Assembly (NCBI RefSeq): GCF_006334915.2
Contig: NZ_VDMA02000001.1
Location: 310,001-374,000 of the forward strand
DNA length: 64,000 nt
Direction: 5' to 3'
Source: Microbispora catharanthi
GTDB taxonomy: Bacteria > Actinomycetota > Actinomycetes > Streptosporangiales > Streptosporangiaceae
Positions 1-64,000 of the stretch are shown here, piece after piece. Position 1 is the stretch's first letter. The number at the start of each line of letters is the position of its first letter. The notes beneath the pieces were generated by a model. It worked only from the letters and a program-made list of their open reading frames with translations. It ran no database searches and was not told where the DNA came from. A program made the position numbers and the translations under genes.

Positions 1-2063
1 CCGCGGTCGCCGCCACGGAGATGTCGATCAGAACGGGCGACACGGTCCGCCTCGGCGAGTTGACCGCGAAGGTCACCGGCCTGTTCGAGCCGGCGCGTCC
101 CGCCGACCGGTTCTGGGCACTCGAGCCGGAACTCACGTACGTCATCCACCAGCGCGTGCCGCTCGCCATCGAGGACGATCTGATCGTCACCGCGCTCACC
201 GACGGCGACAGCCTCGCGGGCGCCGAACTGCCGATGGTCTTCCGATGGCTCGTCACCCCGGCGCCGGACCGCGTCACCGCGGGCAACGCGGCGGCCGTGC
301 TCGCCGCGACGGAGGAGTTCGGCCGCCGCCTGGGCAGGCAGGACCTCGAAGTGGCCCTGTCGACCGGGTTCGACCGCATGTTGCAGGAGTACCTGGACCG
401 GCTGGCCGTCACGCGCGCGCTGATCACGATGTTCCTGAGCGGGCTGGCCGTCGTCTGCCTGGGCACCACGGCCCTGGCCGTGCTGCTGCTCGTCCAGCGG
501 GTGCACGGCGACCTGCTGCTGATGCGCGCCCGAGGCGCGTCCCTGGTCCAGGTCGTGGGCGCCTGCGGGGGAGCGGTCGCGCTCGCGGCGGTGCCGGCGG
601 CCGCGGCGGGCCAGGTGGCCGCGGGCCTCGTGCCTGGCGCCCCGACGGCGGTCGCGCGGCTGGGACCGGCCGCGCTGGCGGCGGGGACCGTCGCGATCGC
701 CTGCGTCGCCGTCGCGCTGCGCCAGTCCCCAGGGCGGCAGTCTGCACGACGGCGGGGGCAAGGACGGCTGACCCAAGGACGACTGACAGGGAGCGCGGCC
801 CGCCGGATCGTGATGGAGATCCTGGTGCTCGTGGTCGCCGTGGCGAGCCTCCATCTCCTGCGCACCCACGGTCTCGGCACCGGCGACGCGTTCCTCGCGC
901 CGGCGCCCGTGCTGCTGGCGCTGGCCGCCGCGCTGGCGGTGCTGCGCGCCGGCCCTGCTCTGATCCACCTGGCCTTCCGGGCCGCCGCCCGGCGCACCGC
1001 CGCCGTGCCGTTCCTCGGGCTCGCCGCCGCCCGGGCCGTGCCGGGCGCCGCGCTGCCGGTGCTCACGCTGCTGCCGGCCGTCGCACTGGCGGCGTACGGA
1101 ATGGTCACCGCCGGAGGGCTGGAGGAGGCCCAGCGGCAGGCGGCGTGGGAGCGGACCGGCGCCGAGATCAGGGTGGAGCGTGAGCAGGGCATCCCCCCGG
1201 AGACGCTGGAGCAGATCACGCACGCGCCTGGCGTCCGGGCCGTCGTCCCGGCCGCGGTCGGGACGACGGTCGCCGAGGTTGGCTTCGGCGGGCGGCCGGC
1301 CACGGTCGTCGCGGTCGACCTCGGCGCCTACCGCCGGCTGGCCGCGGGCAGCCCGCTCCACCTGCCTGCGCCGGGGACCGGTGCGCTGGTCTCGCCCGAC
1401 CTGTCCGCCATGCGGAGCTTCGAGATCGGCTGGCCCGCGCAGATGACGGTCACCCCGGCGGGGACCGTCGACGCGATGCCGGGGGTGCGGGCGGGCGACG
1501 GCGCTCTCATCGTCCTCCCCGCGGCTCCCGAGCACGTCAACACGCTGCTGATCGCGGGAGACGCCGGCGCGGTCAGGCCGCTGCTGCCGTCCGGCGCGCG
1601 CATGTCCACCGTGGCGGGCGCGCTCGCCGACATCACCGGCACGCCGCTGACGGCGGCGCTGACCGCCGCGCTGCGGGTCGCCGCCGCGGCGCTGGCCGCG
1701 TACGCGCTGGCGGCCGTCGCGATCGCCCTGACCGGAGGCGCGGCCCGGCGGGCGGAGGACCTCGCCCTGCTGCGCGCCCTCGGCCTCACCCGCAGGCAGG
1801 CCGGCCTGATCACCGTCCTGGAGGCGGCCCCGCTGCTCGTCCTGACCGCCGTCGCCGGGCTGGCGGCCGGTCTCGCCATGCCCGCGCTGCTCGGGCCGGG
1901 AATCGACCTGTCGGCGTACGCGGGCGGGCGCCACGGCGCCCTGGCGACCGCCGCGCTCCTGCCCGTCCTGCCCTGTGTCGTGGCCGGTGCTCTGGCCGCC
2001 GGGGTCGCCGCCGTCGCCCTCGCGGGCGCCTACCTGGGAGGAAGCCGTGGACACGCTGGCTGA
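1..2063 (+). CDS. FtsX/MacB-type ABC transporter permease (5' end outside window)
   Basis: The reading frame is open from the first bases, so the N-terminus lies upstream of the window; the first in-window ATG is at 21. The visible ~686 residues alternate hydrophobic segments (around residues 140-160, 180-235, 270-330 of the visible part) with a periplasmic-like region, and end with a four-helix FtsX module containing the typical stretch 'LALLRALGLTRRQAG' before the last helices. It is therefore the large permease of an ABC exporter of the MacB/FtsX class, which usually moves lipids, peptides or drugs rather than importing solutes. The two ATPase genes that follow overlap it by 17 nt and 8 nt in turn, so the three form one operon. 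The substrate cannot be deduced from sequence. Confidence 0.88.
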   Translation, partial: AVAATEMSIRTGDTVRLGELTAKVTGLFEPARPADRFWALEPELTYVIHQRVPLAIEDDLIVTALTDGDSLAGAELPMVFRWLVTPAPDRVTAGNAAAVLAATEEFGRRLGRQDLEVALSTGFDRMLQEYLDRLAVTRALITMFLSGLAVVCLGTTALAVLLLVQRVHGDLLLMRARGASLVQVVGACGGAVALAAVPAAAAGQVAAGLVPGAPTAVARLGPAALAAGTVAIACVAVALRQSPGRQSARRRGQGRLTQGRLTGSAARRIVMEILVLVVAVASLHLLRTHGLGTGDAFLAPAPVLLALAAALAVLRAGPALIHLAFRAAARRTAAVPFLGLAAARAVPGAALPVLTLLPAVALAAYGMVTAGGLEEAQRQAAWERTGAEIRVEREQGIPPETLEQITHAPGVRAVVPAAVGTTVAEVGFGGRPATVVAVDLGAYRRLAAGSPLHLPAPGTGALVSPDLSAMRSFEIGWPAQMTVTPAGTVDAMPGVRAGDGALIVLPAAPEHVNTLLIAGDAGAVRPLLPSGARMSTVAGALADITGTPLTAALTAALRVAAAALAAYALAAVAIALTGGAARRAEDLALLRALGLTRRQAGLITVLEAAPLLVLTAVAGLAAGLAMPALLGPGIDLSAYAGGRHGALATAALLPVLPCVVAGALAAGVAAVALAGAYLGGSRGHAG

Positions 2064-2992
2064 CCTGGAGGCCCGGGCCACGCGGGGCGGTCCCGCGTTC
2101 GGCGCGGACGCCCACATCCTGTGCGACAACCTCGTGCGGATCTACAAGACCGAGGGCTCCGCCGCGGTCGAGGTGGTCGCCCTGCAGGGTCTCGACCTGC
2201 TCATCGGCCGGGGTGAGCTGGTGGCGATCGTCGGGGCCTCGGGATCGGGCAAGTCGACGCTGCTCAACATCCTGTCGGGGCTCGACGTGCCCACGGCCGG
2301 GCTGGCCCGGGTCGCCGGGACCGACCTGCTGTCCATGACTCCGCGCGACCGTCTCCGCTACCGGCGGTCGGTCGTGGGCTTCGTCTGGCAGCAGACCACC
2401 CGCAACCTGCTGCCGTACCTCACCGCGCGGGAGAACGTCATGCTCCCCATGCGGCTGGCGGGCGGCGCGTCCCGCCGGGCCAGGTCGTCCCGTACGGACG
2501 AGCTGCTGGAGCTGACGGGGATGGCGGACCGCGCGGACCGGCGGCCCGGGGAGATGTCCGGCGGCGAGCAGCAGCGGGTGGCCGTCGCCGTCGCCCTGGC
2601 CAACGCGCCCGAGGTGGTGCTCGCCGACGAGCCCACCGGCGAGCTGGACAGCGAGAGCGCCGAGACGGTCTTCGGCGTGCTGCGCCACGCCAACCGCGAG
2701 CTCGGCGTCACGACCGTCGTCGTGACGCACGACCCGATGGTGTCGGAGCAGGTCGACCGGACCATCGGCATCCGGGACGGCCGCACCTCCAGCGAGACGT
2801 TCCGCCGCACCTCCTCAGACGGGAGGGTGGTCGCCGAGGAGTACGCCGTGCTGGACCGGGCCGGGCGCCTGCAACTGCCGAGGGAGTTCATCAACGCCCT
2901 GTCGATGGAGCACCGGGTGCGCCTGGAGCTCGAACGCGACCACATCGGGGTCTGGCCGTCGGCCACCGGCGACGACACAGAGGAAGAGACGA

Positions 2993-3000
<8 letters not shown>
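2047..3000 (+). CDS. ABC exporter ATP-binding protein with AbrB-like C-terminal tail
   Basis: A GTG at 2047 preceded by GGGAGGA, overlapping the permease stop, is the best start; the frame stays open upstream to 1975. The protein of 317 residues has Walker A (GASGSGKST), a Q-loop, signature (MSGGEQQRV), Walker B (VVLADEPTGELDS) and an H-loop, in the order of the MacB/LolD family. After about residue 250 it continues for some 55 residues beyond the usual family end. That tail reads VLDRAGRLQLPREF followed by a short beta-rich stretch, which resembles the swapped-hairpin AbrB/SpoVT fold (DxxGRxxIP). The family assignment is secure; the AbrB resemblance is my own pattern match. It should energise the upstream permease. 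Confidence 0.9.
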
Positions 3001-3661
<661 letters not shown>

Positions 3662-4597
3662 TCATGTCCAGGGGAGGGCGGCGCGGCGGGCCCAGTAGGT
3701 CTCGGCGTCCTCCGCCAGATCGGCGAGCGCCTCCTCGGTCGCGTCGTCCCAGGTGACGGCGAGTGCCGCCAGGTTCTCGGCGAGCTGAGTGGTCGTGGCC
3801 GCGCCGCTCAGCACGACCCCCGCCCACGGGCGGGCGAGCACGGCGGCGAGTGCCAGGGCGTCGGGGGTGACGCCGCGTTCGCGTGCGGCGAGCGCCAGGG
3901 CCGGCGGCGCGCCGCGGGCGGTCAGCCTGCCGTTGGCCACGCCCTCCTTGACGATCACGCTAAGGCCGGCCGCGTGCGCCCGGGCCAGGGCCTCACCCGC
4001 CGAGCGCTCCAGCAGGTTCCACGTCGACTGGACCGTGTCGAAGATCCCGGTCGCGACCGCCCTGTCGATCGTCGCGGCCTGGCGGGGACCGGTGGTGGAC
4101 AGGCCCACGGCGACGCCCTCGGCGCGCAGAGCGCGCAGCGCGCCGAGCACCTCCTCGTCGTCGAGCACCCCGCTCTCGACCGTGGCGGAATGGATCTGGT
4201 AGAGCGACAGATGCTCGCCGAGCAGTTCCCGGGTCTCGCCGAGCTGGCGGCGCAGCCGCGCGGCCGACAGGTCCTTCTCCTCGTGGCGGTCGGCGTCCAT
4301 GCGCCAGCCGCCGACGTACTCGTACCCCCACTTCGACCCGACCTCGACCTCGCCGGGCCGGATGCCCCGGTTGGCCAGCCAGCCCGCGAGGAACTCCTCC
4401 GCCAGGCCGTAGGAGCGGGCCACGTCGTAGTAGCGCACGCCCGCCGCCCGGGCGGCGTCCAGCACCTCCCAGGTGCGCGCCCGCATCGCCGCCACATCGC
4501 GGTCACCGCCGAGGTCCTCGTCCCGGCCGAGTGTGATGTACGCGGGGCGGCCGATCGCGGCGAGCCCGAGACCCATTTCCTGCACCCATTTCCGCAT
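3662..4597 (-). CDS. aldo/keto reductase
   Basis: This is an NAD(P)H-dependent oxidoreductase of the AKR superfamily, 311 residues from ATG 4597 (or 304 from ATG 4576, which starts at MGLGLAAIGR); neither start has a clear ribosome-binding site. The catalytic tetrad is visible: Asp and Tyr in DVARSYG, Lys in VGSKWGYEY, His in YQIHSA. The C-terminal half has the usual TIM-barrel pattern, ending near the cofactor-binding stretch GVVLSGAATTTQLAENL. It resembles the D-threo-aldose 1-dehydrogenase/L-galactose dehydrogenase branch, but the substrate is unknown. It is convergent with the ABC exporter operon and divergent from the polyprenyl synthase gene, with about 185 bp between the two starts. 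Confidence 0.88.
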   Translation of the reverse strand: MRKWVQEMGLGLAAIGRPAYITLGRDEDLGGDRDVAAMRARTWEVLDAARAAGVRYYDVARSYGLAEEFLAGWLANRGIRPGEVEVGSKWGYEYVGGWRMDADRHEEKDLSAARLRRQLGETRELLGEHLSLYQIHSATVESGVLDDEEVLGALRALRAEGVAVGLSTTGPRQAATIDRAVATGIFDTVQSTWNLLERSAGEALARAHAAGLSVIVKEGVANGRLTARGAPPALALAARERGVTPDALALAAVLARPWAGVVLSGAATTTQLAENLAALAVTWDDATEEALADLAEDAETYWARRAALPWT

Positions 4598-4781
4598 GGG
4601 GCACCACGTTAGGAGATATCGAGCGATCCGGCGGGACGCGCCGCCGGTCTGGGCTGAGGAGCGAGTGGGGAGTGAGCGCCCCGATGGTGAGCGGGAAGCA
4701 CGTGTGGCGAGGAGGCGGCCGGGGTATGCCGACAACTCCAGCCGGCCTGTGGGGTCCACTCGAGCCCGAGGTGGTGGGAGC

Positions 4782-5822
4782 GTGACGGAACCGGTTGCAG
4801 AGGGAGTGCGGACCGCGGCGGACGTGCTCGCCCGGACGCGCGACCTGGTGGAGCCCGCCCTGCGTCGTGCGGTAGACACCCTGCCTCCGTCGATGCGACG
4901 GATGGCGGGATACCACTTCGGATGGTGGGACGCGCGGGAGCGGCCGGTGCGGGCGGGCGGCGGCAAGGCCCTTCGGCCCGCGTTCACGCTCCTGGCGGCC
5001 GAGGGCGCCGGGGGAGACATGGACACGGCACTGCCGGCCGCGGTCGCGGTCGAGCTGGTGCACAACTTCTCCCTCGTCCACGACGACGTGATGGACGGCG
5101 ACGCGGTCCGCCGCCACCGCCCCACGGTGTGGAACGTCTTCGGGCGCTCCGACGCGATCCTGGCCGGCGACTCCCTGCTGGCGCTGGCCTTCGCCGTGCT
5201 CGCCGGGGGAGGCCGGCCCGCCGACAGCACGCGCACGCTGGCCCGGTGCGTCCAGTCGCTGCTGGACGGCCAGAGCGCCGACCTCGGCTTCGAGGAGCGC
5301 GCGGACGTGAGCCTGGGGGAGTGCGTACGCATGGCGGAGGGCAAGACGGGCGCGCTGTTCGGCTGCGCCTGCGCCCTCGGCGCGCTGCAGGCTGCCGCAT
5401 TCCCGGGGGGAGCCACCACCGAGCAGGTGGCCTTCCTGCGGGTGTTCGGCGAGCGCGTGGGGCTGGCGTTCCAGATCGTCGACGACCTGCTGGGCATCTG
5501 GGGCGACCCGGCCGTCACCGGCAAACCCGTCCACTCCGACCTGCGCAACCGGAAGAAGTCCCTGCCGGTCGTCGCCGCGCTGACGTCGGGCACGCCGGCC
5601 GGCGGCGCGCTCGCCATGCTGTACCGCCGCCCGCTCGCGCAGGCCGACCTCGCACGGGCGGCGCGGCTGGTGGACGAGGCGGGCGGGCGCGCGTGGAGCC
5701 TCGCCAGGGTGGACGACCTGTTGTCCGAGGCGCTGGAGGCGCTGCGGTCGGCGGAGCTGGCGCCGGGGCCGGCGGCGGGTCTGGAGGCCCTGGCCCGCCT
5801 GGCCGCCGACCGCGACCGCTAA
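4782..5822 (+). CDS. polyprenyl diphosphate synthase
   Basis: The GTG at 4782 follows GGGAG and gives a 346-residue protein starting VTEPVAEGVRTAADVLARTR. The first Asp-rich motif is DDVMD (inside LVHDDVMDGD) and the second is DDLLG; the basic KALRP motif that binds isopentenyl diphosphate is also present. It should elongate allylic diphosphates in the cytoplasm, making geranylgeranyl-PP or longer chains. The N-terminal stretch LPPSMRRMAGYHFGWWDA resembles, from memory, actinobacterial prenyltransferases annotated as cargo of family 2 encapsulins; no shell gene is in this window, so that role is speculative. Its stop codon overlaps the stop of the convergent MarR gene by two bases. Confidence 0.9.
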   Translation: MTEPVAEGVRTAADVLARTRDLVEPALRRAVDTLPPSMRRMAGYHFGWWDARERPVRAGGGKALRPAFTLLAAEGAGGDMDTALPAAVAVELVHNFSLVHDDVMDGDAVRRHRPTVWNVFGRSDAILAGDSLLALAFAVLAGGGRPADSTRTLARCVQSLLDGQSADLGFEERADVSLGECVRMAEGKTGALFGCACALGALQAAAFPGGATTEQVAFLRVFGERVGLAFQIVDDLLGIWGDPAVTGKPVHSDLRNRKKSLPVVAALTSGTPAGGALAMLYRRPLAQADLARAARLVDEAGGRAWSLARVDDLLSEALEALRSAELAPGPAAGLEALARLAADRDR

Positions 5823-6343
5823 CCGTCCACCGCGTCCACCGCGTCCACCCCGTTCACCTCGTCCGCCCCGGCCGCCGCGGTGAGCTCGCGCAGCGTCCGC
5901 GCGAGCGTACGGCGGCTGTCCGGCGGCAGATGGCGCAGCGCGGCGGCGATGTGCCCGCGGCGGGCCGCGCGGATCCGTTCGAGCGACCTCCTGCCGGTGT
6001 CGGTGACGTCGATGCTGACCTCACGGCGGCTGTGCGGGGACAGCAGGCGCGTCAGCAGCCCGGCGGTGTGCAGGCGGGTCACCAGGCGGCCCGTGGCCGA
6101 GACCGACATGCCCAGCAGGGCGGCGAGCCCGCTCAGGTTCAGCGGGCCGTGCCGGTCGACCGCGAGCAGCACCCGCAACTGGGTGACCGACAGGTCGGTG
6201 CCGCGGACCACCGCGTTGAGGGTCATCTCCACCAGGGCGAGCGAGGCGTCCTCGACCGACCACGCGTCCTCCTCCAGCGCGGGGTCCGTCTCTTCCGAAG
6301 CTCCGAAATCCAGGGCTCCGGACTGCAGGGCTCCGGTGCTCAT
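5819..6343 (-). CDS. MarR-family transcriptional regulator
   Basis: The 174-residue protein has a winged helix-turn-helix between about residues 45 and 130 (LSVTQLRVLLAVDRHGPLN, then LLGMSVSATGRLVTRLHTAG, with the wing around SPHSRREVSIDVT), typical of MarR repressors that sense small ligands. The N-terminal 25 residues are Ala/Gly/Ser-rich and the end repeats VDAVDAVDG, both probably disordered. Its ATG at 6343 overlaps the TGA of the FAD/Fe-S dehydrogenase gene, making it the last gene of the TPP enzyme - dehydrogenase - regulator operon. It probably controls that operon or responds to its substrate; this is inferred from position. Confidence 0.9.
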   Translation of the reverse strand: MSTGALQSGALDFGASEETDPALEEDAWSVEDASLALVEMTLNAVVRGTDLSVTQLRVLLAVDRHGPLNLSGLAALLGMSVSATGRLVTRLHTAGLLTRLLSPHSRREVSIDVTDTGRRSLERIRAARRGHIAAALRHLPPDSRRTLARTLRELTAAAGADEVNGVDAVDAVDG

Positions 6344-9342
6344 CGCGTCCCCAGCACCCGCGCCGGGCCGGGCCTGCGCGAGGCGCGCCACTCCGGGTGG
6401 TCGCCCAGCGGCGTGCCCCGCACCCCGGCCGCCAGCAACTCCGCGAGGTGGATCGCCTGGCGTCCCACCCCCGCCTGCTCGATCTGCGTACGGCAGCTGA
6501 AGCCGTCGGCGAGGACGACCGTGCGGGCGTCGGCGGCGCGGATGGCCGGCAGGATCTCGTGCTCCGCGCAGGTCATCGACACCTCCAGGTGGCCGGCGGT
6601 GAAGCCGAAGTTCCCGGCGAGGCCGCAGCAGCCGCCCACCGCCTCCACCCGGACGCCGGCGCGGGACAGCAGGGCCTGATCGGTCTCGAAGCCGAGCACC
6701 GAGTGGTGGTGGCAGTGCGGCTGGGCGACGGCGTCCCGGTCGATCCGGGGCGGATCCCATCCGTCGGTCGCGCTCAGCAGCTCGGCGAGGGTCCTGGTCT
6801 GCTCGCGCAGCCGGGCGAAGTCCCGGTCGTGCGCGAACATCTCGGGCGCGTCGGCGCGGAACACCGCCGTGCAGCTCGGCTCCAGCCCGACGATCGGGAT
6901 GCCGCGGCGCAGTGCCGGGGCGAGCGTCCGCACGGTGCGGCGCAGCACCCGCCGCGCCACGCCGAGCTGGCCGGTCGATATCCACGTCAGGCCGCAGCAC
7001 AGCGTGCGCGGCGGGATCAGCACGCGATAGCCGGCCGACTCCAGCACCTCGACGGCGGCACTGCCGATGTGGGGGTGAAGGTTGTCGGTGAAGGTGTCCG
7101 GCCACAGCACCACGGGGCCCCGCTCGCCCCCGCCGCGCGTCCCGCGCCGCCGATACCAGTCGCTGAAGCGGACCCGCGCGAAGTCCGGCACCGGCCGGGC
7201 CGGTTCGAGCCCCGCCAGGCGCTTGGCGAGCCCGGACAGCACGGGCGCGTGCGCCAGCGCGTTGACCACGCCCGGAGCGAGCGCGGCCACGCGGGCCCAC
7301 ACCGGCAGCCACCCCATCGCGTAGTGGTCCATCGGCCTGATCCTGCGGGCGTAGTGGTGGGCGAGGAACTCGGCCTTGTACGTCGCCATGTCGACCTGCA
7401 TCGGGCAGTCGTGCTTGCAGCCCTTGCAGGCCAGGCACAGGTCGAGGGCGTCGTGCACGGCGGTGGAGCGCCAGCCGTCCCGCACCGCGGAGTCGGCGTG
7501 GCCGTTCAGCATCTCGAACAGCAGCCGGGAGCGTCCGCGAGTGGAGTGCTCCTCCTCGCCCGTGGCCCGGTAGGACGGGCACATGACACCGCCGACGTGC
7601 TCGCGGCACTTGCCGACCCCCACGCACCGCATGACGGCCCGCTGGAAGCTGCCCTCGTCGTCGGGGTAGCCGAAGTGCACGGGCGGGTCGGCGGGCGTCC
7701 ACTCGGGGCCGAGCCGCAGGTTCTCGTCCAGCCCGTACGGCGCGACGACCTTGCCCGGGTTCATCCGGTCGCCGGGATCGAAGACGGCCTTGACCTGTTC
7801 GAAGGCGGTCATGACCGCGGGCCCGAACATCTTGGGCAGCAGCTCGCCCCTGGCCTGCCCGTCGCCGTGCTCGCCCGACAGCGAGCCGCCGTAGGAGATG
7901 ACGAGATCGGCGGCCCGTTCGACGAAGGCCCGGAAGGCCGCCACCCCGTCGGCCGTCACCAGGTCGAACGGGATGCGGGTGTGCACGCAGCCCTGCCCGA
8001 AGTGCCCGTACAGGGAGGCGTCGCCGTAGCCGAACTCGTCGAACAGGCCGCGCAGGTCACGCAGGTAGCCGCCGAGCCTGTCCGGCGGTACGGCCGAGTC
8101 CTCGAAGCCCTCCCACGTCTCGCGCATGCCGGGCACGCGGGCGGTGGCGCCGAGCCCGGACTCGCGGACCTCCCACAGCTTCTTCTCGATCTTCGCGTCG
8201 TCGACGAAGGAGATGTGCGGCGCGTGCTCGCCGCCCTCCAGCTCTTGCAGCAGGTCACATGCCTTGGCGTCCGCCTCCTTCTGGGAGTCGGCGCCGAAGG
8301 AGACCATGAGCCAGCCGCCGCCCTCCGGCAGCCGCTTGAGGGCGTCGGGATGCATGTGCTTGCGCCGCTCGAAGTCCACGAGCTTGTCGTCCACCCCCTC
8401 CAGCTGGAGCGGGCCGTAGCGGGCGATGCGCGGCACGGCGTCGGCGGCCACGTTGATGTCGTGGTAGCCGAGCAGGAGGAGGCACTCGGCCTTGGGCGCG
8501 GGCACCAGGCGCAGCTCGGCCCGCAGCACGGTGACCAGCGTGCCCTCCGACCCGACCAGCGCCCTGGCCAGGTCGAACCCGGCCTCGGGCAGGAGCTGGT
8601 CGAGGTTGTAGCCCGACACCCGGCGGGGGATGTCGGGGAAGCGGCGGCGGATCTCGTCGGCGTGCTCGTCCACGATCGCGCGCAGCTCGCGGTAGATCCG
8701 CGCCCTCGGCCCGCCCTCGGCGACGATCCGGTCGAACTCCTCGCCGCCGGTCGGCCCCACCCATATCCGCTGGCCGTCGTAGGTGAGGATCTCCAGCCGC
8801 GCGATGTTGTCGGCGGTCTTGCCGTACGCCTGGGCGGTCGAGCCGCACGAGTTGTTGCCGATCATCCCGCCGAGCGTGCACTGGGAGTGCGTGGACGGGC
8901 GCGGCCCGAACATCAGGCCGGTGTCGGCCAGCAGCCGGTTCAGCACGTCGAGCACGATGCCGGGCTCGACGACGCAGGTGCGCGCCGCGGCGTCCACCGA
9001 CACCAGCCGGTGGCAGTACTTGGACCAGTCGATGACGACGGCGGTGTTGCAGGTCTGACCGCCCAGGCTCGTCCCGCCGCCCCGCGAGGTGATGGGCGCG
9101 CCGTGCTCCCGGCAGACCGCGATCGCCTCGGCCGCCGCGTCCACCGTGCGCGGCACCACCACCCCGAGCGGCACCTGCCGGTAGTTCGATCCGTCGGTGG
9201 AGTAGGCCCCCCGGCTGCCCGGGTCGAACCTGACCTCGCCGTCCACCCGGGCGGCGAGGTCCCGCTCCAGGTCGCGCACCCGCACGTACGGGCGTCGCGG
9301 CCGGGTCGTCACGGGCGGGGGAACGAGCACCTGGTCCGTCAT
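6340..9342 (-). CDS. FAD-linked oxidase/Fe-S dehydrogenase (YdiJ-like D-2-hydroxyacid dehydrogenase)
   Basis: This 1000-residue protein has the order of YdiJ-type enzymes: an FAD-binding PCMH domain (about 35-260, with PITSRGGGTSLGGQ and GGMIGNNSCG), an FAD-oxidase C-terminal domain (about 260-540, with SGEHGDGQARGELLP), a ferredoxin-like part with CVGVGKC and CLACKGCKHDCP (about 570-660), and two heterodisulfide-reductase-like cysteine modules (TLCCGLTW and EAVGGCCGLAGNFGF) near the end. Relatives oxidise D-lactate or D-2-hydroxyglutarate and pass electrons to the respiratory chain. It starts 4 nt after the stop of the pyruvate oxidase-like gene and overlaps the MarR gene. The exact 2-hydroxyacid is not determinable here; a lactate role next to a pyruvate-consuming enzyme would fit. 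Confidence 0.9.
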   Translation of the reverse strand: MTDQVLVPPPVTTRPRRPYVRVRDLERDLAARVDGEVRFDPGSRGAYSTDGSNYRQVPLGVVVPRTVDAAAEAIAVCREHGAPITSRGGGTSLGGQTCNTAVVIDWSKYCHRLVSVDAAARTCVVEPGIVLDVLNRLLADTGLMFGPRPSTHSQCTLGGMIGNNSCGSTAQAYGKTADNIARLEILTYDGQRIWVGPTGGEEFDRIVAEGGPRARIYRELRAIVDEHADEIRRRFPDIPRRVSGYNLDQLLPEAGFDLARALVGSEGTLVTVLRAELRLVPAPKAECLLLLGYHDINVAADAVPRIARYGPLQLEGVDDKLVDFERRKHMHPDALKRLPEGGGWLMVSFGADSQKEADAKACDLLQELEGGEHAPHISFVDDAKIEKKLWEVRESGLGATARVPGMRETWEGFEDSAVPPDRLGGYLRDLRGLFDEFGYGDASLYGHFGQGCVHTRIPFDLVTADGVAAFRAFVERAADLVISYGGSLSGEHGDGQARGELLPKMFGPAVMTAFEQVKAVFDPGDRMNPGKVVAPYGLDENLRLGPEWTPADPPVHFGYPDDEGSFQRAVMRCVGVGKCREHVGGVMCPSYRATGEEEHSTRGRSRLLFEMLNGHADSAVRDGWRSTAVHDALDLCLACKGCKHDCPMQVDMATYKAEFLAHHYARRIRPMDHYAMGWLPVWARVAALAPGVVNALAHAPVLSGLAKRLAGLEPARPVPDFARVRFSDWYRRRGTRGGGERGPVVLWPDTFTDNLHPHIGSAAVEVLESAGYRVLIPPRTLCCGLTWISTGQLGVARRVLRRTVRTLAPALRRGIPIVGLEPSCTAVFRADAPEMFAHDRDFARLREQTRTLAELLSATDGWDPPRIDRDAVAQPHCHHHSVLGFETDQALLSRAGVRVEAVGGCCGLAGNFGFTAGHLEVSMTCAEHEILPAIRAADARTVVLADGFSCRTQIEQAGVGRQAIHLAELLAAGVRGTPLGDHPEWRASRRPGPARVLGTR

Positions 9343-9346
9343 GGCG

Positions 9347-11125
9347 TCACCGCCCCAGTTGAGAGATCTTGTCCTTGAACAGCGTCGTCGCGATGGCCGC
9401 CTTGTGCGGCTGCCCCTTCAGGAACGCCTCGGCGAACTTGACCGCCTGGTCGCGGGCGACCTTGCCCGGCATGGGCGGCTCGTTCGGGTCGACGTCCACG
9501 TCCACCAGCGCCGGCCCCGGATGGGCGAGGGCCTGCCGTACCGCCTCGTCCACTTCGGCGGGGTCGGTGACCTTGCGGCCGTACCCGCCGCAGGAGCGGG
9601 CCCAGGCGGAGAAGTCGGAGGACGGCTCGCCGAACCTGACCCCGTGCTCGGGATACCCCAGCACCATCTGCTCCCACAGGATCTGGCCGAGCGAGCCGTT
9701 GTTGTTCACCACCACCGTGATCGGCAGGCCCAGACGGGCCGCGGTGAGGAACTCGGCCATGAGCATCGCGAAGCCGCCGTCGCCGATGAACGCGATCACC
9801 TGCCGGTCGGGGTGGGCGAGCTGCGCGGCGATCGCGTACGGCAGGCCGGGGGCCATCGTGGCGAGGTTGCCCGACAGGTAGAACTCCCGGTCGCCGCGGA
9901 TGGTCCAGTGCCGGGCCGCCCAGGTCGCGATCGTGCCGGAGTCGCAGGTGAGGATGGCGTCGTCGGAGGCGGCCCGGTCCACGCAGCCGATCAGATACTG
10001 CGGGGCGATCGGGGCGCGCTCCGGATTCTCCAGAGCGGCCATGTTCTCCCGCCATTCGGCCATGGCCTTCTGGTACTTCTCCAGGTGCGCCCGCTTCTCA
10101 CCGCGGTTGTCGTCACCGCGCAGCAGCGGCAGCAGCGCGGCCAGCCCCTCCTTGGCGTCCCCGATCATCGGCACCTCGGTCGGCATGCGCACGCCCGCCC
10201 GGGCGGGGTCGGCGTCGATCTGCACGACGCGGACCTTGCCGGGCTCCGGCAGGTGCTTGGTGTAGGGGAAGTTGGTGCCGACCATCAGCAGGGTGTCGCA
10301 GTCCTCGACCAGTTCCTCGCCCGGCTTCGTGCCGAGCAGGCCGATGCCGCCCACCGCGTACGGCGAGTCGTCGGGGATGACCGCCTTGCCGGGCAGCGTC
10401 TTGATCACGGGGGCGCCCAGCGCCTCGGCGACGGCGAGCACCTCCTCACGGGCGTGCAGGGCGCCGGCCCCGGCCAGGATCGCGGGCCGCCGGGCCGCGT
10501 TGAGCACCTCGGCGGCGGCCCGCAGGTCCTCCTGACGCGGCACGCCGGGCGGGGACAGGTAGACGGGGGCGGTCGCGGGGGGCCGCGCGGGGGCGACGTG
10601 CTGGTAGGGGTCGGCGTCGGCGGGTGCGACCTGGACGTCGTTGGGCAGGCACAGGTGGGCCACCCCGCGCCGCGCGTACGCCGTGCGGATCGCGATGTCC
10701 ACCACTCCCGGCAGCTGGGCCGGGTTGTCCACCACGAGGTTGTATTCCGCGACGTCCTCGTACAGCCGGTCGAGGTGGACCTCCTGCTGGTAGCCGGTGC
10801 CCAGCACGCTGGTCTCCTGCATGCCCGTGATGGCCAGCACCGGCTGGTGGTCGAGCTTGGCGTCGTACAGGCCGTTGAGCAGGTGGATCCCGCCGGGGCC
10901 CGAGGTGGCCAGGCACACCCCGATGCGGCCGGTGGCCTTCGCGTGCGCGGCCGCCATGAACGCGGCCGCCTCCTCGTGATGCACCAGCACGAACCGGACC
11001 CGGTCGGATTGGCGGCGCAGCCCTTCCATGATGCCGTTGATGCCGTCACCGGGAAGCCCGAAGACGGTGTCGACACCCCAGTCGGCGAGCCGTCTGATGA
11101 GTACTTCGGAGGCGATTTCCGTCAT
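9347..11125 (-). CDS. thiamine-diphosphate enzyme, pyruvate oxidase/dehydrogenase (quinone)-like
   Basis: The 592-residue protein has three domains of the POX family: N-terminal pyrimidine-binding domain with the catalytic Glu in HHEEAAAFMAAAHAK, a central domain (around 190-330), and a C-terminal pyrophosphate domain with GDGGFAMLMAEF and, after the usual spacing, VVNNNGSLG for Mg2+/ThDP. Length and motif order match PoxB, which decarboxylates pyruvate to acetate and CO2 with FAD and quinone at the membrane. Acetolactate synthase-like or other ThDP enzymes are alternatives, but no regulatory subunit is nearby. It heads the operon with the FAD/Fe-S dehydrogenase and MarR, and is divergent from the enolase-superfamily gene about 100 bp away. 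Confidence 0.87.
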   Translation of the reverse strand: MTEIASEVLIRRLADWGVDTVFGLPGDGINGIMEGLRRQSDRVRFVLVHHEEAAAFMAAAHAKATGRIGVCLATSGPGGIHLLNGLYDAKLDHQPVLAITGMQETSVLGTGYQQEVHLDRLYEDVAEYNLVVDNPAQLPGVVDIAIRTAYARRGVAHLCLPNDVQVAPADADPYQHVAPARPPATAPVYLSPPGVPRQEDLRAAAEVLNAARRPAILAGAGALHAREEVLAVAEALGAPVIKTLPGKAVIPDDSPYAVGGIGLLGTKPGEELVEDCDTLLMVGTNFPYTKHLPEPGKVRVVQIDADPARAGVRMPTEVPMIGDAKEGLAALLPLLRGDDNRGEKRAHLEKYQKAMAEWRENMAALENPERAPIAPQYLIGCVDRAASDDAILTCDSGTIATWAARHWTIRGDREFYLSGNLATMAPGLPYAIAAQLAHPDRQVIAFIGDGGFAMLMAEFLTAARLGLPITVVVNNNGSLGQILWEQMVLGYPEHGVRFGEPSSDFSAWARSCGGYGRKVTDPAEVDEAVRQALAHPGPALVDVDVDPNEPPMPGKVARDQAVKFAEAFLKGQPHKAAIATTLFKDKISQLGR

Positions 11126-11228
11126 ACGTGCCGCGCTGCCCCTGGAATGGGAAGCCGAACACTCACCGCATGGAAAATCTTTCCTCCAATCCAGAGTCCT
11201 GGGGGCACGCCCGGGTAGGGGGACGCCC

Positions 11229-12317
11229 GTGATCAGAGACCTCCACGTGTCGGCCTACCGCGTGCCGACCGACCGCCCGGAGGCCGACGGCACGCTGAGC
11301 TGGGACGCGACCACGATGGTGGTGGTCCGCGCGGACGCCGGCGAGGCGACCGGGCTCGGCTGGACCTATGCCCCGGCCGCCGCCGCGGCGGTCGTCACGG
11401 ACCTGCTCGCGCCCGTGGTGCGCGGGGGCGATCCGTTGGACGTGCCGGGCCTGTGGACCGCGATGGTCCGCCGGGTGCGCAACGCGGGCCGCACGGGCGT
11501 CGCGGGGTATGCGATCTCCGCGGTCGACGTCGCGCTCTGGGACCTCAAGGCCCGGCTGCTCGGCGTGCCGCTCGCCCGCCTGTTCGGCCTCGCCAGGCAG
11601 TCCGTGCCCGTGTACGGCTCGGGCGGGTTCACCACGTACGACGACGACGTCACGACGGCCCAGCTCGCGCACTGGGCCCACGAGCAGGGCATTCCCCGCG
11701 TCAAGATCAAGATCGGAGAGTCCGCGGGCACCGCGCCCGCACGCGATCTGCACCGCGTCGCGCTCGCCCGCCGCGTCCTCGGGGACGCCGCCGAACTGTA
11801 CGTGGACGCCAACGGCGGCTACAGCGCGAAGCAGGCCGTGCGGATGGAGCGCCGGATGCGCGACCACGATGTGCGATGGTTCGAGGAGCCGGTGTCCTCC
11901 GACGACCTGGCCGGGCTGCGCCTGGTGCGCGAGCGGGCCGACGCCGACGTCGCGGCCGGGGAGTACGGCGGCGATCTCATCTACTTCACCCGCATGTGCG
12001 CGGCGGGCGCGGTCGACTGCCTGCAGATCGACGCGACCCGCTGCGGCGGCTACACGGGCTGGTCGGGCGCGGCCGCGATCGCCGCCGGGCACGGGCTGGA
12101 GGTGTCGGCCCACTGCGCGCCCAACCTGCACGCGCCGGTCGCCGCGGCGACCCCGAACCTGCGCCACGTGGAGTGGTTCCACGATCATGTGCGTATCGAG
12201 GGCGACCTGTTCGACGGCGCGGCCGATCCCCGGGGCGGCGCCGTGCGCCCGCCGGGCGCGCCGGGCCACGGCCTGACGCTGCGCGCTGACGCCGCCGAGC
12301 CGTACCGGGTCGCTTAG
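11229..12317 (+). CDS. enolase superfamily (mandelate racemase/muconate lactonizing-like) enzyme
   Basis: The GTG at 11229 after a G-rich stretch gives 362 residues. The N-terminal capping domain spans about 1-125. The barrel has the KxK motif (RVKIKIGE), metal-ligand carboxylates in YVDANGGY, WFEEPVS and AGEYGGD, and a His in VSAHCAPNLHAP followed by HVEWF. This set is what mandelate racemase-subgroup enzymes use to abstract the alpha-proton of a carboxylate; many members are sugar-acid dehydratases or racemases. It sits divergently beside an operon for 2-hydroxyacid and pyruvate oxidation, so feeding that pathway is plausible but unproven. A perfect hairpin lies 128 bp downstream. Confidence 0.85.
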   Translation: MIRDLHVSAYRVPTDRPEADGTLSWDATTMVVVRADAGEATGLGWTYAPAAAAAVVTDLLAPVVRGGDPLDVPGLWTAMVRRVRNAGRTGVAGYAISAVDVALWDLKARLLGVPLARLFGLARQSVPVYGSGGFTTYDDDVTTAQLAHWAHEQGIPRVKIKIGESAGTAPARDLHRVALARRVLGDAAELYVDANGGYSAKQAVRMERRMRDHDVRWFEEPVSSDDLAGLRLVRERADADVAAGEYGGDLIYFTRMCAAGAVDCLQIDATRCGGYTGWSGAAAIAAGHGLEVSAHCAPNLHAPVAAATPNLRHVEWFHDHVRIEGDLFDGAADPRGGAVRPPGAPGHGLTLRADAAEPYRVA

Positions 12318-12444
12318 GGCCCGTTCAGTCCTCGGGTTCGCGCCGGACGACGCTGTAGCGGAGCGCGCAGGATGCGGGGGTGGTAGTGGATGTTGTGGTT
12401 CCACCGCGTGCCGTTCTCCGCTGACCTGTGATCATCCTGCCCGA

Positions 12445-12473
12445 ACCGGGCGGGCGCGGCCTGCCCGCCCGGT
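12445..12473. terminator. bidirectional hairpin terminator
   Basis: ACCGGGCGGGC and GCCCGCCCGGT form a perfect 11-bp stem with a 7-nt loop between the ends of the convergent enolase-superfamily and TNT-domain genes. There is no clear U-tract, as is common in high-GC actinomycetes. Confidence 0.7.
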
Positions 12474-12486
12474 CACCGCGAGGGGC

Positions 12487-13203
12487 TCAGTTGAGGCGTT
12501 CGAGGTAGCCGTTGTCGGCGAGCCAGCCGATCGACACCTCGCCGTCCGGGTTCGCCGGAGCGCCGGGGATGTACTTGGCGAGCGTGTGGAACTGCTCGCC
12601 CTGGCCGGGCATCTGGAACGCCGAGGCGGCCGGCCCCGCGTCCACGAGGAACGACCGGATCACCCGGTAGGCGTGGTAGTTGCACAGGTGCGGGTCGCCC
12701 GGGACGTTGTTGAGATTGTTCGGCCGCAGCGATCGCTCGGGGAACGGCGTGCCGAACGGAGCGAGGAACGCGCCGCTCTCTCCGCCGAAGCGGTCCACCT
12801 TGTAGCCGAGCGGCAGTTTCGCCGTCCTGATGAGCGGGCGGCCGTTGGTGTACCCGCCGGAGTGGGCGAACCCGGAGTCCTGGGGGAAGCGGTAGGAATT
12901 GGCCGACGGGATGAAGTAGCGCTCCAGGAACCGCTCGGGGGAGAGGCCGCCATAGCGCACGTAGCCGTCCAGGATCTTGGCGACCAGTCCGGTGCGCGGC
13001 AGGACCACCGGGCCGAGGTTCGGGTCGCCGTTGACGAACGGCGGCCCGCAGACCTGGCCCGTCTTCGCGCCCAGCGTCTGGGGGCCGGAGGTCGCCGGGC
13101 CCTGCCCGGCGGGCGCGGTCGCGGCCTGGGCCGGGACACCGGTCAGGGCCGCCGTGGCGAGGGTGCAGGCGGCCACGAACAGCTTGGGTGAATGAACGCG
13201 CAC
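12487..13203 (-). CDS. secreted TNT-domain (NAD+ glycohydrolase toxin-like) protein
   Basis: GTG 13203 preceded by AGGAGA at 4-5 nt gives 238 residues with a Sec signal peptide (basic VRVHSPK, hydrophobic core, APAQAA-like cleavage around residue 28). From about residue 75 the protein follows the TNT (tuberculosis necrotizing toxin) domain: LSPERFLERYF, YKVDRFGGESGAFLAPFGTPF, ERSLRPNNLN, and FQMPGQGEQF, where the Gln aligns with the catalytic Gln of the NAD+ glycohydrolase. Known members hydrolyse NAD+ after delivery to target cells and are normally partnered with an immunity protein; none is adjacent, and this version is Sec-exported rather than carried on a large CpnT-type channel. Activity is inferred from the domain. 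Confidence 0.82.
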   Translation of the reverse strand: MRVHSPKLFVAACTLATAALTGVPAQAATAPAGQGPATSGPQTLGAKTGQVCGPPFVNGDPNLGPVVLPRTGLVAKILDGYVRYGGLSPERFLERYFIPSANSYRFPQDSGFAHSGGYTNGRPLIRTAKLPLGYKVDRFGGESGAFLAPFGTPFPERSLRPNNLNNVPGDPHLCNYHAYRVIRSFLVDAGPAASAFQMPGQGEQFHTLAKYIPGAPANPDGEVSIGWLADNGYLERLN

Positions 13204-13489
13204 GAATTCTCCTGAGATTGCGCACACAGCATGCGATCTGGACATATGCGCATCAGGTCGATTTCCTTGGGAATTGCTCGGCGAAGGGTGTCGAGAAATA
13301 GCCATGATCGCTCTGACACGTTGAATTCGTGCGTACCCGCCCCTTGTTCAGGGGCATCGCAAGGAGATCGCCGTAGCGATCAAAACCTCGGACGGTCGGG
13401 CGAAACAAAGCCGACATGAGGCGATATAAGGAATCTAATTCGCGGCGGCGGGGTCTTCCGGAATTGCGCGAAAGAGGCGACCGCCCTTT

Positions 13490-14182
13490 TCAGCCGTCCG
13501 TGTCGAGTGGGTCGTCGAGCAGTCCGGCGTCGTGGACGAGCAGGGCGATCTGGACGCGGTTGTTGAGGCCGAGCTTGGCGAGGATGCTCGACACGTGCGT
13601 CTTGACGGTGGGAACGCTGAGGTGCAGCAGGGCGCCGATCTCGGCGTTCGGCCTGCCCTGGCCGACCGCCACCGCGACCTCCCGTTCCCGGTCGTTCAGC
13701 CGTGCCAGGCGCTCCCGGGCGCGGGCCCGGCGCCGGTCCTGGCCGCCCTCGGCGACTCGGGCGATGAGCCGCCGGGTGACCGCCGGGGACAGGACCGGAT
13801 GGCCGGCGGCCACCCGGCGGATCGCGGCCACGATCTCGTCCGGCGGGGTGTCCTTCAGCAGGAATCCGGCGGCCCCCGCGCGCAGGGCGCGCAGCACGTG
13901 CTCGTCGGCGTCGAACGTGGTCAGCACGATCACCTCGGGCGCACCGTCACCGGCGCGCAGCGCCTCGGTGGCGGCCAGGCCGTCCATCACCGGCATCCGG
14001 ATGTCCATCAGCACCACGTCGGGGCGGTGCCGGCCGGCCAGCGGCAGCACCTCGGCGCCGTCCCCGGCCTGGGCGAGCACGCGGATGTCCGGGGCGCCGC
14101 CGAGCATCATCACCAGGCCGGCCCTGACCAGGGGGTCGTCGTCGGCGATGAGCACGCCGATGGCGGAGTCGGGCATGGTCAT
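13490..14182 (-). CDS. NarL/LuxR-type response regulator
   Basis: The 230-residue protein has a receiver domain (acidic DDD near residue 14, phospho-acceptor Asp in VVLMDIRMP, switch Thr in VLTTFDADE, Lys in FLLKDTPP) and a C-terminal LuxR helix-turn-helix (LNDREREVAVAVGQGRPNAEIGALLHLSVPTVKTHVSSILAKLGL). The ATG at 14182 overlaps the stop of the histidine kinase gene (ATGA), which also decides between it and ATG 14176. It should be phosphorylated by that kinase and act on promoters such as the divergent region upstream of the kinase, where a perfect 11-bp dyad lies at 15447-15475. Confidence 0.93.
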   Translation of the reverse strand: MTMPDSAIGVLIADDDPLVRAGLVMMLGGAPDIRVLAQAGDGAEVLPLAGRHRPDVVLMDIRMPVMDGLAATEALRAGDGAPEVIVLTTFDADEHVLRALRAGAAGFLLKDTPPDEIVAAIRRVAAGHPVLSPAVTRRLIARVAEGGQDRRRARARERLARLNDREREVAVAVGQGRPNAEIGALLHLSVPTVKTHVSSILAKLGLNNRVQIALLVHDAGLLDDPLDTDG

Positions 14183-15387
14183 GCCGGCCACGGTAGCCAG
14201 ACCCGCACGCGCCAGCCACCCGGGTCCCCGTCGCCGCCCTCGTTCACCGGTTCGTCCACGGGGCCGTGCTCCAGCCGTCCCCCGGCCAGCGTGACGCGCT
14301 CGGCCAGGCCGGCGAGGCCGTGGCCGCCTCCGCTCCCGGCATCCCTTGCGATGGGCGCAGGGGCGTCGTCGACCACCTCGACCGTCAGGCCCTCGCCGGG
14401 CGCGCCCGCGACCCGTACGCGGACCCCGGCTCCCGGCGCGTGCTTGCGCGCGTTGGTGAGGGCCTCCTGCACGACCCGGTAGGCGGTGTGGCCCGTCCGG
14501 CCCGGGACCGTCTCCCTCGAGCCGAGGTCGTCGCACAGCTCCACCCGCATGCCGGCCCGGCCGGACTCCGCGACGAGCTCCCGCAGGTCGGCGAGGGTGG
14601 GCAGGCCGGGCCGCGTGGGCGCGGACGGTTCACCGGCCGGGGCGCGCAGCACGCCGATCACCTCGCGCAGATCCTGCAGGGCCTGGTGGGCGCTCTCCCT
14701 GATCACCCGCGCCGCCCGGGCGACGTCGGCGGGGTCGGCGCCGGGATTGAACTCCAGCGCTCCCGCGTGCACGCTCAGCAGGGACAGCCGGTGGCCGAGC
14801 ACGTCGTGGATCTCCCTGGCGATGGCGTCGCGGACCTGGTGCTGCGCCTGCTCGGCCCGCAGCCTCGCCTCGGTCTCCATCCGGGCCGCGCGGTCGCGCT
14901 GCGCCAGCACCAGCCGCCGCCGGTGGTGGACGAACAGCCCCCAGCCGGTCGCCGCGCCCTGCAGGGCCAGGCCCAGCGTGAACATCGCGAGCGGCGGCTC
15001 CGCCGGTTCCGGGCGCAGCCACGTGAAGACGATCGCGGCCGGCACGCTGAGGCCGAACACCGTGCCGGAGGTCCGCGGGCGGCGGTGGACCGCGACCGAG
15101 AAGAGCGCGGCCAGCATCGGGCCGGCGACCATCTCGAAGGCCGCCGACAGCGCGACGAGCGTCACCGCGAGCTCGACCGGCCACCGGCGGCGCAGCCACA
15201 ACGCGGCGCAGCCGAGCGCGCCCACGAACTGGTCGAGGGGGAACAGCCACGCCGGCGGCAGCGGCGCGGTGCCGAGGCGGTCCACCGACATGAAGAAGGT
15301 GAAGGCCACGACGAGCACGAACATCGCCGAGTCCACGAGCCAGTCGCGTCGGCTTCGCCGGTGCCGGGGGGCGGCGGGGGAATCCAT
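14179..15387 (-). CDS. NarL-family sensor histidine kinase
   Basis: From ATG 15387 the protein has 402 residues: about five membrane segments in the first 165 residues, a coiled linker, the HisKA_3 dimerisation helix with the phospho-acceptor His in IAREIHDVLGHRLSLLSVH, and an HATPase_c domain with the N-box in VVQEALTNARKHAPG and a G-box in GGGHGLAGLAERV. No extracellular sensor domain is present, so it is an intramembrane-sensing kinase of the DesK/LiaS type. It is translationally coupled to the response regulator and divergent from a two-gene membrane protein unit that is its probable output. Confidence 0.92.
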   Translation of the reverse strand: MDSPAAPRHRRSRRDWLVDSAMFVLVVAFTFFMSVDRLGTAPLPPAWLFPLDQFVGALGCAALWLRRRWPVELAVTLVALSAAFEMVAGPMLAALFSVAVHRRPRTSGTVFGLSVPAAIVFTWLRPEPAEPPLAMFTLGLALQGAATGWGLFVHHRRRLVLAQRDRAARMETEARLRAEQAQHQVRDAIAREIHDVLGHRLSLLSVHAGALEFNPGADPADVARAARVIRESAHQALQDLREVIGVLRAPAGEPSAPTRPGLPTLADLRELVAESGRAGMRVELCDDLGSRETVPGRTGHTAYRVVQEALTNARKHAPGAGVRVRVAGAPGEGLTVEVVDDAPAPIARDAGSGGGHGLAGLAERVTLAGGRLEHGPVDEPVNEGGDGDPGGWRVRVWLPWPA

Positions 15388-15446
15388 ATCCCCCGCAGCG
15401 TACGACCTCGCAGGAGGCCCGCCCACGGCTGAGCGGCGAAGACCAT

Positions 15447-15475
15447 ACCGAAGTCGGGTGGCGTCCGACTTCGGT
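15447..15475. promoter_or_regulatory. perfect inverted repeat, probable response-regulator operator
   Basis: ACCGAAGTCGG and CCGACTTCGGT form a perfect 11-bp dyad with a 7-nt spacer. It lies 60 bp upstream of the kinase start and 94 bp upstream of the divergent small membrane protein, where a shared operator for the NarL-type regulator would be expected. The assignment to that regulator is inferred from position. Confidence 0.6.
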
Positions 15476-15568
15476 CGGGCGGCATGCCGAACGCCGGCGA
15501 CCTTCGCCGGCGGGGAGGATGCCGATGCCCGATCCCCGCCGGACGGGCCGGTCCCTAGCGTCGGCGTC

Positions 15569-15802
15569 ATGCGCAACGCCATCCAACTCGCCGGGGCGTT
15601 CCTGGTCGTCGCGGGCATCAGCGGGACCATCGACCACCTGGCCGTGCAGCCGTTCTGGGGCGCGATACTCAACGTCTTCAACCGGCAGGTCATCCCGCGA
15701 CTGTCCTTCCTGACCGGCTACGAGGTCTACGCCAACCTTCTCGTCGCGGTCGTCGGCGCCGTCGTCCTCGCCGCCGCATGGAGGCGAAATGAAGACGCCT
15801 GA
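15569..15802 (+). CDS. small two-helix membrane protein
   Basis: The 77-residue protein begins MRNAIQLAGAFLVVAG and has two hydrophobic segments (about 5-22 and 52-72) separated by a polar loop with VNRQVIPR-like character; it has no recognised domain. It overlaps the next gene by 14 nt and so is translated together with it. Its promoter region is shared with the divergent two-component system, making it a likely target of that system. The function is unknown. Confidence 0.7.
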   Translation: MRNAIQLAGAFLVVAGISGTIDHLAVQPFWGAILNVFNRQVIPRLSFLTGYEVYANLLVAVVGAVVLAAAWRRNEDA

Positions 15803-16835
15803 TGTGCGGCGGCTCGCCATGGCGGCCGGGCTCCTGGTCCTGGCGCCGGTGTGCGCCGAGTACGTCACGGGTTACGACGACAGCACGGGCGACCCGTTCG
15901 TGCTCGCCGTCAGCCTGCTCGTCTTCAGCCCGTTGTACGGCGCGCCCGCGCTGCTCATCCGCGAGACGGCCCGCCGCCTGGACGTGCGCTGGCCGGGCAT
16001 CCTCGCCCTCGCGGCGGCCTTCGGCGTGCTGCAGGCCGGCGTCATCGACCAGTCCATGTTCAGCGAGGGCTATCGGGACATCCCGTACTGGGAGGAGATG
16101 GTCCGCCCGACGTACGTCGCGCCACTGGGACTGGCGGCCTACACCACGCTGTCCTTCGTCGCCGGTCACGCGATCTGGAGTTTCGGCGTGCCGATCGCGC
16201 TGACGGAGGCGCTGAGCCCCCGGCTGTCGCGTACGCCCTGGCTGCGGACGCCCGGCCTGGTCACGGCTGCGGCGCTGTACTTCGCGGCGGCGGCGATCGT
16301 GCTGCGCGACCACCTGCGGACCGAGCACGACCACGCTACGGCCGCGCAGATCGGGGGATCGCTTGCGGTCGTCGCCCTGCTCGTGCTCGTCGCGCTGACC
16401 TCCGCCGCGAGAAGACGGCGACGGCCCGAACCCCCGGCACCGTCTGGAGGCACCCCGCCGCGGCCGGTCGTCGTGGCGGCGGGCGGCCTGGTGGCGGGCC
16501 TGGCCTTCAACTTCCTGCCCTCGACCTGGGCCGGGGTCGCGGCCGGGCTCGCGGTGATCGCCCTGTGCGCCGCGGTCGCCGGCCGTCTGTCCCGCTCGGC
16601 GGGGTGGACCGGCCGCCACGTCGCCGCGCTCGCCGCCGGAGCCCTGACCGCGCGCGTGGCGGTCGGGTTCCTCGTGGTCCCGCTGGGCGATGTCGCGCCG
16701 GTCGCGAAGTACGCGCACAACGTCGCGTTCCTCGCGGGCGCGGTGCTGCTCGGCGTCCTGGCGACGCGGCGTCGAGGCACCGCGGGCTCGCACGACAAGG
16801 GGGTTGAGGAACATCGGAACGGAAACCGGCGGTAA
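15789..16835 (+). CDS. polytopic membrane protein of unknown function
   Basis: ATG 15789 is preceded by GGAGG at a good distance and gives 348 residues. I count eight to ten hydrophobic segments, spread over the whole length, with a conserved-looking polar stretch SMFSEGYRDIPYWEEMVRP around residue 85-105 and an Arg-rich cytoplasmic loop near residue 205. No transporter signature is recognisable. It is co-transcribed with the upstream 77-residue protein, and its end is marked by a strong hairpin. The last ~15 residues are charged and probably cytoplasmic. Confidence 0.75.
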   Translation: MKTPDVRRLAMAAGLLVLAPVCAEYVTGYDDSTGDPFVLAVSLLVFSPLYGAPALLIRETARRLDVRWPGILALAAAFGVLQAGVIDQSMFSEGYRDIPYWEEMVRPTYVAPLGLAAYTTLSFVAGHAIWSFGVPIALTEALSPRLSRTPWLRTPGLVTAAALYFAAAAIVLRDHLRTEHDHATAAQIGGSLAVVALLVLVALTSAARRRRRPEPPAPSGGTPPRPVVVAAGGLVAGLAFNFLPSTWAGVAAGLAVIALCAAVAGRLSRSAGWTGRHVAALAAGALTARVAVGFLVVPLGDVAPVAKYAHNVAFLAGAVLLGVLATRRRGTAGSHDKGVEEHRNGNRR

Positions 16836-16847
16836 GCCTGGGGTGAA

Positions 16848-16875
16848 GCCGGGCGGGCCGGGTGGCCCGCCCGGC
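16848..16875. terminator. bidirectional hairpin terminator
   Basis: GCCGGGCGGGCC and GGCCCGCCCGGC form a perfect 12-bp stem with a 4-nt loop (GGGT), placed exactly between the convergent membrane protein and DUF1062 genes. Confidence 0.78.
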
Positions 16876-16885
16876 TACATTCCCT

Positions 16886-17446
16886 CTAGTCGCCGGCCAT
16901 CACGGTGAAGGTGAATCCGGCGCTCGTCGGACGGCGCAGCGGAATGTCGCACTTGATCCGGCGCAGTACCTCGTTCCTGCTGAGGCCGAGCCCTTGCGCG
17001 ATGAGCCGTTCAGGGCGCACCGGTACCGGATCCTCGAAGACGACCTCCACCTGGACCGGCCACGCCTCGTCGAGCCGTGCCGACGGGGTGTCCAGCCGCC
17101 AGGCCCCCGTCCAGTCGAGGGTGAAGCGGTTGCGCCGGGCGAGCAGCGGATCCAACAGCCTCGCCGCCACCAGTTCCGGATCGTTGACGCGGTAGCCGTG
17201 GAGCTCGGCCGGATCGAAGGATCTGACCGGTGCTCGCTCGTGCACGGTGAGCTTGCCCGTCCGATCGCAGGATACGCAGCGGACCAGCAGCCACACGTCC
17301 AGCAGCTTGCCGTTGGCGTTGACGCGGAACCTGCCCTCGCCGGTGGTGGCCGACTCCGACCCGCAGTCCACGCACCGCAACGACAGCAGAGGCAGCCTGG
17401 TCCGGCGAACGACCCAGGGCAGCACGGTATGAGGTTGTGAAGACAT
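16886..17446 (-). CDS. DUF1062 zinc-ribbon protein
   Basis: The 186-residue protein has a two-CxxC zinc ribbon at its N-terminus (CVDCGS and, some 30 residues later, CVSCDR), followed by a beta-rich region and the ending ELARIL-like stretch NEVLRRIKCDIPLRRPTSAGF. This pattern is that of DUF1062 proteins, which have no established function. It stands alone, with about 240 bp of non-coding sequence upstream in which I see no further feature. ATG 17446 is taken as the start because the first cysteine pair follows closely. Confidence 0.8.
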   Translation of the reverse strand: MSSQPHTVLPWVVRRTRLPLLSLRCVDCGSESATTGEGRFRVNANGKLLDVWLLVRCVSCDRTGKLTVHERAPVRSFDPAELHGYRVNDPELVAARLLDPLLARRNRFTLDWTGAWRLDTPSARLDEAWPVQVEVVFEDPVPVRPERLIAQGLGLSRNEVLRRIKCDIPLRRPTSAGFTFTVMAGD

Positions 17447-17682
17447 GATCTCTCTAGACCTGACATGAGGCCGATTGCGCGCGACCTCAAACGCTGTATG
17501 ACCGGGCGCGCAAGGGCAGCCCGGCAGAACCGACGGGAGCGTCGGCTACAGGTGAGCGGAAGAAGGTGTCAGGTCTGAAGAGCAGGCGGGGTCACGCGGT
17601 TTTGTCCTCTGTCCTCACTGCGACGGGCTGCAGGCAACCTACGGGAACCTGGAAGGAAGGCTCAAACGGTTTTCAGGGCGCG

Positions 17683-18423
17683 TCAGCCCGGGGTGAGGAC
17701 GCAGAACTCGTTGCCCTCGGGGTCGGCGAGGACGATCCACGACACATCGCCCTGGCCGACGTCGGCGAGCGTCGCGCCGAGGGTCCGCAGCCGGGCGACC
17801 TCCGCCGCTTGATCGTCACCGCGGTACGGCATCAGGTCGAGATGGACGCGGTTCCACACGGTCTTCACGCCGGGCGTTGTGCGGAGGAACTCCAGATATG
17901 GCCCGACACCCTTGGCCGAACGCAGCACCGCGTGATCGTCGGTCACCTCGTGCAGGGTCCAGTCCATCGCCTCACCCCAGAACCGGGCCATGGCCCGCGG
18001 GTCCGCGCAGTCGACCACCACCCGGGCGATCGGCCCGGTGTCCCGGTAGATCTCCCGAGGCTCCAGCACGCAGAACACGTTGCCCTCCGGGTCGGCCAGA
18101 ACCGTCCACGGGACATCGCCCTGGCCCACATCGGCGGGCGTCGCACCGAGCTCCTTCAGGCGCGCGACCAACTCCGTCTGATGGGCCGCGGAGGTCGTGG
18201 CGAGATCGAGGTGCACGCGATACTTCACCGTCTCGGGGTCCGGGACGGCGACGACGTCGACGCAGACGGCGACGGGGTCCGGCCAGGCGAAACCCAAGGG
18301 TTCGACGTTTGTCACACCGGGTCCCTCGCTGGAGACACCCCAGCCGAGCACATCCGCCCAGAACCGGCCGAGCGCCGAGTCATCCCGGGCCTTGAAATTC
18401 ACCTGAACAAGTCGCAGCGCCAT
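17683..18423 (-). CDS. tandem VOC (glyoxalase-like) domain protein
   Basis: The 246-residue protein is two copies of the same ~120-residue half: each contains a FWAD/FWGEAMDW-type helix, a central RVHLDL strand (YRVHLDLA and NRVHLDLM), a conserved GATxADVGQGD turn and a closing ADPEGNxFCVL stretch. This is the paired beta-alpha-beta-beta-beta arrangement of the vicinal oxygen chelate superfamily. Such double-VOC proteins include bleomycin-binding-like and glyoxalase-like members; the His/Glu positions could bind a metal, but the substrate is unknown. The near-identical halves suggest a fairly direct internal duplication. Confidence 0.85.
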   Translation of the reverse strand: MALRLVQVNFKARDDSALGRFWADVLGWGVSSEGPGVTNVEPLGFAWPDPVAVCVDVVAVPDPETVKYRVHLDLATTSAAHQTELVARLKELGATPADVGQGDVPWTVLADPEGNVFCVLEPREIYRDTGPIARVVVDCADPRAMARFWGEAMDWTLHEVTDDHAVLRSAKGVGPYLEFLRTTPGVKTVWNRVHLDLMPYRGDDQAAEVARLRTLGATLADVGQGDVSWIVLADPEGNEFCVLTPG

Positions 18424-18518
18424 GCCGCCCAACCCTATGCCCAGGTGAATCTGTGCGGCTTCGGACGGGCGCCGGAGGAGGGCGACGGCAGCTCGGCGAG
18501 GTGCCGGAGCTCGGGCGT

Positions 18519-19568
18519 TCATTCTTCCTCGCGGACGACCTCGCCGGGGTCCTTGTCGTCGCGCAGGCCCCGCCAGGAGGGGTGACGCAGCCGCCCCTCG
18601 CCCGTCCATTCGGCGTACTGCACCTCGCCGACCAGGACCGGGTCCACCCACCGGCCGCCCCTGGCCTCCTCCCGGGTGATGCCGTCGAAGGGGGGCGTGT
18701 CCCGCCGCAGCGGCGCCAGGCGCTCGCCCAGCCGCCGCAGCGCCTCGTCGGTGAAGCCGGTGCCGACGCTGCCGGCGTACCGCAGGCGCCCGCTGTCGTC
18801 GTTGACGCCCACGAGCAGCGAGCCGACGGTGTTCGCGCGGCGGCCCTCTCCGGCCCGCCAGCCGCCGACGACGACCTCCTGCGTACGGACGTTCTTGACC
18901 TTCACCCAGTCGGGGGAGCGGCGGCCGGGCCGGTAGGGCGAGGCGAGCCGCTTGGCCACGACGCCCTCCAGCCCCAGGCGCCGGGAGTCGGCCAGCGCGT
19001 GCTCGCCGCCGTCGGCGTAGTAGGGCGGGATGGCCCAGTGGCGGCCGGCGTGGACGAGGTCCTCCAGGCGCCGCCGCCGCTCGGTGTAGGTCAACGTGGT
19101 CGCGGTCGCGGCATCGACGTGCAGCACGTCGAACAGCAGGTACGTCACAGGCGTGGTGACCAGGAGTTGCCTGATCTTGAGCGGGTTTCGCTGGTGCATG
19201 CGCGGCTGCAGCGCCTCGAACGACGGCCTGCCCCGCTGGTCGAAGGCGACGATCTCCCCGTCGAGCACCACCGCGTGCCCGGCCGTGGCACCGGCCAGGC
19301 CGGCGAGTTCGGGATAGGCGGCGGTGATGTCCTTGCCGTTCCGGGAGACCAGCCGCAGCGTGCCGTCCTCGACGTAGCCGAGTGCGCGGACGCCGTCCCA
19401 CTTCATCTCGTGCGCGTAGTCGCCCTCGGGCTCGGGCAGCCGCCCGAGCCGGGCCATCATCGGCGCGTACGCCGGAAGGGCGGCCATGCCCTGCTGGTAC
19501 CCCGGCGAGCCCGACGCGTACCGCTTGACCTGCTGGTTCCGGTCCATGTCGGCTGTGCCAAGAGGCAC
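18519..19568 (-). CDS. ATP-dependent DNA ligase (LigC/LigD ligase-domain type)
   Basis: The 349-residue protein has the nucleotidyltransferase motifs in order: motif I with the adenylated Lys in HEMKWDGVRA, motif III around YLLFDVLHVD, motif IV EGVVAKR, motif V DWVKVKN, then an OB-fold domain (about 225-340) ending in the RHPSWRGLRDDK signature shared with LigD ligase domains. It should seal nicks in DNA using ATP, as an accessory to NAD+-dependent LigA. No Ku, polymerase or nuclease domain gene is adjacent. The start is uncertain: GTG 19568 or ATG 19547 (MDRNQQV); neither has a clear Shine-Dalgarno sequence. Confidence 0.9.
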   Translation of the reverse strand: MPLGTADMDRNQQVKRYASGSPGYQQGMAALPAYAPMMARLGRLPEPEGDYAHEMKWDGVRALGYVEDGTLRLVSRNGKDITAAYPELAGLAGATAGHAVVLDGEIVAFDQRGRPSFEALQPRMHQRNPLKIRQLLVTTPVTYLLFDVLHVDAATATTLTYTERRRRLEDLVHAGRHWAIPPYYADGGEHALADSRRLGLEGVVAKRLASPYRPGRRSPDWVKVKNVRTQEVVVGGWRAGEGRRANTVGSLLVGVNDDSGRLRYAGSVGTGFTDEALRRLGERLAPLRRDTPPFDGITREEARGGRWVDPVLVGEVQYAEWTGEGRLRHPSWRGLRDDKDPGEVVREEE

Positions 19569-19909
19569 AGCCGGCGGCGGACCGGCGCCCTGGTGAGTGG
19601 TGCGGCGCCATATGTGAGTGCGCTGCTGTCACTGGGCACTGTCCTCTGTAGGAGGACGGGGCCCGCCAATGGGCGTACATAGCTGAAACGGCTGGTCGCT
19701 GACACGGGGTCGCCTGGGTTGCCCGGCCCCGTCGGCCCAGGGATGCCTCAACCGTCACCGCTCCGCCGCACCTGCGGTGGCGGAGGACGCGACAAGAAGG
19801 ATCAGACGAGTATGGTCACGCTCACGCCGCACGCTCCAGCGGATCACCACGGTGGCGCACGTCTTTCGTGCGCTCCCACGAGCGCCTCCGTCACCGGGGA
19901 GGCGCTCCC
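19569..19909. other. 341-bp intergenic region with no gene
   Basis: I see no convincing reading frame here. It separates the divergent DNA ligase gene and the acyl-CoA island and should hold promoters for both. Its only clear structure is the pair of competing hairpins at 19870-19907. Confidence 0.5.
19870..19907 (+). promoter_or_regulatory. two mutually exclusive hairpins over a ribosome-binding site
   Basis: GCGCTC (19870-19875) can pair with GAGCGC (19880-19885) over a CCAC loop, or GAGCGCCTCC (19880-19889) can pair with GGAGGCGCTC (19898-19907) over an 8-nt loop. The second stem is a perfect 10 bp and buries the GGGGAGG ribosome-binding site 3-9 nt before the ATG at 19910; the first stem would free it. 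The layout is that of a translational switch, though the downstream gene is now broken and no ligand is known. Confidence 0.45.
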
Positions 19910-20357
19910 ATGAGCGGCGGCGTGGGCGGGCGGCGTGCCACGTGCGATCCGCTCACGGCGTTCAGCACGCCGGTGCACGCGCCGGCGTACGCGCCGCCTC
20001 CGTACAAGTTCACAGACAGGGAGTACTTCAGGATCGTTCACCGCACTGATCTCGACGCTGTTCGCGGTGTCGTGCCCCAACCGCTGACGGTGGTCGATCC
20101 TGTTGTCCGGTTCGAAGTGATCAGGATGCCTGACAGCACCGGCTTCGGCTCCTATCACGAGTGTGGCCAGATAGCCATCGTCGATCATGATGGACGGCAG
20201 GCCGATTTCAACATCGGGCTCTACGTCGACAGCGTCAGCGCGATCGTCGGCGGTCGTGAGCTCGGCGGCTATCCGAAGACAGGCGGCACGCCGAGGCTGT
20301 ATCTCGACTCCGACACGCTCGTGGCCACGCTCGACTACGGAACGCTGCGAACCTCGC
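19910..20357 (+). pseudogene. acetoacetate decarboxylase, 5' fragment
   Basis: From ATG 19910 the frame encodes about 149 residues of an acetoacetate decarboxylase-like protein: FSTPVHAPAYAPPPYKF, the DLDAVRGVVPQPL motif and ELGGYPKTGG, where the Lys is at the position of the Schiff-base Lys. Family members run about 245-270 residues, so roughly the last 100 are missing. At about 20350-20360 the sequence switches to 3-hydroxyacyl-CoA dehydrogenase, so a deletion has joined two neighbouring genes. The fragment could still be translated but lacks half of the fold and is very unlikely to be active. Confidence 0.75.
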
Positions 20358-21097
20358 CTGGCCACAGCGGTCGCGGGTGCGGACGCGGTGCAGGAGAACG
20401 GTCCCGAACTCCTCGGCATCAAGCAAGGGTTGTGGGCGGCGATCGAGGAGGCGGCGCCACCCCATGCGCTACTGCTCAGCTCGAGCTCGGGGATTCCGGC
20501 CACCGCGATGGCGGAACACATGCGAGAGCCGGAGCGGCTTTTGATCGTCACCCGTTCAACCCGCCGCATCTGGTGCCGCTTGTCGAGATCGTGCCGGGCG
20601 GGCATACCGATCCGGCCGTCGTGGAGCGGGCCAGCCGATTCTACCGAGGTCTCGGGAAGCGACCGCAGGTGCTGGCGAAGGAGGTTCCCGGCTTTGTGGC
20701 CAATCGCCTTCAGGCCGCGCTCTTCCGCGAAGCGATCCATCTGGTCACCGAGGGTGTCGTGACGGAGCAGGAACTCGACGACATCGTGACCGGCTCGATC
20801 GGGATGCGCTGGGCGGCCGCCGGTCCCTTCCGCACATTTCACCTCGGCGGCGGGCCGGGCGGCCTGCCGGCCTTCTTCCGGCATCTCGGCGGGGCTCTGG
20901 AGGAATGGTGGGGGCAGTTGGGCACGCCGCACCTCGACGGGCCGACCGTGGCTCTGCTGAACGAGCAGGCGCAGAACTTCGGGGGCGGCGTCGCAGAGCT
21001 CGCCGCGGAACGCGACGCCGCGCAGATCGCGGTCATGCGCGTGCTCGGCGAGCTTCCCGGGCCTGCCCGCGAAGGGGAGAAAGAGAGGTTCCGATGA
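20358..21097 (+). pseudogene. 3-hydroxyacyl-CoA dehydrogenase, 3' fragment with frameshift
   Basis: Starting at 20358 one frame reads LATAVAGADAVQENGPELLGIKQ, the second half of a 3HCDH NAD-binding domain; the GxGxxG half is absent. Near 20547 the match shifts frame and continues HPFNPPHLVPLVEIVPG (the conserved active-site region) and then the C-terminal 3HCDH domain (AKEVPGFVANRLQAALFREA) to the TGA at 21095. A one-base loss in the codon before HPFNPP would explain the shift. The second frame is the same frame as the decarboxylase fragment, so one long open frame spans both relics and could mislead automatic annotation. Its stop overlaps the acyl-CoA dehydrogenase start. Confidence 0.78.
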
Positions 21098-22320
21098 GCG
21101 TGACCAAGCCTGCGCTGGATGCTCCAACCGGCCCTTGGCTCGAACCGGGGCTGCTTCCGGGGGACTTCTACGCCTGTCAGGAATTGCTGTCCGGCGAAGA
21201 GCGGACCAAGGTCGAGCGCGTCCGGGAGTTCGCGCGCATCGCGATAGCGCCGATCGTCAACGACTACTGGGCGCGCGCGGAGTTCCCGTTCGAGATCATC
21301 GACCGCTTCCGTGAGCTCGACCCGCTCGCCTGGGCTGATCCGCGTTCGCCCGAGAAACGGCCGAGTAACCTGCTGACGGGCTTCTCCGCGATGGAGATCG
21401 CGCATGCCGACGCGTCGATCGCGACGTTCTTCGCCGTGCACAGCGGGCTCGCCATGGGCAGTATCAGGAAGCTCGGGTCGGAGGAACAGCGGCTGCGCTG
21501 GCTGCCGCCGATGAGCCGCTTCGAGCAGATCGGAGCGTTCGCGCTGACCGAGCCCAGTGGGGGCTCGGACGTTTCGAGGAGAATGGGGACGACAGCGCGC
21601 CGCCAGGGCGGCACCTGGATTCTCGACGGCGCGAAGCGCTGGATCGGGAACGCGACCTTCGCCGATCTCGTCGTCGTCTGGGCCCGTGACGTGGAGACCG
21701 GGCATGTGCTCGGGTTCGTCGTCGAAAAGGACATGCCCGGCTTCCACGCGACAAAGATTGAAAGGAAGATGGCGCTGCGCATCGTGCAGAACGCGGACAT
21801 CCTGCTCGACAAATGTCGCGTCCCAGAGGCGAACCGGCTGCAGAATGCGAATTCCTTCCGCGACACCGCGGAGGTGTTGCGGGCGACGCGCGCCGGCGTG
21901 GCCTGGGAGGCGACGGGTCTCATGCTCGCCGCCTACGAGATCGCGCTCGCGTACGCGAAGGAGCGAGAACAGTTCGGCAGGCCGATCGCCTCGTTCCAGA
22001 TGATGCAGGATCTGCTGGTGAGGATGCTGGGGAACGTCACCGCGTCGCTCACGTTGTGCTGCCGGCTGGCTCAACTGCAGGACGCGGGCGTCTATCGCGA
22101 CGAGCAGTCCTCGCTGGCGAAGGCGATGTGCACGGAACGCATGCGCGAGACTGTCGGATGGGCCCGCGAGTTGCTCGCGGGCAACGGAATCGTCCTCGAC
22201 TACAACATCGGCCGCTTCGTCGCCGACGCCGAGGCCATCTACTCCTACGAGGGCACAAGAGAGATAAACACCCTCATCGTGGGACGTGCGGTAACCGGGC
22301 TGTCCGCGTTCGCTCGTTAG
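21094..22320 (+). CDS. acyl-CoA dehydrogenase (glutaryl-CoA dehydrogenase-like)
   Basis: ATG 21094 (ATGA overlap with the upstream relic) gives an intact 408-residue FAD flavoprotein with the N-terminal helical domain, the middle beta domain (FALTEPSGGSDVSRRM, then WILDGAKRWIGNATFADLVVVWA), and the C-terminal helical domain ending with the base Glu in YEGTREINTLIVGRAVTG. The YEGTxxINTL end and the SIATFF region are closest to glutaryl-CoA dehydrogenases, which oxidatively decarboxylate, though the Arg needed for glutaryl selection was not checked. It would donate electrons to ETF. It is the only undamaged gene of the four-gene acyl-CoA island. Confidence 0.88.
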   Translation: MSVTKPALDAPTGPWLEPGLLPGDFYACQELLSGEERTKVERVREFARIAIAPIVNDYWARAEFPFEIIDRFRELDPLAWADPRSPEKRPSNLLTGFSAMEIAHADASIATFFAVHSGLAMGSIRKLGSEEQRLRWLPPMSRFEQIGAFALTEPSGGSDVSRRMGTTARRQGGTWILDGAKRWIGNATFADLVVVWARDVETGHVLGFVVEKDMPGFHATKIERKMALRIVQNADILLDKCRVPEANRLQNANSFRDTAEVLRATRAGVAWEATGLMLAAYEIALAYAKEREQFGRPIASFQMMQDLLVRMLGNVTASLTLCCRLAQLQDAGVYRDEQSSLAKAMCTERMRETVGWARELLAGNGIVLDYNIGRFVADAEAIYSYEGTREINTLIVGRAVTGLSAFAR

Positions 22321-23567
22321 GTGATGACCATGACGAACGACGCGGTGTTCACGGGCGTCAAGGTGCTCGACGTCGCCAGCTTCATCGCCGGCCCTGCCGC
22401 CGCCACCGTGCTCTCCGACTTCGGGGCCGACGTGATCAAGGTCGAGCCGCCGGGTGCCGGCGACCCCCAGCGCCGCCTGGCGCTCGTGCCGCCGAATCCG
22501 CGGGCCCACGCGAACTACGCCTGGCATCAGACGAACCGCAACAAGCGCGGGATAGCGGTGGACCTGAAGTCCCCCGCCGGTGCACGGATCCTCGAGCGGC
22601 TCGTCAAGTGGGCGGACGTGCTGATCACCAACTACCCGCACGCGGTGCGCGAGAGGCTGCACCTCACCTACGACGAGGTCGCCGAGTGGAATCCGCTGAT
22701 CATCTACGCGGACTTCACCGGCTTCGGCAACGTGCGGCGCTTCCGCGCTTCGACATCACCGCCTACTGGGCGCGCAGCGGCCTGCTGGCGATGACCCGTG
22801 ACGCCGGCGCGCCGCCGACGCTGCCCGTTGCGGGCAGCGGTGATTACGCGTCGGCCATGGGCCTGTACTCGGCGATCGTGACCGGCCTGTATTTCCGTGA
22901 GCGGACGGGCCGGGGGACGTGTGTCGGGACATCCCTGCTCGCGCAGGGCGTCTGGGCAACAGGCATGCTGGTGTCCGGGGCGCTGGCCGGTGGACAGTTC
23001 TACGGCCTCCACGACCGGGAAAACCCGTCGAACCCGCTTATCAACACCTATACGACTGCCGATGGCCGCTGGCTGATGCTCGTCGTGTTCCTGCCGCACT
23101 GGCCCCGGCTCGCGAACGCGATCGGCCACCCGGAGTTGCTCAAAGACCCGCGCTTCACCGATCCGCGTGCGATCGCTCAAAACGTGCATGCGCTGACGGA
23201 CATCCTCGATCGTGCGTTCGCCGGCCGGCCGCTGGCGTACTGGAAACAGGCACTCGGCCGGGCGCGGGTCTCCTACGGGATCATCCAGACACCGGAAGAG
23301 GCGGCAGGCGACCCCCAGCTGAGGGCCACCGACATCGTCGTCCCGATCGAGGGTGTGGACGATCTCGACTCCACCGTCAACAGCCCCATCACCATGCTCG
23401 CCAGCCCCAAGGTGCCGCCCAGGCGTGCTCCCCGGCTCGGCGAGCACAACGACGAAGTCCTGGCCGAGCTCGGGTTCAGCCCGGGTGAGATAGACGACTT
23501 CCGTTCGGAGGGGGTCATCCCTTCGCCCGCGGAACAGGAGCCGCAACGACCGTACGCGGCCGGGTAA
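22321..23567 (+). pseudogene. CaiB/BaiF-type CoA transferase, frameshifted
   Basis: The first part (start at GTG 22321, ATG 22324 or ATG 22330) encodes the family N-terminus: VKVLDVASFIAGPAAATVLSDFGADVIKVEPP, the NRNKRGIAVDLK motif and YADFTGFGNV. Around 22725-22748 the match moves to another frame and continues RFDITAYWARSGLLAM, where the Asp is the expected acyl-anhydride nucleophile of class III CoA transferases, then runs to the end (FDRTFADPRAIAQN-like, final GFSPGEIDDFRSEG). A few codons expected between GFGNV and RFDI are also missing, so this is a small out-of-frame deletion just before the active site. Without recoding the product stops at 22794 after about 157 residues. Confidence 0.8.
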
Positions 23568-23646
23568 ACGCGCCCTCCGGCGCGGCGAAGGCGCCGGCTG
23601 ACGCGCTGCACGCCGTTGTCCGGGACGCGCACCGTCATCCTCCGAA

Positions 23647-23680
23647 CGGGTGATGCCGGGCGCCGTGTCGGGTGATGCCG
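23647..23680 (+). promoter_or_regulatory. 12-bp direct repeat phased by 22 bp, candidate response-regulator site
   Basis: CGGGTGATGCCG occurs at 23647-23658 and again at 23669-23680, start to start 22 bp, about two helical turns, ending 30 bp before the ABC ATPase start. A third, partial copy (CGTGATCGGC) follows. Tandem sites on one DNA face are typical for NarL/DesR-type regulators, and such a regulator is encoded at the end of the operon; that link is inferred. Confidence 0.5.
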
Positions 23681-23710
23681 CGTGATCGGCGCCGACGCGA
23701 ACCTTGAGGC

Positions 23711-24424
23711 ATGGAAGCTATCGAGGTGACAGACCTCCGCAAGTCGTACGGGGACACCCGCGCCGTGGACGGGGTGACGTTCACGGTCCGGGCCGGTGAG
23801 ACCTTCGGGATCATCGGCCACAACGGCGCCGGGAAGACCACGACCGTCGAGTGCCTGATCGGGCTCAGGCGAGCCGACGCGGGCACGGTCCGCGTGCTCG
23901 GCGAGGATCCGGCGCGCAGGCGGCGAGCCCTGGCCCACCGCCTCGGCGTGCAATTGCAGGACAGCTCCCTGCCCGAGCGGATCAAAGTGGCCGAGGCGCT
24001 GCGCATGTTCGGCTCCTTCTACCGGGACGCGGCCGACTGGCGGCGGGTGATGGAGCGGTGGGGCCTGCGGCCGCTGGCGAGGAAGGCCTTCGGCGACCTG
24101 TCGGGCGGGCAGAAGCAGCGGCTGATGCTCGCGCTCGCCCTGGTGGGCAACCCCGAGGTGGTCGTGCTCGACGAGCTGACCACGGGCCTGGACCCGATCG
24201 CGCGCCGCGAGACCTGGCGGCTCATCGGCGACCTGAAGACGGCGGGCACCACCGTGGTGCTGGTCAGCCACTACTTCGACGAGATAGAGGCGCTCTGCGA
24301 CAGGGTCGCGGTCTTCGCCCGCGGCCGTGCGGAGGCGACGGGCACCACGGGCGAGCTCATCGCCCGGACCGGAACCGCCTCGCTGGAAGAGGCCTACCTC
24401 GCCCTGGAGGGAGCAGACCGATGA
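23711..24424 (+). CDS. ABC-2 exporter ATP-binding protein
   Basis: The 237-residue protein is a complete nucleotide-binding domain: Walker A GHNGAGKTT, Q-loop VQLQDSSLP, signature LSGGQKQRLMLALAL, Walker B VVVLDELTTGLDP and switch His VLVSHYFDE. The LDELTTGLDP form of Walker B and the short C-terminus are typical of antibiotic/drug ABC-2 exporters (the DrrA/CcmA-like group). It overlaps the permease gene by 4 nt, and a kinase and response regulator follow in the same operon, as in YvfR-type drug- or peptide-responsive exporters. Confidence 0.92.
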   Translation: MEAIEVTDLRKSYGDTRAVDGVTFTVRAGETFGIIGHNGAGKTTTVECLIGLRRADAGTVRVLGEDPARRRRALAHRLGVQLQDSSLPERIKVAEALRMFGSFYRDAADWRRVMERWGLRPLARKAFGDLSGGQKQRLMLALALVGNPEVVVLDELTTGLDPIARRETWRLIGDLKTAGTTVVLVSHYFDEIEALCDRVAVFARGRAEATGTTGELIARTGTASLEEAYLALEGADR

Positions 24425-25110
24425 AGGCGTTCACGGCTCTGACGGCCGCCGAGCTCAGGCTGCTGTCGCGCGACCCCGCCTCGCTGTTCTTCATGGTGGC
24501 CTTCCCTCTCATGCTGCTGGTGCTCAAACGCGGCGACAGCGGCGCGGTCCCCGGCTACCTCGCGATGATCGCCGCCATCGGCGGGATGGGCGCGCTGCCG
24601 GGCCTGTTGGCCTCATACCGCGAGCGCAAGGTGCTCAAGCGGCTGGCCACCACGCCGATCTCCCCCGTCATGTTGCTCGGGGCCCAGCTGGTGGCACAGG
24701 TCGCCGCGGGCCTCGCGGGTTCCGTGCTGCTGGTGGTCGTGACGATCGCGGTGTTCGGCGCGCAGGCGCCCGGCGACGTCCTCATGCTGGCCGCCGCGTT
24801 CCTGCTCTGCTCGGTGATGGCCTGCGCGTTGGGCTTCGTGGTCGCCGCGGTCGTGCGCAACACCAGGGGCGCGAGCCTGATCGGCATGCTGGTCATGTTC
24901 CCCATGATCTTTCTGTCGGGCGCGGCCGTGCCCAGGAAGGCCCTGCCCGGCTCGCTGCGTCAGATCGGCGACTTCCTGCCCCTGACTCCGGCTGTGGAGG
25001 CCCTGGGCGACGCCTGGTCCGGCACCGCCGCGGTCTTCCCCCTGCTCATCCTGGCCGGGATAATCGTGGCGGCCACGGCCGCCGGCGCCGCGCTGTTCCG
25101 ATGGGAGTGA
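24421..25110 (+). CDS. ABC-2 type exporter permease
   Basis: The 229-residue protein has six hydrophobic segments and the ABC-2 hallmark region LIGMLVMFPMIFLSGAAVPRKALPGSLRQIGDFLPLTPAVEAL near the C-terminus. The N-terminal cytoplasmic helix (AELRLLSRDPASLFFMVAFPLMLLVL) is also typical. Its ATG overlaps the ATPase stop (ATGA). With the upstream ATPase it should form a homodimeric exporter of a drug, lipid or small peptide; the substrate is unknown. Confidence 0.9.
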   Translation: MKAFTALTAAELRLLSRDPASLFFMVAFPLMLLVLKRGDSGAVPGYLAMIAAIGGMGALPGLLASYRERKVLKRLATTPISPVMLLGAQLVAQVAAGLAGSVLLVVVTIAVFGAQAPGDVLMLAAAFLLCSVMACALGFVVAAVVRNTRGASLIGMLVMFPMIFLSGAAVPRKALPGSLRQIGDFLPLTPAVEALGDAWSGTAAVFPLLILAGIIVAATAAGAALFRWE

Positions 25111-25115
25111 GGACG

Positions 25116-26213
25116 GTGAATATCTGGGAGGCGCGCTGGTTGCGCGCCTTCCACATGTTGTACTACGCCTGCCTGGCGCTCGGGCTGATCCTCTCGTCAG
25201 GCGAGAGCGCGGGTGAGGGCACGGCTCCCGGCCCGCTGACGCTGGGAATCGTCGCGCTGATGGCAGGCTGGCACGGCTTCTTCGTCGCACGGCGGCCGCA
25301 TCTGCTCGGGCGGCCGAACCCGATGGCGTTCCACCTGGCGGTCGTCTGCGCGCTCTACATCGCGCTGGTAATGCGGGACCGGTCCTTCGACGTGGTCGTC
25401 TTCGGGCTGATGCCCCAGCCGTATCTGATGCTGGCGCGCCCCTGGTCCTACGTGGGGGCGGTGGCGACGGTCCTCAGCACGTTCGCTGCCAGAGGTTATC
25501 TGGACGATCCCAACGTCCTGTGGCGGCTCGTCGGGAGTTCCGGTCTCGTCGTGGCGATCGGATTGTTCGTCGACTACGTGTCCCGGCAGAGCGCGCAGAA
25601 CCGGACGGTCGGGGTGCTGGAGGAGCGGGCGAGGCTGGCCAGGGAGATCCACGACACCCTCGCGCAGGGGTTGAGCGGGATCGTCACCCAGCTGGAGGCG
25701 GCCGAGCAGGCGATGCCCGACCTGCGCGCCGTGCAGAAGAGGATCGCGCTGGCCAAGGAGCTGGCGCGCGACAACCTGCAGGAGGCGCGGCGCTCGGTCG
25801 ACGCGCTGCGGCCGGGTCCTCTCGCCGGCGCGGGCCTCGAGGCGGGGCTGGCGGAGGTGGCCGCCCGGTGGTCGCGGACGTCGGGGGTGGCGGCGACCGT
25901 GTCGGTGGAGGGGACGCCCCGGCCGCTGTCCGGTGAGGTGGGAACGACGCTGCTGCGGGCGGCGCAGGAAGGGCTGTCGAACGCGGCCAAGCACGCCCGG
26001 GCGGGCAGGGTCGCGATCACCCTGACCTACATGGACGATGAGGTGATGCTCGACGTGTTCGACGACGGGGCGGGTTTCGATCCGGACGTGCGTGGCGCGG
26101 GTTACGGGCTGGCGGCCATGCGGGAGCGGGCCGGTGGCGTCGGGGGAACGCTGACCGTGGAGTCCGCTCCGGGGGAGGGGACGGCGCTGTGCCTGCGGAT
26201 CCCGTCAAATTGA
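25116..26213 (+). CDS. NarL-family sensor histidine kinase
   Basis: GTG 25116 lies 8 nt after GGGAG and is my choice; GTG 25107 (overlapping the permease stop) and ATG 25101 are in frame. The 365-residue protein has about six membrane helices in the first 150 residues, then the HisKA_3 helix with His in LAREIHDTLAQGLSGIVTQLEAAEQ, and an HATPase domain with N-box AAQEGLSNAAKHARAG, DDGAGFDP and GYGLAAMRERAGGVGG. It has no extracytoplasmic sensor domain, so it probably senses membrane state or the exporter. It overlaps the response regulator gene by 25 nt. Confidence 0.91.
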   Translation: MNIWEARWLRAFHMLYYACLALGLILSSGESAGEGTAPGPLTLGIVALMAGWHGFFVARRPHLLGRPNPMAFHLAVVCALYIALVMRDRSFDVVVFGLMPQPYLMLARPWSYVGAVATVLSTFAARGYLDDPNVLWRLVGSSGLVVAIGLFVDYVSRQSAQNRTVGVLEERARLAREIHDTLAQGLSGIVTQLEAAEQAMPDLRAVQKRIALAKELARDNLQEARRSVDALRPGPLAGAGLEAGLAEVAARWSRTSGVAATVSVEGTPRPLSGEVGTTLLRAAQEGLSNAAKHARAGRVAITLTYMDDEVMLDVFDDGAGFDPDVRGAGYGLAAMRERAGGVGGTLTVESAPGEGTALCLRIPSN

Positions 26214-26809
26214 TGATCGTCGACGATCACCCGGTGGTCCGCGACGGACTGCGCGGCATGTTCGACCATGTGGCGGACATCGAGGTGGTGGCGGAGGCGT
26301 CCGACGGGTTCGAGGCGTTGGCGATGGCCAGGAGGGCGCGGCCGCATGTGGTGCTGATGGACCTTCGCATGCCCGGCCTGGACGGTGTCGGGGCGATCCA
26401 GCGGCTCCGGGCCGACCACCCGGAGATCAAGGTGGTCGTGCTGACCACGTACGACACGGATGCGGACGTGGCGCGGGCCATGGCCGCCGGGGTGGCGGGC
26501 TACCTGCTGAAGGACGCGCCACGCGAGGAACTGCACAGAGCGGTCCGTACGGCCGCCGCCGGCGGAGCGGTCCTGGCGCCATCGGTCGCGTCCGCTCTGA
26601 TGAGCAGGCCCACGGCCCAGGAGCCGAGCCCACGCGAGCTGGAGGTGCTCCGCCTGGTGGCGCGGGGCTCGGCGAACAAGGAGATCGCCAGGGCCCTGCT
26701 GATCAGCGAGACGACGGTGAAGACGCATCTCAAGCACGTCTTCGCCAAGCTCGGTGTCGACAGCAGGGCCGCGGCCGTCGTCGTGGCCATGGAGCGAGGG
26801 CTCATCTAG
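26189..26809 (+). CDS. NarL/LuxR-type response regulator
   Basis: GTG 26189, with GAGGGG 7-12 nt upstream, gives 206 residues. The receiver domain shows the acidic pair in VDDHP, phospho-acceptor Asp in VLMDLRMP, Thr in VLTTYDTD and Lys in YLLKDAPREE; the C-terminal LuxR helix-turn-helix is ELEVLRLVARGSANKEIARALLISETTVKTHLKHVFAKLGV. It is coupled to the kinase and most likely activates the exporter operon through the phased direct repeat at 23647-23680. The gene ends 9 bp before the convergent PIN-domain gene with no hairpin between. Confidence 0.93.
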   Translation: MPADPVKLMIVDDHPVVRDGLRGMFDHVADIEVVAEASDGFEALAMARRARPHVVLMDLRMPGLDGVGAIQRLRADHPEIKVVVLTTYDTDADVARAMAAGVAGYLLKDAPREELHRAVRTAAAGGAVLAPSVASALMSRPTAQEPSPRELEVLRLVARGSANKEIARALLISETTVKTHLKHVFAKLGVDSRAAAVVVAMERGLI

Positions 26810-26818
26810 AGGGCTCGT

Positions 26819-27268
26819 CTAAGGGAGGATCTCCAGGCGGACGCCGAGGCCCTCGTACAGGTAGGGGGTGGCGGTGATGATCCGCCAGCCGCGGCGGGTG
26901 GCGTGGACGGCCGCATGGGCGGCCACCAGGACGTCGGGCAGGAGCGCGTCGGCGGCGGACGGCCGGTGACGGCGCAGGCTCGTCATGATCGCCTGCGCGT
27001 ACGGCCCGCCTTCGACGGCGTCGTCGGGGGAGAGTGCGCCGGTGACCACCATCGACATGCGCAGGAAGCGTTCGAGCCGGGGCTGGATGGGGCCCAGCGA
27101 CAGCACCTGGACGGCGAGCGCGGGGACGAGGAGGGTGACGCCGTGGGCCGAGGACTGCCGCACGACGGCCCTGCCGTACATGCTCTTGCCCTCGATCAGG
27201 TGGACGACGGCGTCGAGGTCCAGCACGTGGCCGGACAGGACACCGGCCGGTGGGACGGGGTCGGTCAC
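26819..27268 (-). CDS. PIN-domain (VapC-like) protein, probable toxin
   Basis: The 149-residue protein has the features of a PIN nuclease: an acidic start strand (VLDLDAVVHLIEGK), a later acidic helix (LLPDVLVAAHAAVHATRRG) and a final strand IITATPYLYEGLG. VapC toxins are RNases that use three or four acidic residues; here the last canonical Asp (usually TxD) is replaced by TATP, so the active site may be incomplete. Its start overlaps the stop of the small ribbon-helix-helix gene by 4 nt, the usual antitoxin-first layout. The toxin role is inferred from this arrangement. Confidence 0.75.
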   Translation of the reverse strand: MTDPVPPAGVLSGHVLDLDAVVHLIEGKSMYGRAVVRQSSAHGVTLLVPALAVQVLSLGPIQPRLERFLRMSMVVTGALSPDDAVEGGPYAQAIMTSLRRHRPSAADALLPDVLVAAHAAVHATRRGWRIITATPYLYEGLGVRLEILP

Positions 27269-27498
27269 GCGGCGTCCGCCTTGGCGTCGCCGGTCACCAG
27301 GCGCGCCGCGCGGGCGCTGTCGTCATCGCTGATGCCGTCCTGCCAGCCCGGCCCCCATAAATCGGCCATGATGGCCAGGTCGCCCTGGATGCGGCGCCGC
27401 TCCCGCAGCGCCGCGGCGATGTAGGCCGAGGCGTTGCCGGACGCCTGCGCCTCGTCGGCGAGTTCGTCCGGCAAAGAGATCGTAATCTTCTTGGTCAT
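27265..27498 (-). CDS. ribbon-helix-helix antitoxin (VapB/CopG-like)
   Basis: The 77-residue protein begins with a beta strand and helix typical of ribbon-helix-helix DNA-binding proteins (KKITISLPDELADEAQASGNASAYIAAALRERRRI), followed by a variable C-terminus that would clamp the toxin. It is coupled to the PIN-domain gene through an ATGA overlap and probably represses its own promoter. Its upstream region runs into a strong hairpin at 27574-27605. Confidence 0.8.
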   Translation of the reverse strand: MTKKITISLPDELADEAQASGNASAYIAAALRERRRIQGDLAIMADLWGPGWQDGISDDDSARAARLVTGDAKADAA

Positions 27499-27573
27499 AC
27501 TCGGGAGGCTACCCAGTCATACCGTTGGTGGTCCACCTGTTCGCGGAAACTTCCGGCCCGCGCCGGCACACGG

Positions 27574-27605
27574 ACGGCCCCGCACCCCCGAGGGTGCGGG
27601 GCCGT
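27574..27605. terminator. strong hairpin terminator
   Basis: ACGGCCCCGCACCC and GGGTGCGGGGCCGT form a perfect 14-bp stem with a CCGA loop, followed on the plus side by CTTTG. It lies beyond the stop of the leftward Arg-rich protein gene and upstream of the antitoxin gene, so it probably ends transcription of the former. Confidence 0.75.
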
Positions 27606-27661
27606 CTTTGATACCGGGCCCGATACCGGCGTGGTGCCGGGCCATATGCGGCCCAGGCCGA

Positions 27662-28396
27662 TCAGCGCGTCCGCAACGACGACCGGCGCTCGAACCGGAC
27701 GCTCTTGAACTGCCGCTGCTCGAACCGGCCGCGACTCCGATACGCCGTCTCCCTCACGCGCTCGCTGCGCCGGGCCTCCACCCGCTTGACCAGGCGCTCG
27801 CGCCGGCCCGACACCCTCTCGACCAGGCGGGAGCGCCGTTCGTCGACCCTCTTGGCCACCCGTGCGGTGCGGGCCGACTCCCGCATGCGCAGCTCGGACA
27901 GGCGCTCCGACATCCGGTAGCGCACCGGGGCCGTACGGACCGTGCCGTAGCTCACCGAACGTGCCCTGTAGCGCTCGGAACGGTACTCGGACCGAGTGCG
28001 CGAGCCGTCGTGATACGAGGCGGGCGGGTCGGACCCGGCGCTTCCGGACGACTCCCACTCGCTCGCCCTGATGCGGTCCCGCTCGGCGCGGGCCTGGGCT
28101 CTGATGCGGTCCCGGTCGGCCCGGCCCTGGGCCCTGATGCGGTCCCGTTCGGCCCGCGCCTGATCGACGACGCTCTGCACCTCGGCCCGCGCCTGCTCGG
28201 CGGTCATCATCGACGGGCTCTCCGGGTAGGAGATGATCTCCGTCGAGCCGCCGGGCTCGCTCCTCTGAGGCGCGATACCGGCTGCGGCATAGCCGTCTGT
28301 GGCGAGGGCGGGTCCGCTCAGGACCGCGGCGCCTCCCGCCGTCATCGCCGAGACGAAGACGGTCGCTAATGCCAGCTGCCTGCATTTCCGGTGCAT
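27662..28396 (-). CDS. secreted arginine-rich protein with 11-residue repeats
   Basis: ATG 28396 follows a near-perfect AAGGAGG. The 244-residue protein starts with a Sec signal peptide (MHRKCRQLALATVFVSAMTAGGAAV, cleavage near ALAT at about residue 33). Residues about 75-112 contain three copies of an 11-residue unit of the type QARAERDRIRA, encoded by three 33-bp DNA repeats at 28068-28166. The last 110 residues are extremely Arg/Glu/Ser-rich, with many RRSRLVERV-like segments, and should form long charged helices. I recognise no family. A structural or cell-wall/nucleic-acid binding role is possible, but nothing in the sequence proves it. Confidence 0.75.
   Translation of the reverse strand: MHRKCRQLALATVFVSAMTAGGAAVLSGPALATDGYAAAGIAPQRSEPGGSTEIISYPESPSMMTAEQARAEVQSVVDQARAERDRIRAQGRADRDRIRAQARAERDRIRASEWESSGSAGSDPPASYHDGSRTRSEYRSERYRARSVSYGTVRTAPVRYRMSERLSELRMRESARTARVAKRVDERRSRLVERVSGRRERLVKRVEARRSERVRETAYRSRGRFEQRQFKSVRFERRSSLRTR
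28068..28166 (-). repeat. 33-bp in-frame tandem repeat, three copies
   Basis: Three consecutive 33-bp units (28068-28100, 28101-28133, 28134-28166) begin with CTGATGCGGTCCCG on the plus strand and encode the 11-residue unit QARAERDRIRA with minor substitutions. They lie within the secreted Arg-rich protein gene. Confidence 0.8.
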
Positions 28397-28801
28397 GGTG
28401 CCTCCTTGAGCCCGACTGGGCTGGGCAGATGCAGATCACCGGGGTTTTCCCGGTCTCCTGGATCCGGCCGCGGCTCACCTCTGGGTTGTTCCGTCGGACG
28501 ACGGAATCGGTGTGATGAACGAGGGGTGGGTTTCGCCTGGCGGCGTCGCGCCTCACGGCCTTGTCTCGATCCTCCGCCGGGCCGCGCGAAGCCGTCTAGG
28601 GCGTTTGACCCAAGCGTTCCTGTCGGCCATCGAGGATCTGACCTCTGGGGGCAGTGCTGCTGAAGTATTCGCCGGGGTGTTTGCGGCCGCTTGTACGCGC
28701 GAGCAGTCTGGGGTTGCCCGGCCTCACCTCACGTCACACCCGCCACTCGCGGCACGTATCCGATGGGCGGGTACAACCCAGGAAGGAAGGGGAGGGGGCG
28801 C
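28397..28801. other. 405-bp divergent intergenic region
   Basis: No convincing gene is visible. It separates the leftward Arg-rich protein gene from the rightward SDR gene. It holds an 18-bp palindrome at 28489-28506 and, at 28609-28614, a TTGACC that could be a -35 element for the SDR gene without a clear partner. Confidence 0.5.
28489..28506. promoter_or_regulatory. 18-bp perfect palindrome, candidate operator
   Basis: TTCCGTCG and CGACGGAA flank a 2-nt centre, giving a perfect dyad 93 bp upstream of the secreted Arg-rich protein start. The binding protein is unknown. Confidence 0.4.
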
Positions 28802-29536
28802 ATGCGGCTGGCGGGGGCTCGGGTGCTCGTCACGGGGGCGTCGTCGGGCATCGGCGCCGCTACGGCGCTGGAGCTTTCGGCGCGCGGCGCGCGGCTGGTG
28901 CTGTCCGGGCGCGACCAGGAGGCGCTCGCGGGTGTCGCCGCCCGGACCGGCGGTGAGATCCTGCCCGCGGACCTGTCCGATCCCTCGGCCGACCTCGCCG
29001 TACGCGCCGGGCGGGTGGACATGCTGGTGGCGTGCGCGGGCGAGGGCTGGAGCGGGCCGCTCGCGCGGATGCCCGGCGGCACGGCCGAACGCGTGATCGC
29101 GGTCAACCTGGCGGCGCACGTGCAGCTCACCCGGCTGCTGCTGCCCGGGATGCTGGAGCGCGGCCGGGGCCACCTCGTGTACGTCGCCTCGATCGCCGGG
29201 GTGGTGGGCGTGCGGGAGGAGGCGGTGTACGCCGCGACCAAGGCGGGCCTGCTGGCCTTCGCCGAGAGCCTGCGCTATGAGCTGCCCGGGGTCGGCGTGA
29301 CGGCCGTGGTGCCCGGGGTGGTGGACACGCCGTTCTTCGCCCGGCGCGGCAGGCCGTACACGCGCCGCAGGCCGGCACCCGTCCCGCCCGAGCGGGTGGC
29401 CCGGGCCATCGCGGTCGCCGTCGAGCGCGACCGCGCCGAGGTGTACGTGCCTGCCTGGCTGCGGCTGCCCGCCCGCCTGCACGGGGCCGCGCCCGGCGCG
29501 TTCCGCGTCCTCGCCCGCCGCTTCGGCCGCCCCTGA
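28802..29536 (+). CDS. short-chain dehydrogenase/reductase
   Basis: ATG 28802 follows GGGGAGGGGG and gives 244 residues with a classical Rossmann fold: VLVTGASSGIG cofactor motif, an ACAGEG (NNAG-type) turn, catalytic Ser in ASIAG and YxxxK as YAATKAG, then PGVVDTPF. The C-terminal ~40 residues are basic (LPARLHGAAPGAFRVLARRFGRP), resembling SDRs that act on fatty acyl or steroid substrates at membranes. It is a single-gene unit and its substrate is not evident. Confidence 0.88.
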   Translation: MRLAGARVLVTGASSGIGAATALELSARGARLVLSGRDQEALAGVAARTGGEILPADLSDPSADLAVRAGRVDMLVACAGEGWSGPLARMPGGTAERVIAVNLAAHVQLTRLLLPGMLERGRGHLVYVASIAGVVGVREEAVYAATKAGLLAFAESLRYELPGVGVTAVVPGVVDTPFFARRGRPYTRRRPAPVPPERVARAIAVAVERDRAEVYVPAWLRLPARLHGAAPGAFRVLARRFGRP

Positions 29537-29622
29537 CCGAGTCCGCTCGCGGCGCCCCCGGTCTGGCCTTACCGCGGTGGCGTGCAGCGTGAAACTCACA
29601 TCCCGGCCGGTCGGCGTCGTCG

Positions 29623-29706
29623 GAAGTGGTTCCACGGCGCCGGCCTGGCCCAGCACAGCGACAGCGGCGGCACCAACCAGCAGTGGAACATCGTCGCCGC
29701 GGGCTG
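29623..29706 (+). pseudogene. ricin-type lectin C-terminal relic
   Basis: A short frame ending at TGA 29704-29706 reads GAGLAQHSDSGGTNQQWNIVAAG. NQQW preceded by a Gly-rich turn is the last beta-trefoil strand of ricin-B (QxW) carbohydrate-binding domains. Nothing upstream continues the domain, so this seems to be the tail of a secreted glycosidase or lectin otherwise lost. It is only about 25 residues, so chance cannot be excluded. Confidence 0.45.
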
Positions 29707-29717
29707 ATCCGAACCGA

Positions 29718-30722
29718 TCAGGTGCCGCGAAGCGCGCGCAGGGACTCGCGCAGCGAACCGAGGGTGGCGAAGACCGCCGTCGGCTCGTAACCGCAGTGCG
29801 CCATGCAGTTGGCGCAGCGCGGGTCCCGTCCCCGGCCGTAGGCGCTCCAGTCGGTCTCCTCGACCAGCTCCCGGTAGGTCGTGGCGTACCCGTCGGCCAT
29901 CAGATAGCAGGGCCGCTGCCAGCCGAACACCGAGTAGGACGGGATCGCCCAGGCCGTGCAGGGGAAATCGGTCTTCCCCTCCAGGAAGTCGAGGAACAGC
30001 GGCGAGTGGTTGAACCGCCAGCGCCTGCGGTTGCCGCCCGCGAACGCGGCGCGGAACAGCTCCCGCGTCTGCCGCACCCCCAGGAAGCAGTCCTGGTCGG
30101 GCGCCTTCTCGTACGCGTACCCCGGCGAGATCATCATCTGGTCGACGCACAGGTCGTCGTTGAGGAAGTCGAGCACCTCGATCACGGTGCGCGGGCTGTC
30201 CCCGGCGAAGAACGTGGTGTTGGTGGTGACGCGGAAGCCGCGCCGCCGGCATTCGCGCACCGCCGCGACGGCCTCGTCGAACACGCCCTCCTTGCACACC
30301 GACGCGTCGTGCCGCTCGCGCAGGCCGTCGATGTGGACCGCCCAGGCGAAGTACGGCGAGGGCCTGAACCGGTCGATCTTGCGCGGGATCAGCAGCGCGT
30401 TGGTGCACAGGAAGACGTACTTCCTGCGCGCCACCAGCTCCTCGACCATCTCCCCGATCTGGGGGTGCATGAGCGGTTCCCCGCCGGCGATCGACACCAT
30501 CGGGGCGCCGCACTCCTCGACGGCGGCCACCGCCTGCTCGACCGGCATGCGCTGCTTCAGCACGCCGGCCGGGTGCTGGATCTTCCCGCAGCCCGCGCAT
30601 TTCAGGTTGCACGCGAACAACGGCTCAAGCTCGAGCAGCAGCGGGAACCTCTCCCGCCGGCGCAGCCGCTGGGCCAGGATGTACGCGCCGACGCGCAGAC
30701 TCTGGCGTACGGGCATCGGCAT
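29718..30722 (-). CDS. hpnH: HpnH, adenosyl-hopene transferase (radical SAM)
   Basis: The 334-residue protein carries the radical SAM cluster motif CNLKCAGCG (CxxxCxxC) near residue 38, then the SAM-binding VSIAGGEPLMHP region, and a C-terminal Cys-containing segment (DPRCANCMAHCGYEPTAV). This is the HpnH family, which joins 5'-deoxyadenosyl to hopene (diploptene) to give adenosylhopane, the first step of extended hopanoid side chains. It is the last gene of the hopanoid operon; its ATG at 30722 shares one base with the stop of the HpnG-IspH gene. ATG 30716 is an alternative start. Confidence 0.93.
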   Translation of the reverse strand: MPMPVRQSLRVGAYILAQRLRRRERFPLLLELEPLFACNLKCAGCGKIQHPAGVLKQRMPVEQAVAAVEECGAPMVSIAGGEPLMHPQIGEMVEELVARRKYVFLCTNALLIPRKIDRFRPSPYFAWAVHIDGLRERHDASVCKEGVFDEAVAAVRECRRRGFRVTTNTTFFAGDSPRTVIEVLDFLNDDLCVDQMMISPGYAYEKAPDQDCFLGVRQTRELFRAAFAGGNRRRWRFNHSPLFLDFLEGKTDFPCTAWAIPSYSVFGWQRPCYLMADGYATTYRELVEETDWSAYGRGRDPRCANCMAHCGYEPTAVFATLGSLRESLRALRGT

Positions 30723-32248
30723 CAGGGCCGCACCTCCTTCGGCAATGTGAACTCGACGTTCTCCTCGGTCACCCGCAGTTCCTCCACCTCCAGCGGGCCG
30801 AGCCCGCCGAGGGCGGCCACGACGGCGTCCACCATCGCGCCGGGGGTGGACGCCCCGGCGGTCAGCCCGACCGTCCGCGCGCCGCGCAGCCAGTCGAGCG
30901 CGACGTCGCCGGGGCCGTCGACCAGGCGGGCGAGCGGCGCCCCATCGTGGCCGAAGCGCGCGGCGACCTCGGTGAGGCGCAGGGCGTTGGAGGAGTTGGC
31001 CGAGCCGACGACCAGCACCAGGTCGGCCTCCGCGGCGACGGCCCGCACCGCGTGCTGCCGGTTGGTCGTCGCATAACAGATGTCGTCGCCGCGCGGGCCC
31101 TCGGCGTCCGGGAAGCGCCGCCGTATCGCCGCCGAGACCCGCCCGGCCTCGTCGGCCGCCAGCGTGGTCTGGGTCAGGTAGGCGACGCCGCGCCCCGGCC
31201 GCAGGCCCGCGACCCCGGCCTCGTCCTCGACCAGCACGCCCGCGCCGGGCACCTCCCCGAGCACGCCCTCGACCTCCTCGTGCCCGGCGTGGCCGATCAG
31301 CACGACGAGGTCGCCCCGCGCAGCGAACCTGCGGGCCTCCGCGTGGACCTTCGCGACCAGCGGGCACGTCGCGTCGACGACGCGCAGCCCGCGCCGCGCC
31401 GCCTCCTCCCGTACGGCGGGCGCGACCCCGTGCGCGGAGAACACGGTGATCGAGCCCTCCGGCACCTCGGCCAGGTCGTCGACGAACACCGCGCCGCGCC
31501 GCTCCAGGTCGCGAACGACGTGGATGTTGTGCACGATCTGCTTGCGCACGTACACCGGCGCGCCGAACCGGTCCAGCGCGCGCTCCACGATCTCGATGGC
31601 CCGCTCGACCCCGGCGCAGAACGAGCGGGGCGAGGCCAGCAGCACCCGCCGCGGGCCCGTGGCCGCCGCCCACCGCGCCAGCACCGGGCCGATCCGGGCG
31701 AGCGTGCGCCGCGCGGCGACCGCGCCGCCCATCGTGGCGAGGTTCAGCAGGGGGGCGTCGGGGGTGTCCACGATGACCCGCACGGCCGCGAACGGCCGAG
31801 CCCCCGCGGCGGCGGCCAGCGGGGCGCTCTCCATGTCGACGGCGTACGCGCCCTCGCGGGCCAGCGCGTGACGGGCCCGGCCCGTGACGATGCGAGGGGA
31901 GGTGACGAGCGGGCCGGTGCGGGCGGGCAGTCCGGCGCGGACGAGTTCTCCGGCGAGCAGCGGGGCCGACGGGCACGGCCACACCCGGTCGCCGGAGCGG
32001 ACCTCGGTGGCGACGAGCACGTCCCCTGGGCGCAGCCCGTCGTGGAGGGCCCCGCCGAAGCCGGTGACGGCGAGGGCGGCGGCGGGCGGGAGCAGGGCCG
32101 CCGCGCGCGCCGCCCGGTCGGGCCCCATCCCGATCCGCACGACCCGGACACGCGGATGGTCGCTCCCGAGATCCGGCCGGGGCCGCAGGCCGCGGGCGAC
32201 GGCCCGGGCCTCCATTCCCAGCGCGGTGCACACGATCAGATCGGTCAT
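30722..32248 (-). CDS. HpnG phosphorylase-IspH reductase fusion
   Basis: ATG 32248 gives 508 residues combining two enzymes. Residues 1-200 are a purine-nucleoside-phosphorylase-like domain of the HpnG type (TALGMEARAV, RIGMGPDRAARAAALL, VDMESAPLAAAAG), which should remove adenine from adenosylhopane. Residues 205-508 are 4-hydroxy-3-methylbut-2-enyl diphosphate reductase (IspH): the three cluster cysteines are in FCAGVERAIE, DATCPLV and DICYATTNRQ, with HNIHVV, SAHGVAP, GHAGHEE and TAGASTP. IspH makes IPP and DMAPP in the MEP pathway. The linker is short (about ten residues) and no internal start with a ribosome-binding site is obvious, so one polypeptide is expected. Hopanoid clusters often carry both genes separately. 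Confidence 0.9.
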   Translation of the reverse strand: MTDLIVCTALGMEARAVARGLRPRPDLGSDHPRVRVVRIGMGPDRAARAAALLPPAAALAVTGFGGALHDGLRPGDVLVATEVRSGDRVWPCPSAPLLAGELVRAGLPARTGPLVTSPRIVTGRARHALAREGAYAVDMESAPLAAAAGARPFAAVRVIVDTPDAPLLNLATMGGAVAARRTLARIGPVLARWAAATGPRRVLLASPRSFCAGVERAIEIVERALDRFGAPVYVRKQIVHNIHVVRDLERRGAVFVDDLAEVPEGSITVFSAHGVAPAVREEAARRGLRVVDATCPLVAKVHAEARRFAARGDLVVLIGHAGHEEVEGVLGEVPGAGVLVEDEAGVAGLRPGRGVAYLTQTTLAADEAGRVSAAIRRRFPDAEGPRGDDICYATTNRQHAVRAVAAEADLVLVVGSANSSNALRLTEVAARFGHDGAPLARLVDGPGDVALDWLRGARTVGLTAGASTPGAMVDAVVAALGGLGPLEVEELRVTEENVEFTLPKEVRP

Positions 32249-34155
32249 GGCGTCGCCTCCGGTCCGGCCGTCTCGTGCAGGCGCAGGTAGCGGCCGAGCG
32301 CGCTGACCGGGAAGACGAGGCGGTAGAGGTGGTAGTTGATGAAGAAGTCGCCGGGGAAGCCCGTCCCGGTGTAGTGCGGCTCGTCCCAGGTGCCGTCGGG
32401 ACGCTGGCTGTCGGCCAGCCAGGCCACCCCCCTGTCCACGGAAGGCCCTCGCTCCCCGGCCGCGAGCAGGCCGATGAGGGCCCAGGCCGTCTGTGAGGCG
32501 GTCGGCTCGCCCCGCCCGATCCAGGCGGGGTCGCGGTAGGAACGCATGTCCTCGCCCCAGCCGCCGCAGGGATGCTGGTGCGCCTCCAGCCACGCCACGG
32601 CCCGCCGTACGCAGGGGGCTCCCGGTCGCACCCCGGCCGCCGCGAGGGCGGGCAGCACGGCCCCGGTGCCGTACACATGGTTGGCCCCCCACCGGCCGAA
32701 CCACGAGCCGTCGGCCTCCTGCGCCCGCAGCAGCCACACCACGCCCCGCCGTACGACGGGGGAGCGGGCCATGCCCTCGGCCGCGAGCGCCTCGACCACG
32801 TGCGCGGTCACGTCGGCCGACGGCGGGTCGATGACCGCGCCGAAGTCGCAGAACGGCAGCCGCAGGCACAACTCGCGGGTGTTGTCGGCGTCGAAGGCGG
32901 CGAAGCCGCCGTCGCGGGAGGCCATTCCGGCCATCCAGCGCAGCCCCCGCTCGACGGCGGGCCGGGCGTCGGGCCGGCCCCACCGGCGCAGCGCGAGGAT
33001 CACCTCGGCCGTGTCGTCGACGTCGGGATAGCCGTCGTTGTCGAACTCGAACGCCCAGCCGCCCGGCGCGAGACGGGGGCGCCGCACCATCCAGTCGCCC
33101 GGTCCCCGGATCTCCTCGCGCAGCAGCCACTCACCCGCCCGGGCCAGCGCGGGATGGTCGCGGGGCAGGCCGGCGTCCAGGAGGGCGGTCATCGCGAGCG
33201 CGGTGTCCCAGACCGGCGACTGGCACGCCTCCAGCCTGCGCGTGCCGTCCTCCCTGATGGTGAACCTGTCCAGCCCGGCCAGGCCGGCGCGCATGACGGG
33301 GTGGCCGATGCCGTACCCGCTCAGGTGCAACGCCATCAGCGAGTAGACCCAGGGAGGCTGGATGCCGCCCCACGAGCCGTCGGCCTCCTGCCGGGCCACG
33401 ACCCACTCGGCGGCCCGCCTCAGCGCGGCGCGGCGCAGCCCGGCGACCGGGTGCCGTTCGTACCGGTGCAGGGCGCGGTCGAGGGCCGCGAACGCCGCGT
33501 CCCAGCCGGTGCGCGGCGCCCGCCGCGCGGGCCTTCCGGTGCGCAGTTCCGGCAGGCCGAACGGCAGGCGCCGGACCGGCCGGTGCGCGGTCACGATCGT
33601 GAGCGGGACGATCGTCTGCCGCGCCCAGCAGGCCCAGTCGTAGACGTTCAGCGGGCACCAGGGCGGCAGGAACATGATCTCCGGCGGGATGACCGGCAGG
33701 TCCTCCCACCGCCACTGACCGAACAGGGCGAGCCAGATCCGGGTGAAGACGCGGGCCGACTCGATGCCGCCGGCCCCGCGCACGTACGCCGCCGCGGCGC
33801 GCATGTGCGGCGCGGAGGGCGGGTCGCCCGCGAGCCGCAGCGCGGCGTACGCCTCGACGGTGGTGGACAGGTCGGCGGGCCCGTCGTGGAAGTTGGCCCA
33901 CGTGCCGGAAAGCGTGCCGTCCGAGCGCTGCTGGGACCTGATCCACCGGGCGGCCTCGGCGGTCTCCGCGTCGGTGCGCACGCCGAGGAACTCGCGCAGC
34001 AGGAGGTCCTCGGCGTCCATGGTCACGTTGGTCTGCAACTCGCCCTTCCACCACCCCTCGGGCGCCTGCAGGCCGAGCAGGTGGTCGCGGGCCGCCTTCA
34101 GGGCGGTCGCGGCGCGGGCGGCGCTGGTGGCGACCCCTGTGGTGATGCCGGTCAC
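32245..34155 (-). CDS. shc: squalene-hopene cyclase
   Basis: GTG 34155 overlaps the HpnE stop (GTGA) and gives 636 residues, the usual length. The catalytic DXDD motif is DVDD in DNDGYPDVDDTAEV (the Asp that protonates squalene), and at least five QW repeats are visible (for example QEADGSWGGIQPPW, DGSWFGRWGANH, HPCGGWGED, RPDGTWDEPHYTGTGFP). The enzyme cyclises squalene to hopene on the membrane in one step. It lies between the genes that make squalene and those that extend the side chain. Confidence 0.96.
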   Translation of the reverse strand: MTGITTGVATSAARAATALKAARDHLLGLQAPEGWWKGELQTNVTMDAEDLLLREFLGVRTDAETAEAARWIRSQQRSDGTLSGTWANFHDGPADLSTTVEAYAALRLAGDPPSAPHMRAAAAYVRGAGGIESARVFTRIWLALFGQWRWEDLPVIPPEIMFLPPWCPLNVYDWACWARQTIVPLTIVTAHRPVRRLPFGLPELRTGRPARRAPRTGWDAAFAALDRALHRYERHPVAGLRRAALRRAAEWVVARQEADGSWGGIQPPWVYSLMALHLSGYGIGHPVMRAGLAGLDRFTIREDGTRRLEACQSPVWDTALAMTALLDAGLPRDHPALARAGEWLLREEIRGPGDWMVRRPRLAPGGWAFEFDNDGYPDVDDTAEVILALRRWGRPDARPAVERGLRWMAGMASRDGGFAAFDADNTRELCLRLPFCDFGAVIDPPSADVTAHVVEALAAEGMARSPVVRRGVVWLLRAQEADGSWFGRWGANHVYGTGAVLPALAAAGVRPGAPCVRRAVAWLEAHQHPCGGWGEDMRSYRDPAWIGRGEPTASQTAWALIGLLAAGERGPSVDRGVAWLADSQRPDGTWDEPHYTGTGFPGDFFINYHLYRLVFPVSALGRYLRLHETAGPEATP

Positions 34156-35564
34156 CGCGCCTGCTCCCGTTCGAGATGCCGCCTGGCGAGGCGGGCCGCC
34201 TGGAGTCCGCTGCGCACGGCTCCCTCCATCGTGTCGGGCCAGCCCGTGTCGGTCCACGCGCCGGCGAGGTACAGCCCGGGCCAGCGGGTGGCCGCGCCGG
34301 GGCGCAACCCCTCGCTGCCCGGGACCTGCCGGAAGGTCGCCCGCCGCTCCCTGGTGATGAACAGGTCCACGACCCGCGCCGCCCGCGCGGCCGGAAGCAG
34401 TCGCTCCAGCTCGGGCAGGAACACCTCCCGCAGCACGGCCGTGGGCACGTCGATCCAGTGCCGCGCCGCCGACACCGAGACCGTCAGGTACTGGCCCCGG
34501 ATGAGCCCGCCCGAGGCGGTCCTGTCGAAGATCCACTGCACCGGTGAGCCGACGACGGCCGCGAACGGCAGCCGGGTGACGGGCCGGTCGTAGACGACGT
34601 GCACGTTGACGATCGGGCTCGCCCCGAGGCCCGCCCAGGCGTCCCGGTCCGGCGCGGCCTCCGCCGGCACGAGCCGCGCGGCCTGGCCGTGCGGGGTGGC
34701 GACGACGACGGCCGACGCGCCGACCCGCGCGCCGCCCACGAGGATCGAAGGTCCGCTCAGGCCCGGCAGGCACGGCAGCACCCGGTCGACCTTCGCCGCC
34801 AGCCGCACCTCGCCGCCCAGCCGGGCGATCGCGGAAAGCGCCGCGCCGCCGTGCAGTTCGCCCAGCGGGACGGACGGCACGCCGATGTCGGCGGCGTCGG
34901 AGCGGCCGAGCAGGGCCGTCCTGAAGACCAGGGCCGCCGGCCCCAGCGCCGCCTCGTCGGACGGGATGTTGAGCGCGGCCACCGCGAACAGGTCCCACAG
35001 CGCCCGCCGCACGGTCTCCCGCTGGCCGTTCTCGGCCAGCCAGCCGCCGAGCGCGGCCCGGTCGAGGGCGGGCTCCGCCGGGTCGAGCCCGCGCAGCGCG
35101 AGCGCGCCGCGCACCGCGCGCAGCCGGTCGGCGGGGGACAGCAGGCGGTAGCCCGCGAGCGCGGGCAGCAGGTGGAACGGCCCCGGCAGCGCGGCCCGGC
35201 GCAGCCGTCCCCGCCCCCCGTGCGGGGTGAGCACGCACACGTCGAAGCGCTCCTGCAGGCGCACCCGCCCGGTGCCGCCGAGCCGGTCCAGCAGCCCGCG
35301 GTAGGCCGTGCAGCAGCGCAGGAAGACGTGCTGCCCGTTGTCGGCCGTCAGACCGCCCCGGGCGAAGGAGTGGGTGGCGCCGCCGAGCCGGGGTCTCGCC
35401 TCGTACAGGGTCACCGGCCACCCGGCCTCCGCGAGTGCGAGTGCCGCGGTGATGCCGGCGAGGCCGCCGCCCACCACGGCCACGGGCGGGACCGTCGCGC
35501 CCTCCCCGACGCTCCCCGTGCCGTTCATCGGGCCGTTCACCTGGCCGTTCATCGGGCCGTTCAT
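34152..35564 (-). CDS. hpnE: HpnE, hydroxysqualene-associated FAD oxidoreductase
   Basis: ATG 35564 has GGGAG at a good distance and overlaps the HpnD stop. The 470-residue flavoprotein has a dinucleotide motif VAVVGGGLAGITAALALAEAG about 30 residues in, the ADNGQHVFLRCC region and a C-terminal FAD-contact segment (LAGAWTDTGWPDTMEGAVRSG). HpnE reduces hydroxysqualene to squalene as the third step of the HpnCDE route. The first 16 residues are four copies of a 4-residue unit (MNGP, MNGQ, VNGP, MNGT) encoded by 12-bp repeats, which is unusual for the family. Confidence 0.93.
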   Translation of the reverse strand: MNGPMNGQVNGPMNGTGSVGEGATVPPVAVVGGGLAGITAALALAEAGWPVTLYEARPRLGGATHSFARGGLTADNGQHVFLRCCTAYRGLLDRLGGTGRVRLQERFDVCVLTPHGGRGRLRRAALPGPFHLLPALAGYRLLSPADRLRAVRGALALRGLDPAEPALDRAALGGWLAENGQRETVRRALWDLFAVAALNIPSDEAALGPAALVFRTALLGRSDAADIGVPSVPLGELHGGAALSAIARLGGEVRLAAKVDRVLPCLPGLSGPSILVGGARVGASAVVVATPHGQAARLVPAEAAPDRDAWAGLGASPIVNVHVVYDRPVTRLPFAAVVGSPVQWIFDRTASGGLIRGQYLTVSVSAARHWIDVPTAVLREVFLPELERLLPAARAARVVDLFITRERRATFRQVPGSEGLRPGAATRWPGLYLAGAWTDTGWPDTMEGAVRSGLQAARLARRHLEREQAR

Positions 35565-36583
35565 CTGGCCGCTCCCGTGATCGCGCGCGCCGCCACCATC
35601 GCCTTCGCCCACGGCGTGAGCGACACGCGCCCGGCCAGGGCCCGGCCGGGGTCGGCGGCGATGCGGGCGAGCAGGCGCCGGTAGATGCCCGCCATCGCCG
35701 CGGTGCAGGCCGCGCTGCGCCGGTCGAGCAGTGGGATCAGGCTCATCCCCTCGGCGTACCAGCCGAGCGCCCGCCCGGCCTCGTACCGGACGAGCCGCGC
35801 CAGCCGCTCGGGCGGGTCGGTGAACGCCCCCGACGCGTCCAGGTCGAGCGTGCAGCCGAACCTGTGCAGGTCGTCGGCGGGCAGGTACACGCGGCCCGCG
35901 CACCGGTCCTCGCGCAGATCCCTGAGCACGTTGGTGAGCTGGAGCGCCACCCCCAGGGAGTCCGCGAGCCGCGCCGCCCGCCGCAGCGCCCCGTCGCCGC
36001 GTGCCGCCCCGTGGGCGAGGCCGAACACGCCGAGGGACAGCCGCCCGATCGACCCGGCGACCTCCCGGCAGTAGCCGACCAGGTCCTCGTAGGACTGGTA
36101 GCGCGCGCCCGCGACGTCGTCGGCGCACCCGTCGATGAGCTCCTCGAACGCCTCCAGCGGGACGGGGAAACGTGCGGCGGTGTCGCGCAGGGCCACCAGG
36201 ACGGGGTCGGCGGGGTCCGGCCGCGGTGCGCGCAATCCCGTCCGCGCCTCCTCCAGGGCCGACAGTCGCGCGTCCACCGGCCCGGCCGCGTCGCCGATGT
36301 CGTCGATCCGCCGGGCGAAGGCGTAGAGGGCGCTGAGCGCGCGGCGCTTGGGCGGGGCGAGCAGGCGGATGCCGTAGGCGAAGTTGCGGGCCCGGGTGCG
36401 GACGACGCGCTCGCAGTACCGGTAGGCCACAGGCACCGGCACGGACACGGGCACGGACACCGGCACGGATACGGGCGTGACGGGGCGCAGCGCGGGGCCG
36501 GGCGGGTCGTCGCCCACGCGACGCGGGGCGGGGCCGGGTGGGCGATCGGGAACGGGATCAGGAATCGCGCCGGGAACCGTCAC
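35561..36583 (-). CDS. hpnD: HpnD, presqualene diphosphate synthase
   Basis: GTG 36583 is preceded by AAGGAGG at 7 nt, inside the end of hpnC, and gives 340 residues. The trans-isoprenyl-PP synthase motifs are visible: YAFARRIDDIGDAAG (first Asp-rich motif) and QLTNVLRDLREDRCAGRVYLP (second). It condenses two farnesyl-PP molecules to presqualene-PP. The first ~55 residues are a Pro/Val-rich extension with a VSVPVSVPVSVPVPV repeat encoded by a short tandem repeat at about 36430-36478; the family core starts near residue 53. Confidence 0.93.
   Translation of the reverse strand: MTVPGAIPDPVPDRPPGPAPRRVGDDPPGPALRPVTPVSVPVSVPVSVPVPVAYRYCERVVRTRARNFAYGIRLLAPPKRRALSALYAFARRIDDIGDAAGPVDARLSALEEARTGLRAPRPDPADPVLVALRDTAARFPVPLEAFEELIDGCADDVAGARYQSYEDLVGYCREVAGSIGRLSLGVFGLAHGAARGDGALRRAARLADSLGVALQLTNVLRDLREDRCAGRVYLPADDLHRFGCTLDLDASGAFTDPPERLARLVRYEAGRALGWYAEGMSLIPLLDRRSAACTAAMAGIYRRLLARIAADPGRALAGRVSLTPWAKAMVAARAITGAAR
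36430..36478 (-). repeat. short tandem repeat in the hpnD 5' region
   Basis: The plus strand runs through variants of GGCACGGACACG (12 bp) about four times, encoding the Pro-Val-Ser repeats in the HpnD N-terminal extension. It is a site of probable length variation. Confidence 0.7.
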
Positions 36584-37409
36584 CGTTCACCTCCTTCAGC
36601 ACGCGCACCCACTCGCGCAGCACCGCGCGGCGGCGCGCGCGGACCGCCCCGCCGAGGACGTCGTGCCGGCCTCGCTCCAGCGCCGCGAGCGCCGCCCGGC
36701 CGCCCGCGACGTATCCGGCGACCGCGGTACGCGCGAACCCGCTCAGCGTCTCCAGCAGCGGCATTCCCTCGTCCAGCAGGGTGGCGGCGCGGCGGGCCTG
36801 CAGCGCGACGGCCCGGCGCAGCCGCGGGGAGGTGCGCGGGGCGTCCAGGTCGGACTCTCGGCAGCCGAACCTGCGCAGGTCCTCGGCGGGGAGGTAGACG
36901 CGGCCGCGGGCGTGGTCCTCGCCCACGTCCTGACAGTGCTCGATCACCTGCAGCGCCGAGCAGATGCGGTCCGACAGCCGCGCCCGCTCCGGGGTGGCCA
37001 CGCCGAAGACGTGCAGGACGATCCGGCCGACCGGGTTGGCGGACAGCTCGCAGTAGGCCAGCAACTGCCCGAAGGTGTCGTAGTGCCGCACCACCTGGTC
37101 GCGCCGGTTGGCCTCCACGAGGTGGAGGAAGGGCGTCCGCGGCACGCCCCGCCCGGCGACCAGCGGCCCCAGCGCGCGTACGGCGGGCAGCCGTGGGCTC
37201 CCCCCGGCGTACAGACGGCCGAGGTCGGCCTCCACCGCGTCGAGCAAAGCGGGCCGCTCGGCCGGGTCCGCCTCGTCGCCGACGTCGTCCACGTAGCGGG
37301 CGAAGCCGTACACCGCCATCAGGTCGCGGCGGTACGCGCGCGGAAGCAGGCGGGAGGCCACCGGGAAGTTCTCCCGGCGCGCGGCGTCGCGTACGTCCGC
37401 TGCGGACAT
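36558..37409 (-). CDS. hpnC: HpnC, hydroxysqualene synthase
   Basis: From ATG 37409 the protein has 283 residues (a GTG at 37439 would add ten). It has ENFPVASRLLPRAYR at the N-terminus and the Asp-rich motifs YGFARYVDDVGDEAD and QVIEHCQDVGEDHARGRVYLP of squalene/phytoene synthase-fold enzymes. HpnC converts presqualene-PP to hydroxysqualene. It is the first gene of the operon hpnC-hpnD-hpnE-shc-hpnG/ispH-hpnH, in which every junction overlaps. Confidence 0.93.
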   Translation of the reverse strand: MSAADVRDAARRENFPVASRLLPRAYRRDLMAVYGFARYVDDVGDEADPAERPALLDAVEADLGRLYAGGSPRLPAVRALGPLVAGRGVPRTPFLHLVEANRRDQVVRHYDTFGQLLAYCELSANPVGRIVLHVFGVATPERARLSDRICSALQVIEHCQDVGEDHARGRVYLPAEDLRRFGCRESDLDAPRTSPRLRRAVALQARRAATLLDEGMPLLETLSGFARTAVAGYVAGGRAALAALERGRHDVLGGAVRARRRAVLREWVRVLKEVNGDGSRRDS

Positions 37410-37487
37410 GCCTGAAGAATCTCCACCGCAATTCACCACAAAACCCGACAGACACGGCAGGCGCTTTTACACGGGCAACCTCGCGGG

Positions 37488-37538
37488 AAAAACGGCGTAC
37501 GCGGCCGGGTGATGTCAGGAAAAAACGGCAAAAACGTG
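37488..37538. promoter_or_regulatory. AAAAACGGC repeats upstream of hpnC
   Basis: AAAAACGGC occurs at 37488-37496 and 37521-37529 (33 bp apart), followed by AAAAACGTG at 37530-37538, in the 173-bp gap between hpnC and the deacetylase gene. The A-rich tracts stand out in this GC-rich DNA and may bind a regulator of the hopanoid operon; no regulator gene is next to them. Confidence 0.35.
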
Positions 37539-37582
37539 GTCGAGAATGGACGTCGAGAGCGAGTGGCCCTTTTCCCGGGTTT

Positions 37583-38365
37583 TTATGTTTCCGGTCGCAG
37601 GTAAAAGCTTGCCGGGACCGGGAGCCGGTGGGGCCGCGCGCCACCGGGTACACCGACGCCGTGGGCGCCGAGCGGTCCGACACGGAGCCCGGCGGCGCGG
37701 CAGCGGCCGACCACGTCGGCGAGCGCGCCCAGCGCCGAGCGCCAGGAATCCGGGGCGGAGGTGTGGTCGCAGTCGTGCAGCAGCAGCGTCGCCCCGCCGC
37801 GCAGGCCGGGCTCCAGGGTGCGCAGCACCGAGCCGGGCGTGGCCCGTCGCGTCCAGTCCTCGCCCCAGGCCGTCCACAGCACCGGCCGCAGGCCGTGCCA
37901 TCGGGCCGCGAGCAGCGCCTCGGCGCTCAGCACGCCGTACGGCGGGCGATACCACGAGGGGCGTGCGCCGGTGACGGCGGCGACGAGGCGCGCGGCCCTG
38001 CCCATCTCCGCCGCGACCCTGCCCGGCCGGGTGACCAGGGCGTTGTCGTGCCGCCAGCCGTGCACGGCGACCTCGTGACCGGCCCGCGCGATGCTCCGCC
38101 CGACCTCGGGGTGGCGGTCGAGCATCTCGCCGAGGAGGAAGAAGGTCGCCCGGCACCCGAGCCGGTCCAGTTCGTCGAGGAACAGCGGGGTCGACCGCGG
38201 GTCGGGCCCGTCGTCGAAGGTCAGCGCCACGTGCCCGGGATCGCCCTCGCCCGCGAGGGACGGCAGCAGGCGGCGGACCGGAGGCAGCCAGGTGGCCCCC
38301 GGCCCGGCATGCACCACGGCGGCCAGCAGGGCCGGCCCGGCGACGACGAGCGCGTGAGGTCTCAT
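37583..38365 (-). CDS. polysaccharide deacetylase (NodB) family protein
   Basis: The 260-residue protein starts with a hydrophobic segment (ALVVAGPALLAAVVHAG), perhaps a membrane anchor. The NodB motifs follow: TFDDGPDP (metal and base Asp), HEVAVHGWRHD (metal His pair), RPPYG and LLLHDCDHTS. It should remove N- or O-acetyl groups from a carbohydrate at the cell surface. It is on the hopanoid strand but separated by about 170 bp and lies only 47 bp from the divergent glycosyltransferase gene; the two may modify the same glycolipid. Confidence 0.88.
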   Translation of the reverse strand: MRPHALVVAGPALLAAVVHAGPGATWLPPVRRLLPSLAGEGDPGHVALTFDDGPDPRSTPLFLDELDRLGCRATFFLLGEMLDRHPEVGRSIARAGHEVAVHGWRHDNALVTRPGRVAAEMGRAARLVAAVTGARPSWYRPPYGVLSAEALLAARWHGLRPVLWTAWGEDWTRRATPGSVLRTLEPGLRGGATLLLHDCDHTSAPDSWRSALGALADVVGRCRAAGLRVGPLGAHGVGVPGGARPHRLPVPASFYLRPET

Positions 38366-38412
38366 CGCATTCCAGTGTCCGCCACCCCGGCCCCCACCCG
38401 GGAAGGAGGGTC

Positions 38413-39582
38413 ATGAGGGACAGGGCTTTGATCGTCAGCGCCTCGATGGGAGCGGGCCACGACGCCGTGGCCGCCGAACTGGCCCGCCGCCTGGCCGCCT
38501 CAGGCGCGCGTGCGGAGGTCGTGGACGTGCTCGCCCTGCTGCCGCTGCGACTGGGCGCGCTCCTTCGGTGGTGGTATCGCGGGGTCATGCTGCGGGCGCC
38601 GTGGCTGTACGCGCTGGTCTACCGCGTCTTCTTCGTCTCCCGCCGGGCCCCCTCCACCTCGCCGCTGACGGTCGTGGCCGCGGCCGGGCTGGCCCGGGCG
38701 GTGCGCCGCGTCCAGCCCTCCCTGGTGGTGCCGGTCTTCCACGTGGCCGCGCAGGCCGCCGGGCACCTGCGGGCGCGGGGGCGGCTCGCCGTGCCGAGCG
38801 CGGTCGTGCTGACCGACTTCGCCGTGCACCGCCTCTGGCTGCACCCCGGCAACGACCGCTACCTGTGCCCGGACACGGCCACGGCCCTCGCCGTGACGGC
38901 CGCCGTCGGCCGCCCGGCTTTCCGCTGCGCCCCGATCGTCCGCCCCGGGTTCGGGGCGCCCGGTGTCGATGTGACTTGCGGTGCCGATGTGACGAAGGGT
39001 GCCGATGCGGCGGAGGTCCGGGCCCGCATCGGTCTGCGGGACGGCGACCGGATCGTGCTCGTCTGCGCCGGGTCCTGGGGGGTCGGCCGGGTCGCGGCGA
39101 CCGCCCGGCTCCTGGCCCGCTCGGGCCGGTACGCGCCCGTCGTGCTGTGCGGGCGCAACGAGCGGCTGCGCCGCCGCCTCGGGCGCCTGCTCGGCCGCGC
39201 CGGAGCGGGGGCGGCACTCGGCTGGCGGGACGACCTGGCGGACCTGCTCGCCTCCGCCTATGCGCTGGTCGACAACGCGGGCGGGCTGACCTGCAGGGAG
39301 GCGTTCGCGGCGGGAGTGCCGGTCGTCACCTACCGGCCCATCGCGGGGCACGGGAGGGACGGCGTGCTCGCGATGGCGCGCGCCGGGGTGAGCGTGCACG
39401 CGCGCCGCCGCGCGGACCTGTTGCGGGCGCTCGACCGGCTCGAGCCCGGCCTGCCCGGGCGGGCCGCGCTCACCGCGCGGGCGGCCGCCCTGTTCACATC
39501 GGCGCCGGCCGAGTCCCTTCTCCTCCCCGACCTTCTGCTCCCGGGTCACGCCGTGCCCCGGCCATGCGAGCCTGCTCCCTAA
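38413..39582 (+). CDS. MGDG synthase-like glycosyltransferase
   Basis: The 389-residue protein starts ALIVSASMGAGHDAVAAELARRL, the hallmark of the MGDG synthase/MurG-like GT28 group, and its C-terminal half has the nucleotide-sugar site pattern VDNAGGLTCREAFAAGVPVVTYRPIAGHG. Relatives transfer galactose or glucose to diacylglycerol. A low-complexity linker between the two domains, at about 38960-39015, contains three near-repeats of an 18-21-bp unit giving GVDVTCGADVTKGAD. A glycolipid role next to the hopanoid operon is attractive but inferred. It overlaps the convergent transporter gene by 89 bp. Confidence 0.85.
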   Translation: MRDRALIVSASMGAGHDAVAAELARRLAASGARAEVVDVLALLPLRLGALLRWWYRGVMLRAPWLYALVYRVFFVSRRAPSTSPLTVVAAAGLARAVRRVQPSLVVPVFHVAAQAAGHLRARGRLAVPSAVVLTDFAVHRLWLHPGNDRYLCPDTATALAVTAAVGRPAFRCAPIVRPGFGAPGVDVTCGADVTKGADAAEVRARIGLRDGDRIVLVCAGSWGVGRVAATARLLARSGRYAPVVLCGRNERLRRRLGRLLGRAGAGAALGWRDDLADLLASAYALVDNAGGLTCREAFAAGVPVVTYRPIAGHGRDGVLAMARAGVSVHARRRADLLRALDRLEPGLPGRAALTARAAALFTSAPAESLLLPDLLLPGHAVPRPCEPAP

Positions 39583-40411
39583 GCGGCGCGTATCTCGACA
39601 GCAGCACGCTGCCGTACAGGATGAGGGCCATGCCTGTCAGTTCGGGCAGCACCCACGGGCCGGTGCGGATGTCCTCGCCGAACATCGCCACGCCGTACGC
39701 CGTGCTCGCCACGGGGTCGGTCACGGTCAGCGCGGGCTGCACGGCGACGAGCGGACCGCTGTGCAGGGCGTTCTGCAGCAGGAACAGGCTGCACAGACCG
39801 GCGGCCACCATGGCCCACAGAGACCAGGAGCCGGCGAGCGTCCGCGCGCCCCCCGGCAGCTCCTCCACCGTGCGCTTCATGAGGACGGCGGTGTAGGCGA
39901 AGCCGAGGCCGGCGGCGACCCCGAGCAGCACCGCGCGGGCGGGTCCGCCGGTGGCGATCGCGGCGGCCACGCAGCAGGCGAGGAGCCCGGCGGTCACGGC
40001 CGCCGAGATCACCCAGGTCAGCAGGCCGGGAAGCCGGTGACCGGGGGTGGGTGACGCCGCCGCGAGGAACCCGGCCAGGCCGGCCGTCAGCGCGCCGACG
40101 GCCAGCCACGTCTGAGGGGTGACGCGAACCCGGAACATCCGGCCCGCCACGAGCATCGTGATCGGCAGTTCCGCGACGAGCAGGGGCTGGACGAGCGCGA
40201 GCCCTCCGGACGTCAGGGCGGCCGCCTGCAGCAGGAAGCCCGCGATGAGCGCGCCGATGCCGCCCAGCCACGCCGGCCGTCGTACGAGGTCCGAGATCAG
40301 GCCGGGCCGGAACGCCTCGTCGGCCGGGGCGCTGCGGGCGGCCTGGCGCTGCAGTACGGACGCGACGGCGTTGGCCGCCGCGGCGAGCACCGCCAGGACA
40401 ACAGCGATCAT
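39494..40411 (-). CDS. EamA/DMT-type transporter
   Basis: From ATG 40411 the protein has 305 residues with nine or ten hydrophobic helices, starting MIAVVLAVLAAAANAVASVLQRQAA, a form common in actinobacterial DMT-superfamily proteins (sometimes described as DUF-type magnesium or metabolite transporters). The tail after the last helix is charged. Its substrate is unknown. Its 3' end overlaps the glycosyltransferase gene; its 5' side faces the AT-rich palindrome at 40519-40548. Confidence 0.82.
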   Translation of the reverse strand: MIAVVLAVLAAAANAVASVLQRQAARSAPADEAFRPGLISDLVRRPAWLGGIGALIAGFLLQAAALTSGGLALVQPLLVAELPITMLVAGRMFRVRVTPQTWLAVGALTAGLAGFLAAASPTPGHRLPGLLTWVISAAVTAGLLACCVAAAIATGGPARAVLLGVAAGLGFAYTAVLMKRTVEELPGGARTLAGSWSLWAMVAAGLCSLFLLQNALHSGPLVAVQPALTVTDPVASTAYGVAMFGEDIRTGPWVLPELTGMALILYGSVLLSRYAPLREQARMAGARRDPGAEGRGGEGTRPAPM

Positions 40412-40518
40412 GACCCCAGCGCCCCGTCTCCGTGCCTCTCGTTGCGGGGCCTCCGGCTGAGGCCCTACCGGTACCCTCCCCGGCCATGCCCGCCGCATGT
40501 CGCCTTGGACGCTCGAAA

Positions 40519-40548
40519 GTATTTATCCAGCAATTGCTGAATAAATAC
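40519..40548. promoter_or_regulatory. 30-bp AT-rich palindrome, probable operator
   Basis: GTATTTATCCAGCAA is followed directly by TTGCTGAATAAATAC; the two halves are reverse complements except at one position. It lies 108 bp upstream of the transporter start and 90 bp upstream of the SPW-repeat gene, in an AT-rich patch that is exceptional for this DNA. It looks like a high-affinity site for a dimeric regulator (the core TTCAGCAATTGCTGAA resembles ArsR- or MarR-type operators), but no such gene is adjacent. Confidence 0.6.
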
Positions 40549-40637
40549 ACGAATATTAATCCAAATCGAGAATGCCGAGATTTTGGGGGGTATGGCCGTC
40601 GGCACAAACGCACGCAGCAGGAAAGGCGGAACCAGAC

Positions 40638-41105
40638 ATGGTTGGACCCACCGGCCTCGAGCGTCATCCCGACGTCAGTGAACTGCGCCAGACGTACGAT
40701 CGGGCGGGCTCGACGGCCCCCGCCCAGGTGTTGGAGGGGCTAGCCTTCCTGGCCGGCCTGTATCTGGCCCTCTCGCCGTGGATCGTCGGGTTCTTCGGAT
40801 TCCGGGGCATGACCGTCAACAACCTGATCACCGGCCTCGTGATCAGCGCCCTCGCTCTAGGGCTCGCGTCCGCCTACGGGCGCACCTACGGCATGGGGTG
40901 GCTTCTCCCGCTGCTCGGCGTGTGGGCGATCGTCTCGCCGTTTGTGCTGCGCGCGGGGCGTGAGGCCACGGCGACGACCATTTGGAACAACGTCGCGATC
41001 GGCATCGTGACCGTGGCGCTGGGAGCCGCCGCACTGGCGATGGCGCAGGTGTTCCGCCGGCACGAGCGGGGCGAGCGAAGCGCGCGCAGGCTCGGCAACT
41101 GGTGA
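40638..41105 (+). CDS. SPW-repeat membrane protein
   Basis: The 155-residue protein has four hydrophobic helices in two pairs; each pair carries the SPW signature (LALSPWIVGF and AIVSPFVLRAG, the second with Phe for Trp). SPW proteins are small membrane proteins of unknown function in actinobacteria and others. The N-terminal 35 residues and the C-terminal 20 residues are charged. It is followed by a strong terminator hairpin. Confidence 0.85.
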   Translation: MVGPTGLERHPDVSELRQTYDRAGSTAPAQVLEGLAFLAGLYLALSPWIVGFFGFRGMTVNNLITGLVISALALGLASAYGRTYGMGWLLPLLGVWAIVSPFVLRAGREATATTIWNNVAIGIVTVALGAAALAMAQVFRRHERGERSARRLGNW

Positions 41106-41110
41106 CGGAC

Positions 41111-41146
41111 CGGCGCCCGGCCCGCCTTACGGTGGGCCGGGCGCCG
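41111..41146 (+). terminator. hairpin terminator of the SPW gene
   Basis: CGGCGCCCGGCCC and GGGCCGGGCGCCG form a perfect 13-bp stem with a 10-nt loop, a few bases after the SPW-repeat stop codon. Confidence 0.78.
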
Positions 41147-41184
41147 AACCCGGCCCCGGACAGCTTTGCCTCGGGCCCGGCACG

Positions 41185-41345
41185 ATGGACACCCTCGCCG
41201 CCTACGCCCTCGACCGCACGCTGCCCGACCCGGTGGCCCGGACCTGTCCCCTGACCGAGGCCGCCGGCGCCTGTCAGGATCTGGCGAGCTCGCACAGCCG
41301 TCGGCAAGCTGGTCGTCGTCGTGGACCCGGAGGCTCAGCGGAGGG
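41185..41345 (+). pseudogene. zinc-type alcohol dehydrogenase/quinone oxidoreductase, C-terminal relic
   Basis: The frame from 41185 reads LAAYALDRTLPDPVARTCPLTEAAGACQDLASS, and after a shift near 41290 the next frame reads RTAVGKLVVVVDPEAQ. Together they match the last ~55 residues of medium-chain dehydrogenases (PLTEAAxAHxDLASxxTxGKLVLVP). The rest of the gene is absent and the frame is broken, so this is a decayed remnant. It ends against the LysR gene, which may once have regulated it. Confidence 0.6.
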
Positions 41346-42246
41346 TGACGCTGAGACGGGCAGAGGCGTCCCTGAGGTAGTCGACGAACGCGCGCAGCGC
41401 GGGATTGGGATTGGTCGGGCGCAGGGCGGCGCCCACCCGCCGGTAGAGCTTGGGCCCCTCCACCTGGCACACCTGGATGCCCGCCGCGCCCTGCACGCCG
41501 AGGCTCGGCACGAGGGCCACGCCGAGCCCGGCCCGGACCAGGCCGAGCGTCACCTCGTAGTGGTCGCTGCGGCAGCGGATGGTGGGCGTGATCCCTTCCA
41601 GGGCGCCGGCCCGCTCCAGCACCGACACCGGGGTCTCGGTGCCGAACGTGGTGATCCACGGCTCGTCGGCCAGATCGGTCAGCCGCACACGGGGCCGGTG
41701 TCCCGCGGGATGGCCGAGCGGCATGACGAGGAGCTGCGGTTCGTCGAACAGGTGGACGACCTCCACGCCCTTCGGCGCCTTCCAGGGATCCAGCGCGTGC
41801 TCGAACACGACCAGCACGTCCAGCTCGCCGCGTTCCACGTCGGGCAGCAGCTCGTGCGGCTGCCCGAGCACCAGATCGAGCTCGACGCCCGGATGGCGCG
41901 CGGTGAAGGACGACAACGCCATCGGCAGCAGGCGGTAGCCGGCCGAGGCGAAGAACCCGATGCGCAGTTGCCCGGCGTCCGCCCGCGCCTGGGCGAGCAG
42001 GTCCTTCTCGGCGGATTCGATGAGGTCGAGCACCTCCTGGGCCCGCCCGGCCAGGCGGTGGCCCGCGGCGGTCAGCCGCAGGCTGTGCGCGGCCCGCTCC
42101 ACCAGCCCGACCCCCGCCTCCTCCTCCAGCCGGGCGAGCTGGTGGGAGACGGCGGAGGGCGACAGCCGCAGGGATTTGGCGGCTCCGGCGATGCTCCCGG
42201 TCCTGAAGACCTCCAGGAGCACCTTGAGGCGGTGGCTGCTGAGCAT
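41335..42246 (-). CDS. LysR-family transcriptional regulator
   Basis: The 303-residue protein has the LysR N-terminal helix-turn-helix (LKVLLEVFRTGSIAGAAKSLRLSPSAVSHQLARLEEEAG) and a periplasmic-binding-like effector domain (about 90-300: LRIGFFASAGYRLLPMAL, GLVRAGLGVALVPSLGV). ATG 42246 is directly preceded by GGGGGA, which is close but the only candidate. The usual divergent target is missing: the 243 bp upstream show nothing, and the neighbouring dehydrogenase on the other side is a relic. Confidence 0.92.
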   Translation of the reverse strand: MLSSHRLKVLLEVFRTGSIAGAAKSLRLSPSAVSHQLARLEEEAGVGLVERAAHSLRLTAAGHRLAGRAQEVLDLIESAEKDLLAQARADAGQLRIGFFASAGYRLLPMALSSFTARHPGVELDLVLGQPHELLPDVERGELDVLVVFEHALDPWKAPKGVEVVHLFDEPQLLVMPLGHPAGHRPRVRLTDLADEPWITTFGTETPVSVLERAGALEGITPTIRCRSDHYEVTLGLVRAGLGVALVPSLGVQGAAGIQVCQVEGPKLYRRVGAALRPTNPNPALRAFVDYLRDASARLSVTLR

Positions 42247-42489
42247 TCCCCCAGTATCGGCGACCTGGCATCGGACCTGGTCATATGCGGCGCGCGCCAG
42301 AAGGGATCGGCTGAAATGGATCAGACGGCCGTGTCGAGAGCGTGACCGCCCGGGAGGCGGATCCAGGCCGGTCCCGCCCCTGCGCGGGTCCGGACAGGCC
42401 CATCGGCCACCTCGCCGAGTCTGCGGGTCCACATTCGGTGGAGGCCACGGCGGCGTCCCTGCGGCTCTTTTCGCCGCGGATGTCCGCGG

Positions 42490-43353
42490 TCAGTGCCCTT
42501 GGTCGTCCTCTTGCGGGAGGACGGTTTGCGCTATGGCGAGACCGGCCCGCCGGATCGCCTGGACCAGGGCGTGTTCGCGGCCCGCCGGCCCGTGCGCGAG
42601 CACGGCGTAGCCCTCCCACCGCGCCCCGGCCATGACACCCACGTCGGCCCGCGTCCCGGCGTCCGTGCCGGTCTTGTTCGCCACCCAGACCCCCGCGGCG
42701 TACGGCAGGGCCGCCGGCGGGTCGCGGTCCTCGGGTTCGTGCGGGAGCAGCGCGGGGACCAGCGCGCGGTCGGTGTTGTGCGCCATCCAGCCGAGCAGCA
42801 GCCGCTGCCACGGCTCGCGCCCGTACGTCAGCGACCGCATGAGACCCGCCAGCTCGTGTGCCGTCCCGGTGGCGAAGGACGGCGGATGCTCGGGGAGCCG
42901 GGGCTCACGGATCTTGTCGTGGATCCGGGTCCTGGCCAGCCCGAGCGCGGCGGCGGCCGCGTCCACCCGGCCGAGCCCGAGCCGCCGCAGCAGCGCGTTG
43001 GTCGCGGTGTTGTCGCTGACGGCGGCGGTGAGCAGCGCGAGGTCGCCGGTCGTCCAGTCGCGGGCCGACAGGCCGGTCAGCAGGCCCGAACCGCCCGCGT
43101 AGTCCTCGTCGAGCAGCGTCACGCGCTCGTCCGGGTCCACGACGCCCGCCGCCACGTCCTGCGCGAGCGCCGCGAGCAGCAGCACCTTGCCGGTGCTGGC
43201 CAGCGGCAGCACCACGTCCTCGTTCAGGCCGAGCGCCCCGGGCACGCAGACGGCCAGCGTGCCCGGACAGGACGCCGCCACCTCCTCCAGCCGCACCGCT
43301 TCGGGCGCGCGGGAGTCGGTGGCGCCCACGCCGCCGGTGGCCTTTCCGCTCAT
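42490..43353 (-). CDS. class A beta-lactamase-fold serine hydrolase
   Basis: The 287-residue protein has all active-site motifs of class A beta-lactamases: SxxK (LASTGKVLLL), SDN (AVSDNTATN), an omega-loop acidic segment (REPRLPEHP) and KTG (VANKTGTDAG). It has no signal peptide, so it is cytoplasmic, unlike resistance enzymes. It is the last gene of the amino-acid uptake/N-acyl-D-amino-acid deacylase operon, 13 bp after that gene, with GAGGGACGAGG before its ATG. A role in cleaving D-amino-acid-containing or beta-lactam-like compounds brought in by the transporter is an inference. Confidence 0.85.
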   Translation of the reverse strand: MSGKATGGVGATDSRAPEAVRLEEVAASCPGTLAVCVPGALGLNEDVVLPLASTGKVLLLAALAQDVAAGVVDPDERVTLLDEDYAGGSGLLTGLSARDWTTGDLALLTAAVSDNTATNALLRRLGLGRVDAAAAALGLARTRIHDKIREPRLPEHPPSFATGTAHELAGLMRSLTYGREPWQRLLLGWMAHNTDRALVPALLPHEPEDRDPPAALPYAAGVWVANKTGTDAGTRADVGVMAGARWEGYAVLAHGPAGREHALVQAIRRAGLAIAQTVLPQEDDQGH

Positions 43354-43366
43354 GACCTCGTCCCTC

Positions 43367-44974
43367 TCACAGGGTCAGTACCTTTCCCGGCCTGGCGCCG
43401 GTCTCCTCGCCGCCGCGCACCACGACCTCTCCGCCCGCGACGACCGCGTCGATGCCGGCGGGCGGCAGCAGCGGCTCGGTGAACGTCGCCCGGTCGGCCA
43501 CCGTCGCGGGGTCGAAGACCACCAGGTCGGCGTGCGCGCCGTCGCCGACCACGCCGCGCCCGGTCAGCCCGAAGCGCGCCGCGGCCATCCCGGTCATCTT
43601 GTGCACCGCCTCCTCCAGCCGCAGCAGCCCCAGCTCCCGGACATACCGGCCGAGCACCCGGGGGAACGTCCCGGCCCAGCGTGGGTGCGGGCGCCCGCCC
43701 GGCTTCGGCACGCCGTCGGAGCCGATCATCGCGTACGGCGCGGCCAGCACCCGCCGCACGTCCTCCTCGACCATCGAGTGACTGATGATCGTCACCTCGC
43801 CGGCCTCCGCCACCAGCAGATCGGCGGCCACGTCGAGGGGATCGGCGCCCGCCGACGCCGCGAGGTCGGCGACGGTCCTGCCCTCGGCCTGCGGGTGGCG
43901 GGGCGCGCAGGCGACCGAGATCCGATCCCAGCCGCCGTTGCCGACCGTGTTCTCCCAGCCGGGCACGCCCTCCGCGATGGCGCGGCGCATGCGGTCGCGC
44001 TGGGCGGGGTCGCCGAGCCGCGCCGTGAGCGCCCCCAGGCCGCCGTCGTTCGCCCAGGGCGGCAGCATGGCGGCCAGCGCCGTGCTGCCCGCCGTGTAGG
44101 GGTAGACGTCACAGGTGACGTCCATGCCCTCGGCGCGCAGCGCGGCGATGCGCGGCAGCGTGCGCTCGGTGCGGCCCCAGGCGTACCGGCCCGCGGTCTT
44201 GTGGTGCGAGACGTGCAGCGCAGCGCCGCTGCGCCGGGAGATCTCGATCGCCTCCTCCAGCGCCTCCTCGACGCGCGACATCTCGTCCCGCAGGTGGGTG
44301 ACGTACGGCTTGCCGTGCCGGGCGGCCACCGCCGCCAGCGCCACCACCTCGTCGGTGCCCGCGTACGAGCCCGGGGTGTAGATCAGGCCGGTGGACAGCC
44401 CGGCCGCGCCCTGCGCCAGGGAGGCGTCGAGCAGCGCGCACATCGTGCGCAGCTCGTCGGGCCGGGCGGGCCGGTCCACGGGGCCGAGCACGCCCGCCCG
44501 GAGCGTGCCGTGGCCGACGAGCGAGGCCAGATGGTTGGCCCGCGGCACCTCGGCGTGCGCGGCGGCGAAGCCCGCGAAGTCGGCGTACGCGCCGACGTCG
44601 CCGCCGAAGGTGATCCGCGTCTCTGCCCGCATGGCGGGCAGCCGCTCCGGCAGCGCGGGGAAGAGGCTCGACCCGCAGTTGCCGCAGATCTCGGTGGTCA
44701 CGCCCTGCAGCACCGACGCCCGCACCAGCGCGGAGCGGCCGCCGGACGGGCCGAGCAGCGTGACGCCGTCGGAGTGCGTGTGCACGTCGACGAATCCGGG
44801 GGCGACCACGCGTCCGCGCGCGTCGATCACCTCGGCCGCGCCCGTACGCGGCGCCTCGCCCGGAGCCAGCACGGTCAGCCGCCCGGCGGCGACCCCGACG
44901 TCGGCGGGCCTGCCGGGGCGGCCGGTGCCGTCCACCAGCAGGCCGCCCCGGATGAGCAGATCGAAACCGCTCAC
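43367..44974 (-). CDS. N-acyl-D-amino-acid deacylase (amidohydrolase family)
   Basis: GTG 44974 overlaps the ATPase stop and gives 535 residues. It follows the D-aminoacylase/dihydroorotase amidohydrolase pattern: strand-rich N-terminus ([15 protein letters not shown]), metal motif [10 protein letters not shown], a Cys in EICGNCGSS, later His ligands in YVTHLRDE and [10 protein letters not shown], Asp in MIGSDG, and the returning beta domain at the end. Such enzymes release free D-amino acids from N-acyl-D-amino acids or related D-glutamate conjugates. Its position behind an amino-acid ABC importer indicates that the substrate is imported. Confidence 0.88.
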
Positions 44975-45744
44975 CGGACCTGCCCGAGGAAGGCGCGCAG
45001 CCGCTCGTGGCGGGGGGCCGCGAGCACCTCGCGCGGGTTGCCTCGTTCGACGATGACGCCGTCGTCCATGAACACGAGCTGGTCGCCGGCCTCGCGGGCG
45101 AAGTTCATCTCGTGGGTGACGACCATCATGGTCATGCCGGTCGCCGCGAGGTCCCGCATGACGGCCAGCACCTCCTGCACGAGCTCGGGGTCGAGCGCGC
45201 TGGTCGGCTCGTCGAACAGCATCAGGCTGGGCCGCATCGCAAGGCTGCGGGCGATGGCCACCCGCTGCTGCTGGCCGCCGGACAGCTGGGCCGGGTAGTG
45301 GTGCCCACGGTCGGCCAGGCCGACCCGATCGAGCAGCTCCTGCGCCTGCCGCCTGGCCTGGGCGGCGGACGTGCCCAGCACGGTGACCGGCCCCTCCATC
45401 ACGTTCTCGATCGCGGTGCGGTGCGGGAACAGGTGGAAGCGCTGGAACACCATGCCGATGCCGCGCCGCTGCCGGGACAGCTCGTGGGGGCGCAGCGCGT
45501 GCAGCCGGCCGCCGCGCTCGGCGTAGCCCATCAGCTCGCCGTTCACCCAGATCCGGCCCGAGTCGATGGTCTCCAGGCGGTTGACGCAGCGCAGCAGGGT
45601 CGACTTGCCCGACCCCGACGGGCCCACGACGCACACCACCTCGCCGGCGGGGACGTCGAGGTCGATGCCCTTGAGCACCTCAAGCGACCCGAAGCGCTTG
45701 CGGACGGAGCGGATCCGCACCATCGGCTGGTCCTGCGCGTTCAC
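44971..45744 (-). CDS. polar amino-acid ABC importer ATP-binding protein
   Basis: GTG 45744 overlaps the permease stop; an internal ATG at 45723 is the alternative. The 257-residue protein has Walker [11 protein letters not shown]-loop [10 protein letters not shown], signature [15 protein letters not shown], Walker [15 protein letters not shown] and VTHEM. The HLFPHxTAxENV and [12 protein letters not shown] stretches are typical of the GlnQ/HisP group that imports polar amino acids. Confidence 0.94.
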
Positions 45745-46688
45745 GGCAGCTCCTTCGACGACAGGGGCTCCTTGGACGGCAAGGGCTCCTTGGACGGCAG
45801 CGGAGACAGGTTGCGGCGCACCCGGGAGGACAGCCGCACATGCCCGCGCTCGAACCTCTTCTCGATGAAGTGCTGCCCGATGCTCGCGATCGTGGTGAGC
45901 ACGACGTACCAGATCGAGGCGACCACGAGCATCGCGATGACCTCGAAGTTGCCGAGGTAGATGCGCTGTGCCACGGTCAGCAGCTCGGCCCCGGCGATCA
46001 CGGAGACCATCGAGGTCGTCTTCAGCATCGAGATGAACTGGTTGCCGGTCGGCGGGATGATCACCCGCATGGCCTGCGGCAGCACCACGCGGCGCAGCAC
46101 CTGCCGGTGCGACATGCCGAGTGACTCGGCCGCCTCCCGCTGGCCCGGGTCGACGGAGCGGATGCCCGCGCGGACGATCTCCGCCATGTACGCGCCCTCG
46201 TTGATGGCCAGGCCGAGCAGCGCGGCGGTGAACGGCGTGATGACCGCGTTCGCCTGCCACTCGATCAGCTTGGGCCCGCCGAACGGCACGCCGATCGCGA
46301 AGGTGGGGAAGACCAGCCCGATGTTGAACCAGAAGATGAGCTGCACCAGCAGCGGCGTGCCGCGGAAGAACCACGTGTAGAGAGCGGAGGTGCCGCGCAG
46401 CACGGGGTTGTCCGACAGCTGCATGACGGCGGCCAGCACGCCCAGCGCCAGGCCGATGGCCATGGACAGCACGGTGAGCTGGATCGTGACCCACAGACCG
46501 CCGAGGATCCTGCCGTCGGCCAGGTAGGCGACGATGACGTCCCAGTGCAGGTTCTCGTTGACGATGACCGTGTAGGCCAGCCAGACGAGGAAGAGGAGGG
46601 CGACGGCCGCCCCCAGCCACCGGCCGGGCCGTACGGGACGCACGGCCTCGATCGGCAGCTCGACGCCGGCCGACTCCTCTCGGGTCAC
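45741..46688 (-). CDS. polar amino-acid ABC importer permease
   Basis: The 315-residue protein (GTG 46688, which gives a GTGA overlap with the binding-protein stop; GTG 46694 is an alternative) has five to six membrane helices and the importer EAA loop ([39 protein letters not shown]) of the HisM/GlnP family. The last ~25 residues repeat [19 protein letters not shown], a lysine-rich tail encoded by imperfect 18-bp repeats. Only one permease gene is present, so it probably acts as a homodimer. Confidence 0.92.
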
Positions 46689-47569
46689 TTCCACGGCTGG
46701 GTGTTGACCAGCACACCGTCGACGGCGTTGGCCGTCACGCCGTACTCGTCCAGCACGGACGTGTAGCCGCCGTCGGCCTGGAGCTCCTCCATCGCCTTGG
46801 CGACCGCGTCGCGCAGCGCCGTCTTACGCTTGTCGATCGCGATGCCCCACGGGCCGGCCTCGTACTGATCGGGCAGCACGTCGTACTTGCCGGTGTCCTT
46901 GGCGTACATGACGGCGACGGGGTAGTCCACGATCGTGGCCACCGCGCGCCCGGAGTCGATCGAGAGCAGGCCGGTGGGCGCGTCCTCGCTCTGCATGATC
47001 TTCATCTTCGTGGCGCACTTCTCGTTCTGCTTCTCGCCGATGGCGAGGTTGGAGCTGCCCTTGGCCAGCACCACCGTGCGGCCGCACAGGTCATCGAGGT
47101 TCTTGATGCCCTCCGGGTTGCCCTTCTTCACCATGATGGCGCCGCCGGCGTTGAAGTAGTCGACGAAGTCGACCGCGGCGCGCCGCGCCTCGGTGTCGCT
47201 CATCGAGGACATCACGATGTCCCAGCGCCCGCCCTGGAGGCCGGGGATGAGCCCGTCGAAGGCCGCGTTGGTGATCGAGAACTTCAGCCCGAGCTTGGCC
47301 GCGATGGCGGCGCCGAGGTCGGGGTCGACACCGGTGAGCTCCTGGGTGCCCTTCTTGTACATCTCCATCGGCGGGTAGCCCTCCGACGTGGCGACCCGCA
47401 GCGTGCCCGTCTTGCGCACGTCCTCGGGAACCAGGTCCTTCGCGGTCTTGCCCGTCGTCGTCGCCGCGTTCTCGCCCGCGGCGGTCCCCGACGACGAACG
47501 CCCGCAGCCGCCGGCGAGCGCCGACACGACCAGCGCGCCGACTATGGCCACATATAGGCGCTTTGTCAT
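46685..47569 (-). CDS. amino-acid-binding lipoprotein (family 3)
   Basis: ATG 47569 follows CAGGAGG and gives 294 residues. A lipoprotein signal peptide ends in the lipobox LAGGC (Cys at about residue 22). The mature part is a family 3 solute-binding protein ([83 protein letters not shown]). It captures the substrate outside the membrane for the permease and ATPase encoded downstream. The Arg/Asp pair that binds alpha-amino and carboxyl groups is likely present, so an amino acid or amino-acid derivative is expected. Confidence 0.93.
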
Positions 47570-47649
47570 GGAACCTCCTGTTTTGCGAACGATTGAGCTT
47601 ATGCTGGCGACAGGAGGTAACAGCCGTAACAATCGTGAACGCTTGTGGT

Positions 47650-47678
47650 CCTCAGCATCGAAGTCTTCGATGCTGAGG
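47650..47678. promoter_or_regulatory. 29-bp perfect palindrome, probable operator of the amino-acid operon
   Basis: CCTCAGCATCGAAG, one central T, and CTTCGATGCTGAGG form a perfect palindrome 81 bp upstream of the binding-protein start. The length and perfection suggest a specific repressor site (GntR/FadR- or IclR-like in style). A weaker inverted pair, AACGATTG/CAATCGTG, lies closer to the gene (47587-47637). No regulator is in the operon. Confidence 0.6.
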
Positions 47679-47751
47679 CCGTCGAGTGCGGCGCAGCCGG
47701 TGATCAACGGCCGGTGCACCGACCCCGAGTACTTCTACAGCCCTCTCGTTG

Positions 47752-49314
47752 TCAGCCCCCGAGCCCGTGCGCCGGGCGGGAGACCGACGCCGCGGGCCGT
47801 ACGACCGCGACCCGGGGACGGTGGACGGCGGGCTTGCCCTCCGGGCGCGCCCCGGCGGCCCAGCACACCGCGCCCGCGGCGACGGCCGCCACCAGCGCGA
47901 GCCATCCGAGGGCCCGCCCCGCGCGCAGGCCGTACCCGCAGGCGAGCCAGTACAGCGAGAGCAGCAGCCTGATCCGGCCGCGCGGGCTGCCCAGCCGCCG
48001 CATCTCCATGGCGCCGAACGCGAAGTCGGCCGCCACGTGGGTGTCGTCGACGCCCGGCCGCAGCCGCTCGTACAGAACCGCCAGGCGCGCCGGGTCGGGC
48101 GCACGCTCGCCGGCCGGACCTGCCGCGTGCTCGTCGGCGCTCTGCGCCGCCCATCCCCGCCACAGGTGCTCGTCGGCGATGACCCGGCGGCGGCTCCACC
48201 ACCGTACGGGCGGCCATCCCAGGCGCAGCCCGAGCCCGCCCGGGGGTGCGGCGAACACGCACTCCCGCAGACGCAGACCCTCGGGACGGCGCAGCCCGCC
48301 GAGCCCGCATCCCCGCAGGTCCACCCCGGTCAGCGTGAGCGCGTCCGCGTCGAGGCCGTCGAGCGAGGTGACGCGCAGCCGGCCGGAGCGCCGGGTGACG
48401 GTGGACAGCCCGGCGAGCGTCGCGTCCCGCAGGTCGACCTCGGCGTCGGACAGCCGTGCGGCGAGCCGCCCGAGGACGGCTGCCGCGCGAAGCACCACGC
48501 GGCACCCGCTGGTGTCGATGTGCAACGGCGCGCAGGCCCGTACGCCCGCGAGCGACAGGCGCCGCACGATCCGCATCGGGCCGAGGTAGGCCGCCCCCTC
48601 GAAGCGCGCGCCCTGGAACTCGGCGCTCGCCCCGCAGTCCGAGCCGCGGAAGGAGACGGCCCGGTGGAACCGGGCGCCGCGGAAGCAGGCGTCCCCGTGG
48701 AAGGTGGCCGCGTCGAACGCGGCGAATCCGTGGAACTGTGCTTTCTGGAACGAGGCTTTCTGGAACGACGCCTTTTGGATTGAGGCGTTCCCCGTGACCG
48801 TGAGCGGCGGGGCGCCGAACCGCGCCGCGCCGAAAAGAGCGTCCCCGCGCACCATGACGTGGTCGAACGTCGCGTGGCCGCACACCCGCGCGTCGTGCAG
48901 GGAGAACTCGCGCAGGAACCGGGCCTCGCGGAAGGAGACGTTGCGGAGGAACCGGGCGCCGTAGAACGAGGCGAGACGGTCGAACCTCGTGTGGTCGAAG
49001 GTCGCGTCACCGGCGAAGACGACCTCGCCGAAGCGGGCCGGGCCGGTGAAGACCGCGCGGTCGAACCTCGCCCTGCCCAGGTGGCGCTCCATGCCGTCGA
49101 GGACCCGCGTGAGAAGGTCCTCCGACAGGAGGGTGCCACGCAGATCGAGGGCCTGGCCGGGCGTCAGGCCCCGCAGGAGCTCGGCCGCCTCGGCCGGCGT
49201 GAGGTGCGCCAGGCATCTGCCGTACGGCTCGTGGGCGACGCCGAGGCACTCGGGCGCGGCGTCACACGTTCTCCAGACCACGTCGAGCGGAGCGATCCGC
49301 GACCGGGGTGTCAT
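47752..49314 (-). CDS. pentapeptide-repeat membrane protein
   Basis: The 520-residue protein has a short Cys-containing N-terminus (TCDAAPECLGVAHEPYGRCLAHL, perhaps metal binding) and then, from about residue 75 to 270, a run of pentapeptide repeats centred on Phe (ARFDRAVFTGPARFGEVVFAG, SFREARFLREFSL, KASFQKASFQKAQF). A second, less regular repeat-like part follows, and near residue 440-500 two hydrophobic segments (LLLSLYWLACGYGL, WLALVAAVAAGAVCWAAG). Pentapeptide repeats form a right-handed beta helix; the function of membrane-linked versions is unknown. ATG 49314 lacks a clear ribosome-binding site; the frame is open further upstream. Confidence 0.8.
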   Translation of the reverse strand: MTPRSRIAPLDVVWRTCDAAPECLGVAHEPYGRCLAHLTPAEAAELLRGLTPGQALDLRGTLLSEDLLTRVLDGMERHLGRARFDRAVFTGPARFGEVVFAGDATFDHTRFDRLASFYGARFLRNVSFREARFLREFSLHDARVCGHATFDHVMVRGDALFGAARFGAPPLTVTGNASIQKASFQKASFQKAQFHGFAAFDAATFHGDACFRGARFHRAVSFRGSDCGASAEFQGARFEGAAYLGPMRIVRRLSLAGVRACAPLHIDTSGCRVVLRAAAVLGRLAARLSDAEVDLRDATLAGLSTVTRRSGRLRVTSLDGLDADALTLTGVDLRGCGLGGLRRPEGLRLRECVFAAPPGGLGLRLGWPPVRWWSRRRVIADEHLWRGWAAQSADEHAAGPAGERAPDPARLAVLYERLRPGVDDTHVAADFAFGAMEMRRLGSPRGRIRLLLSLYWLACGYGLRAGRALGWLALVAAVAAGAVCWAAGARPEGKPAVHRPRVAVVRPAASVSRPAHGLGG

Positions 49315-49449
49315 GGCAACGTCATACCCGATGTCCCGTCTCAGGACGTTAAAGCGTGATGGATAGGTAACAGTGTGTATCCATCGGGCGATCGCCGCCG
49401 CGCGGCGCGCCGATCGTTTGCCCTGGACAGGCAGGGGTACCCGACGTGC

Positions 49450-50313
49450 ATGTCTGAGCAGTCGAACTCCACACCGCCACCGCAGACGCAGCCGTACCCC
49501 GGCCGGACGGGCGAGATGACGCCCGAGCCCAGGGACGAGATGCGCGACTACACCGGACGCGACCTGCTGGCGGGCAAGCGGGCACTCGTCACCGGCGGCG
49601 ACTCCGGCATCGGGCGGGCCGTCGCCGTGGCGTTCGCCAAGGAGGGGGCGGACGTCGCGATCGCCTACCTCACCGAGCACGAGGACGCCGAGCACACCAG
49701 GAAGCTGGTGGAGCAGGAGGGCCGCCGCTGCCTGATCGTCCCGGGTGACCTCGCCGACCCCCGCCACTGCGAGGAGGTCGTGGAACGCACGGTCCGCGAG
49801 CTCGGCGGGCTCGACGTGCTCGTGAACAACGTGGCCACGCAGTCCCCGGTGCAGTCATTGGAAGAGCTGTCGAATGAGCAGTGGGAGCGCACCTTCGCGG
49901 TGAACATCCACAGCTACTTCTGGGTGACCAAGGCCGCGCTGCGGCACATGCCCGAGGGCGGCTCGATCGTCAACACCTCGTCGATCAACGGGCTGCGCGG
50001 CAACAAGACCCTGATCGACTACTCGGCGACCAAGGGCGCGATCAACGCGTTCACCTACTCCATGGCCCAGGTGCTGGTCGAGCGGGGGATAAGGATCAAC
50101 GCCGTGGCCCCCGGCCCGGTCTGGACGCCGCTCATCCCGTCGACGTTTCCCGAGGAGAAGGTGGAGAAGTTCGGCCAGCAGGCCCCGATGGGCCGGCCGG
50201 CCGACCCGGACGAGATCGCTCCCTCGTACGTGTTCTTCGCCGCCAACCGGCTGTCGTCGTACTACACGGGTGAGGTCCTCGCCCCGATCGGCGGCGAGAC
50301 GCTACCCGGATGA
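49450..50313 (+). CDS. short-chain dehydrogenase (YghA/general-stress type)
   Basis: The 287-residue protein has a Pro-rich N-terminal ~45 residues (TPPPQTQPYPGRTGEMTPEP), then a Rossmann fold with ALVTGGDSGIGRAVAVAF, VNNVATQ (NNAG position), catalytic Ser in NTSSING and YSATKG, and a C-terminal TGEVLAPIGGETLPG. This extended form is shared with YghA/YhdF/YhxC-like oxidoreductases found in stress regulons. The substrate is unknown. A 13-bp tandem repeat begins 25 bp after its stop. Confidence 0.9.
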   Translation: MSEQSNSTPPPQTQPYPGRTGEMTPEPRDEMRDYTGRDLLAGKRALVTGGDSGIGRAVAVAFAKEGADVAIAYLTEHEDAEHTRKLVEQEGRRCLIVPGDLADPRHCEEVVERTVRELGGLDVLVNNVATQSPVQSLEELSNEQWERTFAVNIHSYFWVTKAALRHMPEGGSIVNTSSINGLRGNKTLIDYSATKGAINAFTYSMAQVLVERGIRINAVAPGPVWTPLIPSTFPEEKVEKFGQQAPMGRPADPDEIAPSYVFFAANRLSSYYTGEVLAPIGGETLPG

Positions 50314-50337
50314 CGGCGCCGGCCGACGTCATGGGGC

Positions 50338-50478
50338 GATGTCACGGGCCGATGTCACGGGCCGATGTCACGGGCCGATGTCACGGGCCGATGTCACGGG
50401 CCGATGTCACGGGTCGATGTCGCGGGTCGATGTCGCGGGTCGATGTCGCGGGTCGATGTCGCGGGTCGATGTCACAGG
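50338..50478. repeat. 13-bp tandem repeat (ten full copies plus one partial)
   Basis: Units of 13 bp run without spacers from 50338: five GATGTCACGGGCC, one GATGTCACGGGTC, four GATGTCGCGGGTC and a partial GATGTCACAGG. The two halves of the array have different variants, so it grew by local duplication. A degenerate unit (GACGTCATGGGGC) precedes it. It lies between two converging genes and encodes nothing convincing. Confidence 0.9.
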
Positions 50479-50516
50479 ACCGCCCGAGGTCTTCCCGGGC
50501 GGCCCCTGGACCTCCT

Positions 50517-50717
50517 TCACCCGTTCTCGCTGAGGCGGCTGCTCTGGTCCTGCAGCTCGTCGATCAGCTTGGAGGCCTCGGCCTTGCTGAGCCCCTCCGG
50601 CACGTCCCGCCCGGCCTCCCTGGCCAGCGTGCGCAGGTAGGACTCCTGCGGCGCGGTCATCGGCTCGTCCCCGGTCGCCCACTCCTCGGGGTCCTTCTCC
50701 ACAGGTCCTCGGTCCAT
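50517..50717 (-). CDS. DUF3072 small protein
   Basis: The 66-residue protein follows GGAGG at 50720-50724 on its strand. It contains the DUF3072 pattern ATGDEPMTAPQESYLRTLAREAG and LSKAEASKLIDELQ. These are small, acidic, helical proteins found widely in actinobacteria with no known function. It is convergent with the SDR across the tandem repeat. Confidence 0.85.
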   Translation of the reverse strand: MDRGPVEKDPEEWATGDEPMTAPQESYLRTLAREAGRDVPEGLSKAEASKLIDELQDQSSRLSENG

Positions 50718-50777
50718 GACTCCTCCATTGTCGAACTGCCGTTCGCTCTACCCGCCGTCGTGGTCCGTAACCTGCGC

Positions 50778-51317
50778 TCACCGAGCCGCGGGGTGGCGCA
50801 GGTAGCGGGCCCGGGTGAGCTCGGACTCGTCCGGCTCCGCCCGTCGCCGCCGCAGCAGCCGCGCGGCCAGCACACCGCCCGTGACACATCCGGCGGCCAG
50901 CGCCGCCGCCGCGGCGAACGCCGAGCCGGCGCGGGTGGACGGAGGCTCCGGCCGTACGGCGCGGGCCCGCCAGGCGCGCAGCCACATCGCCTCGGCCGCC
51001 GCGTCGAGAAGATAGGTGGGCCGGATGCGGCCCGTGGGCACGTAGACCAGGTCGACGGCGAGCAGCGTCGCCGCCGTGGCCATGCCGAGACGGCGCGCGT
51101 GGTCGGCGCCGCCGGGAGTGGACGCGACCCGAATCTGCGTCCATCCGATGCCCACGAGCAGCCCGGCGACGGTGCGCTCCAGCCAGCGGTCGGTCTTCGC
51201 GCCGAACACCTTCTCGAAGCTCGGCAGATGCAGCAGCGGCCACAGGCCGCCCGCGATGTTGAAGAGCCCGTGGGCGCGGGCCAGGGCCGCCGCGCCCCTG
51301 TCGTCCTGGATGGTCAT
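50778..51317 (-). CDS. hypothetical membrane protein
   Basis: From ATG 51317 the protein has 179 residues with about four to five hydrophobic segments (LFNIAGGLWPLLHL, VAGLLVGIGWTQIRV, MATAATLLAVDLVYV, FAAAAALAAGCVTGGVLAARLL) and a basic tail. The segment RPTYLLDAAAEAMWL follows the third helix. I do not recognise the family. No Shine-Dalgarno sequence is evident for this start; the reading frame continues upstream. Confidence 0.65.
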   Translation of the reverse strand: MTIQDDRGAAALARAHGLFNIAGGLWPLLHLPSFEKVFGAKTDRWLERTVAGLLVGIGWTQIRVASTPGGADHARRLGMATAATLLAVDLVYVPTGRIRPTYLLDAAAEAMWLRAWRARAVRPEPPSTRAGSAFAAAAALAAGCVTGGVLAARLLRRRRAEPDESELTRARYLRHPAAR

Positions 51318-51413
51318 AGGCCGACGATGCCCGGCCGTAAAACGGACAAACCGGGCTCGGTTCGGCAGGAGGGCCGGGGGTGGGCGCAAATCGAGCAGTC
51401 TGGGGAGGACGCC

Positions 51414-51533
51414 ATGCCCGGAAATGTCAAGATTCGGCCACTGGGGGGAGCGGCGGGCTGCCTCCTGATGATCATCATCTCGATCGTCGCGTCGATCCTG
51501 CTCACCGTCCTGGCCAACGCCCTGCTCCGATGA
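51414..51533 (+). CDS. 39-residue single-helix membrane protein
   Basis: ATG 51414 is preceded by GGGGAGGA and starts a 39-residue frame: basic MPGNVKIRPLGGAAG followed by one hydrophobic helix (CLLMIIISIVASILLTVL) and ANALLR. The good ribosome-binding site, the basic-then-hydrophobic layout and the absence of any overlapping longer gene support it as real. Similar tiny proteins occur in many actinomycetes; the function is unknown. Confidence 0.65.
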   Translation: MPGNVKIRPLGGAAGCLLMIIISIVASILLTVLANALLR

Positions 51534-51780
51534 GAGGTCCGGCGGGCTCCTCGCGGACGGTGCATCGCCTTTGTCCTCCCGGCCCGATCGCCGGCATTCG
51601 CCGCGGGCGCCTCCGGCCCGATTTCCGTCGCGCGTTGTGACCCTTCAAGGGACGGGCCGTAATTGCATTAGCCGAAAAGTGTGTTCCGGTTGGCACAATT
51701 CTCGTATTCCGCGCACAGATCGCTCGGCCGTGAATTTGCGCGATGACAGATTTAACATTTGGCCTATATCATCGCCGACC
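51534..51780 (+). promoter_or_regulatory. AT-richer promoter region of the GPP34 gene
   Basis: The 247-bp gap contains a clearly AT-richer part (about 51650-51775, with GTAATTGCATTA and TAACATTTGGCCTATATC). TATATC at 51764-51769 is 12-17 bp before the GTG at 51781, which would give a nearly leaderless transcript. No TTGACA-like -35 is clear. Confidence 0.35.
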
Positions 51781-52422
51781 GTGGCTGAAAGCGATCTTTC
51801 GAGCCCGTCCCTTGTCGATGACCTGTACTTTGTCCTGCACGACAATGTGACGGGCCATCCGCTGCTTCATTCCCGGCTCACGGGGCTGGCGCTGGCCGGC
51901 GGGGTCCTCGGTGAACTGATGCTCGCCGAGCGCGTGGCGCTCGACTTCGCGGCGAACCCGGAACGCCTCTACCCGACGGCAGGGGAGATCGCCGGCGACC
52001 CGCTCACCCGTGCGGTTCTCGGGCACGTCATCGCCGAACCGCACCATCCGATCGGCACGTGGCTCCTCTTCTTCGCCCGGACGATCTACGCCGACGTCGC
52101 CGCCAGGATGATCGCCGCGAAGCTGCTCAAGCCGCCGGTCAGGCACCTGCTGAAGCAGCAGCCCCCGGCCCCTGCGGACATGAACACGGCCGCGTGGCCG
52201 CTCGCCCGCCTGAACCTCGCCATCCAGCGGCGCAGGCCGCCGGTGGACCGGGACTGCGTCCTCCTGGGGCTCCTGGTCGCGGCCGGCTGCGCCCAGCGGG
52301 TCCTGTCCGAGCACGATCCCCGGTTCGCGGCCGCCGCGACCGCCATGCTTCCCATGCCCCTGCGGAGACTCATCGCCCAGACCAAGGTCGCTGTCGGCCA
52401 GGCCGTCATCAGCCGCCGGTGA
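51781..52422 (+). CDS. GPP34 (Golgi phosphoprotein 3-like) domain protein
   Basis: GTG 51781 gives 213 residues. The bacterial GPP34 pattern is visible: LVDDLYFVLHDNVTGHPLLHSRLTGLALAGGVLGELMLAERVALD at the N-terminus and RDCVLLGLLVAAGCAQRVLSEHD later. The eukaryotic relatives bind phosphoinositides and glycosyltransferases; actinomycetes have several copies without defined roles. No membrane helix is present, so it is probably a peripheral membrane or cytosolic protein. An APC permease gene begins 28 bp downstream. Confidence 0.88.
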   Translation: MAESDLSSPSLVDDLYFVLHDNVTGHPLLHSRLTGLALAGGVLGELMLAERVALDFAANPERLYPTAGEIAGDPLTRAVLGHVIAEPHHPIGTWLLFFARTIYADVAARMIAAKLLKPPVRHLLKQQPPAPADMNTAAWPLARLNLAIQRRRPPVDRDCVLLGLLVAAGCAQRVLSEHDPRFAAAATAMLPMPLRRLIAQTKVAVGQAVISRR

Positions 52423-52450
52423 CCTCCACCCCCCTCACACGGAGTTCCAG

Positions 52451-53923
52451 GTGTCCCTCACACAGCAACGGCCCAGCGCCGTCACCGCCGCACTGGCCGA
52501 GGATCGGCTCGGCGTGCCGTCCATCGTGTTCTTCGTCATCTCCGCGGCGGCGCCGCTGATGGTCGTCGCGGGTTCGGTCCCGACGGCGTACACGGTGACG
52601 GGCGTCATCGGTGTCCCGTTCGCATTCCTGATGCTGGGCGCTATTTTCGCGCTATTCGCCGTCGGATACGTGACGATGGCCAGGCACGTGGTGAACGCGG
52701 GCGCTTTTTATGCCTATGCGGCCCAAGGGCTCGGCCGGACCCAGGGAGTCGCGACCGCCTGGGTGGCGCTGCTCGCGTACAACGCGCTGCAGCTCGGCCT
52801 CTACGGAATCATCGGCTCGGCGGCCGAGCCGCTGCTCGTGGACTGGTTCGGCGGATCGCCCCCGTGGTGGGTGATCGCGCTCGTGGCCTGGGCGCTGACC
52901 GGTGTGCTCGGCCTGCTGCGAGTGGACGTCAACGGAAAGATCCTGTCCGTCCTGCTCGTCAGTGAGATCGCCATCGTGCTGCTGTTCGACCTCGGCGACG
53001 TGACCCAGGTCGCACCGGAAGGTATCAGCTTCGAGGGCTTCACCCCCGGTGCGCTGTTCGTGCCCGGCGTGGGCGCGGCGCTCGCCACCGTCGTCGCCGG
53101 ATTCGCCGGCATCGAGTCGTCGGTGGTCTTCGCCGAGGAGTCCAAGGACCGCCACAGGACCGTGCCCATCGCCACCTACCTGGGCATCGCGATCATCGCC
53201 GTGCTGTACTCCGTCTCCGCCTGGGCGCAGACGGTGCCGACCGGGCCGGACAGGATCGTCAAGGCCGCCGCGCAGCAGGGGACCGGGCTCATCTTCAACC
53301 AGGCCGCCCTCCACCTGGGCACCGCCGTCTCGACGATCGGCTCGGTGCTGTTCGTGACCAGCAGCATCGCCTGCATGATCGCCTTCCACAACACCACGGC
53401 CCGCTACATCTTCGCCCTGGGCCGGGAGAACGTGCTGCCCTCGATCTTCGGTCGCACCTCGGCCCGCACCGCCGCTCCGATCTCCGGGTCGCTGCTGCAG
53501 ACGGTGCTCGGGCTGATCGTGATCACCGTCTACGCGGTCTCCGGCCTCGACCCGGTCACCAAGATGTTCTTCATCTTCGGCACCTTCGGTGGTCTCGGGC
53601 TGCTGGCCCTGCTCACCGTCACCTCGATCTCGGTGATCGTGTTCTTCGCCCGTGATCCGCGAGGGGAGACGACCTGGCGCACCCGCATAGCCCCGGCCCT
53701 GGCGATCCTGGCGCTCTGCGTGATCATCGGCCTCACCCTGATCAACTTCGACACGGTCCTCGGGGTCGAGCCCGACTCGGTCCTCCGTTGGATCCTGCCC
53801 GGCATCTTCGTCGTCGCGATCGTCTTCGGCCTCATCTGGGGCCGGGTGCTGAAGTCGATCCGGCCCGAGGTGTACGCCAACATCGGCCTGGGCGCCCAGG
53901 CCGTCAGCGGGGGGGTCAAGTGA
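52451..53923 (+). CDS. APC-family amino-acid permease
   Basis: GTG 52451 preceded by GGAG gives 490 residues with twelve or so hydrophobic helices and APC-superfamily features: an unwound first helix region (FFVISAAAPLMVVAGSVPTAYTVTG), GAFYAYAAQGLGRTQGVATAWVALLAYN, and FAGIESSVVFAEESKDRHRTVPIATYLGIAI. It should be a proton-coupled amino acid or amine symporter. It overlaps the GNAT gene by 4 nt and follows the GPP34 gene closely, so the three may form one operon. Confidence 0.93.
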   Translation: MSLTQQRPSAVTAALAEDRLGVPSIVFFVISAAAPLMVVAGSVPTAYTVTGVIGVPFAFLMLGAIFALFAVGYVTMARHVVNAGAFYAYAAQGLGRTQGVATAWVALLAYNALQLGLYGIIGSAAEPLLVDWFGGSPPWWVIALVAWALTGVLGLLRVDVNGKILSVLLVSEIAIVLLFDLGDVTQVAPEGISFEGFTPGALFVPGVGAALATVVAGFAGIESSVVFAEESKDRHRTVPIATYLGIAIIAVLYSVSAWAQTVPTGPDRIVKAAAQQGTGLIFNQAALHLGTAVSTIGSVLFVTSSIACMIAFHNTTARYIFALGRENVLPSIFGRTSARTAAPISGSLLQTVLGLIVITVYAVSGLDPVTKMFFIFGTFGGLGLLALLTVTSISVIVFFARDPRGETTWRTRIAPALAILALCVIIGLTLINFDTVLGVEPDSVLRWILPGIFVVAIVFGLIWGRVLKSIRPEVYANIGLGAQAVSGGVK

Positions 53924-54519
53924 CGATCGAGATCACCCGGATGACCGACGCGGCCGCGGCCGGCGGACTCATCGCCGACACCTTCCACACCGACGAGATC
54001 ACCGGATGGCTCATCCCGCGGGTGGAAGACCGGCTGCCGATGCAGCGGCGGTTCTTCACGATGTGGGCCGGGCACGCGCTTGAGCACGGCGACGTCTACG
54101 GCATCCACGAGTCGGGCGAACTGGCCGGTGTGGCGGTCTGGTTCGCCGCGCCGTTCCCCGAGATCCCCGGGGAGCAGGAGGCGATCGCGTCCTTCGCGGG
54201 AGACAACGCCGGACGCTACCGCCTCTTCGGGGAACTGGCGGACAAGCTCCACCCCCAGGAGCCGCACCACTATCTGGCGTTCATCGCGCTGGAGCGGGGG
54301 AGGACCGGCCGCGGCCTCGGCAGCCTGCTGCTGGAGGAGCATCACCGCAGGCTCGACGCCGAAGGGATCCCGGCCTACCTGGAGGCGAGCAGCGAGGCGA
54401 GCCGGCGGCTCTATCTCCGCCACGGCTACGTCGACATGCCCGAGCTGCTGCGGCTGCCCGGCGGCCCGGTCATGTATCCGATGTGGCGCGAGCCCCGCCC
54501 GTCCGCGCAGGCCCGATAG
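53920..54519 (+). CDS. GNAT-family N-acetyltransferase
   Basis: GTG 53920 overlaps the permease stop (GTGA). The 199-residue protein has the acetyl-CoA-binding signature LAFIALERGRTGRGLGSLLLEEHHRRLDAEGI (the Q/RxxGxG/A motif) and the later substrate strand AYLEASSEASRRLYLRHGYV. Co-translation with an APC permease suggests that it acetylates the imported amine or amino acid, an inference from position only. Confidence 0.9.
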   Translation: MTIEITRMTDAAAAGGLIADTFHTDEITGWLIPRVEDRLPMQRRFFTMWAGHALEHGDVYGIHESGELAGVAVWFAAPFPEIPGEQEAIASFAGDNAGRYRLFGELADKLHPQEPHHYLAFIALERGRTGRGLGSLLLEEHHRRLDAEGIPAYLEASSEASRRLYLRHGYVDMPELLRLPGGPVMYPMWREPRPSAQAR

Positions 54520-54556
54520 CCGTACCGGTCGGGGGATGGGACGGCCGGCTGACCGC

Positions 54557-54817
54557 TCAGCCGCCGCCCGTCTCCTCGGCCCGGGTGGACACGTACGCCC
54601 CCTGTCCCTCGATCGTGTACACGAGGCCCTCGCCGCTGAGCACCTCGACGGCGCGGCGGACGTCCTCGGGGGCGAACCCGTGCTCGCGCACGAGGCGCTC
54701 CTCGGACGGCAGGGGGCGGTCGGGCTCGATCCGGCCGTGGACTATCTCCTCGCGGAGCATCGCCGCGAGCCGCCGGTGCGCGGGGACCGGCTCGTCGGGA
54801 TCGCTGGTGACGGCCAC
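54557..54817 (-). CDS. stand-alone GntR-type DNA-binding domain
   Basis: GTG 54817 preceded by GGTGGGG gives 86 residues, almost all a GntR winged helix: VPAHRRLAAMLREEIVHGRIEPDRPLPSEERLVREHGFAPEDVRRAVEVLSGEGLVYTIEGQGAYVS. No effector-binding domain follows, so it is either a minimal regulator, as found in actinomycetes, or the remains of a larger one. It is convergent with the GNAT gene and lies 65 bp downstream of the MFS gene. Confidence 0.8.
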   Translation of the reverse strand: MAVTSDPDEPVPAHRRLAAMLREEIVHGRIEPDRPLPSEERLVREHGFAPEDVRRAVEVLSGEGLVYTIEGQGAYVSTRAEETGGG

Positions 54818-54882
54818 GCCCCACCACTGCCCGGCTCCGCCCGATCCAACCCTCGGCTCACGCGCCGTACACGGCGCACGCC

Positions 54883-56103
54883 TCAATCGCGGGCGGGCTC
54901 GGCATGGCGTTCGGTCGCGGGTTCGGGACGGGGCGAGCGCATCGCCGGAGCGGTGAGAGCCACGAACAACGCGAGCACGGCGGGCACCAGCAGCGCGTGC
55001 GGAAGGGTGACGGCCTCGGCCAGGCCGCCGATGAGAACGGGCCCGGCGAGGAAGCCGGTGTAGCCGAGGCTCGCCACGGCGGCGAGCGCGCGGCCCGACT
55101 GGGCCGGATCGCGGTGTCCGGCGGCCGAGAACACCTGCGGGATGATGCACGACAGGCCCGCGCCGAACAGGCCGAAGCCGACGACCCCGGCAACCGGGTC
55201 GCCGGCGACGATCCCGGCCGCGAGACCGGCCCCGGCGAGACCTCCGCAGCAGCGCACCAGCGTGACCGGCCCCAGCCAGGCGGCGAGGCGGTCCCCGGCG
55301 AACCGGCCGGCCGTCATCATGATCGAGAACGCGGCGTACGCGGCCGCGGCGAAGCCGGGGGAGGAGCCGAGGTTGTCGCGCAGGTAGACCGAGCCCCAGT
55401 CGGCCGCGGCGCCTTCGCCGATCATGCAGCAGAACGCGAGGACGCCGAGAAGCAGCACACCGCCGCCGACGCGCCGGCGCGCGGGTCCGCCTGCGGGGGA
55501 GCCCGCCTGCGCCGCCTCCCGCGCCGGGTCGTCGCGCGTCGCCCAGCGGCCGCTCAGCAGGGCGATGAGCAGGATCGCCGCGCCCATCGCCGCGAAGGTG
55601 ACGCCCGGGCTCATCCCGGCGTGGGCGAACATGCCTCCGGCGGACGCTCCGGCGAACCCTCCGACGCTGAACACCGCGTGGAAGGACGACATCATCGATT
55701 TCCCCGACGCCCGCTCCACCACCACGGCGTTGGCGTTCATCGCGACGTCGAGCGTGCCGCTGACCGCACCGAACGCGAACAGGGAGAGAGCGAGCGCCGG
55801 CAGGCTCGGCATGTAGGCGGGAACCACGAGGACGAGGCCCTGGGCGATGGCCACCGGCAGCATGGTCCGGTAGCTGCCGTAGCGGTCCACCAACCTGCCG
55901 ACGACCTGCATGCCGGTGATGGCGCCGGCCGCGATGCCGAGCAGCCCCAGGCTGAGCGCGCCGTCGCTCAGCCGCAGGTCCGCCTTGATGGCGGGGATCC
56001 GGCTTGTCCAGGTGCCGATGGCCATGCCGGCCAGCAGGAACAGTCCGTAGACGGCCACGCGAGCGCGCAGGAGCGCCGGGCGGGCGAGGGCGGACAGGGC
56101 CAT
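54883..56103 (-). CDS. MFS transporter (YbjJ-like)
   Basis: The 406-residue protein has twelve membrane helices in two halves. The first loop motif GLLGIAAGAITGMQVVGRLVDRYGSYRT, the N-terminal GMAIGTWTSRIPAIKADLRLSDGALSLGLL and the SFHAVFSVGGFAGASAGGM segment are those of the YbjJ/fucose-permease-like group. Substrate unknown. The GntR-type protein gene next to it on the same strand may regulate it. Confidence 0.9.
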   Translation of the reverse strand: MALSALARPALLRARVAVYGLFLLAGMAIGTWTSRIPAIKADLRLSDGALSLGLLGIAAGAITGMQVVGRLVDRYGSYRTMLPVAIAQGLVLVVPAYMPSLPALALSLFAFGAVSGTLDVAMNANAVVVERASGKSMMSSFHAVFSVGGFAGASAGGMFAHAGMSPGVTFAAMGAAILLIALLSGRWATRDDPAREAAQAGSPAGGPARRRVGGGVLLLGVLAFCCMIGEGAAADWGSVYLRDNLGSSPGFAAAAYAAFSIMMTAGRFAGDRLAAWLGPVTLVRCCGGLAGAGLAAGIVAGDPVAGVVGFGLFGAGLSCIIPQVFSAAGHRDPAQSGRALAAVASLGYTGFLAGPVLIGGLAEAVTLPHALLVPAVLALFVALTAPAMRSPRPEPATERHAEPARD

Positions 56104-56601
56104 GTGGTGCTCCTCAGGGCGCTGAGAGGTTCGTACCGGAAGGTTCGTCTGTGTTGTCGCGGGCGTTGTCGCGGGCGTTGTCGCGGGCGTTGCCGCGGGT
56201 GTTGTGGCGGAGAGTGATCGCGGACGGTGGCCGGAGAGAGCGGTGGCCGGTGCGGGGCTCCGGGCATCGGGTCCGGCACGCTCGCATGTGGTCGGGGGGC
56301 GTGCGATGGAGAGCTGTGTGGACAGGCTCGGTGAAGCGGTTGCGCCGGCGAGCTGTGCGAACGATCAGGGGAGGTGTTCGCGCCTCCTTCGCGAGGACGT
56401 CCGGCCTGGCGACCGCCCCGGAGCGGGGGGCTCGGGAGCGGGACTTCGTGGAGCGGGATCTGGGGGGTGTTCCGGCCTCACGCATCCGTCTGACCCGAGG
56501 TCGGGCGCGGGTGCGACCCCCGGACGGCGGCACCCTGTGACCTGGACCGGCGCGACCCGGACCGACCTGACATGGACGGCGCCGGTTCCCGCAGGGGATG
56601 C
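56104..56601. other. 498-bp intergenic region with no convincing gene
   Basis: Only frames of biased composition occur here. It contains four copies of a 12-bp repeat close to the MFS gene start and otherwise no recognisable element. Promoters for the MFS gene should lie here. Confidence 0.5.
56153..56200. repeat. 12-bp tandem repeat, four copies
   Basis: GTTGTCGCGGGC occurs three times in a row from 56153, followed by GTTGCCGCGGGT; a partial fifth copy begins at 56201. It lies 50 bp upstream of the MFS gene start, where length changes could alter expression. Confidence 0.85.
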
Positions 56602-57381
56602 TCAGGTGACCGGAACGGAGGCGGGGACGGTGCGCACGGCGACGCCGGCGGCGGTGAGAGCGTCGTGCTGGTCCCGGGGGATGTCCTCGTCGGTGACGAC
56701 CACGTCGAGCCGATCGAGCCCGCAGACCGCGCCGAACGCCGTACGGGTGAACTTGCCAGAGTCGCACGCGACGACGACGCGGCGGGCCGAGGCGATCGCG
56801 GCCTTTTTGATGGCCACCTCGGGCAGGTCGTGCGCGGTCAGGCCGTGTTCGGCCGACAGGCCGCAGCAGCCGATCACCGCGGTGTCGAACCGGAGGGCCT
56901 TGATCGACGTCTCGGTGAGCGGTCCCACGAAGTTCATCTCCCCGTGCCGCACCTCGCCACCGGGCAGGACCAGGCGGATGCGGGGTGCGCCCGCCAGCTC
57001 CTGCGCCGCCTGCAGTGCCAGCGGCAGGATGGTCAGGCGGCGCTCGTGCACGGCTCTGGCGACTTCGAGCGCGGTCGTGCCGCCGTCGAGCAGCACGGCC
57101 TCGCCGTCGGCCAGCAGACCGGCGACCTCGGCGCCGATGCGGCGCTTGGCGTCGATCGCCTCTCGCTCGCGCACGCCGAACGGCGGCTCCTCGCCGCGCA
57201 ACAGCAGGCTCAGGGCGCCGCCGCGAACCCGCCGGACCACCCCTTGCTGGGCGAGCTCGTCCAGGTCACGCCGGATGGTCATCTCCGAGACACCATATGC
57301 CAGCGCCAGTTCGGCCACGGAGACGCTGTCGGACGTACGCAGCGCGTTCATGATGGCCCGGATCCGATCAGCACTTTCCAT
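56602..57381 (-). CDS. DeoR-family transcriptional regulator
   Basis: From ATG 57381 the protein has 259 residues with the DeoR helix-turn-helix (RIRAIMNALRTSDSVSVAELALAYGVSEMTIRRDLDELAQQGVVRRVRGGAL) and a DeoRC sugar-phosphate sensing domain (LLDGGTTALEVARAV, IGCCGLSAEHGLTAHD, VVVACDSGKFTRTAF). Members usually repress sugar or sugar-phosphate catabolic genes. No such genes are adjacent: it is 70 bp from a divergent WYL regulator. Confidence 0.92.
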   Translation of the reverse strand: MESADRIRAIMNALRTSDSVSVAELALAYGVSEMTIRRDLDELAQQGVVRRVRGGALSLLLRGEEPPFGVREREAIDAKRRIGAEVAGLLADGEAVLLDGGTTALEVARAVHERRLTILPLALQAAQELAGAPRIRLVLPGGEVRHGEMNFVGPLTETSIKALRFDTAVIGCCGLSAEHGLTAHDLPEVAIKKAAIASARRVVVACDSGKFTRTAFGAVCGLDRLDVVVTDEDIPRDQHDALTAAGVAVRTVPASVPVT

Positions 57382-57451
57382 GCGTGCATTTGAACACAGC
57401 CGATGTGCGAAAGCAAATAAATCTACTTTGTAAAGGTGGCACACTGGTCAC

Positions 57452-58456
57452 ATGCGCGCGAGCCGGTTGCTGTCCCTGCTGCTCCTCCTGCAGACGCGCG
57501 GCAGGATGACCGCCACCGAAATCGCCGAGGAGCTGGAGGTGTCGGTCCGCACGGTCTACAGGGACGTCGAAGCCCTGTCGGCCGCCGGCGTGCCCGTCTA
57601 CGCCGACCGTGGGCCGCTCGGCGGATACCGGCTGCTCGACGGCTACCGTACCCGCCTGAACGGGCTCACCGTGGAGGAGGCGTCCTCGCTGTTCCTGGCC
57701 GGCCTGCCCGGCCCGGCCGCCGAACTCGGGCTCGCCGACTTCGCCGCGGCGGCGGAGCTGAAGCTGCTGGCCGCGCTGCCGCCCGAACCCCGTTCCCATG
57801 CGGCCAGGATGCGGGAGAGGTTCCACCTCGACGTGCCGGGCTGGTATCGCGGCGCCGACGAGGCGCCGTTCCTGACGGAGGTCGCCGAGGCGGTGTGGGA
57901 GGAGCGGGTCCTCCGGTTGCGCTACCGCCGGTGGGGGCCGACCGTGGTGGAACGGCTCGTGCATCCCTACGGGCTGGTTCTCAAGGGTGGTTCCTGGTAT
58001 CTCGCCGCCGCCTGCTCGGGCACGGTGCGGACCTACCGGGTGGGCCGGATCATCGAGGCCGAGCTGCTGCCGGAGCGCTTCGAACGGCCGCATGACTTCG
58101 ATCTCGCCGATTTCTGGCGCGGTTTCGCCGCGGAGTTCGCCTCACGCATGTACACGGCCGAGGCGGTGGTGCGGCTCGCGCCGGGCGCGGAGGACCTGCT
58201 CCGATACACCCTCGGGGGAGACGTGGTCGACAAGGCGCTGGCCGACGGGCAGCCGGAGCCCGGCGGCTGGACCCGGCTGACGCTGCCGATCGAGTCCCTC
58301 ACGCACGCCCGGTGGCTGTTCCTGCGCATGGGCGCCCTCGTCGAGGTGCTGGAGCCGGCCGACCTCCGCGCGCTGATGGCCGAGGCCGTCGCGGACCTGT
58401 CCCGCATGTACGGCGCGGTCCCGGAGGGCGATCCCGGCGCCGCCCACGAAAGCTGA
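57452..58456 (+). CDS. HTH-WYL-domain transcriptional regulator
   Basis: The 334-residue protein has an N-terminal HTH_11 domain (SRLLSLLLLLQTRGRMTATEIAEELEVSVRTVYRDVEALSAAGVPVYADRGPLGGYRL), a WYL domain in the middle (RLRYRRWGPTVVERLVHPYGLVLKGGSWYLAAAC, with R and Y residues at ligand-binding positions) and a WCX-type C-terminal part. WYL regulators sense nucleotides or nucleic acids. ATG 57452 has no close Shine-Dalgarno sequence. Confidence 0.9.
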   Translation: MRASRLLSLLLLLQTRGRMTATEIAEELEVSVRTVYRDVEALSAAGVPVYADRGPLGGYRLLDGYRTRLNGLTVEEASSLFLAGLPGPAAELGLADFAAAAELKLLAALPPEPRSHAARMRERFHLDVPGWYRGADEAPFLTEVAEAVWEERVLRLRYRRWGPTVVERLVHPYGLVLKGGSWYLAAACSGTVRTYRVGRIIEAELLPERFERPHDFDLADFWRGFAAEFASRMYTAEAVVRLAPGAEDLLRYTLGGDVVDKALADGQPEPGGWTRLTLPIESLTHARWLFLRMGALVEVLEPADLRALMAEAVADLSRMYGAVPEGDPGAAHES

Positions 58457-58459
58457 AGC

Positions 58460-58503
58460 GACCGGAACCGGGTCCCGGCGCGGACTGCCGGGTCGTTCCG
58501 GTC
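58460..58503. terminator. compound hairpin terminator
   Basis: GACCGGAAC (58460-58468) pairs with GTTCCGGTC (58495-58503), enclosing a smaller CCCGGC/GCCGGG stem (58474-58492). It sits exactly between the convergent WYL regulator and sigma factor genes. Confidence 0.65.
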
Positions 58504-59445
58504 TCAGCGGCTCAGCGCGGTCTGTCGTTCCACACGCGACAGCTTGTGGGGATTGCGGATGAAGTAGACCCCGGCGACGAGGCCCTCCTCGATTCGCATC
58601 GCCACGACGCCGTCGATCTCCCCGTTGATCCGCATGACGAGACCCGGGTGGCCGTTGACCTGCACCGGCTCGACCGACACCTCGGTGCCGAACCTGTCCA
58701 GGCCGGCGGCCAGGAGACGAGCCACCTTGCCGGCCCCCACGACGGGCTGGGCCAGGGCCTTCTTGATTCCGCCGCCGTCGCTCAGGAGGACGACGTCGGG
58801 GGCGAGGATGTCGAGCAGGCGTTGCAGGTCGCCGGTTTCGACCGCTCGTTGGAAGGCCTGGAGCGCGGCTCGGGTCTCGTTGGGGGAGACGACGTCGCGG
58901 GGCCGGCGGGCGGCGACGTGCGCCCGTGCGCGGTGGGCGATCTGGCGGACCGCGGCCTGGCTCTTGCCGACGGCTTCGGCGATCTCGTCGTAATCGAGGT
59001 CGAAGACCTCGCGCAGCACGAACACCGCCCGCTCGGTCGGCGCGAGCGTCTCCAGCACCAGCAGCATCGCCATCGAGACGCTGTCGGCCAGCTCGACGTC
59101 CTCGGCCACGTCGGGAGTGGTGAGCAGCGGCTCGGGCAGCCACGGCCCGACGTAGGACTCCCTGCGCCGGCCGAGCGTACGCAACCGGATCAGCGCCTGG
59201 CGGGTGGCGATCCGCACCAGGTAGGCACGCTGATCCCGCACCGTGTCCAGATCGACGCCCGCCCACCGCAGCCAGGTCTCCTGCAGCACGTCCTCGGCGT
59301 CGGCGGCCGAACCGAGCATCTCGTAGGCGACGGTGAACAAAAGCTTGCGATGGGCGACGAACACCTCGATGGCCGCTTCCGCGGCGGAGTCCGCGGGTTC
59401 CCCATAGGAAAGCGGCTCGGCTGCGTCCACCTGTCCCCCGCTCAT
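58504..59445 (-). CDS. ECF41-type sigma factor with C-terminal SnoaL-like domain (SigJ-like)
   Basis: ATG 59445 lies 6 nt after AGGAG (GTG 59448 is an alternative) and gives 313 residues. Region 2 (HRKLLFTVAYEMLGSAADAEDVLQETWLRW) and region 4 (LAPTERAVFVLREVFDLDYDEIAEAVGKSQAAVRQIAHRARAHV) are followed, after about residue 185, by an NTF2/SnoaL-like domain (LQRLLDILAPDVVLLSDGGG, GHPGLVMRINGEIDGVVAMRIEEGLVAGVYFIRNPHKL), as in the ECF41 group, where this domain controls the sigma factor without a separate anti-sigma. Its usual target is a nearby oxidoreductase or carboxymuconolactone decarboxylase gene; here an SDR gene is divergent. Confidence 0.9.
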   Translation of the reverse strand: MSGGQVDAAEPLSYGEPADSAAEAAIEVFVAHRKLLFTVAYEMLGSAADAEDVLQETWLRWAGVDLDTVRDQRAYLVRIATRQALIRLRTLGRRRESYVGPWLPEPLLTTPDVAEDVELADSVSMAMLLVLETLAPTERAVFVLREVFDLDYDEIAEAVGKSQAAVRQIAHRARAHVAARRPRDVVSPNETRAALQAFQRAVETGDLQRLLDILAPDVVLLSDGGGIKKALAQPVVGAGKVARLLAAGLDRFGTEVSVEPVQVNGHPGLVMRINGEIDGVVAMRIEEGLVAGVYFIRNPHKLSRVERQTALSR

Positions 59446-59563
59446 CACCGGCTCCTGCCTGATCGCTCTCGACTGTGCCCCACATTAAGGCCACACGCAC
59501 AAGATGCCGCTCCTCGCGGCTCTGTGACTCCCGCGACCGGTGGCGTACGTCACATCGCCGTGC

Positions 59564-59590
59564 TGTCACAGAGAGGTGGACGCCGGCATC
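59564..59590 (+). promoter_or_regulatory. candidate ECF41 promoter of the SDR gene
   Basis: TGTCACA (59564-59570), 16 nt, then CATC (59587-59590) matches the TGTCACA-N16-CGTC consensus I recall for ECF41 sigma factors except for one base in the -10. It lies about 60 bp before the SDR start. The sigma factor that would use it is encoded divergently. Confidence 0.5.
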
Positions 59591-59649
59591 TCGTGTTTGT
59601 CAGGACGCCGCGCCAACGAGCGGCACGCGACTCCACGGAATGAGGACGG

Positions 59650-60393
59650 ATGACGAACTCGGAGCAGACCTCGGTGCTGATCACCGGAGGCAACAAGGGA
59701 CTCGGTTTCGAAGCGGCCCGGCGGCTCGGGGAAGAGGGGTGGACGATCTTTCTCGGCTCGCGTGACGAGGACCGGGGGCGTGCGGCCGCTGACAAGCTGA
59801 CCGCCGGTGGCGTCAACGTGGTCATGGTCCCGCTGGACGTGACCTCGGACGAGTCGGTGGCCGGCGCCGTACGGCTCGTCCGGGAGCACACCGACCGGCT
59901 GGACGTCCTGATCAACAACGCGGGCGCGCCGGGAAGGGTCGTCGCGCCCGCGGACGCGACGGCGGACGAGATCCATTCCGTCTACGAGACCAACGTGTAC
60001 GGACCGATCAGGGTCACGCACGCGTTCCTTCCCCTGCTACAGGCGGCGGACCACCCGCGCGTGGTGATGGTGTCCAGCGCCGGCGGCTCCTTCGCGGTCG
60101 TGACCGATCCGGAGCAGCCGGTCTCGAGAATGCACGAGCTCGCCTACAGCTCGTCGAAGGCGGCGCTGAACATGATCACCGTCCGGTACGCCCAGGCGCT
60201 CCCGAAGATCAAGTTCAATGCGACCACTCCCGGAGAAGTCGCCAACCGCACGTTCGCCGCCACCGACATGAACAATCACACCGGCCAGCTGACGGTTACC
60301 GAGGGCACCGACTCGATCGTCGAACTCGCGATGATCGACGCCGACGGGCCGACGGGGATCTTCACCGACCGCCTCGGTCCCATCGCGTGGTGA
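59650..60393 (+). CDS. short-chain dehydrogenase, probable ECF41 target
   Basis: ATG 59650, preceded by GAGGA, gives 247 residues: NAD(P) motif LITGGNKGLGFEAARRLGEEG, NNAGAPG, catalytic Ser in MVSSAGGSF and YSSSKAALN, then PGEVANRTF. It belongs to the group of carbonyl/alcohol-reducing SDRs common next to ECF41 sigma factors. The promoter at 59564 and the gene order suggest dedicated control by the neighbouring sigma factor. Confidence 0.9.
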   Translation: MTNSEQTSVLITGGNKGLGFEAARRLGEEGWTIFLGSRDEDRGRAAADKLTAGGVNVVMVPLDVTSDESVAGAVRLVREHTDRLDVLINNAGAPGRVVAPADATADEIHSVYETNVYGPIRVTHAFLPLLQAADHPRVVMVSSAGGSFAVVTDPEQPVSRMHELAYSSSKAALNMITVRYAQALPKIKFNATTPGEVANRTFAATDMNNHTGQLTVTEGTDSIVELAMIDADGPTGIFTDRLGPIAW

Positions 60394-60444
60394 CCGCCGT
60401 GCACCTGGCGACTTCGTGATCGCCTCAGGTGAGGGGGAGCAGGG

Positions 60445-60471
60445 GCCCGGCTCGTGCGATACGAGCCGGGC
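60445..60471. terminator. bidirectional hairpin terminator
   Basis: GCCCGGCTCGT and ACGAGCCGGGC form a perfect 11-bp stem with a 5-nt loop between the convergent SDR and HelR genes. Confidence 0.78.
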
Positions 60472-60513
60472 TCCGTCCCGAGCCGGACATGGCCGTCGCC
60501 CGCCCGGCCGGCG

Positions 60514-62661
60514 TCAGGAGCTCGAAAGGATGACGAGTCGCTGGGTCGCGCGGGTCATGGCGACGTAGCGGTCGACCGCTCCTTCGATGCCCTCGCCGAA
60601 CCTCTCCGGGTCGATGAGGACGACCAGGTCGAACTCGAGCCCCTTCGACAGCTCCGGGGTCAGCGACCTGACGCGGGAGGTCCCCTCGAACGCGGGATCG
60701 CCGATGACGCAGGCGGTCCCTTCGGCGTGCTCGGCGAGCCAGGTGTCGAGAATCGCGCTCAGCTCCGAAACGGATCCGTGTACGACGGGGACGCCGCCGC
60801 TGCGGATGGAGGTCGGCACGTTGGCGTCCGGGAGCGCGGCCCTGATGACCGGCTCGGCCTCCGCCATGACCTCTTCCGGCGTCCGGTAGTTGATGCTCAG
60901 AGAGGCGAGTTCGATCCGGTCGAGCCCGATCCGCTTGAGCCGTTCCTGCCACGACTCGGTGAACCCGTGCCTGGCCTGGGCGCGGTCCCCGACGATGGTG
61001 AAGCTCCGGGACGGGCAGCGGAGCAGCAGCATCTGCCACTCCGCGTCGGTGAGCTCCTGAGCCTCGTCCACGACGATGTGCGCGAACGGGCCGGCGAGCA
61101 CGTCCGGGTCGAGGGCGGGCAGCTCGGACTCGTCGACCAGATTTCGCTGGAGGTCCTCCCGGCGCAGCTGCGTCACGAGGCCTTCACCGTCGTCATCGGC
61201 CTCGATCAGGTTGTCGACGACCTGGGCCATGTGCTCGCGTTGGGCGGCGAGAGCGGCGTCGCGCCGGCGCTTGCGCCGTGACGCCTCCGGGTCGCCGAGC
61301 CGCTGTCGTGCCGCGTCCAGGAGCGGCAGATCGGACACCGTCCAGGCCTGGGCGTCCGCGCGCTGCAGCTTCCGAATCTCCTCGGGGCTGAGCCAGGGTG
61401 CGCACAGCCGCAGGTAGGCGGGCACCGACCAGAGGTCTCCGACGAGATCGGTCGGTTCGATCAGCGGCCACGCGCGGTTGAAGGTCGTGAGCAGCTCCCT
61501 GTCGCGCAGCAGCGACTTGCGGACCAGGTCAGGCGGCGCGTCGCCGTCGTACTTGTCCACCAGGATGGTGAGCAGCTCCTCCCAGATCTGGTCGCGCGCC
61601 TCGTTGTGCGGAGTGCCCGGGTCGGGTGCTTCGAACGCCTCGGCCCAATCTTCGGCGCTCAGCCAGAGGCCGGACCAGGGGGTCGTGACCGTCATCCCCT
61701 TGGTGGGCGGATTCTCGTAGAACCTGACGGCCGGCTCGATCGCCTTCACCAGATCCGCGGACGACTTCAGGCGGGCCACGTCCGGGTCGGTCTCGATCGT
61801 CGCCGCCGCTCCCTCGGGGACGAGATCCCGCAGGGTGCAGGTCTGCACGCCCTCTTCTCCGAGGCTGGGCAGGACGTCGGCGACGTACGCCAGGTAGGGC
61901 TGGTGCGGGCCGACGAACAGCACGCCGCCACGGCGGTGACCGAGGCGAGGATCGGAGTAGAGGAGATAGGCGGAGCGATGCAGAGCGACGACGGTCTTCC
62001 CCGTTCCCGGACCGCCGTCGACGACGAGAGCGCCCCGGGATCCCGCGCGGATGATGGCGTCTTGGTCGGCCTGGATGGTGCCGAGCACGTCGCGCATCCG
62101 CGGCGACCGGCTACTGCCCAGGCTGGCGATGAAAGCGGACTGGTCGTCGAGCGCGGCGTGTCCCTCGAACCCGTCCGGGGTGAACACCTCGTCCCAGTAG
62201 TCGCTGATCCGGCCGCGGCTCCACCGATACCTGCGGCGGCTCGTCAGACCCATCGGATTGGCGTGGGTGGCTCCGAAGAACGGCTCGGCCGCGGGGGAGC
62301 GCCAGTCGAGCAGCAGCCGGCGACCCGCGCTGTCGGTGAGGCCGAGCCGTCCGATGTACACGGGCTCGGGGTCGTCCTCGCCGACCATGTGCCCGAGGCA
62401 CAGGTCCAGACCGAAACGACGCAGCACGCGCAGGCGAGCGGTCAGCCGATGGACCTCCAGATCCCGGTCCATCGCCTGCCGGCCCTTGCCACCGGGTGCC
62501 TTGAGCTCGGCCTCGAGGCGGTCGGTCAGGTCGGCGATCGACTGTTCGAGGCTCTCCGCGATGGCTGCGAAGTGCTGCTCGTCGGCGGCGATCAGCCTCG
62601 GATCGGCCTTGTGGGAGAGGCGGTCGGGAAGGTCGAACGCGCTGGTGGGCAGCGGGTTCAC
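60514..62661 (-). CDS. helR: HelR-like RNA polymerase recycling motor ATPase
   Basis: GTG 62661, 8 nt after GGAG, gives 715 residues starting VNPLPTSAFDLPDRLSHKADP. It is a UvrD-like superfamily 1 ATPase: Walker A in GGPGTGKTV (around residue 235), Walker B with VVDEAQELTDAEW, motif III region VGDRAQARHGFTESW, motif IV-VI stretches SINYRTPEEV and YVAMTRATQRLVIL at the end, plus an N-terminal coiled coil (LEQSIADLTDRLEAEL) and a large insertion between the helicase lobes. This layout is HelD/HelR. HelR binds RNA polymerase and displaces rifamycins. The RAE-like element at 62850-62868 supports that identity. Confidence 0.88.
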   Translation of the reverse strand: MNPLPTSAFDLPDRLSHKADPRLIAADEQHFAAIAESLEQSIADLTDRLEAELKAPGGKGRQAMDRDLEVHRLTARLRVLRRFGLDLCLGHMVGEDDPEPVYIGRLGLTDSAGRRLLLDWRSPAAEPFFGATHANPMGLTSRRRYRWSRGRISDYWDEVFTPDGFEGHAALDDQSAFIASLGSSRSPRMRDVLGTIQADQDAIIRAGSRGALVVDGGPGTGKTVVALHRSAYLLYSDPRLGHRRGGVLFVGPHQPYLAYVADVLPSLGEEGVQTCTLRDLVPEGAAATIETDPDVARLKSSADLVKAIEPAVRFYENPPTKGMTVTTPWSGLWLSAEDWAEAFEAPDPGTPHNEARDQIWEELLTILVDKYDGDAPPDLVRKSLLRDRELLTTFNRAWPLIEPTDLVGDLWSVPAYLRLCAPWLSPEEIRKLQRADAQAWTVSDLPLLDAARQRLGDPEASRRKRRRDAALAAQREHMAQVVDNLIEADDDGEGLVTQLRREDLQRNLVDESELPALDPDVLAGPFAHIVVDEAQELTDAEWQMLLLRCPSRSFTIVGDRAQARHGFTESWQERLKRIGLDRIELASLSINYRTPEEVMAEAEPVIRAALPDANVPTSIRSGGVPVVHGSVSELSAILDTWLAEHAEGTACVIGDPAFEGTSRVRSLTPELSKGLEFDLVVLIDPERFGEGIEGAVDRYVAMTRATQRLVILSSS

Positions 62662-62849
62662 GTCATCAGCTCCGATCTGGGTTGCTTGCACCGTTACGCG
62701 CACTGAGGCGCCCGAACCGCCGTGACGACCTGGTGACCATGACGGGTGACGCTCCCCGCCTGACCCATACATCGACGACACCACACGCACGTCGCATCCC
62801 CCGTTTTCCGCATGCGCTGCTTCCGGCCGACGATTGTGCGGCACGACCG

Positions 62850-62868
62850 GGGTCTTGCCGCAAGCCCC
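62850..62868 (-). promoter_or_regulatory. rifamycin-associated element (RAE) candidate
   Basis: Read on the minus strand, GGGGCTTGCGGCAAGACCC matches the 19-bp inverted-repeat RAE that precedes rifamycin-resistance genes in actinomycetes (consensus recalled as GGGGCTTGCGGCAAGSCCC). It is about 190 bp upstream of the helR start and in the shared region with the LysE-type exporter. Confidence 0.75.
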
Positions 62869-62883
62869 CCTGTCCGCTATACG
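62855..62883 (+). promoter_or_regulatory. promoter overlapping the RAE, directed to the LysE gene
   Basis: TTGCCG (62855-62860), 17 nt, TATACG (62878-62883) form a good vegetative-type promoter whose -35 lies inside the RAE. Transcription would start near 62890, exactly at an ATG. On the other strand TTGCGG and CACAAT are 19 nt apart, a weaker candidate toward helR. Confidence 0.5.
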
Positions 62884-62889
62884 TTGAGA

Positions 62890-63042
62890 ATGGAAGGGAG
62901 TGGGGAGTCCCCTTCCCTTGCTGTTCGCTCCGGACAGCCGACCCTCCTGCTGCCCCATCGCCCTTCGGCCGCGCCGGCGCGGTGCACCGGGTGGGAAAGC
63001 GGTTGCGGCGCTCGGACCCCCACCGTAACGATGAGCACGTGA
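62890..63042 (+). CDS. possible leaderless 50-residue ORF coupled to LysE gene
   Basis: The frame from ATG 62890 (MEGSGESPSLAVRSGQPTLL to a TGA at 63040-63042) begins 6 nt after the -10 element, where transcription should start, so it would be a leaderless message. Its stop overlaps the GTG of the LysE-type gene by 4 nt (GTGA), the coupling used at many junctions in this window. The protein has no recognised domain and could be a leader peptide; it may also be a chance frame. Confidence 0.4.
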   Translation: MEGSGESPSLAVRSGQPTLLLPHRPSAAPARCTGWESGCGARTPTVTMST

Positions 63043-63677
63043 TCTGGTTCGCTTTCGTCGGTTCCTGCCTCCTGCTCGCGATGATCCCGGGTGTCAGCAC
63101 CGCGGTGATCCTGCGGCAGACGCTCAGGGCCGGGCGCTCGTCCGGAGTCGCCGCCCTCCTCGGCAACGAAACCGGCATCTTCCTGTGGGCGATGGCCGCC
63201 GTGTTCGGTTTATCGGCGCTGGTCGTGGCCTCGGAGGTGGCCTACGGCGCGATGAAGGCGGTGGGTGCGGCGCTCCTGATCGTGATGGGCGTCCAGTCGT
63301 TGTGGAAGGCCAGGCGCGCGCCGGCGGCCCTCGACGCGTCCGTGCCGTACGGCGGGGACGAGGTGCGGACCGCGGACGGATGGCGCCGCTCGTACGGTCT
63401 GGGGCTCGCCACGTGCGGCGCCAACCCCAAGGCCGCCGTGTTCGCGATGTCGTTCCTGCCGCAGTTCGTGCCCCAGGGCGCTCACGTGCCGCTGACGCTG
63501 ACGATGCTCGCGGCGATCTGGGTGGTCGTGGACGTCGTCTGGTACGTCGCGGTGATCTGGCTGATCGGCCGGGCCGGTGCCGTGCTCGGCAGACCCGCGG
63601 TCCGCCGCCGTCTGGAACAGGTGTCGGGGACGGTCCTGGTCGCCCTCGGCGTCCGCGTCGCGCTGGAGGCCCGGTGA
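63039..63677 (+). CDS. LysE/RhtB-family exporter
   Basis: GTG 63039 gives 212 residues with six helices and the LysE-family pattern: IPGVSTAVILRQTLRAGRSSGVAALLGNETGIFLW near the N-terminus, MKAVGAALLIVMGVQSLWKAR, and NPKAAVFAMSFLPQFVP. Members export amino acids or other small molecules. It is divergent from helR and lies behind the RAE-overlapping promoter, so it may be induced by rifamycins. The alpha/beta hydrolase gene overlaps its stop (GTGA). Confidence 0.88.
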   Translation: MIWFAFVGSCLLLAMIPGVSTAVILRQTLRAGRSSGVAALLGNETGIFLWAMAAVFGLSALVVASEVAYGAMKAVGAALLIVMGVQSLWKARRAPAALDASVPYGGDEVRTADGWRRSYGLGLATCGANPKAAVFAMSFLPQFVPQGAHVPLTLTMLAAIWVVVDVVWYVAVIWLIGRAGAVLGRPAVRRRLEQVSGTVLVALGVRVALEAR

Positions 63678-64000
63678 CTGTCTGGCACGAGGAACGGGGC
63701 TCCGGTGAGCCCGTCGTCCTGCTGCACTCCGGCGTCGCCGACTCGGGCATGTGGGATCCCCAGTGGGAGCCGTTGGGGGAGCGGTTCCGCGTCATCCGGC
63801 TCGACTTCCGGGGGCACGGGCGCACACCGTGCGCCGCGGAGGGGCCCTACTCGGACGCCGGCGACGTCGCGGACCTGCTCGCGGCGCTCGGGCTGCGCCG
63901 GGTCGGGCTCGTCGGATCGTCGTACGGCGGGCGGGTCGCGCTGGAGCTCGCGACGGCCCATCCCGATCTCGTGTCGCGGCTCGTACTGCTGAACGCGGGC
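63674..64000 (+). CDS. alpha/beta hydrolase (3' end outside window)
   Basis: GTG 63674 overlaps the LysE stop by 4 nt. The 109 visible residues have the alpha/beta hydrolase start: VVLLHSGVADSGMWD (oxyanion HG-like site), RLDFRGHGRT and the nucleophile elbow GLVGSSYGGRVALEL with Ser as nucleophile. The remainder with the His is beyond the window. It is co-transcribed with the exporter; a role in processing the same compound is possible. Confidence 0.85.
   Translation, partial: MTVWHEERGSGEPVVLLHSGVADSGMWDPQWEPLGERFRVIRLDFRGHGRTPCAAEGPYSDAGDVADLLAALGLRRVGLVGSSYGGRVALELATAHPDLVSRLVLLNAG

Follow-up and report, generated by a model that had tools for sequence, protein, structure and literature searches.

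A predicted back-to-back promoter pair at the rifamycin-associated element, with a probable decoy arm facing away from helR

The rifamycin-associated element (RAE) that precedes helR in the window, i.e. the whole 64-kb stretch of DNA analysed here, is best read from its sequence as a back-to-back promoter pair whose arms have one palindromic -35 in common. We consider that the arm facing the neighbouring LysE gene is probably a decoy, which would compete with the helR promoter for RNA polymerase until rifamycin is present, rather than the promoter of LysE. The features on which this reading draws are as follows.

60514..62661, minus strand: helR, predicted RNA polymerase protection/recycling factor (NF041254)
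62833..62838, minus strand: CACAAT, predicted as the -10 of the arm leading to helR, with 19 bp between it and TTGCGG; it occupies the place where ANNNT is conserved (+13/+17 outward)
62850..62868, minus strand: RAE 19-mer with palindromic core, exact match, a TTG-type -35 on each strand
62863-62858, minus strand, and 62855-62860, plus strand: -35 hexamers within the RAE, TTGCGG and TTGCCG, respectively
62880..62885, plus strand: TACGTT, predicted as the -10 of the divergent arm, with 19 bp between it and TTGCCG, at the TANNNT place of the named helR loci
62892..62917, plus strand: hairpin GGAAGGGAGTGGGGAGTCCCCTTCCC from the +1 predicted for the divergent arm onwards, then TTGCTGTTCG; a predicted promoter-proximal terminator
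63039..63677, plus strand: LysE/RhtB-family exporter gene (PF01810), a neighbour judged to lie outside the RAE unit
63674..64000, plus strand: alpha/beta hydrolase gene, a neighbour cut by the window end

The element of the window and its surroundings

The 19-mer GGGGCTTGCGGCAAGACCC (62850-62868, minus strand) agrees with no mismatch with the letters that we take to be those of the RAE pattern, so that the element reported upstream of helR by the first-pass annotation is exact. The gene downstream of it is a resistance gene, helR, with a score of 1320 bits against NF041254 that passes the curated HelR cut-off of 750. The same 19-mer and the same kinds of downstream genes characterize the RAE-controlled genes of actinobacteria (rgt, rox, rph, arr and helR). 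Allowing up to 3 mismatches, the window contains a single RAE place, matched on both strands, while its shuffled versions gave on average 0.30 matches, with at least 2 matches in 5 of 100 shuffles. Over the 9.25-Mb genome, a search with 0-1 mismatches returned two places, the one in the window and one located 5' of a glycosyltransferase gene. The name, the 19-bp length and the palindromic nature of the element are those given in the available part of PMC10719064.

A promoter-like arm directed away from helR, with the RAE in common, had also been proposed, and the sequence supports it. The letters described for that arm, TTGCCG-N17-TATACG, are present; the conserved -10, however, sits 2 bases further on, giving TTGCCG-N19-TACGTT. 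A generic sigma-70 scan with spacers of 16-18 bp, a range outside which the 19 bp spacer lies, found no promoter in 62600-63100, and Rfam gave no match with E <= 0.5 on 62500-63100.

Arms and hairpins across RAEs

The arms were compared without orientation on 132 non-redundant RAEs (264 arms), by scoring an A at +13 and a T at +17, as in a -10-type ANNNT hexamer. Both arms carried the pair at 125 of the 132 RAEs, one arm at 3 and neither at 4; at this offset it is found on 95.8% of the arms, whereas among the other offsets between 1 and 44 none exceeds 30.3%. In a comparison set of 19 palindromes with a mirror pattern, none had the pair on both arms and one had it on a single arm. Part of the conservation seen in the RAE core itself follows from the pattern used for the search. 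Both arms were present whichever gene cluster followed: helR (50/51), rox (29/30), rph (16/16), rgt (5/6), arr (3/3) and others (20/20). Among the 80 named helR loci, all 77 that could be scored carry TANNNT on the far side of the element and ANNNT on the near side. The letter at -12 is a T on the outward arm (TANNNT) and usually a C on the gene arm (CANAAT). ANNNT is its own reverse complement, and the hexamer alone gives no direction.

The two arms differ in what they face. In 106 of 126 loci the ORF beyond the gene-side arm belongs to a helR, rox, rph, rgt or arr cluster, and clustering of the ORFs gave 21 clusters among 126 on the gene arm and 119 among 125 on the far arm. Judged from these ORFs, one arm points to resistance genes and the other to no common gene.

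What the far arm often does have is a predicted hairpin. In the window, the segment 62886-62935 folds with a z of -1.97 (9 of 200 shuffles equally good), and one terminator-like site (62902-62917) was found between the RAE and LysE, against 0.3 expected. The sequence that follows this hairpin is only moderately T-rich. Across loci, far-arm pairing scored 16.66 for the loci's own arms and 13.56 when arms were swapped between loci (0 of 2000 swaps as high), compared with 10.48 and 10.02 for the near arm (46 of 2000) and with 20.3 and 16.95 when the named helR loci and the window are taken together (0 of 2000), values that are inflated by kinship among the loci. This swap test was used and a per-column pair count left out, because the outward arms of the window and the 77 named loci were aligned almost gaplessly over loops of unequal length. 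At position 26, 48 of the 118 cases scored are C-G pairs and 40 are A-T pairs, in a tally that includes many non-complementary cases, some of them due to a coarse way of locating the 3' side. The cut-off for a strong stem was passed at 67 of 126 far arms (53%) and by 29.5% of swapped arm pairs; at least 5 T are present in the following 10 nt in 36 of these 67, whereas the near arm yielded 9 strong stems, one with such a T-rich tail. Relative to shuffles, folding energy is modestly better on the far arm (median z -1.24, 30% under -2) and not on the near arm (median z 0.22, 5% under -2). The predicted transcript of the far arm thus often opens with a covarying hairpin, often followed by a T-rich tail, a feature that is not universal.

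A decoy promoter and its relation to known systems

We propose that both arms would be active, the outward one being the stronger, and that their overlapping -35s would admit one polymerase at a time. As long as the drug is absent, firing of the outward arm would hold the gene arm off, its RNA being ended by the hairpin to leave a short terminated transcript, and rifamycin would shift the balance towards the helR arm. Plain exclusion at the common site should not be sufficient for induction, since a polymerase that the drug has halted on the outward arm would keep the gene arm blocked; therefore a further step is probably required, either a protein that binds the RAE and occupies the site when polymerase traffic drops, or a process that actively clears the halted enzyme. 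That the palindrome is flanked by G/C hints at a protein dedicated to binding it, an observation that counts against the decoy proposal. More tentatively, since we hold this wider proposal with less than even confidence, the RAE may be, rather than a plain operator, an obligate back-to-back promoter switch that presents one palindromic -35 to RNA polymerase in both directions and in which a strong gene-less arm idles on a one-hairpin RNA and the arm of the resistance protein is deliberately weak, a polymerase-traffic alarm common to helR, rox, rph, rgt and arr that would have evolved independently of Firmicutes.

In bidirectional bacterial promoters with a palindromic -10, a single element serves both strands. 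These have the -10 in common, whereas the RAE has a common -35 and a separate -10 for each arm. The suggested decoy is likely akin, by analogy and with another geometry, to the dual-promoter rifampicin alarm of Bacillus subtilis helD/pps. As described in the available part of PMC12802891, the antisense promoter Panti-helD has a 19 bp spacer, yields a terminated RNA of ~90 nt and is several-fold stronger than the sense promoter; when its -10 is mutated, helD becomes highly active without drug and non-inducible. An opposed promoter, here predicted, and the 19 bp spacer are found in both systems. A short terminated RNA is suggested at RAEs by the far-arm hairpins and their T-rich tails, and the greater strength of the opposed promoter, measured in B. 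subtilis, is suggested at RAEs by the -10 letters only (TANNNT versus CANAAT). The B. subtilis promoters are convergent, their start sites being separated by 39 bp, and do not clash, whereas the RAE arms, as read from the sequence, diverge from one common -35 and are likely mutually exclusive. Bringing the B. subtilis promoters 17 bp closer, so that they clash, abolished induction (PMC12802891, available part), a result that makes a simple transfer of that mechanism to the RAE geometry less likely. The authors themselves mention that two convergent promoters are absent from some helD genes and treat the actinobacterial RAE as the other case.

For Mycobacterium smegmatis, the available part of PMC10719064 describes one sense promoter starting ~20 bp upstream of the RAE and another, P2, with its -35 within the RAE, as in the arms reported here. 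That account lists these two sense promoters and no divergent one, a point against the decoy proposal: the RAE appears there as a palindrome at sense promoters, and neither a conserved mirror-spaced divergent -10 nor an outward hairpin is mentioned. More broadly, no divergent promoter at an RAE is described in the available parts of PMC10719064, PMC12802891, PMC8655204, PMC10194278 and PMC13001253, and the terms sought are absent from PMC13246000; the papers that first described the RAE and HelR (Spanogiannopoulos 2014, Surette 2022, Hurst-Hess 2022) lie outside this comparison and may contain one.

As far as the available parts of these articles go, a 2022 review leaves open the way in which the RAE senses rifamycin, and a 2026 paper describes it as unresolved. 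With a predicted divergent promoter that serves no gene conserved at almost all of the RAEs examined, this question becomes directly testable. If the proposal is true, the rifamycin responses of actinobacteria and Firmicutes would be linked by a common principle, the competition between opposed promoters.

Competing readings and the LysE neighbour

The RAE could instead be mainly the operator of a dimeric rifamycin-responsive regulator, overlapping both promoters and governing them, the divergent arm being active without taking part in sensing, which we regard as a serious if somewhat doubtful candidate. A palindrome with G/C flanks and the strict 19 bp spacing on both arms would suit such a regulator, and an unidentified factor is proposed in PMC10719064 and in the discussion of PMC12802891, as far as available. 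It leaves unexplained, however, why a gene-less divergent promoter and its terminator are kept up, and no common regulator gene lies on the far side (119 clusters among 125 ORFs), although the regulator could be encoded elsewhere.

The same spacing, unusually strict for a promoter, might indicate that the outer hexamers belong to a more extended site bound by a protein, with no -10 and no outward transcription. This is unlikely: the variable letters coincide with the weak positions of a -10, and the covarying, often T-rich-tailed hairpin begins at the predicted start site.

Alternatively, the self-complementary ANNNT hexamers could be read inward, as convergent promoters across the RAE, which would come nearer to the arrangement of B. 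subtilis, where the working pair is convergent. We judged this unlikely on the -12 letters and the placement of TTG. On the far arms a T is found at -12 in 26 of 126 loci when read inward and in 124 of 126 when read outward, this letter having been partly used for orientation; an inward TTG at spacers of 14-21 is seen on either arm in no more than 2 of 126 loci, against 126 of 126 for the outward TTG, a count fixed by the search pattern. The T-rich tails also lie on the outward side, and the mapped P2 of M. smegmatis has its -35 within the RAE (PMC10719064, available part).

Hardest of all to credit is the unit proposed by the first-pass annotation, in which one RAE would induce both helR and a divergent LysE exporter and hydrolase in response to rifamycin, and we rejected LysE as a regulon partner on its distribution and on the hairpin standing between it and the RAE. 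In its favour, the promoter-like arm is directed at LysE, and among 15 genomes of the genus LysE is divergently adjacent in 4 and lies within 16 kb or so of helR in five others. Absence of the linkage in relatives had been named as what would count against this unit, and those 4 of 15 genomes make such absence largely what was found; moreover, with a threshold of E <= 1e-60, 6 of the 15 genomes gave no LysE although these six keep helR, and a LysE match is present in the fetched flanks (<=5 kb) of 3 of the 80 named helR loci. One of these six genomes (G004) has a LysE copy matching in two pieces. That the divergent promoter serves LysE is not supported either, since nearly all RAEs examined have an arm at the same spacing regardless of what follows it, almost always without LysE. 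Divergent neighbours of RAEs should therefore not be read as rifamycin-response genes. By eye, a weak candidate LysE promoter (TTGNGG-17/18-xANNNT) can be seen just 5' of the LysE start at the four divergent loci.

The RAE of the helR locus and the divergent LysE gene

A 19-mer matching the rifamycin-associated element (RAE) pattern exactly is located in the window between helR and a divergent gene for a LysE-type exporter, with the following arrangement.

60514-62661, minus strand, helR (NF041254, 1320 bits, cut-off 750)
62850-62868, minus strand, RAE 19-mer
62892-62917, hairpin between the RAE and the LysE gene (fold of 62886-62935, -21.9 kcal/mol)
63039-63677, plus strand, gene for a LysE-type exporter, divergent from helR, near the window end
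3' of the LysE gene, alpha/beta hydrolase gene, truncated by the window end

The identity of HelR is secure by its NF041254 score, and its best match among solved structures is HelD 6yxu (E 2.2e-104), a mycobacterial protein. With at most one mismatch, the genome holds one further RAE (L002, G000:C3:104843-104861), 5' of a glycosyltransferase gene whose product clusters with that of a locus matching the Rgt model with 516 bits, the cut-off of 800 not being reached. The same mirror -10 motifs flank this RAE upstream of the rgt-like gene, and its far arm, the side facing away from that gene, enters, at the 3' end, an ORF encoded on the glycosyltransferase's strand.

The first-pass annotation had proposed that a single RAE induces both helR and the divergent exporter and hydrolase as a rifamycin-responsive unit. 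Other helR loci, and the rgt-like locus of the same genome, also carry the letters of the supposed LysE promoter. The proposed linkage is not general in relatives either: helR is present in all 15 same-genus genomes and LysE in nine (E<=1e-60), plus a tenth (G004) with a copy in two pieces, and the two genes are divergent and adjacent in four of the 15 (G000, G002, G004 and G009). LysE is 3' of helR in the same direction in two of the 15 (G005, G011), about 2, 8 and 16 kb from it in G007, G008 and G010, and on another contig in G003. Among the 80 named helR loci, a LysE match (E<=1e-5) was found in the fetched flanks of three, all Microbispora. The divergent arm is not specific to LysE.

In M. 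hainanensis (L021 / L036) the divergent LysE copy gives two separate matches, as though it were broken, and the helR of G009 (L022) is reported to contain one TAG within the matched range. The neighborhood of the window's helR (57452-60393) encodes a WYL-domain regulator, an ECF sigma factor of SigJ type that also gives a weak SnoaL-like match, and a short-chain dehydrogenase.

Two arms of the RAE and their asymmetry

RAEs were gathered irrespective of adjoining genes with a shortened pattern, present in 34 of 396 genomes of a phylum draw and 127 of 296 of an overlapping class draw; the mirror pattern was present in 18 of 296. Loci among the matches listed, including those of the class draw, and 80 further stretches gave 135 sites with 80 bases on each side, of which 132 were non-redundant and made up the tested set (264 arms). 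Counting outward, 95.8% of arms combine A at position 13 with T at position 17, and the same pair reaches at most 30.3% at any other offset from 1 to 44. In a test independent of site orientation, both arms carry the pair at 125 of the 132 sites, one arm at three and neither at four, and none of the 19 mirror-pattern palindromes has it on both arms. A-N-N-N-T is the invariant part of the actinobacterial -10, TANNNT, and the palindrome itself provides a TTG 19 bp away from each ANNNT. The two-armed architecture is well supported, and both arms are present across gene families (helR 50/51, rox 29/30, rph 16/16, rgt 5/6, arr 3/3, other 20/20). Two of the three one-arm sites (L207, L222) show a one-base shift on the divergent arm. 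Judged by eye, the no-pair sites L142, L177 and L236 are flanked by unrelated sequence and resemble chance pattern matches; the fourth, L200, resembles a decayed RAE. At L111, a second RAE-like site lies about 3.5 kb upstream of helR in the opposite orientation, and the same letters flank it.

The flanks allowed 126 of the 132 sites to be oriented, the other six not; the far arm carries TANNNT and the gene arm mostly CANAAT, the outward arm having the better -10 and the gene arm the poorer one. As this orientation partly used those letters, the named helR set, oriented by gene, provides an independent check: in all 77 scorable loci of 80, both arms carry ANNNT, which on the far arm is part of TANNNT. 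The unscored loci are L058, whose RAE has a single mismatch and, judged by eye, the usual flanks, L092, with only 284 bases upstream, and L094, where no RAE site was found. By eye, far-arm TANNNT is also seen in 15 of 15 same-genus loci, several being genomes of the named set. At position 12 of the gene arm (window 62838), C replaces T at -12 in 119 of 126 sites, oriented partly by this letter; such conservation of a poor letter may keep the gene-arm promoter weak on purpose.

Genes and hairpins beyond each arm

ORFs were chosen mechanically on each arm and then clustered. The near-arm ORFs of 126 loci group into 21 clusters, of which the largest are helR (51), rox (30), rph (16), rgt (6) and arr (3), 106 together; each was named from one representative, of which three of five reach an NCBIfam cut-off, that of rph being a fragment and that of rgt falling below it. 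Far-arm ORFs form 119 clusters among 125 loci, some surely spurious, by a method that recovers the near-arm families. The far arm is thus conserved with no gene in common.

The RAE lies 0.95-1.5 kb upstream at 20 of the 77 named helR loci (including L047, L051, L052, L062 and L063), and among the blastx matches listed at least 17 of these 20 have an rgt-like match between RAE and helR (two being fragments only), which suggests RAE-rgt-helR operons. At L201 and L203, the genes beyond the gene arm are those of ABC transporters (PF00005; a DrrB-type membrane match in one protein) and are possibly further RAE-linked genes.

A conserved GG about 24 bases from the RAE holds the predicted outward start, from which a hairpin follows at many loci. 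Far-arm pairing scores 16.66 within loci vs 13.56 after arm swapping (0 of 2000 swaps reaching the own-locus value), near-arm pairing 10.48 vs 10.02 (46 of 2000), and pairing in the named helR set plus the window 20.3 vs 16.95 (0 of 2000), kinship among loci inflating these tests. The hairpin arms contain double changes: at position 26, 48 of the 118 scored have C-G and 40 have A-T. Strong far-arm stems occur at 67 of 126 loci (53%), being absent from about half of the set, and 29.5% of swapped pairs also pass; a T-rich tail (>=5 T in the next 10 bases) follows 36 of the 67. The near arm has nine strong stems, one with such a tail. The pooled set gives 136 strong stems in 204, with tails of 46% T and 6% A. 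Against shuffles, folding energy is modestly better on the far arm (median z -1.24; near arm 0.22). In the window, the 62886-62935 fold has z -1.97 (9 of 200 shuffles as good), and one terminator-like site was called (62902-62917; 0.3 expected). By eye, a hairpin-like repeat lies 3' of the outward -10 in all four divergent LysE loci.

The outward arm as a likely decoy

A 2021 survey reports RAEs upstream of two actinobacterial helD groups, one of Nonomuraea (PMC8655204). In the passages concerned, a 2022 review gives two sense promoters for M. smegmatis, one with its start about 20 bp upstream of the RAE and the other with its -35 inside it, and does not decide whether some unknown activator takes part (PMC10719064); a 2026 paper considers the mechanism still to be elucidated (PMC12802891). 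The passages covered, from papers other than the primary RAE reports, yielded no description of a divergent arm.

We propose that the outward arm likely acts as a decoy. Two promoters with a common -35 should not fire simultaneously, because the two hexamers overlap by three bases. Without drug, the outward arm would likely take most of the polymerase, idle on a one-hairpin RNA and hold the gene arm down. That an opposed promoter can be the sensor is shown by helD of B. subtilis, whose antisense promoter has a 19 bp spacer and several-fold the strength of the sense promoter. Its terminated transcript measures about 90 nt, and loss of this promoter leaves expression high and non-inducible (PMC12802891). 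However, the likeness has a limit: moving the B. subtilis promoters so close as to clash abolished induction (same source). The RAE geometry, with one -35 shared by both arms, would need a further step, either a protein that occupies the RAE as polymerase traffic declines or a process that actively clears arrested polymerase.
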